This document shows, piece after piece, positions 1 to 37,963 of a stretch of DNA of 37,963 nt. The stretch is from Akkermansiaceae bacterium (lineage in GTDB: Bacteria; Verrucomicrobiota; Verrucomicrobiia; Verrucomicrobiales; Akkermansiaceae), in the NCBI GenBank assembly GCA_029253285.1, contig JAQWZU010000040.1:1-37963 (forward strand), written 5' to 3'. Under the pieces are notes generated by a model, which saw only the letters and a program-made list of their open reading frames with translations, ran no database searches and had not been told where the DNA came from. The number at the start of each line of letters is the position of its first letter. The stretch's first letter is position 1. Both the position numbers and the translations under genes were made by a program.

Positions 1-1
1 A

Positions 2-205
2 GGGGCGGATGATGTCACGCTGACTTTCAAATCGCGCGACGGTTTAAGCTACGCAATTTTCCGCAGTCCGGACTTGGGCGAGACTGGCTGGCAGGAGCTG
101 GACGATTCTTTCGCTTCCCAGGGCGATGAGACGACTTTTGTTGATTTCAATGTCCCGGAAGGCATCCAGCGCATGTTTTATCAAGTCAGGAACGCCGGAG
201 AGTGA
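2..205 (+). CDS. C-terminal end of a secreted-type protein (5' truncated)
   Basis: An open frame enters from the left edge and stops with TGA at 203-205, giving the last 67 residues of a longer protein. The tail contains 'AIFRSPDLGETGWQELDD' and ends 'MFYQVRNAGE'. This is a beta-rich layout with a Ser-x-Asp-Leu, a Trp and a final FYxVR strand. The same layout ends the protease at 7229 and the Ig-like protein at 20750, so this is probably also an exported protein carrying that C-terminal module. The N-terminal function cannot be seen. The frame has no internal stop and lies just upstream of tadA on the same strand. Confidence 0.6.
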   Translation, partial: GADDVTLTFKSRDGLSYAIFRSPDLGETGWQELDDSFASQGDETTFVDFNVPEGIQRMFYQVRNAGE

Positions 206-247
206 TCAGTGCTTTTGTATTGAGGCGTGATCGGCTATTTCGTCTGC

Positions 248-760
248 ATGGACGATGAGCTGGCGATTGATTTCCAAAGCGATGGGTTTTTCATGGGGCA
301 GGCTTTGCGAGAAGCGACGCGTGCTTATGAGGCTGGCGAGGTTCCTATTGGCGCTGTAGTTGTTCGAGGGAATGAAATCATTGCCCGGGCGCGTAACCAG
401 GTGGAAACCCTTAAGGATGCCACCGCCCATGCCGAAATGTTGGCCTTGAGTGCAGCCCAGATTGCCTATGGCGACTGGCGACTGGAGGGGTGCACCTTGT
501 ATGTCACGAAGGAGCCCTGCCCGATGTGTGCGGGGGCGATTGTGCATTGTCGGCCCGACCGGGTGGTCTATGGCGCGCTGGACCCGAAGGGAGGAGCGGC
601 CGGAGGCTGGATCAATCTATTGCAGAGCAATCCGCCACTGAATCATCACTGTGAAATCACTACCGGAGTGATGGAGGAAGAGTGTGTGGGCATGTTGAAA
701 AGTTTCTTCCGGGAGGCCCGGGAAAAAAAGGCTCGGTTGAAAGCAGATGTCGCCGACTAA
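248..760 (+). CDS. tadA: tRNA-specific adenosine-34 deaminase
   Basis: This zinc deaminase converts A34 to inosine in the wobble position of tRNA-Arg(ACG) in the cytoplasm. The deaminase fold is complete in 170 residues: 'EVPIGAVVV' near residues 31-39, the zinc/catalytic HAE at 61-63, and PCPMC at 90-94 supplying the two zinc cysteines, followed by 'RVVYGALDPKGG'. Length and motif order match TadA rather than free-nucleoside cytidine deaminases. I chose the ATG at 248; an in-frame GTG at 227 would add seven residues, and neither has a convincing ribosome-binding site. The gene ends just before a secreted DUF2891 gene with which it may be cotranscribed, though no functional link is obvious. 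Confidence 0.95.
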   Translation: MDDELAIDFQSDGFFMGQALREATRAYEAGEVPIGAVVVRGNEIIARARNQVETLKDATAHAEMLALSAAQIAYGDWRLEGCTLYVTKEPCPMCAGAIVHCRPDRVVYGALDPKGGAAGGWINLLQSNPPLNHHCEITTGVMEEECVGMLKSFFREAREKKARLKADVAD

Positions 761-770
761 AATTAGACTA

Positions 771-1820
771 ATGAAAATTTTTGTGATCCTCAGTGTTCTT
801 TGTGCGAATCTCATTGCCGAAAATCGGCTTTCTGAAAAGCAAGCGGGCGAGTTTGTTGAGTTGGCCTTGTCTGGCTTAAACAAGGAATTCCCGAATAAGC
901 CGGGGATCTTTTTGAAGACGGCCGAGGACTTAAAAACTCCGCGGGAGATTTCGCCGGTGTTTTTTGGGCACTTTGATTGGCATTCGTCGGTGCATGGTCA
1001 CTGGACTTTAGTGAGATTGGTGCGTTTGTTTCCCAAGGCGGAGTGGAGCGCGAAAGCGCGGGCGGCCTTGGATGAGAAGTTTACCAAGGAGGGATTGCAG
1101 AAAGAGGCTGATCGCCTTCGGAGGTTCAAATCGTTTGAGCGGATGTATGGTTGGGCCTGGGCGCTTCGTTTGGGGATCGAGCTGCGGGCTCTTGATGATG
1201 AGCAGGGCAGGAAGTGGGCCGCAGCCTATTTGCCGGTGGAGAAAATCATCGTGGCGAATGCGAAGGCCTATTTGCCGAAGTTGGATTGGCCGATACGTTG
1301 TGGGTTTCATCCTGAGACGGCGTTTCCGCTGGGTCAGATGATTGATTGGTCGCGGGCAACGGGAGATGAGGAATTTGAAAAATTATTGATCGTAAAGGCG
1401 CGGCAATTTTACCGGGGAGACCGGGCCTATCCGGTGCGCTATGAGCCCAGTGGGAATGACTTCTTTTCGGCGGGATTGAATGAAGCGGATTTGATGCGGC
1501 GGGTGTTTGCGAAGGATGTTTATCGTAAGTGGTTGGGATTGTTCTTCCCTGATTTTGATTTGGGAAATCTCAGTCAGCCGGTCTCAGTGAGTGATTTGAA
1601 AGATGGTCACCTGGTGCATTTGGTGGGCCTCAATCTCAACCGGGCCTGGACGATGCGGGGGATCGCTGGTGCTTTGGATGGAGAGGGAAAGGAGATCTTT
1701 TTGGTGGCGGCGCAGAAGCATGAGGCGGCTGGGCTGAAGGATACTTTCAGCGGGAGCTATGCCGGGGAACATTGGTTGGGATCGTTCGCGGTGTATCTTT
1801 TGACCGGGGTAGGCCAGTAG
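771..1820 (+). CDS. Secreted DUF2891-family protein
   Basis: The 349-residue product starts with a signal peptide (MKIFVILSVLCANLIAEN). It carries the hallmark 'GHFDWHSSVHGHW' near residues 67-79, then 'RMYGWAWALRLGIEL', and ends 'GSYAGEHWLGSFAVYLLTG'. These match the DUF2891 family, which has an all-helical layout resembling alpha/alpha toroid enzymes. Its reaction is not established to my knowledge, though the conserved His, Asp and Glu clusters look like a hydrolase or lyase pocket. An earlier ATG at 747 overlaps tadA but would put eight residues before the signal peptide, so 771 is preferred. The export signal fits a periplasmic role. Confidence 0.8.
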   Translation: MKIFVILSVLCANLIAENRLSEKQAGEFVELALSGLNKEFPNKPGIFLKTAEDLKTPREISPVFFGHFDWHSSVHGHWTLVRLVRLFPKAEWSAKARAALDEKFTKEGLQKEADRLRRFKSFERMYGWAWALRLGIELRALDDEQGRKWAAAYLPVEKIIVANAKAYLPKLDWPIRCGFHPETAFPLGQMIDWSRATGDEEFEKLLIVKARQFYRGDRAYPVRYEPSGNDFFSAGLNEADLMRRVFAKDVYRKWLGLFFPDFDLGNLSQPVSVSDLKDGHLVHLVGLNLNRAWTMRGIAGALDGEGKEIFLVAAQKHEAAGLKDTFSGSYAGEHWLGSFAVYLLTGVGQ

Positions 1821-1927
1821 AGAGGAAACGGTGAATCAGGCGAATCTCGGATTCTCTCCAGGCTAGGTTTCAGGAGGATGAGCGAAAATTCGCGCGATTC
1901 GCGGGTGAAAAATCTCTCTCAGATTTG

Positions 1928-3157
1928 ATGGAGTTTTGGGATGGCCATTTACAGAGAGGCCGGTTTTTGATCTTTTGGGGGGCGATGAGCTTGGAGGAGA
2001 TTCAGTTGGGTAAAGCGAACCGTCTTCTGGCGGCGCTGGAATCGAATCTCTTTTACCGTGAGAAGCTGGATGGCCTCGGTGCGGTGGAAAGCCTTGCTGA
2101 GTTTTCTGAGAAGGTTCCTTTCACGACTAAATCCGAGCTAGCGGCGAACCAATTGGCCCATCCTCCATATGGAACGAATCTAACCTGGCCGGTGGAGAAA
2201 TATTCGCGCTTTCATCAGACGAGCGGAACAAGCGGTCAGCCGATGACCTGGCTGGATGATCCCGAAGGCTGGGACTGGATACGCGGAAATTGGGAATGGG
2301 TCTGGCAAAAAGCCGGCGTCAAAGTGGGACAGGCGGCCTTCTTCCCCTTTTCCTTTGGTCCCTTTTTGGGATTCTGGGCGGGCTTTGAATCGGCAACGAA
2401 TTTGGGAATCCGCGCGATTCCGGCGGGTGGATTGACGAGTGAGAATCGGGTCAAGATGATCGCGCGATTGCGTCCGGAAGTTTTATGCTGCACGCCGACC
2501 TATGGATTACGTCTTGCCGAGATCGCGGATGATGCCCGTTCGCTGGGTGTGCAAAAACTGATTGTGGCTGGAGAGCCCGGCGGGAGCTTGCCCGAAGTGC
2601 GGGCGCGTTTGAACGAGGCTTGGGATGCCGAGGTGATTGATCATCATGGCATGACAGAAGTGGGGCCGGTGACGGTGGGAGATCTCGAAAATCCCTCGCA
2701 GCTTTTGATTCGACATGAATCGTATTTTTGTGAAGTGATCGAACAAGACGAACGGGGAGTCGGGGAGTTGGTTCTTACGACTCTGGGGCGTCATGGTTCG
2801 CCGCTTTTGCGTTATCGGACGGGAGATTTGGTGAAGCCGGCTGATCAACCTGATGGGTTTGCCTTGGATGGCGGAATCATTGGGAGGGCAGATGATATGG
2901 TGGTGGTGCGTGGGGTGAATTTGTATCCCGGGGCGGTTGAAGAGGTGGTTCGAAGCGTATCGGGTATTTTGGAATACGAGGTGCTCATCGAAGAGGTGAA
3001 TGCGATGTCGGAAGTTCGCTTGCGCGTCGAAGGTGAGGGCGCGGAGGAGTTGGAGGAGAGACTTCGAGAAGTTTTCAGTTTACGGATTCCGGTTGAGAAA
3101 GTCGCGGAGGGCACTTTGGAGTGCTTTGAGATGAAATCGAAGCGCTGGCGGAAATGA
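1928..3157 (+). CDS. Phenylacetate-CoA ligase-like AMP-binding protein
   Basis: The 409-residue adenylate-forming enzyme resembles PaaK. Family members activate a carboxylic acid with ATP to an acyl-AMP and transfer it to CoA. Visible motifs are the P-loop-like 'HQTSGTSGQP' near 96-105, 'HHGMTEVGP' in the A5-like motif, 'YRTGDLV' near 295, and the C-terminal 'GRADDMVVVRGVNLYP' hinge typical of PaaK. No other phenylacetate pathway gene is nearby, so the substrate is unknown; an aryl or other small acid is possible. ATG 1928 is used. ATG 1985 (MSLEEIQLGKANRLL) is an alternative that matches the usual family N-terminus and follows a G-rich stretch. The gene converges on tsaB with about 46 bp between the stops. 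Confidence 0.85.
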   Translation: MEFWDGHLQRGRFLIFWGAMSLEEIQLGKANRLLAALESNLFYREKLDGLGAVESLAEFSEKVPFTTKSELAANQLAHPPYGTNLTWPVEKYSRFHQTSGTSGQPMTWLDDPEGWDWIRGNWEWVWQKAGVKVGQAAFFPFSFGPFLGFWAGFESATNLGIRAIPAGGLTSENRVKMIARLRPEVLCCTPTYGLRLAEIADDARSLGVQKLIVAGEPGGSLPEVRARLNEAWDAEVIDHHGMTEVGPVTVGDLENPSQLLIRHESYFCEVIEQDERGVGELVLTTLGRHGSPLLRYRTGDLVKPADQPDGFALDGGIIGRADDMVVVRGVNLYPGAVEEVVRSVSGILEYEVLIEEVNAMSEVRLRVEGEGAEELEERLREVFSLRIPVEKVAEGTLECFEMKSKRWRK

Positions 3158-3203
3158 CGCGACGCGAGGGCTCCAACGGGGGTGACAGGTGAAATCGCGA
3201 TGA

Positions 3204-3860
3204 TTACGATTTCGGCTTGGCTTTGGTGATGTGAGGTGGGCGAAGGTAGAAGGCCTCGGCGGGGATTTTTTGAATGGCCTTTTGCTCGGTGGGGCTGCGG
3301 GAGAGCCAAGCGTCGAGGAGGGTTTCGGCGGCGGGGGCGGATTCGACGACCTGATGGCCTTTGGGGAGTTTGAGGCGGTCGGGATTTTCGAAGGTGGCGA
3401 TGGGGCCATCGCAGGAAGCGAGGCGGGAGAGGAATTCGGAGTGCTCGAGGAGTTCGGGAGCGGAGGAGGTTTTCCCCTCGATGAGCTCCATGAGGAAAAA
3501 GGAGCCGCGTCGGGCATCTCCGACGGCCCAAGAAATTGGCGCGTCCCGGAGTTGTGTGACACCTTCGAAGGAGCAAAGTCCGGCGACGGAGCAGTTGTGA
3601 GTTTGTGCGATGGCTTGGGCGGCGGCGATGCCGACACGGGCTCCGTTGTAGCTGCCCGGACCGGTGCCGATGACGATGCTTGAAAGGGGTTCGCCGGAGG
3701 GGAGGGAGGCGAGAATCTCTTGTAACGGCGGGAAGAGGTCGACTTCCTGGGAGCGTTCGCTGGTGAAATTTGCGCGGGCGTTGATTTCTCCATCGCAGGC
3801 CAAAACGAGCGAGGCGTCGATGACGCTGGTTTCCAGAACAAGGATCCATTGAGGGCTCAT
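3204..3860 (-). CDS. tsaB: tRNA threonylcarbamoyladenosine synthesis protein TsaB
   Basis: TsaB is the inactive ASKHA-fold partner of TsaD, needed for the t6A37 modification of ANN-decoding tRNAs in the cytoplasm. The 218-residue protein begins with 'ILVLETSVIDASLVLA' (the ASKHA phosphate-1 region) and carries the diagnostic 'GTGPGSYNGARVG' at 65-77. 'WAVGDARRGSFF' follows. Length and motif order suit TsaB better than the longer, metal-binding TsaD. The gene stands alone and is transcribed divergently from the citrate synthase gene. The reverse-complement frame over this gene is also open for a stretch because of its high GC content, but it lacks any recognisable protein. Confidence 0.92.
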   Translation of the reverse strand: MSPQWILVLETSVIDASLVLACDGEINARANFTSERSQEVDLFPPLQEILASLPSGEPLSSIVIGTGPGSYNGARVGIAAAQAIAQTHNCSVAGLCSFEGVTQLRDAPISWAVGDARRGSFFLMELIEGKTSSAPELLEHSEFLSRLASCDGPIATFENPDRLKLPKGHQVVESAPAAETLLDAWLSRSPTEQKAIQKIPAEAFYLRPPHITKAKPKS

Positions 3861-3928
3861 GGTATGGAGTGTGCGCAGACTGTTAAGGGTGCCGAAATAA
3901 AAAAACGCATTCAGGTTGCGGGAAACCC

Positions 3929-3957
3929 TTGCGCGGGTTCGGAGCTCACCCTATCTC
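3929..3957 (+). promoter_or_regulatory. Possible sigma-70-type promoter for the citrate synthase gene
   Basis: TTGCGC at 3929-3934 and TATCTC at 3952-3957 are separated by 17 bp in the divergent tsaB/citrate synthase spacer. Only about half the consensus bases match, so this is a weak prediction. The spacer (3861-3999) holds no other recognisable element. Confidence 0.25.
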
Positions 3958-3999
3958 TTCGGGACTTAATTTTTCACACCCATACTATTCTCAATTATC

Positions 4000-5130
4000 A
4001 TGTCTGATTACGCCAAAGGTCTCGAAGGAGTTATTGCTAATGAATCCGCACTCTCAAAGGTGGAAGGGGCGGATGGCCGCCTGTCATATCTTGGATACTC
4101 CATCGATGATTTGGTTGAAAATTGCACTTATGAAGAAGTCGTGCACCTCTTACACCGGGGCAAGCTTCCCAATGCCGAAGAATTGGCATCTTTGGAAAAT
4201 GCTCTTCGAAATGACCGTGAGATCCCGCAGGGTGTGATTGATTTTTTGCAGGCGGCTCCCAAGGATGCCAATCCCATGGACATACTTCGCACGGCGATTT
4301 CCATGCTCGGGCTTTACGACAAGCGTGCCAAGATTGGCGAGCCTGATCAGGTCGCCAACCGGGAAGTGGCTTTGGCCGTGGTGGCGCAGACTCCGGTCAT
4401 CGTGGCCTATTATCACCGGGCCCGTCAGGGACTGGACCTTCCGCCCGTGCGCACAGATCTCTCGGAAGCGGGACATTTTCTCTACCTGATGAATGGTGAA
4501 GAGCCATCAGCAGCGGCGACCAAGACGCTTGATATCGCCTACATTCTTCACGCGGATCACGGCATGAATGCCTCCACCTTCTCGGCACGGGTGACTGTGG
4601 CAACTCTCTCGGATTTCTATTCTGCGATGACTTCGGCAATCGGAACCTTAAAAGGACCTCTTCACGGTGGTGCCAACGAAGGCGTGATTAAGATGCTTCA
4701 GGAAATCGGCGACCTCGATAAGGTGGACGCCTACGTGGAAGATTGTCTGGCTAACAAGAAAAAGATCATGGGTATCGGTCACCGGGTCTACAAGGTGCTC
4801 GATCCTCGTGCGCCCCATCTGCAGAAGATGGCGATCAAGCTGACTGAAGAGTTGGGTGAAACAAAGTGGATCGATATGTCCGAGCGGATCGCGACGATGA
4901 TGCGTGAGCGCAAGGGGTTGAATGCCAACGTCGATTTCTATTCTGCGACCGTTTACTATTCTCTCGATATCCCGACTGACTTGTTCACTCCGATTTTTGC
5001 GATTTCCCGTATGAGCGGGTGGTCGGCACAGGTTCTAGAGCAGTTGGAGGACAACCGCCTCTATCGTCCGTTGACGAAGTATGTCGGGGCAGCGGAACTT
5101 TCGCCCGTTCTTCCGATCTCCGGGCGCTAG
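4000..5130 (+). CDS. Citrate synthase (short, about 376-residue type)
   Basis: It condenses oxaloacetate with acetyl-CoA to citrate, the entry step of the TCA cycle. The catalytic triad is visible: His222 in 'LHGGANEG', His261 in 'GIGHRVYK' and Asp312 in 'NVDFYS'; 'HADHGMNAS' at 184-192 is the usual substrate-loop region. The 376-residue length without an N-terminal extension resembles the dimeric type seen in Gram-positive bacteria and archaea rather than the hexameric, NADH-regulated GltA of enterics. 2-Methylcitrate synthases share this fold and length, but no prp genes are nearby. The gene is monocistronic and followed by a strong terminator. No Shine-Dalgarno sequence precedes the ATG. 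Confidence 0.95.
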   Translation: MSDYAKGLEGVIANESALSKVEGADGRLSYLGYSIDDLVENCTYEEVVHLLHRGKLPNAEELASLENALRNDREIPQGVIDFLQAAPKDANPMDILRTAISMLGLYDKRAKIGEPDQVANREVALAVVAQTPVIVAYYHRARQGLDLPPVRTDLSEAGHFLYLMNGEEPSAAATKTLDIAYILHADHGMNASTFSARVTVATLSDFYSAMTSAIGTLKGPLHGGANEGVIKMLQEIGDLDKVDAYVEDCLANKKKIMGIGHRVYKVLDPRAPHLQKMAIKLTEELGETKWIDMSERIATMMRERKGLNANVDFYSATVYYSLDIPTDLFTPIFAISRMSGWSAQVLEQLEDNRLYRPLTKYVGAAELSPVLPISGR

Positions 5131-5151
5131 GGTTCAGGAGGAAATTTTCCA

Positions 5152-5186
5152 GCCGTCGCTTTTCCAGAAAAGCGGCGGCTTTTTTT
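5152..5186 (+). terminator. Rho-independent terminator after citrate synthase
   Basis: A 12-bp stem (5152-5163 with 5168-5179, one G-U pair) closes a 4-nt loop and is followed by seven T residues at 5180-5186. It lies 21 bp after the citrate synthase stop. It also sits just beyond the stop of the convergent gene at 5190. Confidence 0.9.
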
Positions 5187-5189
5187 GGC

Positions 5190-6023
5190 TTACTCTCCTT
5201 CGACGGTGAGAGTCCATGTGCCGTTCTCGCCCCCGTCTTTAACGTCGGGTGTTTTGAGAGACACTGTTTCTTTCTTCAGCGGTCCGGTGAGTTGGCCGAA
5301 GTTTTGGAAGCGGACTTCATTGTGATGGAGCAGGACCGCATCGGGACTAATGGATTCCTTCCCACTCACTTCCAGTTGCAACAGGCTCTCCCCTTTTTTT
5401 GCAAGGCGCGCGACGACGCGGACGCCATATTGAATCGGAACGGGGCGACCTTCAGCTTTGAGATCGAGCACCTCGCTGAAAGTGAGGGTCTTTTCGTCCA
5501 AAGGAGTGGTGGAAAACCAGGTGAGCTCGCCGGTTTCGGCCGCCTTGTAGGAGATCGATCGGATATTGGAGGCGGTGATGTTCTCTTTTCCTGATGATTC
5601 ATCACGTTCGAATAGGATGAGGTATTGATCGCCTTTGATGAGAACCACGGTGGGTGCCCATGACTTGGAGAGCTCTCCGTAGCTATCGATTTTGTAGTTA
5701 TTTTCCCCCGCAGGAGTTTGAATACTCAGGGACCGTTGGGATTTATCCACCCCGACTCTGGAGCTATACCGGCTTTTCGCCTGATGGTTTTTGCCGGGAG
5801 CCTTCCACTTGATGGACTCGACCTCCCGAACGGTTTTTTTAGTCACCAGGGCTGGAAGCTTACTAATGATTTCTTGCACGGTGTCGTTTTCACCTCCTCT
5901 GGATTTACTTAGAAGATAGCTGCCAAACTTCTTGGGCATTTCGAGGAGCCAGGCTTCCTGGGCCCGGAGGCTGGCGCTTCCGAAGAGCGCCAGAGAACCG
6001 AAAAGGGTAAAAAATGTTTTCAT
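5190..6023 (-). CDS. Secreted protein of unknown function
   Basis: I do not recognise a family. The 277-residue product starts with a clear signal peptide (MKTFFTLFGSLALFGSASLRA, likely cut before QEA). The rest is rich in alternating strand-like segments, such as 'QYLILFERDE', 'GVRVVARLAKKG' and a final 'GTWTLTVEG', suggesting a beta-rich periplasmic domain. No catalytic motif is apparent and cysteines are absent from the mature part. The ATG at 6023 is chosen because it begins the signal peptide; an upstream in-frame start at 6074 would hide it. The gene is divergent from the YcxB-like gene and converges on the citrate synthase terminator. Confidence 0.7.
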   Translation of the reverse strand: MKTFFTLFGSLALFGSASLRAQEAWLLEMPKKFGSYLLSKSRGGENDTVQEIISKLPALVTKKTVREVESIKWKAPGKNHQAKSRYSSRVGVDKSQRSLSIQTPAGENNYKIDSYGELSKSWAPTVVLIKGDQYLILFERDESSGKENITASNIRSISYKAAETGELTWFSTTPLDEKTLTFSEVLDLKAEGRPVPIQYGVRVVARLAKKGESLLQLEVSGKESISPDAVLLHHNEVRFQNFGQLTGPLKKETVSLKTPDVKDGGENGTWTLTVEGE

Positions 6024-6091
6024 GGTTATTAGTGCCTCATGATGAGACCCGTCTTGTCGAGCGCAAAGAGGCAAGGTATGGCTGGTGGCGG

Positions 6092-6604
6092 ATGAAATTA
6101 CTTCGCGCGACGAGCAAATTTGATGTGCCTACCCTGAAGCTGGGGTCGGCGCTCCACATGCGATACCGGCATCCGGTCTTTTTGGTGATACGCTATTTTT
6201 ACCTCCTCCTCGTTCCCATTGGAATATTGATCGCCTTCACGGCGGGGGCGGAAAATCGTCTCGACCGTATTCTGGGGCTGATGATGGTAGTGGCGGGACC
6301 AGTCTTGTTCATCCGAAAATACTTCTGGCAGTATCGCCTCATACGGGGTGCCAAATCGTCTCCCCAGGCCGGCCAGGAAGTGCGTTGGGAATTCACGGAG
6401 GAGGGGTTTCAACAACATTCCGAAAGTCACGAGAGTGAATTCAAGTGGTCTGACTTCAGCGACCGCTTTCTTTCTCCAAAGGCAATTTTAATTTACCCGG
6501 AAAAGGACCTCTATTTTATTTTGCCCCGTGAGGCTTTTGAGTCGCAGGACGACTTTTTAAAAGTAACGAAGTGGTGTGAGACGAAGATAGCTCCCGGGGG
6601 ATAA
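6092..6604 (+). CDS. YcxB-like membrane protein
   Basis: The 170-residue product has two hydrophobic segments (about 29-51 and 59-76), then a soluble C-terminal half with 'EVRWEFTEEGFQQHSESHES', 'FKWSDF', 'YFILPREAF'. This arrangement matches the YcxB-like family, small bacterial membrane proteins of unknown role whose C-terminal domain resembles a PH-like fold. I chose the ATG at 6092. An earlier start at 6014 would overlap the divergent gene and add an uncharacteristic charged stretch. The neighbours, a divergent secreted protein and rnhA downstream, give no functional clue. Confidence 0.65.
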   Translation: MKLLRATSKFDVPTLKLGSALHMRYRHPVFLVIRYFYLLLVPIGILIAFTAGAENRLDRILGLMMVVAGPVLFIRKYFWQYRLIRGAKSSPQAGQEVRWEFTEEGFQQHSESHESEFKWSDFSDRFLSPKAILIYPEKDLYFILPREAFESQDDFLKVTKWCETKIAPGG

Positions 6605-6654
6605 GGTCTCGACTCATTGTTTGATAGGCGTCAGCTTATGGTATATCGCAAGTG

Positions 6655-6661
6655 AAGGAGG
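6655..6661 (+). promoter_or_regulatory. Strong ribosome-binding site deciding the rnhA start
   Basis: AAGGAGG lies 7 nt before the TTG at 6669. It is the strongest Shine-Dalgarno match noticed in the window and supports the TTG start over the in-frame ATG at 6621. Confidence 0.85.
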
Positions 6662-6668
6662 CAGGGAT

Positions 6669-7166
6669 TTGAAAAAGGTTGTCGTTTATACAGATGGAGG
6701 AGCCCGGGGGAATCCGGGGCCGGGGGGCTATGGCGCGATTCTGACTTTTGGGAAGCACCACAAGGAGCTGAAGGGAGCCTTTGATCATACCACCAATAAT
6801 CGCATGGAATTAATGGCGGTGATCAGCGCCTTGGAAAGCCTGAGCGAATCTTGCCAGGTCTTGCTGCATTCCGATTCCAAGTATGTTATCGATGCCCTGA
6901 CTAAAAATTGGCTGAAGGGATGGAAGAGAAAGGGATGGATCAAGTCGGACAAAAAGCCTGTGCTCAATCAGGACCTTTGGCGTCGTCTCGACGCCGCGGC
7001 GAGCCGGCATGAGATGACCTGGAAGTGGGTCAAGGGTCATGCTGGGAATCCCCTGAATGAACGCTGCGATGAATTGGTTCACGAGGCGATTGATGCGGGA
7101 GATTTGCAGACTGATCAGGGATACCTGGATCAGCAAAGTGCTTCTGACGAGGGGAAGTTATTATGA
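6669..7166 (+). CDS. rnhA: Ribonuclease HI
   Basis: It cleaves the RNA strand of RNA/DNA hybrids in the cytoplasm. With the TTG start the 165-residue protein places the active-site residues at Asp9 (YTDGG), Glu47 (NNRMELMA), Asp69 (HSDSKY), His124 and Asp134 (GHAGNPLNERCDEL). These are nearly the Escherichia coli numbers (10, 48, 70, 124, 134). 'WLKGWKRKGWIKSDKKPV' is the basic handle region that grips the hybrid. The match of numbering and the ribosome-binding site 7 nt upstream both support TTG 6669. The last 20 or so residues extend beyond the usual core and look disordered. The gene appears to be transcribed alone. Confidence 0.95.
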   Translation: MKKVVVYTDGGARGNPGPGGYGAILTFGKHHKELKGAFDHTTNNRMELMAVISALESLSESCQVLLHSDSKYVIDALTKNWLKGWKRKGWIKSDKKPVLNQDLWRRLDAAASRHEMTWKWVKGHAGNPLNERCDELVHEAIDAGDLQTDQGYLDQQSASDEGKLL

Positions 7167-7228
7167 TTATTTTGGGGTAGGGAAATGATTTAGAGGACAC
7201 TGGGAGATTTTAGGTTAGGGTAAGGTTT

Positions 7229-8608
7229 GTGAAGGTGGCGCTACTCTCTATACTTTTCGCATCGTCAGGTTCGGGGATGATTTTTTTTGATGCCGCCAGT
7301 ATGCCGGCGAATACGGAGACCGCGCCAACCGGGCCCTATGCGAATAGCGGGTGGCAGTTCCAGATTGTGACGACGCGGCAAAACGGAGGAGAGCAGTATT
7401 TAGGGACGATTATTTCGCCTAAGCACTATCTGACCGCTGCTCATTTGGGGCTTGGGTCGAGCGGGACGATGGACCGTGAGATCATCACTCAGCCAAGCTA
7501 TATTACAGGTGGTCCCGAGAAGGTGTTTACCATCAGGAACGGCGGGAATCCGCAGACCATTCAGTGGTTGGACCCTGACGATGGAATGATGAAAAACACC
7601 GATCTTCGGGTTTTTGAAATATGGGAAACCTTTCCTTCATATGCTGAGCTCTACTCTCAGTTGGGGAGTCCGGATGTTGAGGTTGGGGGTGATATTATTA
7701 GTTTTGCCGAGGATGGGGAGGGCCTTGTCATGACTGGGTATGGTGATGGTCGTGGAGCCACGGTGACTTTAAGTGGAGTGACGAAAGGATGGCTTGGAAA
7801 TGTAGCTGACCGTAAAGCTCGCTGGGGGCGAAATATTGTCGATGGTGTGACGACATCTTCTCAGGGCCTTCTATTGTATTGTGACTTTGATGGAACTTTA
7901 GGGCAGAGTGAATGTCAGGCTGCCAATAAGGATTCCGGTGGTGGATGGTTTATCAAGGATGGCGGGACCTGGAAAATAGCGGGGATAAATTTCGCAGTGG
8001 ATTCTTACGAATACGGCCCGCCAAATCCTAATTCGAATGGATTTCGTGCAGCCATTTATAACGGAGCCGGACTTTATTATGGTCCGTCGGATGACCTGAT
8101 CACTCCGGGCAGCACATACGCGAAGTCTCACACTTATGCCAGCAGGGTGAGCGAGCATGAGGCTGCTCTGGATGCCATCATCCAGTCGGCCAAAGATACT
8201 GCCCCTCTTCCGCCGGAGGGAAGACTTGGAGATTGGGCGACGGGCTATGGTGTGGCTTCGGAAACTGATCTGGAAGATGATCCAGACAAAGATGGTCTTA
8301 CCAATCTGGAGGAATATCTTACCGAGTCAGATCCAAGTGATTTTCAAATTAGGAGGCCGCCTTTGGTGGTGGAGACGCCGGTCGCCGGGACGCGGCAGTT
8401 CACCTTGATTGAAACGCTTGATCTGATTGGGCGGGGGATCACCACGACCTTGCAGCAGAGTACGGATTTGATTACTTGGACGACGGTAACGGGAACGACG
8501 GAGAACTCTAATGACTCCGATCCCGTTCTGGGAGTTCGCACGCGAGTGTTGTCGCTGACTCCGGTGAGCAATGCTGAAGTCTACTACCGATTGAAAGTGG
8601 AGCTTTAG
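7229..8608 (+). CDS. Secreted trypsin-like serine protease with calcium-binding-like segment and C-terminal tail
   Basis: The 459-residue product starts at GTG with a hydrophobic signal-like segment. A chymotrypsin-fold (S1) domain follows: His72 in 'YLTAAH', probable Asp125 in 'NTDLRVFEIW' and Ser236 in 'NKDSGGGWF'. The usual GDSGGP is altered to KDSGGGW, which may affect the oxyanion loop or specificity. Near residue 350 a thrombospondin type-3-like stretch (DPDKDGLTNLEEYL) could bind calcium. The final about 90 residues form a beta-rich tail ending 'VYYRLKVEL', also seen at 1-205 and 20750. This suggests an exported, possibly surface-displayed protease. Its stop overlaps the stop of the convergent DNA glycosylase gene. 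Confidence 0.8.
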   Translation: MKVALLSILFASSGSGMIFFDAASMPANTETAPTGPYANSGWQFQIVTTRQNGGEQYLGTIISPKHYLTAAHLGLGSSGTMDREIITQPSYITGGPEKVFTIRNGGNPQTIQWLDPDDGMMKNTDLRVFEIWETFPSYAELYSQLGSPDVEVGGDIISFAEDGEGLVMTGYGDGRGATVTLSGVTKGWLGNVADRKARWGRNIVDGVTTSSQGLLLYCDFDGTLGQSECQAANKDSGGGWFIKDGGTWKIAGINFAVDSYEYGPPNPNSNGFRAAIYNGAGLYYGPSDDLITPGSTYAKSHTYASRVSEHEAALDAIIQSAKDTAPLPPEGRLGDWATGYGVASETDLEDDPDKDGLTNLEEYLTESDPSDFQIRRPPLVVETPVAGTRQFTLIETLDLIGRGITTTLQQSTDLITWTTVTGTTENSNDSDPVLGVRTRVLSLTPVSNAEVYYRLKVEL

Positions 8609-9315
8609 AGAAGGCCGAGTTCTTTGAGCTGTTTCGTGGCGGTGCCTGCGAAGTCGCGGTTGGCGGCGGGTGAGGCTGGTGAAGGGTGAAGGATGCGTCC
8701 GAGGATAGCCTCGCCCGGATTGGCGGCGGCGAGTTGCTTTTCGGCAAAGCCGCCGACTCCGATGAGCTGGGTGGGTTGCAGGATCTCGATGATCTTTTTA
8801 AGATGAGCCGAACAGGCTTTTTCGACGGGGGCCATTGATTCGCGAGTGAGTTTATCCGGAGTGAGGTTGGCTCCGGTGTCCTTCATCCAGACGAGCGGGC
8901 AGAAGTTGGCGATGAAATGATCGTCGAAGAACGTTTCGGCTGTTCCAAAGAGTTCCGCAAAGAGTCCCCAGAGGCGGCGACCCGAAACCTCGGAGCGTTC
9001 GCAGTCGAAACCGGTGACGGGGCGCTTCTTGTGTTCGGGGTCGGGCTTGCCGACGGGGCCGGAAATACCCAGCCAATCGCGGACGTGGGGGATCTCGCCA
9101 AATGGAACGCCGGTTTGAGCCATCCCGTAAGGTCCGGGATTCATTCCGAGAAAGAGGACTTTCTTTTGGCCGCTACCGAATTTCGTCAGGTAGTCGCAGT
9201 GTCGATCCCACGCGTATTCGAGTGGGTTGTAGGTGCAAGCAACGGGATCGGGAAAAGTGAGGTCCCGGAGCTGCTTACGAAGATCATCAGCGGCTTTAAC
9301 GAGGGGGTGCTTCAT
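8605..9315 (-). CDS. SMUG1-type uracil-DNA glycosylase
   Basis: It removes uracil and some oxidised pyrimidines from DNA, starting base-excision repair. The 236-residue protein carries the SMUG active-site signature 'GMNPGPYGMAQTGVPFG' at 57-73, with Asn59 in the catalytic position. The second motif 'HPSPASPAAN' has His210 where SMUG1 has its catalytic His. 'HKKRPVTGFDCERSEVSGRRLWG' is split by the fold's variable loop. Bacterial SMUG members are scattered and include the SMUG2 branch; I cannot tell the branch by eye. The start codon overlaps the upstream sulfatase stop as ATGA (9312-9315), so translation is probably coupled, which is an unexpected pairing for a repair enzyme. Confidence 0.9.
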   Translation of the reverse strand: MKHPLVKAADDLRKQLRDLTFPDPVACTYNPLEYAWDRHCDYLTKFGSGQKKVLFLGMNPGPYGMAQTGVPFGEIPHVRDWLGISGPVGKPDPEHKKRPVTGFDCERSEVSGRRLWGLFAELFGTAETFFDDHFIANFCPLVWMKDTGANLTPDKLTRESMAPVEKACSAHLKKIIEILQPTQLIGVGGFAEKQLAAANPGEAILGRILHPSPASPAANRDFAGTATKQLKELGLL

Positions 9316-11030
9316 TGTTTTTCCCAGGAAGGATTTTTTTCCACGTGGCCTTTGACGGTGGGAGTGTTGCGTTTTCCGGCGGCGAGTTCGGCTTTTCGGC
9401 GCTTGAGATAGGCGTGGGAAATGAGCTTGGCTTTGGCTTGGTCGGCCTCGTCGTAGTCCCAGAATTCCTGAACGACTTTTTCGACTTCAGGGAAATGCGA
9501 GCCATCGTCACCAACACGCTTGCGGGTGGCGGCGAGTTGCCCTTTGAGTTTTTTGACCAAGCCCGCACTCGAAGGATCATGGTAGAGGTTTTTGGTTTCG
9601 TGGGGATCCTTTGCGAGATCGTAGAGCTCCCAGCCCGGGGGAGTGCGGTAGCCGCCGTCGTAGTTGCAGCCGTAGTAGTAAATGAGCTTGTGAGTCTTGG
9701 TGCGGATGCCGACGTGGGCCGGGTTGTCATGGTGCGCCATGTGCATCCAGTAGCGATAGTAGGCGGTCTCTTTCCAATCGGCGGGGGTCTTGCCGGTTTC
9801 GAGGTGATCTTTGAAGGACTCGCCTTGCATCGAGGAGGGGACTTTGATCCCGGCGAAGTCGAGCATGGTAGGGCCGTAGTCGACATTTTCAATGCAGCTG
9901 TCGATACGCATCCCGGCTTTGATTTTGGCTGGGTAGCGGATAAGGAAAGGCATGCGCTGTGATTCTTCATACATCCAGCGTTTGTCCTGAAAGTCGTGTT
10001 CTCCGAGCATGAAGCCCTGGTCGCCGGTGTAGATGATGATGGTGTTGTCCATCTGGCCGCTTATCTCGAGGTGGGCGAAGAGACGGGCGAGATTGTCGTC
10101 GATTCCCTTCACGCAACGTAGAAATTTTTTCACGTAGGCGTTGTAGGCGAAGCGGGTGTTTTGCTCGTCGGTGAACTTCTTGGGATCAAAGTTTTTCGGG
10201 AACTCGTTGGGGAATCGCTGCGGGAGATCGACGAGGTAACTACGGCGGGGGTTTCGTCCGCCGACGGAGGTTCCGACGTGTGGAATGAGTTCGTCGTTGT
10301 CGCCCCGGGTGGCGATGGAGCCCCACTGCGAACCACGGGTCCAGAGAGTCTTGGGTTCGGGAAGGTCGATGTCGGCGAGATAGGATTCGTAGCGCTCGGC
10401 GTTTTCAAAGTAGTCGTGCGGAGCCTTGTAGTGATGCATTAGAAAGAAAGGCTTTTCCTGGTCCCAGCCGTCTTTGAGCCATTTCAAGGTGATGTCGGTA
10501 ATGGCGTCGGTGGAGTGTTTGCCATCATATTTGACGGTGTTTTTCTTCCATGGCTTATCGCCACGAATCCGGAATTCGGGATTGAAGTAGGACCCCTGCC
10601 CGGCGAGGACGGAGTAGTAGTTGAAGTCCGCGGGTTCGTCCTTGAGATGCCATTTGCCGATCATCGCGGTGTCGTACCCGGCCTTACCGAACTCAATGGC
10701 GAGGGTTTGCTTTCCGGGAGGGACCCGCCCGGAGAGGTCGAAAGCTCCGTTGGTGTGGTTGTACTGTCCGGTCAGGACGCAGGCCCGGGAAGGAGAGCAG
10801 ATCGCGTTGGTGCAGAAGGCGTTGGTGAAGAGGGCGCCCTCCTTGGCAAGGCGGTCGATCGTAGGGGTCGGGGCGACTTTGGCAAAGCGACTGTTGTAGG
10901 CGGAAATCCCATGTGCGGCATGATCATCGGACATGATGAAAAGGACGTTGGGCTTGGACTGGTGGGTCTTGTGATGGTCAGCCAGCGCCAGGGATGGCAG
11001 CAGGAAAAGCAGGAAAAGTCGTGTCGTCAT
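9312..11030 (-). CDS. Secreted sulfatase (formylglycine type)
   Basis: The enzyme hydrolyses sulfate esters, probably on a polysaccharide, in the periplasm. The 572-residue protein has a signal peptide (MTTRLFLLFLLPSLALA), then 'PNVLFIMSDDHAAHG' with the metal-binding Asp pair near 35-36. The maturation motif Cys78-Ser-Pro-Ser-Arg follows, whose Cys becomes formylglycine. 'MIGKWHL', 'HHYKAPHDYF' and 'YTGDQGFMLGEH' supply the remaining active-site residues. The C-terminal part holds 'ELYDLAKDPHETKNL'. I start at 11030, where the signal peptide begins, rather than at an upstream in-frame ATG at 11267 that runs through the divergent gene. The substrate is not predictable by eye. It is the first gene of a pair with the DNA glycosylase. 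Confidence 0.93.
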   Translation of the reverse strand: MTTRLFLLFLLPSLALADHHKTHQSKPNVLFIMSDDHAAHGISAYNSRFAKVAPTPTIDRLAKEGALFTNAFCTNAICSPSRACVLTGQYNHTNGAFDLSGRVPPGKQTLAIEFGKAGYDTAMIGKWHLKDEPADFNYYSVLAGQGSYFNPEFRIRGDKPWKKNTVKYDGKHSTDAITDITLKWLKDGWDQEKPFFLMHHYKAPHDYFENAERYESYLADIDLPEPKTLWTRGSQWGSIATRGDNDELIPHVGTSVGGRNPRRSYLVDLPQRFPNEFPKNFDPKKFTDEQNTRFAYNAYVKKFLRCVKGIDDNLARLFAHLEISGQMDNTIIIYTGDQGFMLGEHDFQDKRWMYEESQRMPFLIRYPAKIKAGMRIDSCIENVDYGPTMLDFAGIKVPSSMQGESFKDHLETGKTPADWKETAYYRYWMHMAHHDNPAHVGIRTKTHKLIYYYGCNYDGGYRTPPGWELYDLAKDPHETKNLYHDPSSAGLVKKLKGQLAATRKRVGDDGSHFPEVEKVVQEFWDYDEADQAKAKLISHAYLKRRKAELAAGKRNTPTVKGHVEKNPSWEKQ

Positions 11031-11142
11031 CGCGCCGAAAGTGTCTGACAAATTTCTCGGGAGCAAGGAAGAAGAGAGGCATCGGGCAATTAGTTCCTCG
11101 TCGCTTGACCTCGATTTTAATTCCGCCAAAGATTGAGGAAGT

Positions 11143-12165
11143 ATGGTTGGCAGGATTCGCAAGGTATTCGTTTTGGTGTGTTTTTGCATCTGTGCGGGAG
11201 TTCCGGCCTTGGCGCAGGAGAAGAAAGGCGAACCTGAAAAGAAGATAACAAAACAAGAGGGATACATCCAGAGCCTGAATGAGGCCTGGGGATATTTTAT
11301 GAGTCGGAAGATGCTGGTCGAATTGGTGGCTTTGCGGTTTCAGGAACTCAAAGTGCCCTCGGTGCAGGCTTGGGCGGATTTTAAGAAGAAGGAAATCGGG
11401 AAGAGTCTGGCCGGCTTGGAGGCGATTTTGAAGGAAAGCAAAGGGAAGGATTGGGAGGATTATCAATTCATGGTGTTGGGTCAAATGAGAGCCAAGCTTG
11501 CTGATAAGGAGATCAGTGAGAAAGTGGCCAAAGAAATTGTGCGAAAGATAAAGGAGCTGACCGCGGCCCAAGTTCCTCCCGATGTTCTCATGAATCTGGT
11601 GTCAGCACATCCCAAGTTCGTGGCCGATCCGGTGGAGGAAATTAAGAGCGGATTCATCCGGCGGATTAGTTCCAAGGGGATGAAAAAAGCGGTCGGGGTG
11701 GAGCTTGAAATGCAAAGCCCGGCCAGTTGGAAAGCGCTGGAAGGGGGAACGTCCCGGATGGTTTGGCGGATGGTCAGCAAGGCGGGATTCGGAATGGTGG
11801 TGTCAAATCTCACCGTATTGAAGCTCTCGGACAAGATGCCTTTGGAGCAGGTTACGGCGGCACTCAAAATGCCTGCGATGAAAAAAATGGCTCCGGAAAA
11901 TTCGGCGCTCATTTCAGCCAAGGAAATGACCCTCGGGGGGGAGCCGGCAGGGATGTTGATCTACGACATGTATAATCCGGCTTATCCTGGAGAAAAAATC
12001 ACCTTTCGGGTTGTGCAGATTTCCTGCGTCAACAAGGGCGCTCTGGTGCAGTTACAATTTGCGATGTCTCCGGAGAAAGGCTCGAATCTTGATCTCAATG
12101 AGGTCACCAAACGCAACATGCCGGTCTTTCAGTTTATGGCCGAGAGCGTAAAGTTTGCGGAGTAA
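11143..12165 (+). CDS. Secreted protein of unknown function
   Basis: I do not recognise a family. The 340-residue product has a signal peptide (MVGRIRKVFVLVCFCICAGVPALA, cut before QEKK). A strongly helical, lysine- and glutamate-rich region spans about 40-170. A mixed alpha/beta C-terminal half follows, with 'GVELEMQSPASWKALEGG', 'GEPAGMLIYDMY' and 'FRVVQISCVNKGALVQLQF'. That half resembles small lipoprotein-like domains that handle periplasmic or host factors, but I cannot assign it. The start has a short GAGGA sequence just upstream. The gene is divergent from the sulfatase and converges on the M32 carboxypeptidase with only 6 bp between the stops. Confidence 0.7.
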   Translation: MVGRIRKVFVLVCFCICAGVPALAQEKKGEPEKKITKQEGYIQSLNEAWGYFMSRKMLVELVALRFQELKVPSVQAWADFKKKEIGKSLAGLEAILKESKGKDWEDYQFMVLGQMRAKLADKEISEKVAKEIVRKIKELTAAQVPPDVLMNLVSAHPKFVADPVEEIKSGFIRRISSKGMKKAVGVELEMQSPASWKALEGGTSRMVWRMVSKAGFGMVVSNLTVLKLSDKMPLEQVTAALKMPAMKKMAPENSALISAKEMTLGGEPAGMLIYDMYNPAYPGEKITFRVVQISCVNKGALVQLQFAMSPEKGSNLDLNEVTKRNMPVFQFMAESVKFAE

Positions 12166-12171
12166 ACGACT

Positions 12172-13605
12172 CTAACAAAATCGCTCGCGAAGGTGCGCGA
12201 GATAGGCGTCGGGTTTGGTCGGAGAGCCGGTCGCGCTTTCCATGAGGTCTTGCGGGAAGAGGGTGGAGCCTTTGGCGTGGATCTTTTTCTGCATCCACTC
12301 GAGAAGAGGAATGAAGTTACCTTGCCGGTTGCCTCCGATGACCTCGGAGTCCTGCGCGGCGCAGTCGTGAAGTTGGGCCGCGTTCAGATTGCCCAGTGAG
12401 TAGGTGGCGAAGTAGCCCAGGCCTCCCATCGACCAGTGGATGTCTTGCAGGCATCCTTCGCGGTTATTGGCGGGACGGAATCCGAAAAGGGATTCGAAGG
12501 TATCATTCCAGACGCCGGGAACATCGGAAACTTCCAGTTCCCCGGCGAGGAGGGCGCGCTCCAGTTTGAAGCGAAGGAGGATGTGGAGATCGTAGGTTGC
12601 TTCGTCGGCCTCCACGCGAATGGAGGAGTAAGCGGCGCGATTGATGGCGGTGAGGAATTGATCGAGATCGATGTTGCGGAGGTGTGGAAAGAGTTCTTGG
12701 GCCCGGGGAAGCCAGCGTTCCCAAAAAGGTCTGGATCGGCCGACGTGGTTTTCCCATAGGCGGGATTGCGATTCGTGAATGCCGAGCGAGACAGCCTGGC
12801 CCGAGGGAAGGTGAAAGTCGTCGCCGGGAAGACCTTGCTCGTAAAGACCATGGCCGGTTTCGTGCATCACTCCGAAGAGTGAGGAAGCGAAGTCGTTTTT
12901 GTCGTAGCGGGTGGTGAGTCGGATATCGGCAGGCCCCAAAGTCGTGCAAAAGGGATGCTCGGTGGTGTCGATACGTCCGGCCCGGAAGTCGAAGCCGAGG
13001 GATTCGGCAATTTCCCGATTGAGCGTCATTTGCTCGTGAATCGGAGCCGGACCGTGAAGGAGGTCGGCGGGAATGGCTGCTGATTTTTCGACAGCGGTGG
13101 CGGCGATTTGAGCGAGATCTTCTGAGATGGAATCAAAGAGCCCGGCCACCTCGCGGGTCTTTGCGGCCCGTTCGTATTCTGAGAGGAGCGCGTCGTAAGG
13201 TTCGTCCTCGTAGCCCCAGTGATCGGCCTGCTCCTGGGCGATTTCGAGCAGTTTGGAGAGATGGGGCGCGAAGAGAGAGAAGTCGTCTTTCTCGCGGGCC
13301 TCGGACCAAGCGGCCTTGGCGAGGGTTGAAGTTTCGGAAGCCCGCTCGACCAGTTCCTTGGGGAGTTTGGTGGAGCGATCGAACTGGTGTGTTAGCTCGC
13401 GTTGATTGGCTTCTCCCAGTGAGGCGTCCTCAAGTCCTTCTTGAAAGGCGGGCGAGGTTTTGAGCTCGTGGACTTTTCCGGCGAAGTAGGCCATTTGCTT
13501 CGAACGGAATTCGACGGCCTTGGACGGAGCGTAGGTTTCCTGGTCCCAGTCGAGAGTGGCGGAGGTGCTGTTCAGAATAGCGATTTCGCGCAGGAGGTCT
13601 TGCAT
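12172..13605 (-). CDS. M32 metallocarboxypeptidase (carboxypeptidase Taq family)
   Basis: A zinc carboxypeptidase that removes C-terminal residues from peptides, normally cytoplasmic. The 477-residue length and all-helical composition fit M32. Visible family motifs are 'LDWDQETY' near 18-25, HPF at 217-219, the zinc-binding HETGH at 248-252, and 'GIHESQSR' at 276-283 supplying the third ligand. 'IRVEADEATYDLHI' follows. No signal peptide is present, in line with peptide recycling in the cytoplasm. The gene is divergent from the HtrA gene, and the spacer 13606-13689 contains no clear operator. Confidence 0.95.
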   Translation of the reverse strand: MQDLLREIAILNSTSATLDWDQETYAPSKAVEFRSKQMAYFAGKVHELKTSPAFQEGLEDASLGEANQRELTHQFDRSTKLPKELVERASETSTLAKAAWSEAREKDDFSLFAPHLSKLLEIAQEQADHWGYEDEPYDALLSEYERAAKTREVAGLFDSISEDLAQIAATAVEKSAAIPADLLHGPAPIHEQMTLNREIAESLGFDFRAGRIDTTEHPFCTTLGPADIRLTTRYDKNDFASSLFGVMHETGHGLYEQGLPGDDFHLPSGQAVSLGIHESQSRLWENHVGRSRPFWERWLPRAQELFPHLRNIDLDQFLTAINRAAYSSIRVEADEATYDLHILLRFKLERALLAGELEVSDVPGVWNDTFESLFGFRPANNREGCLQDIHWSMGGLGYFATYSLGNLNAAQLHDCAAQDSEVIGGNRQGNFIPLLEWMQKKIHAKGSTLFPQDLMESATGSPTKPDAYLAHLRERFC

Positions 13606-13689
13606 GGGCGCGAAGCTAGGAAATTGTTGCTTAAAAAACAGCCAAGAAAGTCGATAGGGTGGATTTCAGATCTTCGGAGGCTGACAAGA

Positions 13690-15246
13690 ATGGAATCAGG
13701 GCCTATCTTACGACCCTCTCTCTCCACTCAATTGATGAAAGATACCCTGAAACGAATTGTGGTCCTTGGTCTCGTCTTTGCCTCGGCCTTTTTTAGCGTG
13801 TCCCTTTATCGGGCATGGCAAGGGGGATATGGTGTCTTTGGAGACGGCGCGAAACAGGAGGAGGTCGGCCACTACGCCCCGGAGAATGCCACTCTGGCAA
13901 CCACCCCGGCGGTTGATCCCAGTCAGGTGCCCGGCCTGATTCGATTCAATGACGAAATGGTGGAGCTGGTCGCCCAGGTGACGCCTTCGGTGGTCAGTAT
14001 TGATACCGAGATTGTGAAGAAGGAACGCTGGCTTGATTATCGCGGCCAGGTTTGGGAGCGGGACCGGCTGACGCCAGGTTTGGGATCAGGCGTGATTGTT
14101 TCGGAGGAAGGACATGTCATTACTAACCATCACGTTATCGAAGGGCATCAACGAATTCGGGTGACCTTGCAAAACGGTCGGTCTTTGCCGGCCACTTTAA
14201 TCAATTCAGACAAGCTCCTCGATATCGCGGTCTTGAGGATCAAGGGGCAGGAAGGGGAGCGTTTTCCTCCCTTGAAATTTGCCGATTCCGATCAAGTGCG
14301 GGTGGGCCAGCTGGCGATTGCGGTAGGGAATCCCTTCGGGCTGGGTGAGTCGGTCACGGTCGGCCGGATCTCAGCCCGTGATCGTTCATTGTCAGATATT
14401 AAGCGTGATTTGTTTCAAACAGATGCGGCGATTAACCCCGGGAATTCCGGGGGCCCCCTGTTGAATCATCTGGGTGAGATCATCGCGATCAATGCCTCGA
14501 TCTATACCTTGGATCGTGAAAATCCGAGTTTTCAGGGGATTGGCTTTTCTATTCCATCGAACGACGCCAAACGGGCCTTTGATCATATTCGAGAGAAAGG
14601 ACGTCCGATTTATGGATATCTTGGATTCCGTTTGAGGGAAGTGAATGACTACCTCCGGGATGTCTTCAGCTACTCGGGAAAAGGCGTGGTGATTTGGGAC
14701 GTCGAGCCAGATGGTCCGGCGGACAAGTCGGGTCTGAAGCCTAATGATATCGTTATCGCGTATGACAATGAAGGAGTGGAGAGCGCGGAGGTTCTCCTGA
14801 ATCGGGTGGAATTATCGAAGGTGGGTTCCGAAGTGAATATCAGTGTGTGGCGGGGTGACAAAATCGTGAATCTGGTTGCGAAAATCGACGAACTGGATCC
14901 CTTCGCGGTTCCCAGCGAGATTCAGAGTGGGCGCCTGGCTTCGGATACCGCGATTATTGAGGCGGTTGGCTTGAGGGTTGTTGATCCTCCCAAGGGTTCC
15001 CGTTATCAACGATATCGCGGGGTCTTTATTGATGAGGTTTTGGAGAAGAGTTTGGCCCACAGAGCCGGCCTCTCCCGGATGGACAATCTTTTGGAAATAA
15101 ATGGCTCTCAGATTAAAAATGCGGAAGATTTTTATCTCAGACTCGTAGCTACAGCAGCGGTTCAGAAAACTCGCCTAAAAGTGACCCGTGGAACGAGCCT
15201 CCCGGTGGAGGTTGTCCTCCCCCCCATTCCCCGAAAAACCGACTAG
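13690..15246 (+). CDS. Membrane-anchored HtrA/Deg-type serine protease with two PDZ domains
   Basis: The 518-residue product has a short cytoplasmic tail, one N-terminal membrane segment (about 23-39) and a long linker. The trypsin-fold domain follows, with His148 (NHHVIEG), Asp178 (LLDIAVLRI) and Ser253 (NPGNSGGPL). Two PDZ domains lie at about 306-390 and 415-510, the first with 'GYLGFRL' and 'DKSGLKPNDIV', the second with 'HRAGLSRMDNLLEING'. Family members degrade or sense misfolded envelope proteins in the periplasm. ATG 13690 is chosen because GGAGG lies 9 nt upstream; ATG 13735 would begin right at the membrane segment. The next gene, an OmpA-domain protein, begins 4 bp after the stop, so the two are likely an envelope-stress operon. 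Confidence 0.92.
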   Translation: MESGPILRPSLSTQLMKDTLKRIVVLGLVFASAFFSVSLYRAWQGGYGVFGDGAKQEEVGHYAPENATLATTPAVDPSQVPGLIRFNDEMVELVAQVTPSVVSIDTEIVKKERWLDYRGQVWERDRLTPGLGSGVIVSEEGHVITNHHVIEGHQRIRVTLQNGRSLPATLINSDKLLDIAVLRIKGQEGERFPPLKFADSDQVRVGQLAIAVGNPFGLGESVTVGRISARDRSLSDIKRDLFQTDAAINPGNSGGPLLNHLGEIIAINASIYTLDRENPSFQGIGFSIPSNDAKRAFDHIREKGRPIYGYLGFRLREVNDYLRDVFSYSGKGVVIWDVEPDGPADKSGLKPNDIVIAYDNEGVESAEVLLNRVELSKVGSEVNISVWRGDKIVNLVAKIDELDPFAVPSEIQSGRLASDTAIIEAVGLRVVDPPKGSRYQRYRGVFIDEVLEKSLAHRAGLSRMDNLLEINGSQIKNAEDFYLRLVATAAVQKTRLKVTRGTSLPVEVVLPPIPRKTD

Positions 15247-15250
15247 TCAT

Positions 15251-16645
15251 ATGGGAACTTACGATTCATCCGAACCCCGCTCCAGTTTTGGACTTTATTT
15301 GTTCATTGCCGTGGTGGTGGCGGCGGTGGTCTCGGTGGGATTTTTTGTGAGCAAAATTAGCCTGGGGAGCAATGATGATCCTGGGCCGGAACCCGAACCG
15401 GTGGTCAAGGCCGAGGAGCCAGCACCCGTTGAACCGGAAGTTGATGGCGAGCCAGACCCCTTTGGACATCGGACCAAAGAGCGGGTAATGCCTGCGGACT
15501 CGGTGATGCCGGATACGGCCGAGGAGATGCTCGCTGGTCTGGGCACAGGATTTTCCGAGGTAGATCCGGAGGTCTTGTTGAAAAAGATTGGCGCTTCCCT
15601 GGAAGGGGGAGACCTCAGAAGCGCGGCGGGCATGATCGGGAAAAATGCTTTGAGTGAGAGTCACCTCAAAGCCTTCCGCCAACTTTCCGAGTCAGGGAAG
15701 CTCAAGCTACATCTGGTGAAGCCGGTTTCTGAAATTGGCGAACTGGAAGCCAATCGTAGAGCTCGCTGGGCTATCAATCTGGACGACTTGATGAAGTCGC
15801 GAATCTTCTTTGATCTCGAGCGTGGCAAGACTGGAAAATGGGCGGTTGATAAGGTCAATCTCCCCTCCGGCAAAAAGTCTGGGGCCCCGGGCAAGGCCAT
15901 GTTGGTCGATTCGCTGGGGATTACCGATGCCTTTCTCCAGTCCGCCCTGCAGCAGGACTTCGATGTGGCGCGTTCTTTTGTCGATTCATCGAAAGTTTCC
16001 GATGCCAAGATCGCCGGGCTTTGCATTATTTTCGAGGAAGCGAAGTATCATTTGCGGGTAAAGAAACCTCTGCGCGCTATGTTCAATCGTGAATTGACGG
16101 CAGGCTTCATGGCGTATGTCGAAGACGAGAGTGGTAAAAAAGCCGCCGAATTTGGAGTGAACGTGCAACGATCGGCTCCCGACCAACCCTGGAAGATTAC
16201 CGAGGTGAATTTGGATTCCCTGTTGGCTGACTATGCCACCCGGGTGGCTGGCGGCGATGTGCACTACACGCCCTTGATTAAAAATCCTACCGGAGGCGAC
16301 ACCTTGATTCTTTACTTCGGATTCGATGAAAACGAACTCACTCCACGAACCGAGCGGCAGCTCAACATCGTGGCAGGTTTGTTGAAGTTGGATCCGTCGA
16401 AAAAACTGACCCTCTCGGGTCATACCGATGCGCTGGGGAGCGATGCTTACAACAATGAATTGTCCGCAAAACGCGCCAAGGCGGTGGAAGCATATCTTTT
16501 GGGCTCAGGGGTTCCCAGAAGCCAAATCACTGCGCTGGCGGAGGGCGAAACCAAGCCCCGCTTGCCCAATGCCACTGAGACCGGAGAGGACAATCCGACC
16601 GGCCGTCGGGCCAATCGCCGCACCGAGATCTATCTCGATTTTTAA
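15251..16645 (+). CDS. OmpA-domain protein with N-terminal membrane anchor
   Basis: The 464-residue protein begins with a soluble stub, one membrane segment (about 14-35) and a Pro/Glu-rich linker ('PGPEPEPVVKAEEPAPVEPE'). A central region of about 270 residues has no family I can name, followed by a C-terminal OmpA-like peptidoglycan-binding domain (about 350-464). That domain shows 'YFGFDENELTPRTERQL', 'LSGHTDALGSDAYN', 'LSAKRAKAVEAYL' and 'RRANRRTEIYLDF'. The Asp and Arg that contact diaminopimelate in OmpA domains are in place. An inner-membrane anchor plus a cell-wall domain suggests a protein spanning the periplasm, possibly linked to the HtrA protease encoded just upstream. Confidence 0.88.
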   Translation: MGTYDSSEPRSSFGLYLFIAVVVAAVVSVGFFVSKISLGSNDDPGPEPEPVVKAEEPAPVEPEVDGEPDPFGHRTKERVMPADSVMPDTAEEMLAGLGTGFSEVDPEVLLKKIGASLEGGDLRSAAGMIGKNALSESHLKAFRQLSESGKLKLHLVKPVSEIGELEANRRARWAINLDDLMKSRIFFDLERGKTGKWAVDKVNLPSGKKSGAPGKAMLVDSLGITDAFLQSALQQDFDVARSFVDSSKVSDAKIAGLCIIFEEAKYHLRVKKPLRAMFNRELTAGFMAYVEDESGKKAAEFGVNVQRSAPDQPWKITEVNLDSLLADYATRVAGGDVHYTPLIKNPTGGDTLILYFGFDENELTPRTERQLNIVAGLLKLDPSKKLTLSGHTDALGSDAYNNELSAKRAKAVEAYLLGSGVPRSQITALAEGETKPRLPNATETGEDNPTGRRANRRTEIYLDF

Positions 16646-16663
16646 GAGTGCGTGATGGACGGG

Positions 16664-17437
16664 TCAGGCGGTGTATTTGAGCATTTCCCAGGTTGCGAGG
16701 GCGTTGTTGACGAAATGCATCCACACCGGAACCCAGATGTTGCCGGTCCACTCACGGGCGAGGCCCAGGATAATGCCAAAGAAGAAGAGATACCAGAGGA
16801 TGATCGCGGGGTATTGCACGTGCAGACTGGTCCAGATGAAGGAAGTGAGGACGAGGGTGAGAATTAGCCCCATTTTCGATTCCCGCCATCCCCGAAAGAG
16901 AACGCCGCGGAAGATGAACTCTTCCACCAAGGGAGCGGCGATGGCCACGCCGAGAAAGAGGATAATGGGGAAGTCGGTGGTGTCTGCCATTTCCACCATG
17001 GAATCGTCCATTTCTTCGACCCCGAGACTGGGGCCAAGATAGCCGAAGAGAACGCCCAGTCCGCAGGTCACGGCTCCCCAGAGCGGCCAATGCCACCACT
17101 TGACCCGTTCCACGCCAAGGTATTCCCAGCCTCCCCAATGCGGGCGGACTTTACCAAGGAGCCAACACACCGGGCAGATCACGAAGATTGTTGTGAAGGC
17201 GGCAAATCCCGCAACATCCCCGTCGAGCATGTTGTTGAAGAGGAGCTTCGTGAATTGATCGCCATTGAAGAGATCCCAATTAAAAGAGCCGTCGGAGAGG
17301 GTTGAAAATCCGGCGGCCACCATCAGGGCCAGGCTCAGGGTCAGTTGCCAGACGATGATGAGCGCGAAGGCCCAGAGGAAGGTCCACCAGATATTCCAAG
17401 CGGTTTTTTCGTAGGGGGGAAGCGGTGGAGGGATCAT
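16664..17437 (-). CDS. CPBP-family intramembrane metalloprotease
   Basis: The 257-residue protein has about six to seven hydrophobic segments. It carries the CPBP/Abi motifs: Glu172-Glu173-x3-Arg177 in 'PLVEEFIFRG', His206 in 'TSLHVQYP' and 'MHFVNNALA' near 240-248. These are the catalytic residues of Rce1/CAAX-type membrane proteases; bacterial members act on membrane proteins or protect against bacteriocins. I chose the start at 17437 (MIPPPLPPYEK) because Pro-rich N-termini are common in this family. An upstream in-frame start at 17509 would run into the promoter of the divergent parvulin gene. It converges on the OmpA-domain gene. Confidence 0.88.
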   Translation of the reverse strand: MIPPPLPPYEKTAWNIWWTFLWAFALIIVWQLTLSLALMVAAGFSTLSDGSFNWDLFNGDQFTKLLFNNMLDGDVAGFAAFTTIFVICPVCWLLGKVRPHWGGWEYLGVERVKWWHWPLWGAVTCGLGVLFGYLGPSLGVEEMDDSMVEMADTTDFPIILFLGVAIAAPLVEEFIFRGVLFRGWRESKMGLILTLVLTSFIWTSLHVQYPAIILWYLFFFGIILGLAREWTGNIWVPVWMHFVNNALATWEMLKYTA

Positions 17438-17485
17438 CAGGTGGAAAGATAAAAGCCCGGAGGCGGGTGTAGAGTAAAAACGGTT

Positions 17486-17502
17486 GGCCTTTTCGCAAGG
17501 CC
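17486..17502 (+). other. Short perfect hairpin in the 5' region of the parvulin gene
   Basis: A 6-bp perfect inverted repeat (17486-17491 with 17497-17502) encloses a 5-nt loop. It lies 16 nt upstream of the parvulin ATG, and no T tract follows. It could affect translation or be coincidental. Confidence 0.3.
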
Positions 17503-17518
17503 TCGTCAATTATCCGGC

Positions 17519-18394
17519 ATGCTTCGCGTAAATGGAGAATTGATCGATCCGAATCTGGTGGAAGAAACCTTTTCCCGTATTAAGACTGAGGCCGAGCAAC
17601 GGCTGCAAATTTCTTGTTGTGAACGCGACCCGGAATTTCAGGAACAAGCCGAGCGGGAAGTAGCGGACTCCATTCTCATCGCCCAGGAAGCCGAGAAACG
17701 TTATCCCGAGATTTCCGAAGACGAGATCACACCCAAGCTTAAGGAGATGATTGATCTCTACCGCGAACACGGTGCGTCCTGGGAAATGCTGGAGGCCCAG
17801 CGCGATATGATGCGGCACGAGATTTCAGCATCGATGCGGATGGACAAGTTGATCACCGAACTCACCGGCGGCGACGAATTGGCGACGGAGGAGGAGATCG
17901 ATGCCTTCTACCAGGAGCACATCAATGAATACCGGTCGCCTGCGGAGGCTCGCAGCCTTCACGTCATGAAAAATCTCAACGAGAAGCTCGCTCCGGCGGA
18001 TGTTTTTGCGCGGATGTGTGAGTTGCGTGAAGAGGCGCTGCAGGAGGATGCCGATTTTGAAAAGATCTGCGAACGGGAAACAGACAAAACTTCCAAAGAG
18101 ATTGACCTCGGTTGGATTCCTTTCGACAGGCCTACCAATCCCTTTGAGTCTGTTCTCTTCTCGCTTCGCGAGGGTGAAGTCTCACCGGTCATCAGCTACG
18201 AGCACGCGCTGCACCTCATTAAGATCACTGGGCTCAAGCAGGCTGAAACCGCTCCAATGGAGGAAATTCGTGAAGAACTCGAGCAACGCACCATCGCCCG
18301 AAAGAAGCGCAAAGTTCTCCAGACGCTCGCCGAGGAACTCCGGAAGGACGCCACTATCGAGACGGTGGATTACTCCGAGGAGATGGAGGAGTAG
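17519..18394 (+). CDS. Parvulin-type peptidyl-prolyl isomerase
   Basis: The 291-residue protein contains a SurA-like helical N-terminal part (1-140) with 'EREVADSILIAQEAEKRYP', then a parvulin/rotamase domain at about 144-240. That domain shows 'DLGWIPFDRPTNPFESVLFSLREGE' in two blocks and 'HALHLIKITG'. Parvulins catalyse prolyl isomerisation and SurA-like members help outer-membrane proteins fold. There is no obvious signal peptide from the ATG at 17519, so location is uncertain; it may be cytoplasmic. It lies 43 bp before the DUF3570 barrel gene on the same strand and could be cotranscribed with that cluster, which would suit a foldase for a barrel protein. Confidence 0.85.
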   Translation: MLRVNGELIDPNLVEETFSRIKTEAEQRLQISCCERDPEFQEQAEREVADSILIAQEAEKRYPEISEDEITPKLKEMIDLYREHGASWEMLEAQRDMMRHEISASMRMDKLITELTGGDELATEEEIDAFYQEHINEYRSPAEARSLHVMKNLNEKLAPADVFARMCELREEALQEDADFEKICERETDKTSKEIDLGWIPFDRPTNPFESVLFSLREGEVSPVISYEHALHLIKITGLKQAETAPMEEIREELEQRTIARKKRKVLQTLAEELRKDATIETVDYSEEMEE

Positions 18395-18437
18395 ATTTCG
18401 ATGGCGGCTCCTTGCTGCTTGTGATTGAGTCCCCAAC

Positions 18438-19583
18438 GTGAAATACGTTTTTGGCGCACTCCCGCTTCTCAGTACGGTATCCAGTTACGGGCAGGATGCC
18501 CTGAAGTATCGTTTCCAGCTATACGACGAAGAGGACGGTCGCATTGATGTCGAGTCCCACTATCTTGATTATCGTCTGGAGGGGGAGTCAACGAGTTTCA
18601 GTCTGCGCCTTGCGGTCGATAGCCTTTCGGGAGAGACTCCAACCGGGTCGCATTCAAGGAGCGATCCTGATCTACTCAATCCTACCCAATGGGATTTTTC
18701 TTCAATCGAAGATGAGCGCCGAGTTGTTGTAACTACGCTGGAGCAAGAGGTGGATGAATATACTCTGACTTTCGAATATGCCCGAAGCATTGAGGATGAC
18801 TATCGCTCGAGTGCCTTCACTGGAAAAGTGAGTCGTCAATTCAATCAGAAAAACACCACCGTTACTGCGGGGATCGCTTATGCTGATGACACTGTGATCG
18901 CGACGGGCTTTACAAGTATTCCATTTGACCGAGACAAAGATAGCCTTGATTTGAATCTCGGATTCTCACAGATTCTTTCGACCAATACCATATTGGATCT
19001 CAATATTGGCTATGGTCACAGTGAAGGATACCTTGCCGATCCCTACCGCTTGATCTCTGATACGTTCATTCGTAATGAAGTGCTGAGAGCTCGGGAGGTT
19101 CCCGAAAATCGGCCGGGTGAATTAGATCGATTTGTCGCAAAGGCGACATTACGGCACTATCTTGAACCAGCAAATGCCGCAATACAGGCTTCGTATCGCT
19201 TCTTTGCCAATAGCGATAGTATTGAAGGCCACACTGCGGAACTGAAATGGATTCAGCAGGTCAACCCGCGGTTGAGTGTGACGCCTTACGTGCGTTATTA
19301 TCAACAAACGAAAGCCGATTACTATTATCCAACACTGACTGGAACTGGAATTGTTGGTCATGGGAGTAATGATGGAAGTGGTGCGCATTATTCATCGGAT
19401 TACCGCCTCTCTGCATTTGATTCCTTAGCCTATGGCGTGCGCCTGGCTTGGGATGTTCGTAATGATCTGACCTTGGACATCCAGTGGGAGCGTTATGAAA
19501 TGGATGGCCGAAGTTCGGGGACGCCGGACATCTTTTTTCCGACCGCAAATGTGATTTCCTTGGGAGCACAATGGAGATTTTAG
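18438..19583 (+). CDS. DUF3570 outer-membrane beta-barrel protein
   Basis: The 381-residue product starts at GTG with a signal peptide (MKYVFGALPLLSTVSSYGQ). It consists of repeated amphipathic strands and ends in Phe ('VISLGAQWRF'), as expected for an outer-membrane barrel. The block 'GRIDVESHYLDYRL' followed by 'LRLAVDSLSGETPTGS' is characteristic of DUF3570. Residues 61-67 (DSLSGET) resemble the DxxSGAT sequence that ApbE enzymes flavinylate, with Ala replaced by Glu. The ApbE gene starts one base after this stop, so the two proteins are surely coexpressed. The function of DUF3570 is not known to me; a role in outer-membrane redox or small-molecule transfer is inference. Confidence 0.85.
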   Translation: MKYVFGALPLLSTVSSYGQDALKYRFQLYDEEDGRIDVESHYLDYRLEGESTSFSLRLAVDSLSGETPTGSHSRSDPDLLNPTQWDFSSIEDERRVVVTTLEQEVDEYTLTFEYARSIEDDYRSSAFTGKVSRQFNQKNTTVTAGIAYADDTVIATGFTSIPFDRDKDSLDLNLGFSQILSTNTILDLNIGYGHSEGYLADPYRLISDTFIRNEVLRAREVPENRPGELDRFVAKATLRHYLEPANAAIQASYRFFANSDSIEGHTAELKWIQQVNPRLSVTPYVRYYQQTKADYYYPTLTGTGIVGHGSNDGSGAHYSSDYRLSAFDSLAYGVRLAWDVRNDLTLDIQWERYEMDGRSSGTPDIFFPTANVISLGAQWRF

Positions 19584-19584
19584 G

Positions 19585-20532
19585 ATGTCCGCTGCTGATC
19601 TCACCGCTGGTCTTTTTAAGCTGCGCTTCAAGGCGTTGGGGACGGAGTGTATCGTGCAATTCCGAACGCCTTCGGTCGAGGGCGCCAAATCTTTTCGGGC
19701 TGCCGCGCTCGCCTGGATCAAGGACTTTGAAAATACCTGGTCGCGATTCAAGCCGGACAGCCTGTTGAGCCGGATCAATGCGGGGGCGGGAAAGGAGTCT
19801 TTCGAACTCAACGAAGTTCAGGAACACGTCTTGAAGCTTTGTGAGCATACCTATCGCTTCACCAACGGCTTGAATGATCCCACTTCATTTCCCCTAACCC
19901 TGCTCTGGGATCAGGCTGCAAAGGAAGACCGGCTTCCGGCTGAAGAAGAAATTTCCGAAACCAAAAAGCTCGTTTCATGGCCGTTGGTCGAATGGGGGGA
20001 GGGAAGTGTTTTTCTGCCAGAGAAAGGAATGGCGCTGGAGATTGGTGGCTTCGGAAAAGAATACGCGGTGGATCAGTTGATTGCCTTGGCGAAGCAGCAT
20101 GAGATTCCCGATGTCCTCGTCGATCTCGGTCGCGACCTCGCCACCTTGGGCGAGCCCCCGCACGGGCCATATTGGGTGGTTGGGGTCGAGGATGCCACGA
20201 AGGAAGACACTCCGCTTCATCGTCTCGCCTTTACAGGGAAGGCGATGGCCACTTCCGGAAACGGCCGGCGGTTTCGAACAATTGGAGGGAAGAAATTCGG
20301 GCACATCATGGATGCTCGCTCCGGTGTTCCTGCTGAAACTGACGTGCTCACCGCATCCTGTCTCGCCGACGATTGCCTCACTGCTGGATTGCTATCCACG
20401 AATGCCTGTATTTTGGGCGTAGAGGGGGGACTAAAAGAAATTTCGCGTCATTTCGGAACAGATGCTATACTTCAAACGATACAACAGACACACTACACTA
20501 CAACAATTCACCGCCATGTCCTTGCCCACTAG
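19585..20532 (+). CDS. ApbE-type FAD:protein FMN transferase
   Basis: It transfers FMN from FAD onto a Thr or Ser of a target protein, using Mg2+. The 315-residue protein shows the ApbE signatures: 'FENTWSRFKPDSLLSRIN', 'LEIGGFGKEYAVDQ' around residues 151-164, 'VDLGRDLATLG', 'ATSGNGRRF' and 'GHIMDARSGVPA'. 'ASCLADDCLTAG' follows, with the metal-binding Asp. No signal peptide or lipobox is visible from the ATG at 19585, although most characterised ApbE enzymes work in the periplasm; location is therefore open. The gene begins 1 bp after the DUF3570 stop, and its 3' end overlaps the start of the DUF4266 gene by 17 bp. Confidence 0.9.
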   Translation: MSAADLTAGLFKLRFKALGTECIVQFRTPSVEGAKSFRAAALAWIKDFENTWSRFKPDSLLSRINAGAGKESFELNEVQEHVLKLCEHTYRFTNGLNDPTSFPLTLLWDQAAKEDRLPAEEEISETKKLVSWPLVEWGEGSVFLPEKGMALEIGGFGKEYAVDQLIALAKQHEIPDVLVDLGRDLATLGEPPHGPYWVVGVEDATKEDTPLHRLAFTGKAMATSGNGRRFRTIGGKKFGHIMDARSGVPAETDVLTASCLADDCLTAGLLSTNACILGVEGGLKEISRHFGTDAILQTIQQTHYTTTIHRHVLAH

Positions 20533-20731
20533 ACTCCTGATCATCTTACCATGTCTCCTGACTTCCTGTACTGTGGTCTCCACGCCGGCGGAACGGGCCA
20601 ACCTCGCAAGTAAGGTGATGAAACCCGAGCGTGATCCGCTTGGGTCTGCCATGTCTGATCACATGTTTTTCTCCCGGGAAGCCTCTCATGGTGGAAACGG
20701 AATTGGCGGCGGCGGCTGCGGTTGCAACTAA
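20516..20731 (+). CDS. Small DUF4266 lipoprotein with Gly-rich CxCN tail
   Basis: The 71-residue product has a signal peptide ending in a lipobox (LTSC, Cys18). It then carries 'DPLGSAMSDHMFFSREA' near 40-56 and a Gly-rich end 'GGNGIGGGGCGCN'. This is the DUF4266 pattern, in which the terminal tail is the most conserved part. Known members sit beside DUF3570 and ApbE genes, as here. The two tail cysteines (Cys68, Cys70) could bind metal, form a disulfide or be modified; none of this is shown by the sequence. Translation from ATG 20516 begins inside the ApbE gene. An upstream in-frame start at 20462 would place 18 non-signal residues ahead of the lipobox. Confidence 0.85.
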   Translation: MSLPTRLLIILPCLLTSCTVVSTPAERANLASKVMKPERDPLGSAMSDHMFFSREASHGGNGIGGGGCGCN

Positions 20732-20749
20732 TCTAGAGAGATTCAAATA

Positions 20750-21616
20750 ATGAAAGCACGTCTCTACTACGAGCGCTCAATGCATGCGCTTACCAGCTCG
20801 TTGGCCATGTTCGCCCAACGCCTTCCTTTTATTAAGAATATTTGCCCGCTTCTGGGGTCGCCCTTGAGTTTGAAAGTTACTACTCCAATGGCGGTGGGTT
20901 TTGTGAGTACTCACAGCCTGTCGGGACAAACGATCGTGATTGAGCCAGAAGATGATACCTTCACAAATCCTACCGAAGCCCAACTCAATGAAGAATTTTC
21001 ATGGAGTTTTACGACCAATAGATACAACATGCGGGATGTGTCCTCTGAGGGGCTCCCTGAGGGATTGTCGATAGAAATTGGCACTGGAATCGATTTTGGA
21101 TTTTCCAAGATTGTTGGGATTCCTACTGAGTCTGGTGTGTTTGACGTGACTCTTGTTGCGTGGAGATTTGCAAATCTTGGTGGGCAGAGCACAGCTCCTT
21201 ATTCTCTCACCATCAATGTTGCTGGTCCGGCCGATCCCTTTGCAGAATGGCGCGAGGAAAATTGGAACGGAGCTGAGTTAGATGATCTGGCTATCTCGGG
21301 ACCCAATGCCGACCCGGATAATGACGGTTTGGAAAATCTGCTGGAGTTCGTTCTCGATCTTGACCCCAAAGAACGCTCCAAAATGCCGGGCGAATTTGTG
21401 GTCGATCCTGATGACGATTCGATGTTCCGCTATGAAATCCCTCTGAGTGCCGACGCCGAGGAGTTGAATATCGGTTTTCAAGAAAACAGTGGTTTGAATC
21501 CCGCCCAATGGACCGCTGTCAGTGAAGCCGGAATCATTCGGACAGAATCAAAAATTGTCTTGAGTATTCCCAGAGCACCAGGCCGGAAATTTTATCGTCT
21601 GCGCGTTGCTCTTTAA
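20750..21616 (+). CDS. Secreted Ig-like protein with calcium-binding-like segment and C-terminal tail
   Basis: The 288-residue product lies 18 bp after the DUF4266 gene and probably belongs to the same operon. Its first 60 residues are an unusually long leader with two hydrophobic stretches ending 'GFVSTHSLSGQ'. An Ig-like domain (about 65-160) follows, with 'GLPEGLSIEIGTG' and 'IVGIPTESGVFDVTLVA', a pattern typical of putative-Ig (He_PIG-like) repeats. A thrombospondin type-3-like stretch (DPDNDGLENLLEFVLDLDP) lies near 187-205, and the beta-rich tail ends 'KFYRLRVAL'. The tail matches those at 1-205 and 7229. It may be a surface partner of the barrel or the lipoprotein, but its role is unknown. 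Confidence 0.72.
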   Translation: MKARLYYERSMHALTSSLAMFAQRLPFIKNICPLLGSPLSLKVTTPMAVGFVSTHSLSGQTIVIEPEDDTFTNPTEAQLNEEFSWSFTTNRYNMRDVSSEGLPEGLSIEIGTGIDFGFSKIVGIPTESGVFDVTLVAWRFANLGGQSTAPYSLTINVAGPADPFAEWREENWNGAELDDLAISGPNADPDNDGLENLLEFVLDLDPKERSKMPGEFVVDPDDDSMFRYEIPLSADAEELNIGFQENSGLNPAQWTAVSEAGIIRTESKIVLSIPRAPGRKFYRLRVAL

Positions 21617-21618
21617 GC

Positions 21619-22674
21619 CTACTTTCCCTTGGCTGCCTCGGCGATTTTACCGATCCATTCGGGAGTGTCTTTTTTTTTGACGTTGGCGACGATGCAGATT
21701 CCGGTGTTTTTTCGGAGGTCGATGGTGACGCGGGCATACCACATGGTGTTGCTCCCATCGTGGGTGAGGCGGACGACGTCGCTGTTGTTGTTTTTGGAGA
21801 CTCCCCAGCCCAAGGCGTAGCGGTCCGTAACCGGCGTGTGGAGTTTTTGGTAGCTCTCGGGTTGGAGGAGTTTGCCTTTGCCCAAATGACCATTGAGTTG
21901 GTCTTGGGCGAAAATAGCCCAATCACCCAGCGAGATATGAAGCCCGCCGGCGGGACCGTAGATCGCCGGGTTGTCTCCCTCATAGCCGGTGGGTCTGGCC
22001 CGGCCGTTGAAGTGACCTCGAACGACATTTCTTCCTTCGGGCGCGCCATAACCAACGGATTTGATGCCAAGTGGTTTGAAGACCTCCTGCTCCATTGCTT
22101 TCTCCCAAGTTGTGTTGAGAAGCTCTGCCGCGATTGCTCCGGCTCCCATGTATCCCAGATTGGAATAAAGATAACCTTCGCCCGGTTTGTCTTCCAGAGC
22201 TTCGAGAAAAAGCTCAAGGCGGAGTTTTCGATTGCTCTCTGCTCCCCCTTTCCGGGAAGCGATTTTGTGTTTTATTCCCGGGTTGGCGGGGAGTCCGGCG
22301 GTGTGACCGAGGAGTTGGGTGACCGTGATTTTGCTCGCATCAGGATGAAAGTCCTGGGCTTTTTTCGGGAAAATGTCCGCCATCGTGGTTTCCCAGGTAA
22401 GTTTCTTTTTTTCGACCAGCCGCGCGATTAAGGTGGCGGTCATCGCCTTGGCATTAGAGCCAATATGCCATCGTGATCCGGGCATGGGGCCCTCTTTACT
22501 ATCAACGTGGAGAGTTCCCGCGTAGGTGGGTTTGGGGATGGTATTGCTTGTGAATTGAATTTGGCCAACGCCGGGAATCGTGCCCTCCTCGACGGCTTGC
22601 GTCAGCGTCTTGGCAAGTTCATCGGCAGGAAGAAGGCAGGTGCAGAGGAGTAGGGCGAGGTAGGTGGGCTTCAT
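21619..22674 (-). CDS. Secreted serine hydrolase of the beta-lactamase (class C/PBP) fold
   Basis: The 351-residue protein has a signal peptide (MKPTYLALLLCTCLLPADE) and the penicillin-recognising enzyme motifs. SxxK is Ser73-Asn-Ala-Lys76 in 'HIGSNAKAMTA', and YxN is Tyr170-Ser-Asn172 in 'GYLYSNLGYMG'. A C-terminal 'THDGSNTMWY' occupies the HxG position. 'LLGHTAGLP' is typical of this esterase/EstB-like branch. Such enzymes range from peptidases to esterases, so resistance is not implied. It is downstream of the DapA-family aldolase gene with 55 bp between them and may be part of the same operon, in which case de-esterification of a sugar substrate is a possible role. Its stop abuts the convergent Ig-like gene. 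Confidence 0.85.
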   Translation of the reverse strand: MKPTYLALLLCTCLLPADELAKTLTQAVEEGTIPGVGQIQFTSNTIPKPTYAGTLHVDSKEGPMPGSRWHIGSNAKAMTATLIARLVEKKKLTWETTMADIFPKKAQDFHPDASKITVTQLLGHTAGLPANPGIKHKIASRKGGAESNRKLRLELFLEALEDKPGEGYLYSNLGYMGAGAIAAELLNTTWEKAMEQEVFKPLGIKSVGYGAPEGRNVVRGHFNGRARPTGYEGDNPAIYGPAGGLHISLGDWAIFAQDQLNGHLGKGKLLQPESYQKLHTPVTDRYALGWGVSKNNNSDVVRLTHDGSNTMWYARVTIDLRKNTGICIVANVKKKDTPEWIGKIAEAAKGK

Positions 22675-22729
22675 CTTTGATGAGAGGGGGGTGGCAGGTG
22701 GGGGCGTTCTGGAGAACTGGTTTTTGTGA

Positions 22730-23635
22730 TTATCCCTGGAGAGCTTTCGCGGCCTCTTGAACACGGCCGGTGTCAGCAGCGTCAAGCCCGCTCAGGAGAG
22801 GAAGGTGCGGGCCGGTTTGGGCGATCCCGGCCAAGGACACGGCTTCGTGGAGGACGCGAATCGGGTTGATTTCGTTGCGGAGATCTTCGAGGGGTTGGAA
22901 GGTATTGCGGATACTCTCGGCGAGTTCGAAGTCTCCGCCGTTGATTGCCCCGAGCATTTTCTGGGAAAGATCGGGGCGGACGCAGACACAACCGGAGGTG
23001 AAGCCGTTGATCTGAAATTTGGTGAGGTGGGTGATGGCGGGTTGCTCGCCGATACCGCTGACGATGAGCCGGGGATCGACGACTTCAATGAGGCGGGAGA
23101 GGTAGTCGTCCTGGGCCGGGTCTTCGCGAACGATGGCGTATTTGATCCAAGAAACGAGTCCGTCGTCAACAAGTGAGGCGACGGTTTCGGGTTCAAGATA
23201 GCCTTCGAATTTGATGTAGAGCACGGCGGGTTTTCCGTAGGCCTCGACGAATTTTCGAAAGCCCGCAGCCACTCCGGCATCGGTGGTGAGACCTTGCATG
23301 GGAAGGACCATGACAGTGGGGAAATCGAAATCGCAAAGGATCATTGTTTGATCCATCATGGTGCCGTAGGCAGGGCCGACAGAGGGAACGACGAGGGTCT
23401 CCTCTGCGCTCTCCGTGGCGACGATGTTGAGGGCTTCGGTGTATTCGCTGGGAGCGATGTGGTAGAAGTTGGCATTACCGCCATAGAGGAGCGTAGAGAC
23501 GCCGCCAGATTCAATGTGGCGAATGATTTTCGCGTTTTCCTTGCGATCGATTTTGAGATCGGCGTCGCGGGCCAGAGGCGGGACGGCGATGACAGAGGAG
23601 TTGAGTTGCTCGGGTGTGACTGGTGAAGTTTGCAT
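22730..23635 (-). CDS. DapA-family class I aldolase (dihydrodipicolinate synthase family)
   Basis: The 301-residue TIM-barrel protein is a pyruvate-dependent lyase/aldolase. Schiff-base Lys165 sits in 'VSWIKYAIV' and the upstream Tyr140 in 'AVLYIKFEGYL', spaced as in DHDPS (Tyr133/Lys161). 'GGVSTLLYGGNANFYHI' is the substrate-carboxylate loop, where DHDPS has GTTGE. The altered loop and the neighbouring sugar-acid dehydratase and GntP genes suggest a 2-keto-3-deoxy sugar-acid aldolase or dehydratase rather than lysine synthesis. It lies 92 bp downstream of the dehydratase gene on the same strand, which fits one transcript. The exact substrate cannot be read from the sequence. Confidence 0.82.
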   Translation of the reverse strand: MQTSPVTPEQLNSSVIAVPPLARDADLKIDRKENAKIIRHIESGGVSTLLYGGNANFYHIAPSEYTEALNIVATESAEETLVVPSVGPAYGTMMDQTMILCDFDFPTVMVLPMQGLTTDAGVAAGFRKFVEAYGKPAVLYIKFEGYLEPETVASLVDDGLVSWIKYAIVREDPAQDDYLSRLIEVVDPRLIVSGIGEQPAITHLTKFQINGFTSGCVCVRPDLSQKMLGAINGGDFELAESIRNTFQPLEDLRNEINPIRVLHEAVSLAGIAQTGPHLPLLSGLDAADTGRVQEAAKALQG

Positions 23636-23727
23636 GATGATTTTCTTGGGAAAGGCGTTGAGGGGCCCTCGCCGCTTGGATTGTGGAGTCTTGCGAAGTT
23701 AAGCGGCGGGGTGCCGGGATTCCTTTG

Positions 23728-25455
23728 TTAATGGATGCCGGGGTCGGGAGTACAGGACCCGTCGTTGTGGAGGAATTTGAAATCACAACCTTCGTTGGCT
23801 TGAGTGACTTCTTCTTCGAAGAGTTTTCCGTAGCCGCGGGAGAAGCGTTTTTCGGGAGGCGTCCAGGCTTCGCGGCGAGTCGCTAGTTCGGCGTCGCTGA
23901 CGTGGAGAGTGACGGTGCGATTCTCGACATCGAGTTCGATCATGTCGCCATCCTCCACCAAAGCGAGCGGGCCGCCGACAGAGGCTTCGGGCGAAACGTG
24001 CAGGACACAGGTGCCATAAGAGGTGCCGGACATGCGGGCGTCGGAGATGCGGAGGATATCGCGGACGCCTTTTTCGAGAAGGTATTTTGGAATGGGAAGC
24101 ATGCCGGATTCGGGGATGCCGGGCGCGCCGATGGGTCCGGCATTTTGCATCACGATGATGTGCTTCTCGGTGATGCCGAGGGCGGGGTCGTGAATGCGCT
24201 GTTGCACGTCGGGGTAGTCTTTGAAAACGACGGCCGGTCCTTTGTGCTGGAGTAGCTCGGGCGACGCGGCGGAGGTTTTGATGACGGCGCTCTCGGGAGC
24301 CAGGTTGCCTCTGAGAATGGCGGTGCCGCCTTGTTTGAAGAGTGGTTTGTCGAGAGGAACGATGACGTCGTCATTGAAAACTTCCGAGCCGTCAAGGCAT
24401 TCGCCGAGTGTTTTTCCGAAGACGGTGGGAGCGTCGAGATGGAGAAGGTGTCGCACGCGGTTGAGAAGCGCCGGAAGTCCACCGGCGTCGAAGAAGTCGG
24501 CCATGACGTATTTTCCGGATGGGCGGAGGTTGGCGAGGACAGGCGTTTTGCTGGAGATCTTATCGAAGAGTTCGAGCGGAAGATCAACTCCGGCGCGTTT
24601 GGCCATCGCAGTGATGTGAATAATTGCGTTCGTGGAGCCGCCGATGGCCATGTCGGCGGTGATGGCGTTTTCGAAAGATTCGCGGGTGAGGTATTTCGAT
24701 GGCTTGAGGTCTTCCCAAACCATATCGACGATGCGCAGCCCGCAAGCGGCAGCCATGCGGGAGTGGGCGGCGTGAACGGCGGGGATAGACGAGGCTCCGG
24801 GAAGAGTGAGTCCGAGGGTCTCGGTGATCGAGGTCATTGTGGAAGCTGTGCCCATCGTCATGCAGTGTCCGGGGCCGGGTGTGATGTGGTCTTCGAAGTC
24901 CTCCCAATCTTCGCAAGAGAGATTGCCGGCCCCTCGTTCGGCCCAGTAGCGCCAGACGTCGGATCCGGAAGCGAGTTGTTCGCCTCGCCAGGATGCCCGC
25001 ATCATTGCTCCGCCGGGCATAAAGATGATGGGGATATCGACCATGATCGCTCCCATGAGAAGGGCGGGCACGGTCTTGTCACAACCGCCCATGAGAACTG
25101 CGCCATCGACGGGGTGGGCGCGGAGGGTTTCCTCGACTTCCATCGCGAGCATGTTGCGGTAGAACATCGAGGTGGGTTTCATGAAGGTCTCGCTGAGACC
25201 CATCACGGGCATTTCGACAGGGTAGCCGCCGGCCTGCCAGATGCCGCGTTTGATTTCTTCGGCTCGTTGGCGGAAGTGGGAGTGGCATGGGAGGAGGTCG
25301 TTCCAGGTATTGAGAATGGCGATGACCGGCTTGCCCTGATATTCCTCGTTGTTGATGCCGAGTTGCTTGTGGCGGGAGCGGTGACCGAAGGAGCGAAGGT
25401 CATCGGGTCCGAAGAATCGGTGGGAGCGAAGTTGTTCGGGTGAAAGTCGGCTCAT
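23728..25455 (-). CDS. IlvD/Edd-family sugar-acid dehydratase (L-arabinonate dehydratase-like)
   Basis: The enzyme dehydrates a sugar acid to a 2-keto-3-deoxy acid using an Fe-S cluster and Mg2+. The 575-residue protein begins 'LRSHRFFGPDDLRSFGHRS', as in the arabinonate/xylonate dehydratase branch. Cluster cysteines are Cys57 (LLPCHSHF), Cys125 (GGCDKT) and Cys198 (GPGHCMTMGTAS), which suits the [2Fe-2S] type. 'AIGGSTNAIIH', 'GPIGAPGIPESG' and 'SDARMSGTSYG' are further family motifs. A C-terminal Cys-containing extension (about 12 residues) is unusual. Branched-chain amino acid synthesis is less likely given the GntP and DapA-family neighbours. The gene is divergent from the GntP permease gene. 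Confidence 0.9.
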   Translation of the reverse strand: MSRLSPEQLRSHRFFGPDDLRSFGHRSRHKQLGINNEEYQGKPVIAILNTWNDLLPCHSHFRQRAEEIKRGIWQAGGYPVEMPVMGLSETFMKPTSMFYRNMLAMEVEETLRAHPVDGAVLMGGCDKTVPALLMGAIMVDIPIIFMPGGAMMRASWRGEQLASGSDVWRYWAERGAGNLSCEDWEDFEDHITPGPGHCMTMGTASTMTSITETLGLTLPGASSIPAVHAAHSRMAAACGLRIVDMVWEDLKPSKYLTRESFENAITADMAIGGSTNAIIHITAMAKRAGVDLPLELFDKISSKTPVLANLRPSGKYVMADFFDAGGLPALLNRVRHLLHLDAPTVFGKTLGECLDGSEVFNDDVIVPLDKPLFKQGGTAILRGNLAPESAVIKTSAASPELLQHKGPAVVFKDYPDVQQRIHDPALGITEKHIIVMQNAGPIGAPGIPESGMLPIPKYLLEKGVRDILRISDARMSGTSYGTCVLHVSPEASVGGPLALVEDGDMIELDVENRTVTLHVSDAELATRREAWTPPEKRFSRGYGKLFEEEVTQANEGCDFKFLHNDGSCTPDPGIH

Positions 25456-25552
25456 GGATGGGCGGAGGTTGCATGAAATTTTGGGAAGGGGAAAGGGTGG
25501 AATCTTTGAGCGTCGAACATTGAACTCTGAAGTTGTTGAAGGGCTTGTTTGG

Positions 25553-25578
25553 GGGGCTCGGGCTGAAGCCCAAGCTCC
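25553..25578. repeat. Near-perfect palindrome in the dehydratase/GntP spacer
   Basis: The arms 25553-25564 and 25567-25578 pair over 12 positions with one mismatch (C/A) and one G-U pair. It resembles the GC-rich intergenic palindromes (REP-like) common in bacteria. It lies in the divergent 25456-25631 spacer, so it could also be an operator or the end of an RNA. It is single-copy in this window. The left flank (about 25510-25540) contains degenerate 'TCGAACATTGAACTCTGAAG' units that look like eroded short tandem repeats. Confidence 0.5.
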
Positions 25579-25631
25579 GTGGATTGAATTTAAGAGTGGC
25601 TCCCTATTGATTAATTAAAGAGAATTGAGAA

Positions 25632-26939
25632 ATGGGAGCTATTGAAATCTGTTTGGTGGGTTTGGCGGTGGTGATTGTGTCGATTTTACTGCTACGATTA
25701 CATGCCTTCCTGGGATTGATTTTGGGAGCCTTTGTCGTGTCGGTGTTGACGCCGGGTGTGGGGACGGAGGCGATGGCGAAGGTGGCGGAAGGCTTTGGCA
25801 TCGGTTGTAAGAAGATCGGAATTCTCATCGCGCTGGCGGCGATCATTGGCCAGTGCCTGTTGCTGAGTGGCGCGGCGCAGCGGATTGTGCAGGGATTACT
25901 GTCTTTGTTTGGAGTGAAGAAGGCGCCGATGGCGTTTTTGGGGAGTGGCTTTATCCTGGGGATCCCGGTGTTTTTCGACACGGTATTTTATTTGATGCTT
26001 CCATTGGTAAGGGCTTTCGCGAGGACGAACCCGAAGGTCTATATTCTGGCTCTCCTGAGCGTGGTGGCGGGAGCAAGTATGGCACATTCCCTGGTGCCGC
26101 CGACGCCAGGGCCGCTCCTTGTGGCGGCCGGACTCGAGGTGAGCTTGGGGGTGCTGATTCCGGCGGGATTGTTGTTGGGGTTGGTGACAATTTCAGTGGG
26201 CTATATTTACGCACGCTGGGCCAACGAGCGCTTTGAGATTCCATTTCGGGAAGTGGATCTTCCTGAAGTGGAGAAGGAGGAAGAGAAAGAGCTTCCCGGA
26301 TTGGGTTGGTCGATTTTTCCAATCCTGCTACCGCTCATTTTGATTAGCGTGGGAACCTTTGTGAAGATGCAAGGAGAGGTTCCGGATTGGTTGGCGATGT
26401 TGAGTGATAAAAATATTGCGATGGCGCTCGGTGCGGGGGCTGCGATGATTTTGGCATCGCGATATTGCGAGTTGAAGAGAGTGGTGAATGAGGCGCTCTC
26501 GAGTGGCGGGGTGATTATCTTGATCACCGCGGCGGGTGCGGCTTTTGGGGCGGTATTGAAAGGGACAGGAATTGGCGGAGAGCTTTCAGGAATGGTCGGA
26601 AGCGGAGAGAGCGTGCTTCTGCTGGCTTTTGGGCTGACCGCGCTCGTTCGCTTTGCGCAGGGATCAGCCACGGTGGCGATGATCACATCGGTAGGCATTG
26701 TTGCGCCGATGGTGCTGGAAGCAGAACTGGGATTTCACGCAGTCTATGTCGCGCTCGCGATTGGCTGTGGTTCCAAGCCACTCCCATGGATGAACGACAG
26801 CGGCTTTTGGATTGTCTCAAAGATGTCCGGGATGAATGAAAAGGAAACGCTCAAGACCTTCTCGCTTATGCTTTCCCTGATGGGTGTGACGGGTTTTGCC
26901 GTGGTGTGGATCGCGAGCCGGGTGCTGCCGATGGTTTAG
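25632..26939 (+). CDS. GntP-family sugar-acid permease
   Basis: The 435-residue inner-membrane protein has about eleven to twelve hydrophobic segments. It matches the GntP/gluconate:H+ symporter family: 'MAHSLVPPTPGPLLVAAGLEV' lies over two helices near residue 155, 'FGLTALVRFAQGSATVAMITS' is near 337, and 'MNDSGFWIVSKMSGMNEKET' is in the C-terminal part. Relatives carry gluconate, galactarate-type acids, glycerate or other polyols. The divergent dehydratase, DapA-family aldolase and serine hydrolase suggest it imports the sugar acid that those enzymes degrade. The central loop (about 205-225) is acidic and cytoplasmic. No Shine-Dalgarno sequence precedes ATG 25632. The next 153 bp to the sulfatase stop contain only a weak hairpin. 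Confidence 0.93.
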   Translation: MGAIEICLVGLAVVIVSILLLRLHAFLGLILGAFVVSVLTPGVGTEAMAKVAEGFGIGCKKIGILIALAAIIGQCLLLSGAAQRIVQGLLSLFGVKKAPMAFLGSGFILGIPVFFDTVFYLMLPLVRAFARTNPKVYILALLSVVAGASMAHSLVPPTPGPLLVAAGLEVSLGVLIPAGLLLGLVTISVGYIYARWANERFEIPFREVDLPEVEKEEEKELPGLGWSIFPILLPLILISVGTFVKMQGEVPDWLAMLSDKNIAMALGAGAAMILASRYCELKRVVNEALSSGGVIILITAAGAAFGAVLKGTGIGGELSGMVGSGESVLLLAFGLTALVRFAQGSATVAMITSVGIVAPMVLEAELGFHAVYVALAIGCGSKPLPWMNDSGFWIVSKMSGMNEKETLKTFSLMLSLMGVTGFAVVWIASRVLPMV

Positions 26940-27092
26940 GTTTCCCCCGGGAGATTGAAAAGTGAGAGCATGAGTGGCCTTATCACGAGATAAATAGGAA
27001 AGATGACGTCTTTGAAAAATCAGCGAAGGAGCGCTCGAGCTTCCTTTAGATAGGTTTTTTCAGAGTGGAGAAAAACTGGTTCGGTGGGGAAT

Positions 27093-28973
27093 TTAAAATT
27101 TCCAGGATCGAGCGATTGAGCTGCCCTGGGATTGTAGTTTTAAGGAATCAACTTTGATGGCTTGATCGCCCGCGGGTAAATGGAGGCGGAGGATGCCGAG
27201 GTTTTCTTTTGCGGGAAGGCCGAGGGTGAGCTCGGTCCACTTGCCTATTTTGAGAGTGAAGGGGACGGATTGGGGGGTGGGGGTGTTATTGGCCCAAGAG
27301 ACTTTTCCCTTTCCGCCTTTGGGGGAAAGGACGCGGAAGGTAATTTTTGTGGGACCGCTAAATTGACCGGCGCTAGTGCCAAGGAAAGGATCGGGCGCGG
27401 TGCCTTTGAGGGTGATCATTCCGTCTTTGACGGTGGCTTGGCAGTTCCGGGCTTTCCAGCCTTGGAGTTCTTTGCGGAAGGGATCGTCTTTGGCGGGTTT
27501 CTTTTTGTTGCTGCGATCTTTGCCGATACCGACTAATTCGGGTTGGTATTTTTTAGGATCGAAGGCGGGATTGGGGACGGGGAGGACGGCTTTGCTTTCC
27601 TCGAGAAATTCCGCGATGAGTTGCTCGAGTTCGCGGACGGTCTCGGGATTTTCTTTGGCGAGGTTGTTCTTTTCGCCAATATCCTTGCTTAGATCGTAGA
27701 GGTGATAGTGATGGGCTTGGTTTTCGCCCTGGAAGAATTCGCGGATGAGCTTCCAGTGGTCGTAGTGGACCGAGACGGAGGGCGGAAGCCAGTCGGGGAC
27801 GGGTGGGTTGTGGGGAAAGTAAGTGAAGATGGGACCGCGTTCTTGTGAGGCTCCTTTGAGGGCTTTGGCGATACTGACACCGTCGAATTTTTGGTTCTCT
27901 TCGGTTTTGAGATCGAGGAGTTCGGCGAAGGTGGGGAAGAAGTCGATGGACTGAACGAGGGTGTCGTTGGTGGAAGCCGGTTTGATGTGGCCGGGCCAGG
28001 AGACGATCATGGGAACACGCACGCCGCCTTCGAACATAGTGGCCTTGCCGCCGCGAAGAGGCGTATTGCTGGTCGGGGTGGTGCCATCGACTTCGTTATA
28101 CATGTTGCCGCCATTGTCGGAAAAGAAAACGATGATGGTATTGTCGGTGAGTTTGAGCCGGTCAAGAGTGTCCATCAAGGTGCCAACGGCATCATCCATC
28201 GATTCGACCATGGCGGCGTAAGTGGGACTGCGCTGCGGGTCTTTGGGGTCAATGAGGCCTCGGTATTTTTCGATGAGGTCTTTCTTGGCGTCGAAGGGAG
28301 CGTGGACGGAGAACATCCAGTAGTTGAGGAAGAAGGGTTTGTCTTTGTTCTTCTCCAGGAAGGTCACGGCTTCCTGGGCCATCCGGTCTTCGATGTGTTC
28401 GTTGGGCGTATTGGGATCGAAGTCGGGATATTTCCAGGGAGCGACGAAACTCCCGGCGGGTCCAGGTCCGTGCCAGTGTGGGATGTCGAGGTCGAATCCG
28501 TGTTCAAGCGGTGAGTGAGGTTCGGCGCCGAGGTGCCACTTGCCGAAGTGGCTGGTGGCGTATCCGGAGTCACGGAAGGACTCGGCGAGGGTATAGTATT
28601 TTGTGTCGAGTCGGTTGACGGGAGCGGGCTGGATCGCTTTGTTTTGCGGGGCTGATTTTTTGCCTTCGGCCGCGGTAAGGATGGGTTTGCCGGTGTGGCA
28701 GTTGGGGGTGGTCAGCATGGTGGTGGCCGGGTTGAGGCCCGTGAGAATGCTGGAGCGGGTGGGCGAACAAAGCGGGCTGGCGGCGTAGGCCCGGGTGAAG
28801 GTCATACCGCGCTTGGCGAGCCTATCGAGGTTGGGGGTTTGGTAGAGCTTGGTGTGACCGTAAACCGTGGTGTCGGCCCAGCCGAGGTCGTCGGCAAGAA
28901 TATAGACGACGTTGGGCTTCTTTTCAGCGTGCAGGAAGGTCGCGAGGAAGAAGGTGAGGAGAGGAACTCTCAT
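27093..28973 (-). CDS. Secreted arylsulfatase-type sulfatase with C-terminal extra domain
   Basis: The 626-residue sulfatase has a signal peptide ([16 protein letters not shown]). '[15 protein letters not shown]' carries metal-binding Asp28-Asp29, and the formylglycine motif is Cys69-Ser-Pro-Thr-Arg73. 'HFGKWHLG', '[10 protein letters not shown]' and 'FFSDNGGN' follow. The sulfatase core ends near residue 480, where an Lys-rich linker ([12 protein letters not shown]) leads to a beta-rich C-terminal domain of about 125 residues. That domain ends '[11 protein letters not shown]' and looks like a carbohydrate-binding or jelly-roll module I cannot name. The substrate is probably a sulfated glycan. 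The PQQ dehydrogenase fusion gene lies upstream on the same strand, 170 bp away, so cotranscription is possible but not required. Confidence 0.93.
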
Positions 28974-29030
28974 GTGGGGAGATGATACGGGTCTGGAGGA
29001 TGGATGCCTTCAATGGAAATTAAGTTTTTT

Positions 29031-29068
29031 GAGGACATTGACCGGGCGCTGGGCTTGTCCTCTTTTTT
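29031..29068 (+). terminator. Terminator-like hairpin in the sulfatase/dehydrogenase spacer
   Basis: A 7-bp perfect stem (29031-29037 with 29056-29062) with an 18-nt loop is followed by six T residues. The orientation would stop plus-strand transcripts, although the adjacent genes are on the minus strand. A role on either strand is therefore uncertain. Confidence 0.3.
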
Positions 29069-29143
29069 GTCCGCGAGAAAGTTAAGAGCTCCACGCTATA
29101 CGCTCATCGCCAGCGTCGTGTGCCCTGGTGTTCTGTCTTTGCC

Positions 29144-31705
29144 TTATTCGAAACGGAACCAGTCGAGGTTGGTGAGGTGCTTTTGGCCGGGGTTGGTGAA
29201 GGTGAGGCGGAGGTTGATGAGGCCGCCCGGGAGGTTTTCGAGGGGGACGGTGATTTCCTGCCACTTGTTCCAGTCGCCGGTGGGTTTGAGTTGGGCGGTG
29301 GCGATTTTTTTGTCGTTGGCAGTTACGGTGACGGTGGCTCCGGGGCCGGCGGAGGCGTAGTAGAAGGTGATCTTTTGGCAGCCCGTGAGGCGGAAGCGGT
29401 GATACTCGGACCATTGGTCGTGGTTGATGGCTCCAATGAAGGCTTTGCCGTCCTTGGCGGATTCGTTGAGCAATTTAGGGCCTCCGTTTTTGGAAAAGTT
29501 TTCGGCTTGGATGGTGCGGGATTGCAGTCGGATGGTGGTGGTGCCGGAGAGGGGTGAAGCCTTGCCGGAGTGGGCGCCGAGGTCGGTGTGATTGGCGGAG
29601 AGTTCGAGCGTGCCTTGGTGGGAGGGCGTGACGAGGGTGCCGGAAACTCCGCGGGAGATTTGGGGTGCCGTGGTTTCGCCGAGCGAGTAGATCCAGCTGA
29701 CCATCGCAGTGACTTGATCGCGGGAAAGATTGGGATGGGGAAGCATGGGGACCTCTCCCCAGACTTTGGCGGAGCCGGAGATGACACGCTGCACGGATTG
29801 GTCGAAGGAGGTGGGATTGCCTTTGTAGCGTTTTGCGATTTCGGTGAAGGAGGGGCCGATGAGTTTTTGGCTGGCGTGGTGGCAATTGAAACAATCGGAA
29901 GCGCGAATGGCCGAGAGGCCGGGTGATTCCTTGGCGAGAGGAGCGAGTGTGATCACGCTCGCGGCGAAGGCATCGGGAGATTTCTTTGAGTCGCCATCCT
30001 CGACGTCCGTGATGTGAAGGCGATAGGCGAGGGGTTTTCCGGGGTTGAAGAAGGAACCGTCGAGTGGTTCTTTGAAAGTGAGGGCGGGAGGATTGTTGCC
30101 TGTGGTGATGGTGTGGGTCGTTGTGCCGGTGGCTCCGGATGGGTCGGTGACTTTGAGGGTGATGGGGTGGTCGCCGGGTTCGTTGAGGGTGAGAGCCGGT
30201 TTTTGGGAGGTGGAAAATTCGGTGCCCTTAATAGACCACGAGTAGCGGAGTTTTTCTCCTTCGGGATCTTGAGAGGAAGAGGCATCGAGTTGGATTGAGA
30301 GGGGGAGCGCACCTTGATTTTTCTCGGCCTCGAATCGTGCAAGGGGTTTGAGGTTTCCATGGAGGTAGGAAATGTGGAGGAGTCGGGCGTCCGTGTTGTC
30401 GCCCCAGGTGGCTCCGTAGTCGAGGAACCAGAGGGTTCCGTCGGGAGCAAAGAGGGCATCGGAGGGGCGCCGGATTTTGACGGGGAGAGGGAAGTCTTCG
30501 ATGCCGGCAAGGTTTTGGTTTTCATCGAGGCGCGCCCACTTAATAAAGGGACGGTTCCAGTCCCAGAAGAGAAGGCAGTTGTCGTAGTGGGCGGGCAGTC
30601 CGTGTGTTTTTTCGAACTCGGGGCGGTGGTGAAAAACGGGACCGGCGCAGGCGGTGCGGCCGCCTTTCTTGAGGATGGGGAATTCCTCTGAGTCGGCGTA
30701 GGGATAAAAGATGAAGGCAGGTTTCGCGGGTGGGAGGCCGTGACGTCCGGTGTTGAGGGGCGAGTCGTTGATCGGTTTGGCAGGGTCGTATTTTTTACCG
30801 ACCTTGCCATTGGTGAAATCGACGAAGGCATAGGGTTTGTTGTCGGCAATGAAGTAGGGCCAGCCGAAGAATCCGGCTTGGCGGGCCTGGTTGATTTCGT
30901 CGTGACCGCGCGGGCCTTTGGGGCCGTCCTTTCCGGCGTCGGGTCCAACGTCACCCCAGTAGAGGTGGCCGGACTTTGGATCGATGGAAAACTTCCACGG
31001 GTTGCGGCATCCCATAATGTAGATTTCCGGTTTGGTTCCGGAGGTGCCCAGAGGGAAAAGGTTGCCGTCGGGGATGGAATAGGAGGCGTCGGGATTAACC
31101 TTGATGCGGATGATGCCGCCGCGAAAGTCGTTAGGATTGGCGGAGGATTTTTCGGCGTTCCAAGGCTCGCGTCCCGGGCGGCGATCAATGGGGGCGTAGG
31201 AGGCGGAGTCGCCAAAGGGATGGGTGTTGTCACCGGCCGAGGCGTAGAGGCAGCCGTCGGGTCCGAACTGAAGCATACCGCCGTGGTGGCAACACTCGCG
31301 ACGTTGAATGCCCCACTCGAGGACTTTCTTTTCATCGGTAAGTTGGTCGCCTTGGAGTGTGAAGCGGCTGATGCGTTGGCCCACAAAATCGGCGGGTGAG
31401 TAGAGGAGGAAGAGGTGTTGGTTGTTTGCAAAATCTGGATCGAGCGTAATTCCAAGAAGGCCGTTCTCTTGTTCGCCGAAGACCTTGATTTCGGCGATGG
31501 TAGTACGGCTTCCTGTAGTGGGATCGATGCGGTTGACCTTGCCCTGGAGTTCAATGAGAAAGATCGAGCCGTCGGGCGCAAGATCGAATCCCATGGGGCG
31601 GGCGAAGTTTTCTGCGACGGTTTTGGATTGAAAGCGGAAAGCATCCACTCCGTGAACAAGACCGGTGAGAGCAAGGGCGAGGATGAACTTGAGAAATGAA
31701 GTCAT
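29144..31705 (-). CDS. Secreted PQQ-type sugar dehydrogenase fused to PKD, cytochrome c and CBM modules
   Basis: The 853-residue product has a signal peptide (MTSFLKFILALALTGLVHG) and four modules. Residues about 23-450 form a soluble glucose dehydrogenase (GSDH) beta-propeller, with 'ARPMGFDLAPDGSIFL', 'RECCHHGGMLQFGPDG', 'GDVGPDAG' and 'APDGTLWFLDYGA'. About 455-535 is a PKD domain with 'ASSSQDPEGEKLRYSW'. About 595-675 is a class I cytochrome c with heme motif CFNCH (605-609) and probable distal Met654. About 695-853 is a CBM6-like jelly roll with 'DWNKWQEITVPL' and 'GLINLRLTFTNPG'. The built-in heme could take electrons directly from substrate oxidation. Neighbouring sulfatase suggests the target is a glycan or a product of it. 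Confidence 0.9.
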   Translation of the reverse strand: MTSFLKFILALALTGLVHGVDAFRFQSKTVAENFARPMGFDLAPDGSIFLIELQGKVNRIDPTTGSRTTIAEIKVFGEQENGLLGITLDPDFANNQHLFLLYSPADFVGQRISRFTLQGDQLTDEKKVLEWGIQRRECCHHGGMLQFGPDGCLYASAGDNTHPFGDSASYAPIDRRPGREPWNAEKSSANPNDFRGGIIRIKVNPDASYSIPDGNLFPLGTSGTKPEIYIMGCRNPWKFSIDPKSGHLYWGDVGPDAGKDGPKGPRGHDEINQARQAGFFGWPYFIADNKPYAFVDFTNGKVGKKYDPAKPINDSPLNTGRHGLPPAKPAFIFYPYADSEEFPILKKGGRTACAGPVFHHRPEFEKTHGLPAHYDNCLLFWDWNRPFIKWARLDENQNLAGIEDFPLPVKIRRPSDALFAPDGTLWFLDYGATWGDNTDARLLHISYLHGNLKPLARFEAEKNQGALPLSIQLDASSSQDPEGEKLRYSWSIKGTEFSTSQKPALTLNEPGDHPITLKVTDPSGATGTTTHTITTGNNPPALTFKEPLDGSFFNPGKPLAYRLHITDVEDGDSKKSPDAFAASVITLAPLAKESPGLSAIRASDCFNCHHASQKLIGPSFTEIAKRYKGNPTSFDQSVQRVISGSAKVWGEVPMLPHPNLSRDQVTAMVSWIYSLGETTAPQISRGVSGTLVTPSHQGTLELSANHTDLGAHSGKASPLSGTTTIRLQSRTIQAENFSKNGGPKLLNESAKDGKAFIGAINHDQWSEYHRFRLTGCQKITFYYASAGPGATVTVTANDKKIATAQLKPTGDWNKWQEITVPLENLPGGLINLRLTFTNPGQKHLTNLDWFRFE

Positions 31706-32064
31706 GTTGATGGCCCTGTAATTAGCAGTTTGCCTATTTGTTCAGCAAGAGGATAAGACTAACAGAATTGATCGAGGTCGAATAAGTAATCCATTGTAGA
31801 GGAGAGCATGCGAAGGCCGGGAGCCAATTTCCCACGGCTGAAGATTGTGGTAGATATTCGGATTTTGTTGAGATAGTCGGTTTCGAAGAGAAGAAGCAAA
31901 GCCTCACTTTCCTGGGCTCAATTTCCGGAGTGTCGCTTTGGATATTTCTCGGATGTGGCTGTCGTAAATCTTTCGAGTCCCTCTTTAAAATAGCCGGGAG
32001 AAAAAAAAGATTCAAATTTCGGCAATAAAGTAGGTGTATCTCCGTTAGTGCTCTCTGAACCCCT
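31706..32064. other. Spacer without a supported gene (359 bp)
   Basis: This divergent region separates the PQQ dehydrogenase gene from the ECF sigma operon and must hold both promoters. A minus-strand frame of 93 codons (31734-32015) exists but has no ribosome-binding site, no recognisable domain and an odd composition, so I do not call it. An A-run (about 32001-32009) precedes the sigma gene. I could not identify a convincing ECF-type -35/-10 pair by eye. Confidence 0.5.
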
Positions 32065-32622
32065 GTGGATGACTCTCTCTTAATTCGAAAATTCTGCAGC
32101 GATGGGGATGGCGATGCTGCCGTCGAGTTGCTGGGGAAATATCAACGGGCGCTCTATCAATTTATTTGGCAAATGCTACACCACTCACAAGATTGCGAAG
32201 ATGCGATGCAGGAGACTTTTTCCAAGGTTCTTCTCGCACTACCGCGCTATCGGGAGGAAAATCACTTTAAGAGTTGGTTGTTTCGAATTGGTCGTAATGA
32301 GGCTATCGAAATTATTCGTCGTCGCCGTCGCACCGTGGTTGCTGAAGCACCAGAGGAATGCCTCGGCGCCGATCCCTTGATCGATCGTCAGCCTGCAGCA
32401 AGGGAAGTGATGGAGCAAAAAGAACGCCTGCAGTCTCTCGATAAGGCCATCGCTCAACTTCCAGATACTGAACGGGAGGTGCTGGCCCTGCGTTTGCAGG
32501 GCGACCTTCCTTTTAAGGAAATTGCTCAAGTAATTGATGTTCCGATCGGAACGGTGTTGGCCAGAATGCATCGCGCCAAGAAGCGGCTGAAACCCCTCCT
32601 GGAATCTGAATCGAACGAATAG
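32065..32622 (+). CDS. ECF-type RNA polymerase sigma factor
   Basis: The 185-residue protein starts at GTG (MDDSLLIRKFCSDGDGDA). Region 2 spans about 15-85, with 'YQFIWQMLHHSQDCEDAMQE', 'FSKVLLALPRYREENHFKSW' and 'LFRIGRNEAIEIIRRRRR'. Region 4 spans about 120-178, with 'LDKAIAQLPDTEREVLALRL', 'FKEIAQVIDVPIGTVLARMH' and 'RAKKRLKPL'. These are hallmarks of sigma-70 family group 4. The next gene starts 4 bp later and encodes a one-pass membrane protein of the anti-sigma layout, followed by three secreted or redox proteins, so the sigma factor probably controls its own operon. Its signal is unknown. Confidence 0.93.
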   Translation: MDDSLLIRKFCSDGDGDAAVELLGKYQRALYQFIWQMLHHSQDCEDAMQETFSKVLLALPRYREENHFKSWLFRIGRNEAIEIIRRRRRTVVAEAPEECLGADPLIDRQPAAREVMEQKERLQSLDKAIAQLPDTEREVLALRLQGDLPFKEIAQVIDVPIGTVLARMHRAKKRLKPLLESESNE

Positions 32623-32626
32623 GACG

Positions 32627-33127
32627 ATGGACTCAAAGACCGAAAATGATCTGTTGCTCTATTGGAGTGGTGAAGCGGATTCCAAACTCTCTGCCGAAAT
32701 TGAGGCTCTTCTCGAAAAGGATCCGGCTGCTCAACGATCCCTCGATGAGTTGGATCAGCTTAATATTCTTCGTGATGAACTCGCAGATCTACCGGCGATG
32801 AACCCGTCACGCTCATTCGCTCTTGAAGCGGTGACTGAAAGGTTGGTTGAGAAAAAAATCCCCCGATTCCCTCTCCCTTGGATCGCGGCCGCAGTGATCG
32901 CGGTGATTGCCGTTGGCACCAAGTTGTGGCTTCATGAAGGAACCAGCCAAGCCGAGGAGGTCGTCGTCAAAGAAGAGGAAAGTTCAAGTGAACCTGTCAT
33001 GAGGGCGAAACTTTCAAAGCGTCTCTTTTCTACACGTCCTCAAGATCCCGCTCTGAAACGAATTTCCATCGCCCGTGACCGGGCTCGCAAACTACGAACC
33101 GAACTCAACCACTTACCCAACTCCTGA
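32627..33127 (+). CDS. Putative anti-sigma factor, single-pass membrane protein
   Basis: The 166-residue protein has a soluble acidic N-terminal half (1-80), one membrane segment (about 84-103, 'PWIAAAVIAVIAVGTKLWL') and a short external part with two basic clusters ('LSKRLFSTRP', 'ARDRARKLRTEL'). 'LLLYWSGEADSKLSAEIEALLE' resembles the short Leu-rich region of zinc-less anti-sigma proteins, split here over two helices. No HxxxCxxC zinc motif is present. Location immediately after an ECF sigma gene is the main evidence for the role. The extracytoplasmic part is short, so signal sensing may rely on another protein in the operon. Confidence 0.75.
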   Translation: MDSKTENDLLLYWSGEADSKLSAEIEALLEKDPAAQRSLDELDQLNILRDELADLPAMNPSRSFALEAVTERLVEKKIPRFPLPWIAAAVIAVIAVGTKLWLHEGTSQAEEVVVKEEESSSEPVMRAKLSKRLFSTRPQDPALKRISIARDRARKLRTELNHLPNS

Positions 33128-33129
33128 TC

Positions 33130-34542
33130 GTGAAAATGTTAAAAATGAATTCCTTGATGATTACTTTCGTTGTCGTTCTTTCGGCCTTCGGATCTCTTCT
33201 CCACGCCGAAGAAGAACGCCCAACCGTTGAACACGTCCTTGATTTCTTGAAAGAGAAAATGCCCGAATCAATGGACTTGCTCGAGCGCGTGAAAGAGGAA
33301 GAGGGTGAGGAGGGCTATGCGGAGGTCGTTGAAAGTGCCGCTGATCTTTTAATGGAGTATCTTGAGATCAAGCGCGAAGAGGGCGTGGAAGCTGCCGAAA
33401 ACTTTTTGGATGAGGAACGAACCGGAGTTCGCATGGAGTCCCTGATAGAAGCCTGGCACGAGGCTGACGATGAAGCCGGGAAAAGGGAGATTAGGAAAGA
33501 GATCGGAAAGCTTATTGGGGCGCAAATTGATCGCGAAATTGAGCACGGACATCGGGAGCTCAAGAAGTTGAAAGAGGAAGTCGAGGAGATTGAAGAAGAG
33601 CTTGCCGAGATGAAGGAAAGCCGTGAGGGAATTATCGCGGAAGAACTCAGGGAGATTTTATCCGATGAGGAAGAGCGGGAAGGGGAAGAGCAGGATGAGG
33701 AAGAGCAGGAAGAGGAAGGCGATGGGGAGAATACGATCAAGCAATCTTGGTCACAGGAAAAGAATTATGCGCGTCCGTATTGGATGAATGTCCCGAAACC
33801 CGATGATGGAGAAGCATTGCCTGTGATCATCTTCCTGCATGGCAATGGCGGAAATGCCCGGGGTTTGCAGAGGATGGTTCTCAACCGATATCCGAAGGTT
33901 GCCAGTCAGTCCATCACGGTTTTTCCCGAAGGCTACCGGGAGAGTTGGAACATCGTCTCGGAACGATCGAAGGCAGATGACCGGGCCTTTATTGAGGCCA
34001 TTGTTCGTGAGCTCTCGAAGCGTGATGATGTGAAAAAAAATGATTTCACGATCATGGGGATATCGAATGGAGCGGCACTCGTGAATCAAATTGCGATTGA
34101 GACGAAGCTCCCCAATATTAAGAACTACATTAGTGCGGTAAGTCCCTTGAACGGGTTTCAGTATGACGGGAAAAATTTTAAGTCGAGAGGCGAAGGGAAT
34201 AATTACGAGGTGGTCGCGAAGCCTCTCGCCGGGAAGCGCCTACTGAATATTTCCGGCACCAATGACCCGCTCGTTCCCTATCGCGGTGGTCCATCCAAGG
34301 CGATTCCGGCCAAAGAGGGGAAGCTTCCTTTTGTGGATGCTGAAGAGTCGATTTTTCTCTGGGCCAAGCAGATGGGATACGAAGGAAAAAAGCTCAGTAA
34401 GCCGAGCAAGGTGAATGGGAAGATCGATATTTTTTCCTATCTCGATGGAGATGTGGTGCACTTCAAAGTGAACGATCATGGTCATAATGCCACCCAGGCG
34501 CTCAGTCAGGAATTGCTCCTGGAGTTTTTGAAAGGGGAATAA
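33130..34542 (+). CDS. Secreted alpha/beta-hydrolase (PHB depolymerase/esterase-like) with N-terminal acidic coiled-coil
   Basis: The 470-residue product begins at GTG with a signal peptide ending near 'LLHAEEE'. Residues about 30-200 are a strongly acidic helical region, with a coiled-coil at 119-178 and a Glu-rich linker. Residues about 205-470 are an alpha/beta-hydrolase of the PHB-depolymerase/feruloyl-esterase type: 'VIIFLHGNGGNARG', nucleophile Ser312 in 'MGISNGAAL', Asp379 in 'SGTNDPLVPY', and His450 or His452 in 'NDHGHNAT'. It therefore likely cleaves a polyester or ester-linked glycan outside the cytoplasm. The coiled-coil matches that of the next protein. The gene starts 2 bp after the anti-sigma gene. 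Confidence 0.85.
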   Translation: MKMLKMNSLMITFVVVLSAFGSLLHAEEERPTVEHVLDFLKEKMPESMDLLERVKEEEGEEGYAEVVESAADLLMEYLEIKREEGVEAAENFLDEERTGVRMESLIEAWHEADDEAGKREIRKEIGKLIGAQIDREIEHGHRELKKLKEEVEEIEEELAEMKESREGIIAEELREILSDEEEREGEEQDEEEQEEEGDGENTIKQSWSQEKNYARPYWMNVPKPDDGEALPVIIFLHGNGGNARGLQRMVLNRYPKVASQSITVFPEGYRESWNIVSERSKADDRAFIEAIVRELSKRDDVKKNDFTIMGISNGAALVNQIAIETKLPNIKNYISAVSPLNGFQYDGKNFKSRGEGNNYEVVAKPLAGKRLLNISGTNDPLVPYRGGPSKAIPAKEGKLPFVDAEESIFLWAKQMGYEGKKLSKPSKVNGKIDIFSYLDGDVVHFKVNDHGHNATQALSQELLLEFLKGE

Positions 34543-34561
34543 TTCGTAAAGCTGGCGATTG

Positions 34562-36976
34562 ATGAATGAGAGCAAGTCCGGCGTCAGGATCATCCTTGGG
34601 ATGGTGGTGTTGCTGTCGGGACTTTCCTCTTGGGCTGAGCCGCTTGACGAAGAGACGAGGGCCTTTCTCACACGACGGGCTCCGGGCGTGTTGGCGGCGA
34701 TTGAAATGCATGAAGGCGAGGAGTTGGAGGAAGCTCGCGAGCGTGGTGTTGAATTGCGGGAGATGTTTTTTGAAGAGAAGGAAGAGCATGGCGAGGAGTG
34801 GGCGGAGGTTCTGGTTGGTGTGGAAAATGTGGAGGCTGAGATCGAGGTGCTGGCCTGGCGATTCCGGGAGGATAAGATTGGCGAAGATGAAGGAGAGGTG
34901 GGTTTGCTTCGCTTGTTAAAAAAGCAGATCGCGTTGCAAAATAAAATGGACCGCTTGGAGATGAAACTTTTTCCTGAGGCGGCTGATGAAATTGAAGAGG
35001 AATTAAAGTGGCGTCTCAAAAATCCCGAGGTGGCGCTGCGCGAGCGATTCAGGGAAACGCTGGAGGATTTTGGATTCGTCGAGGAGGAAGACGAGGATGA
35101 AGAGATGGAAGCTGAGGAGATTTCCGGGCCGGTTTATATGCCTGCTCCGAAAGACGGGGGGGAGGAAAACGATGAGCTTCACGGTATCACCTTCAACTTT
35201 GAAAAAGAGATTCGTCCGATACTTGAGGAGCATTGCTTTGACTGTCATGACAATGCCAGTGCCAAAGGGGATATTGATTTGGAATCGGCACTCACACAGA
35301 CCCCGCTGGTTCGCAATCGACTGCTTTGGGAGAATGTCGCAGAGCGGGTGAAGATGGGCGATATGCCGCCTAAAAAGAAGCCGCAACCGGCTGACTCCGA
35401 GCGCTTGAAATTACGAGCTTGGCTGGCGGCGGAGATTGAGGGTTTTGACTACAGCAAAGTGCGCAACCCGGGCTATGTTCCGGCTCGTCGTCTTACGCGG
35501 GAGGAATACAATCGTACGATCCGCGATCTTGTCGGGCTCGATCTCCGGCCGGCGGATGACTTCCCCATGGATTTTAGCGGGACCAGCGGCTTTTCCAATA
35601 GCGCGAATACTCTCTTCCTGCAGACGGCTCATCTTGATCGATATTTCACCGCCGCCGAAGGGGTGATTGATGAGGTGCGGGCAGATAAAAAGGCGTGGAG
35701 CGATTTGGCCGGTAATCCCAAAGATGCGGTGGGAGCGGTTCAGAGATTGATGCGCCGTGCCTATCGGCGCCCGCCGACTGATGCTGAGATTAAAGAGATT
35801 ACCGATCGCTATGAAGTCGCGCTGGAGACAAAAAAATTTCAGGCGGATGCTCTGGCCCTTGCTTTTAAGACGATCCTCGTTTCCCCGAAGTTTCTGCTTC
35901 GTGTCGAGGAAGTAGCGGAGAATGGAAGAGACCAAGTCGTGTCAGATTTTGATTTTGCGACGCGCCTCTCCTATTTTCTGTGGGCGTCGACTCCTGATGA
36001 TAAACTTCTCAATGCGGCTGCTGCCGGCAAGCTTTCCAATTCCGCAAGTCGTCAGGCTCAGATCAAACGCATGCTCGACGATCCCCGGAGTCTTTCGCTT
36101 GGGGAAATTTTTGCGGCGGAGTGGCTCAGCACCGATGATGTGGGTCCTCGTATTCGAAAAGATCCGATCGACAATCCCTGGTGCACCGAGAGCCTGATGG
36201 CGGCGATGCGTGCCGAGACGGCTTACTTTTTTCATTCCCTGGTGATGGAAAACGCCCCTGTCGCGCGATTGATCGATGCTGATTATACTTTTCTGAATGC
36301 GGAGTTGGCGCGCCATTATCGGATCGAAGGAGTCGAGGGGGTGGCGATGCGGAGGGTCAAACTTAAAACGAACCAACGCGGCGGTGTCTTCGGACAGGCC
36401 AGTGTCCTGGCTACGACTTCGTTTCCCGATCGCACCAGTCCGGTAGTTCGGGGAAAATGGATTCTCGATACTCTGTTGGGCACGCCTCCGCCACCGGCTC
36501 CGCCCGATGTGCCGGAGATCGAGGTGAAAGGTGGCGGACGTCGGGCCGCAACGAGTTTGCGGCAGAAGCTCGAAGTGCATCGGGAATCGCCGCGTTGTGC
36601 CGGATGCCATGCCCAGATTGATCCGCTTGGTTTTGGCTTGGAGAGCTACGCTGAATTTGGCCAGTGGCGGGGTGGGGTTGATGATCGCGGGACCTTGCCA
36701 AGCGGAGCCAAATTCCGTGGGCCTGCCGGACTCAAATTGGCTTTGATTGATGAACGGCTCGATGATCTTGGCTCACAGGCGATCCGCAAGATGTTGGCCT
36801 ACGCGCTGGGTCGGCAGCTTGAGTTTTATGATGAAGCGACGGTAAAAGAAATCGCGGCCAGGCTAAAGCCGACGGGATATCGTTTCGGCGATTTGGTGCT
36901 CGCTATTACCGAGAGTTATCCGTTTACAATGAAACGCCTCCCACCTGCGTCTGCGGGAAAATCAGATGAAGAGTAA
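34562..36976 (+). CDS. Secreted DUF1592/DUF1587-type planctomycete cytochrome c protein with coiled-coil module
   Basis: The 804-residue product has a signal peptide (MNESKSGVRIILGMVVLLSGLSSWA is split by the cleavage near Ala25) and an acidic coiled-coil module (about 30-185). Domains in order: a PSCyt-type heme domain with CFDCH at 225-229; DUF1587 (about 306-370, 'LTREEYNRTIRDLVGLD'); DUF1595 (about 390-455); DUF1592 (about 460-585, 'ATRLSYFLWASTPDD'); DUF1588 (about 605-700); and DUF1585 near the C-terminus. CAGCH at 679-683 is a second heme-type motif. The enzyme class is unknown, but these proteins are typical of planctomycetes and verrucomicrobia. A TTG at 34559 abuts the chosen ATG. 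Its last 11 bp overlap the DUF1552 gene. Confidence 0.92.
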   Translation: MNESKSGVRIILGMVVLLSGLSSWAEPLDEETRAFLTRRAPGVLAAIEMHEGEELEEARERGVELREMFFEEKEEHGEEWAEVLVGVENVEAEIEVLAWRFREDKIGEDEGEVGLLRLLKKQIALQNKMDRLEMKLFPEAADEIEEELKWRLKNPEVALRERFRETLEDFGFVEEEDEDEEMEAEEISGPVYMPAPKDGGEENDELHGITFNFEKEIRPILEEHCFDCHDNASAKGDIDLESALTQTPLVRNRLLWENVAERVKMGDMPPKKKPQPADSERLKLRAWLAAEIEGFDYSKVRNPGYVPARRLTREEYNRTIRDLVGLDLRPADDFPMDFSGTSGFSNSANTLFLQTAHLDRYFTAAEGVIDEVRADKKAWSDLAGNPKDAVGAVQRLMRRAYRRPPTDAEIKEITDRYEVALETKKFQADALALAFKTILVSPKFLLRVEEVAENGRDQVVSDFDFATRLSYFLWASTPDDKLLNAAAAGKLSNSASRQAQIKRMLDDPRSLSLGEIFAAEWLSTDDVGPRIRKDPIDNPWCTESLMAAMRAETAYFFHSLVMENAPVARLIDADYTFLNAELARHYRIEGVEGVAMRRVKLKTNQRGGVFGQASVLATTSFPDRTSPVVRGKWILDTLLGTPPPPAPPDVPEIEVKGGGRRAATSLRQKLEVHRESPRCAGCHAQIDPLGFGLESYAEFGQWRGGVDDRGTLPSGAKFRGPAGLKLALIDERLDDLGSQAIRKMLAYALGRQLEFYDEATVKEIAARLKPTGYRFGDLVLAITESYPFTMKRLPPASAGKSDEE

Positions 36977-37963
36977 TCCAAATCGCCGTGCCTTTCTCAG
37001 AGGAATGGGAGCTTGTCTCTCACTTCCTGCGATGGAGAGTTTTGGCGCTCCTGTTTCGGTCACAGCCAAGACCGGGATCCCTCCGCGTCTGGCCTATCTT
37101 TACTTTCCAAATGGCACGGCCGAGGGGAGTTGGGAGCCGGAAAAAGTTGGCCCTGCTGGTGAGTTGCAGAAACTCAACCGCTGGATGGAGCCATTGGAGG
37201 AATTCAAATCAGATCTCGTGGTCACTAAAAATCTTTGGACTCCACGGGGGAATGGTCACGGAGCGGGAACCGCAACCTGGTTGACTGGTGGCTCGTATGA
37301 TCATCGTAAGAACGATGTGGGGGCTCCTTCCGTGGATCAACTCGTGGCAAAGCATCTGAGTGACTCGACGCCCTTACCTTCGCTGGAATTGAGCACGGCA
37401 GGCGAGGGGAGTTTTTCGGGGAGTCTGCCACGGAATTGCCTTTCTTGGACGCGGCGCGATGTTCCGGCTGCCCGCGAGACCAGGCCGCGGGCGGTTTTTG
37501 ATAAACTGTTTCGTCGTGCGAGTGAGGGATTCGTGGACCGGAGTGTTTTGGATCTTGTTCTCGAGCAATCGAAGTCTCTTAAACGCCGGGCCAGTCTGGC
37601 TGATAATCGCAAGATTGATGAATATCTCGATGCGGTACGTGCGGTTGAGAAGCGTCTTGAATTTGCGGAAGAGCAGACCCAGCGAATTGCAGACGATAGG
37701 GCGCTTACCGATACTTTGACTCGGCCCGCCGCGGGGATTCCAGCTGATCATCAGGAGTATGTGCGGCAGATGTTGGAATTGATAGCCTTGTCATTTTGGT
37801 CGGGCGCGACACGTGTTTCGACTTTCATGCTCGATCATGGACAGAGCAATCGCTACTTCGATTTTGTGCCCGGAGTGAAAGGGACCTGGCATGCGCTTTC
37901 ACATTGGAAGGATGCAAGTGGCCGCACGGAGGACGACGATGGCAAGACCAAGTGGGACAACAC
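36966..37963 (+). CDS. DUF1552 protein with twin-arginine signal (3' truncated)
   Basis: The frame stays open to the window end, giving at least 332 residues of a DUF1552 protein. The N-terminus holds a twin-arginine-like signal ('NRRAFLRGMGACLSLP'), so it is probably exported folded. 'YLYFPNGTAEGSWEPE', 'LWTPRGNGHGAGTATWLTGG' and 'FMLDHGQSNRYFDF' are typical DUF1552 features. Family members resemble the DUF1501/sulfatase-like fold and nearly always pair with DUF1592-type cytochrome proteins, as here, where the two genes overlap by 11 bp. The function is unknown. The stop codon lies outside the window. Confidence 0.9.
   Translation, partial: MKSNPNRRAFLRGMGACLSLPAMESFGAPVSVTAKTGIPPRLAYLYFPNGTAEGSWEPEKVGPAGELQKLNRWMEPLEEFKSDLVVTKNLWTPRGNGHGAGTATWLTGGSYDHRKNDVGAPSVDQLVAKHLSDSTPLPSLELSTAGEGSFSGSLPRNCLSWTRRDVPAARETRPRAVFDKLFRRASEGFVDRSVLDLVLEQSKSLKRRASLADNRKIDEYLDAVRAVEKRLEFAEEQTQRIADDRALTDTLTRPAAGIPADHQEYVRQMLELIALSFWSGATRVSTFMLDHGQSNRYFDFVPGVKGTWHALSHWKDASGRTEDDDGKTKWDN

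Follow-up and report, generated by a model that had tools for sequence, protein, structure and literature searches.

Organization of the DUF3570 operon

The window, that is, the whole analysed stretch of 37,963 nucleotides from an Akkermansiaceae bacterium (contig JAQWZU010000040.1), encodes DUF3570, ApbE and DUF4266 proteins together with an Ig-like protein, all four on the forward strand. The DUF3570 and ApbE genes are 1 bp apart, the ApbE and DUF4266 genes overlap by 17 bp, and the Ig-like gene follows after 18 bp, in agreement with the coordinates and spacings of the original prediction. The features discussed here are the following:

17519..18394 (+), PPIC-type peptidyl-prolyl isomerase, upstream neighbour (Rotamase_2, E 1.6e-14)
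18438..19583 (+), DUF3570 outer-membrane beta-barrel, 381 aa, GTG start, presumed FMN carrier (PF12094, E 7.2e-59)
18618..18638 (+), DSLSGET, residues 61-67 of DUF3570, ApbE target-motif position with acceptor Thr67 (alignment and counts)
19585..20532 (+), ApbE-family FAD:protein FMN transferase, 315 aa, without signal peptide, "Glu/Gly" subfamily (PF02424, E 1.7e-57)
20059..20061 (+), ApbE Glu159 in GKEYA, Gly in canonical ApbE (Glu in 131/131 subfamily rows, Gly in 7/7 canonical)
20254..20265 (+), ApbE S224-G225-N226-G227, catalytic Ser followed by Asn-Gly (alignment rows)
20302..20304 (+), ApbE His240, catalytic base position (His in 131/131 subfamily rows)
20386..20388 (+), ApbE Gly268, in the place of the Mg-binding catalytic Asp (Gly in 131/131 subfamily rows, Asp in 7/7 canonical)
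20516..20731 (+), DUF4266 lipoprotein, 71 aa, ATG at 20516, C-terminal GGGGCGCN (CXC) (PF14086, E 6.2e-18)
20750..21616 (+), Ig-like protein with conserved N-terminal leader, candidate second client (same-leader homologue in 49/72 loci)
20912..20932 (+), HSLSGQT in the Ig-like protein (residues 55-61), resembling a flavinylation motif, or else a signal-peptidase region (49-row comparison)

The Pfam matches of DUF3570, ApbE and DUF4266 are all above cut-off (195.4 bits against 25.6 for PF02424), and the best match of the Ig-like protein, He_PIG, is under it (17.4 against 24 bits). The isomerase gene, in which no signal peptide was seen by eye, ends 43 bp before DUF3570 and lies directly upstream in 16 of 18 loci of the genus with at least 500 bp of upstream sequence, the window and four ApbE-less loci being excluded; it is possibly co-transcribed with the operon. 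No gene for a thioredoxin was seen in the operon, as already stated in the original prediction; the eight proteins Pfam-scanned around it include no metal transporter, and the window revealed no gene for an electron donor or acceptor. The FMN_bind proteins of this genome are on other contigs (C75 and C97), so the absence of known ApbE targets from the window had been correctly reported.

Association of the genes across genomes

Flavinylation of DUF3570 by ApbE and the DUF3570-ApbE-thioredoxin-DUF4266 clusters were published by Meheust 2021 (PMC8238504), so the initial framing of the locus as a candidate new system is unsupported. In that report, DUF3570 of Chlorobium luteolum is flavinylated at [S/T]GA[S/T] sites. 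The DsbD-type clusters it describes contain the same families, with DUF3570 as ApbE substrate and DUF4266 as a small secreted protein whose conserved C-terminal CXC is also found here. In contrast to them, the window locus has neither thioredoxin nor DsbD, and has a signal-less Glu/Gly ApbE, an SGET motif and an extra conserved Ig-like partner; a DsbD_TM protein is encoded in the window genome. The words "barrel", "immunoglobulin" and "verrucomicrobi" are absent from the main text of PMC8238504.

In 288 Verrucomicrobiota genomes, a profile built from operon ApbEs gave 29 strong matches in 26 genomes, all with DUF3570, and 27 of the 29 matches adjoin DUF3570 (within 500 bp), so the grouping is not due to chance; an ApbE copy equally common away from DUF3570, which would speak against the pairing, is not what these genomes contain. 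Four loci below the score gap were looked at for signature residues, and the three that could be read are all canonical. Among the best 80 of 564 confirmed loci from named genomes, the DUF3570-system genes are together in most, as had been noted for other phyla; 76 of these 80 are outside Verrucomicrobiota, nearly all in Gammaproteobacteria, and 10 have no ApbE match in the DNA examined. One carrier of the operon is the marine bacterium Kangiella aquimarina. The close-relative scan of IMG/VR returned no DUF4266. The proposal that ApbE and DUF3570 form a pair is supported, and the client is most likely inside the operon.

An ApbE subfamily with an altered active site

By sequence, the window ApbE is a member of its family, and as a canonical transferase it is putative. 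In the ApbE papers considered here, the enzyme is as a rule placed in the periplasm and given Asp-Ser-His as its active site. The window protein shares the catalytic Ser (Ser224), the His (His240, aligned with FmnB His273) and the Thr ligand with V. cholerae ApbE, E. coli Ftp and L. monocytogenes FmnB. Unlike them, it has no export signal and has Gly268 where the metal-binding Asp is found (FmnB Asp301, V. cholerae Asp285, E. coli Asp280; numbering of these residues and of His273 by own count on the alignment). At positions 159 and 268, 131 rows have Glu/Gly, seven canonical rows have Gly/Asp and two are unreadable; wherever both positions can be read, Asp-to-Gly and Gly-to-Glu occur together. 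These 131 rows, which correspond to 127 distinct sequences, retain the catalytic Ser in 130, the His in all 131 and Thr272 in 129 cases. Four rows of the alignment, L166-L169, share their contigs with L097-L100. The ApbE of the operon belongs to a distinct subfamily, without signal peptide, with Gly268 for the metal-binding Asp and Glu159 for Gly, which the original prediction did not report. Glu159 is next to the position of E169, which binds metal 2 in the E. coli enzyme, and the position of E. coli Tyr60 is occupied in the subfamily by Tyr, Phe (Phe55 in the window) or, once, His. Since alanine substitution of the Mg-coordinating residues of FmnB, including Asp301, greatly reduced or abolished activity (PMC8906456), the Glu/Gly subfamily could be weak or inactive.

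The two positions after the catalytic Ser-Gly differ between the genus (N in 23/23, G in 22/23) and the other Verrucomicrobiota operons (D in 30/33, Y in 32/33), and in other phyla they are mostly D with A, S or T. The change of Asp226 to Asn is only nearly genus-specific: among Verrucomicrobiota it occurs in 27 of 67 rows, of which the genus accounts for 23, and elsewhere in one of 70. A simple bump-and-hole idea, by which Tyr227 to Gly in ApbE makes room for Met, Glu or Gln in the client, is weakened because most ApbEs of other phyla have Ala, Ser or Thr there and yet pair with SGA[ST].

The window ApbE has 14 residues ahead of its core strand and the subfamily a median of 22, and none of the 131 rows has a 15-residue stretch above a mean hydropathy of 1.6. 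By the same measure, six canonical ApbEs (three of the window genome and three from outgroup operons) gave 1.71-2.09 in five cases and 1.38 in one with a lipobox. The other three ApbEs of the window genome all have a signal-like N-terminus; a relative, from L051, has an 11-residue N-terminal stretch with a hydropathy of 2.05. From these N-termini, the subfamily appears to be cytosolic. The proven C. luteolum pair (ApbE ABB24423.1) was apparently made from a signal-peptide ApbE (PMC8238504), so it may not involve the Glu/Gly subfamily. The cytosolic ApbE of Klebsiella also has no signal peptide, although its client is a soluble fumarate reductase (PMC12052999), whereas the client in the window is presumed to be an exported outer-membrane barrel.

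The DUF3570 barrel and its target motif

DUF3570 has an N-terminal hydrophobic segment and a C-terminal WRF (both by eye), and its AlphaFold2 model (mean pLDDT 78.9) was read as 16 barrel strands, as was a second DUF3570 model (mean pLDDT 88.0); closure of this even-stranded barrel is suggested by Foldseek barrel matches. In both models the target motif is at the end of strand 3, ahead of a long loop, which in the window protein is the low-confidence loop 66-89. With the barrel oriented by the short-turn/long-loop rule and by counting out the short loop hairpins, the flavin acceptor comes to lie at what is presumed to be the outer rim in both models, and tagging is therefore likely to occur before export. 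MtrB was the first Foldseek match of the window model (E 4.5e-7, TMq 0.49), but with the better model it came at rank 39, after FadL and AlgE. As both lists consist of mixed barrels, kinship to MtrB is not claimed. Tat export was also considered and dropped, the RR of some genus rows being absent from the window protein.

The only version of the motif in the window DUF3570 is DSLSGET, which retains the Thr, Gly and Asp and has Glu66 at the position of Ala or Ser in nearly all relatives outside the genus; this deviation from [S/T]GA[S/T] is absent from the original prediction. The shift from SGA[ST] to SG[E/M/Q]T is a feature of the genus: of its 24 readable rows, 23 have another residue than Ala/Ser in front of the acceptor, against none of 34 rows from other Verrucomicrobiota. 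The residue between Gly and the acceptor varies in the genus (M/E/Q/A), while all 24 rows retain the acceptor Thr together with the Gly at two and the Asp at six residues ahead of it. Motif and tree counts leave aside L050, whose gene is broken, L057/L058, which add a second genome for a genus already represented, L062-L065 and L097-L100 (other types) and L134/L135 (N-terminus missing), and L111 is counted as unread, as its chosen start falls at the motif. In another client, Ala-to-Val at the same place is described to cost about half of the flavinylation (PMC12052999). As [S/T]GA[S/T] is the described substrate feature and the gene content still places the operon in the system, it was filed as a variant.

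The Ig-like partner

The Ig-like leader is nearly confined to DUF3570/ApbE loci and, on this sequence comparison, the Ig-like gene is a conserved operon partner. Its leader ends in a motif in which Gly and the [ST] two residues after it are both present in 49 of 49 rows, with Ala or Gln between them, and the protein is a candidate second ApbE client, unless this motif is a signal-peptidase site. Neither the partner nor its candidate motif figured in the original prediction.

That the leader motif, [AS]-G-[AQ]-[ST], is a signal-peptidase I site (cleavage between AGA and T), with the Ig-like protein a partner and not a client, has a chance only somewhat short of even. Outside the genus, a Lys or Arg (in 20 of 23 rows) and then a stretch of some 12 residues, most of them apolar, lead up to the motif. 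Position -3 is A/V/S/T and position -1 is Ala in each of the 23, as in a textbook signal-peptidase cleavage region. However, Gly at -2 and Ser/Thr at +1 are each fixed in 49 of 49 rows, neither being a known requirement of signal peptidase. In the 38 rows of operon thioredoxins, no column of the cleavage region exceeds 2.1 bits, whereas the 23 non-genus Ig-like rows reach 4.32, 4.32 and 3.76; in the genus, 22 of 26 rows have Gln at -1. Seven positions also closely fit the client pattern D-[STA]-[ILV]-[SATV]-G-A-[ST], and the DUF3570 and Ig-like motifs have both changed in two lineages, genus g1 and L039/L057 (V-G-A-T in both). Perfect lockstep of the two motifs was rejected: the DUF3570 motif of L105 is SGAT where its Ig-like protein has TGQS, and the pair reads SGQT and SGAS in the ApbE-less paralogues.

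DUF4266 and the thioredoxin

The C-terminal CXC of DUF4266 is kept throughout the loci listed, save in L104, whose copy is cut off at the contig end. Apart from it, no [ST]GA[ST]-like motif was seen by eye in DUF4266, so the suggestion that the lipoprotein may be the ApbE client is unsupported. Of 34 Verrucomicrobiota operons outside the genus, 32 have the thioredoxin gene that the window operon lacks (L133, which ends inside DUF3570 and is uninformative for thioredoxin and ApbE, is not counted), and in the genus it is lost or found in a second, ApbE-less locus. A relocated thioredoxin in genome G000 was rejected: the best of six matches had E 2.7e-10 with an internal TGA, far weaker than the operon-type thioredoxins of the genus (E 1e-29 to 1e-108). 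In the published DsbD clusters, a thioredoxin-like gene is given for 183 of 285, so it is not universal (PMC8238504).

Proposed function of the system

Here it is proposed that the operon, which belongs to the known flavinylation system of DUF3570, ApbE and DUF4266, probably works with a cytosolic ApbE, an outward flavin and thiol-flavin electron export. Taking FMN from FAD, the ApbE would attach it to a Ser/Thr of the preprotein of DUF3570 either ahead of export or in its course, and the flavinylated chain would pass Sec and be folded by BAM into the 16-stranded barrel with its flavin at the outer rim. The C-terminal Cys-X-Cys of DUF4266 may relay electrons between periplasmic thiols (DsbD, thioredoxins) and the barrel flavin, and the DUF3570/DUF4266 unit would move them over the outer membrane to an outside acceptor. 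In the genus, the dedicated thioredoxin would have left the operon, and the enzyme and its clients would share an altered target motif. The MtrCAB porin-cytochrome conduits offer an analogy only, as a barrel with a redox partner across the outer membrane; unlike there, no haem proteins were seen at the window operon.

Three other readings were weighed. The electrons could serve metal handling: CXC tails can bind metal, and if DUF4266 or the thioredoxin handled copper or iron, the flavin would only reduce the metal for uptake through the barrel, as in an assimilatory reductase. The VIT1 iron transporter reported in 25 published clusters (PMC8238504) is consistent with this, but the scan at the window operon revealed no metal transporter, and the reading is rather unlikely. 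It is unlikely as well that the genus operon no longer flavinylates and that SGET and the changed ApbE mark a decaying or repurposed system with DUF3570 as a plain barrel. The replaced residue before the acceptor, the thioredoxin gone from the ApbE-type operons of the genus and the absent metal Asp would fit such decay; against it, the motif residues around the variable position are fixed, the reading frames are open with the gene order kept, and the Asp is missing in the whole subfamily, including members paired with SGA[ST] clients. An ApbE acting outside the cytosol through an unrecognised route, for which the missing signal peptide would be irrelevant, is very unlikely. It would agree with most described ApbEs: membrane anchoring and a periplasmic location are called typical in the 2025 review (PMC12052999), Meheust 2021 applied a filter for signal peptides or lipidation (PMC8238504), and the flavinylation of exported clients in both sources is by exported ApbE. 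However, no subfamily member has a strongly hydrophobic N-terminus, the other ApbEs of the same genome have signal-like ones, and cytosolic ApbEs are described elsewhere, in Klebsiella and trypanosomatids (PMC12052999).

Beyond membership in the flavinylation system, a more far-reaching proposal is tentative and, taken as a whole, doubtful. It holds that in this ApbE class the GKE loop may have taken over the metal carboxylate from the Asp loop, that the enzyme may flavinylate both DUF3570 and the Ig-like leader in the cytosol, and that the surface flavin, attached beforehand, may form part of a conduit based on thiol and flavin and not on haem. Recognition would have changed jointly in the genus, from SGDY to SGNG in the enzyme and from SGA[ST] to SG[E/M/Q][ST] in the two clients.

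If true, an ApbE subfamily with one client, and without export signal or Asp, would demonstrate that flavin attachment can precede secretion and that the active site is open to rebuilding, and the Glu/Gly subfamily could yield a new enzyme for flavin tagging. With the Ig-like partner and an outward acceptor, the role of DUF3570/DUF4266 would become directly testable, namely whether they carry out thiol-flavin electron transfer over the outer membrane.

Operon content and confinement of its ApbE

The four genes of the original prediction are present in the window on one strand, separated by 1 bp, a 17-bp overlap and 18 bp, as confirmed on the sequence:

18438-19583, + strand, DUF3570 barrel protein (motif DSLSGET, acceptor Thr67)
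19585-20532, + strand, ApbE (FMN transferase)
20516-20731, + strand, DUF4266 protein (small lipoprotein)
20750-21616, + strand, Ig-like protein

DUF3570, ApbE and DUF4266 are far over the Pfam cut-off, and the Ig-like protein has only a He_PIG match, under cut-off. The core idea, that ApbE acts on a product of its own operon, was correct but is not a novelty, as the DUF3570/ApbE/DUF4266 grouping is already reported by Meheust et al. 2021 (PMC8238504), who also demonstrated flavinylation of DUF3570 by ApbE; it was the only paper returned by a literature word search for DUF3570 or DUF4266. What this analysis adds is a DUF3570-bound ApbE subfamily with a Glu/Gly signature and no export signal, a drifted target motif, a split operon and a conserved Ig-like partner. 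The sample included 27 genomes of the genus and 260 of the family of the window genome (G000), which is counted in both.

A profile made from the operon ApbEs gave 29 strong matches (280 bits or more) in 26 of 288 genomes of the phylum Verrucomicrobiota, the following match reaching only 232 bits. DUF3570 was found in 30 of these genomes, including all 26, and 27 of the 29 matches lie within 500 bp of it; the remaining two both belong to G283, a genome in which the DUF3570 locus lacks an ApbE. Of the four genomes that have DUF3570 but not the operon-type ApbE, three carry an outgroup DUF3570 next to an ApbE whose N-terminus is signal-like, and the fourth (G180) is a marginal match. Among the strong matches, then, the ApbE copy is not equally common away from DUF3570, and the prediction was not refuted by this check.

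Active site and N-terminus of the operon-type ApbE

Compared with canonical ApbE (FmnB, E. coli Ftp), the operon type has Gly in place of Asp and Glu in place of Gly, while the active-site Ser, His and Thr are retained. Gly268, found in 131/131 operon-type rows, corresponds (counted by hand on alignments) to FmnB Asp301, described as binding both Mg ions (PMC8906456), and to E. coli Ftp D280, listed as binding metal 1 (PMC4767422, table). Glu159, also in 131/131 rows, replaces the Gly that comes after the Lys conserved in GGxxKG. In 7/7 canonical rows these positions hold Asp and Gly, and two further rows have a gap or a register shift at position 268; profile matches below the score gap were checked at four loci, of which the three readable were all canonical. 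Glu159 adjoins the position at which E. coli has E169, a ligand of metal 2, which suggests that the metal carboxylate may have moved. Asp184 is invariant and corresponds to FmnB Asn216, which also contacts Mg (PMC8906456), and Cys264 and Cys22 are present in 130/131 and 126/131 rows, respectively.

By hydropathy and start position, no signal peptide is recognisable in ApbEs of this type. The first core strand begins after a median of 22 residues (14 in the window), and none of the 131 rows has a 15-residue stretch with mean hydropathy >1.6; one relative (L051) reaches 2.05 by an 11-residue measure. Signal-like N-termini are found in the three other ApbEs of G000 (15-residue hydropathy 1.73, 1.71 and 1.38) and in those of three outgroup operons (1.80, 1.99 and 2.09).

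Target motif and barrel model

The residue before the acceptor in genus-type DUF3570 is Met in 13, Glu in 6, Gln in 4 and Ala in 1 of the 24 readable rows (of 25); it is Ala in 29 and Ser in 5 of 34 other Verrucomicrobiota of the same table, and Ala in 66, Ser in 7, Thr in 1, Asn in 1 and unread in 1 of 76 loci of other phyla. The Asp, Gly and acceptor are retained in the genus, whose DUF3570 rows group in a single clade (SH-aLRT 100) in a quick tree computed with the motif masked. Beside its catalytic Ser, ApbE has SG-NG in the genus where other Verrucomicrobiota operons mostly have SG-DY. Direct compensation between the two changes is only a possibility, since ApbEs of other phyla, mostly SG-D[A/S/T], pair with ordinary clients, and the correlation, being a single evolutionary event, has little statistical weight. 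Some DUF3570 proteins (L035, L036, L037, L048, L055, L061) have a long Pro/Ser-rich insert in which AGAT occurs as a second site; this may be equivalent to the two C. luteolum sites.

AlphaFold2 models (short loop hairpins omitted from the strand count) have 16 barrel strands both for the window DUF3570 (aligned with 40 relatives, mean pLDDT 78.9) and for a Gammaproteobacterial relative (88.0); Foldseek with the models returned generic barrels only. The motif sits at the end of strand 3, and in the window model the loop following it (residues 66-89) has pLDDT <50. Connections between strands are short (2-5 residues) when even-numbered and reach about 36 residues when odd-numbered, so by the usual rule on loop lengths the motif is predicted to face outwards. 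An enzyme in the periplasm could then not reach it in the folded barrel, in keeping with a tag added before folding. Directly upstream of DUF3570 (17519-18394), and likewise in 16/18 testable genus loci, lies a PPIC-type isomerase with no visible signal peptide, conceivably a chaperone that holds the barrel precursor in the cytosol.

Ig-like partner

The Ig-like gene is not a chance neighbour of the operon. A homologue with the same leader was found in 49 of 72 loci and is absent from 23, including all outgroup-type loci and all those with the Gammaproteobacterial gene order. In the genus, the 27 leader copies are in 22/27 genomes, exactly the 22 with DUF3570, and 26 lie within 5 kb of it; in the family, the family-type leader has 32 copies in 29 genomes, 27 of these copies within 5 kb of DUF3570. 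In the leader, Gln-[R/K]-x-Pro is invariant and the C-terminal end reads [DNHQ]-[STA]-[LVIM]-[ASTV]-G-[AQ]-[ST] (HSLSGQT in the window, candidate acceptor Thr61), with one row having Arg at the second place and one Thr at the third. This end resembles the ApbE target pattern, and its Gly and Ser/Thr are fixed, which is not so where the operon thioredoxins are cleaved; however, outside the genus the same region also fits a good A-x-A site for signal peptidase, and we consider a flavinylation target and a cleavage site about equally likely. Extra Ig domains in 3/5 Ig-like proteins scanned outside the genus indicate that these relatives may be extended surface proteins.

Thioredoxin and operon variants

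In 32/34 non-genus rows a thioredoxin gene follows ApbE, or follows DUF3570 in loci that lack ApbE; it is missing from 20/20 genus rows with ApbE (L133, at a contig end, left out). It is present in 4/4 ApbE-less genus loci, in G484, G487, G489 and G494, genomes that also have an ApbE-type locus. Given this partition, and both kinds in four genomes, some members of the genus seem to have a duplicated operon whose copies were split; G000 has one DUF3570 match, with the ApbE half only. The thioredoxin of one ApbE-less locus (L120, 5432-5904) is broken into two frames, possibly a recent pseudogene or an assembly error. Many distant thioredoxin-like frames of the genus carry one interrupting TGA; in the only frame read (L147 781-840, G000:C171), it takes the place of the first CxxC cysteine (FWGMW-TGA-GPC), which suggests selenocysteine thioredoxins. 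The genome also has a tRNA-Sec match that exceeds the gathering score (G000:C2:12412-12500, 54 vs 47 bits).

Loci L097, L098, L099 and L100 have the order DUF4266-DUF3570-ApbE, as in Gammaproteobacteria, and the canonical LTGAS motif. They are an additional locus in each of three genomes of the genus (G490, G491 and G493) and a locus of the same type in G468 of another genus, possibly acquired from outside. The outgroup operons (L062, L063, L064) have DUF4266, DUF3570 and ApbE, plus thioredoxin in two of three; their ApbE keeps the Asp and begins with a hydrophobic segment, and their DUF3570 has VSSAS and QSGAS, so that the phylum contains the system in two forms.

Proposed mechanism

The operon composition, the sequence features and the modelled topology are shown by the analysis, and activity, timing, direction and acceptor are inferred. 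In the favoured reading, cytosolic ApbE would tag the barrel precursor, and the assembled barrel would then carry FMN at the outer rim. The genome encodes a DsbD_TM protein, and the CXC tail of DUF4266, supplied by DsbD/thioredoxin-type thiols, would hand electrons to the flavin and thence to the outside.
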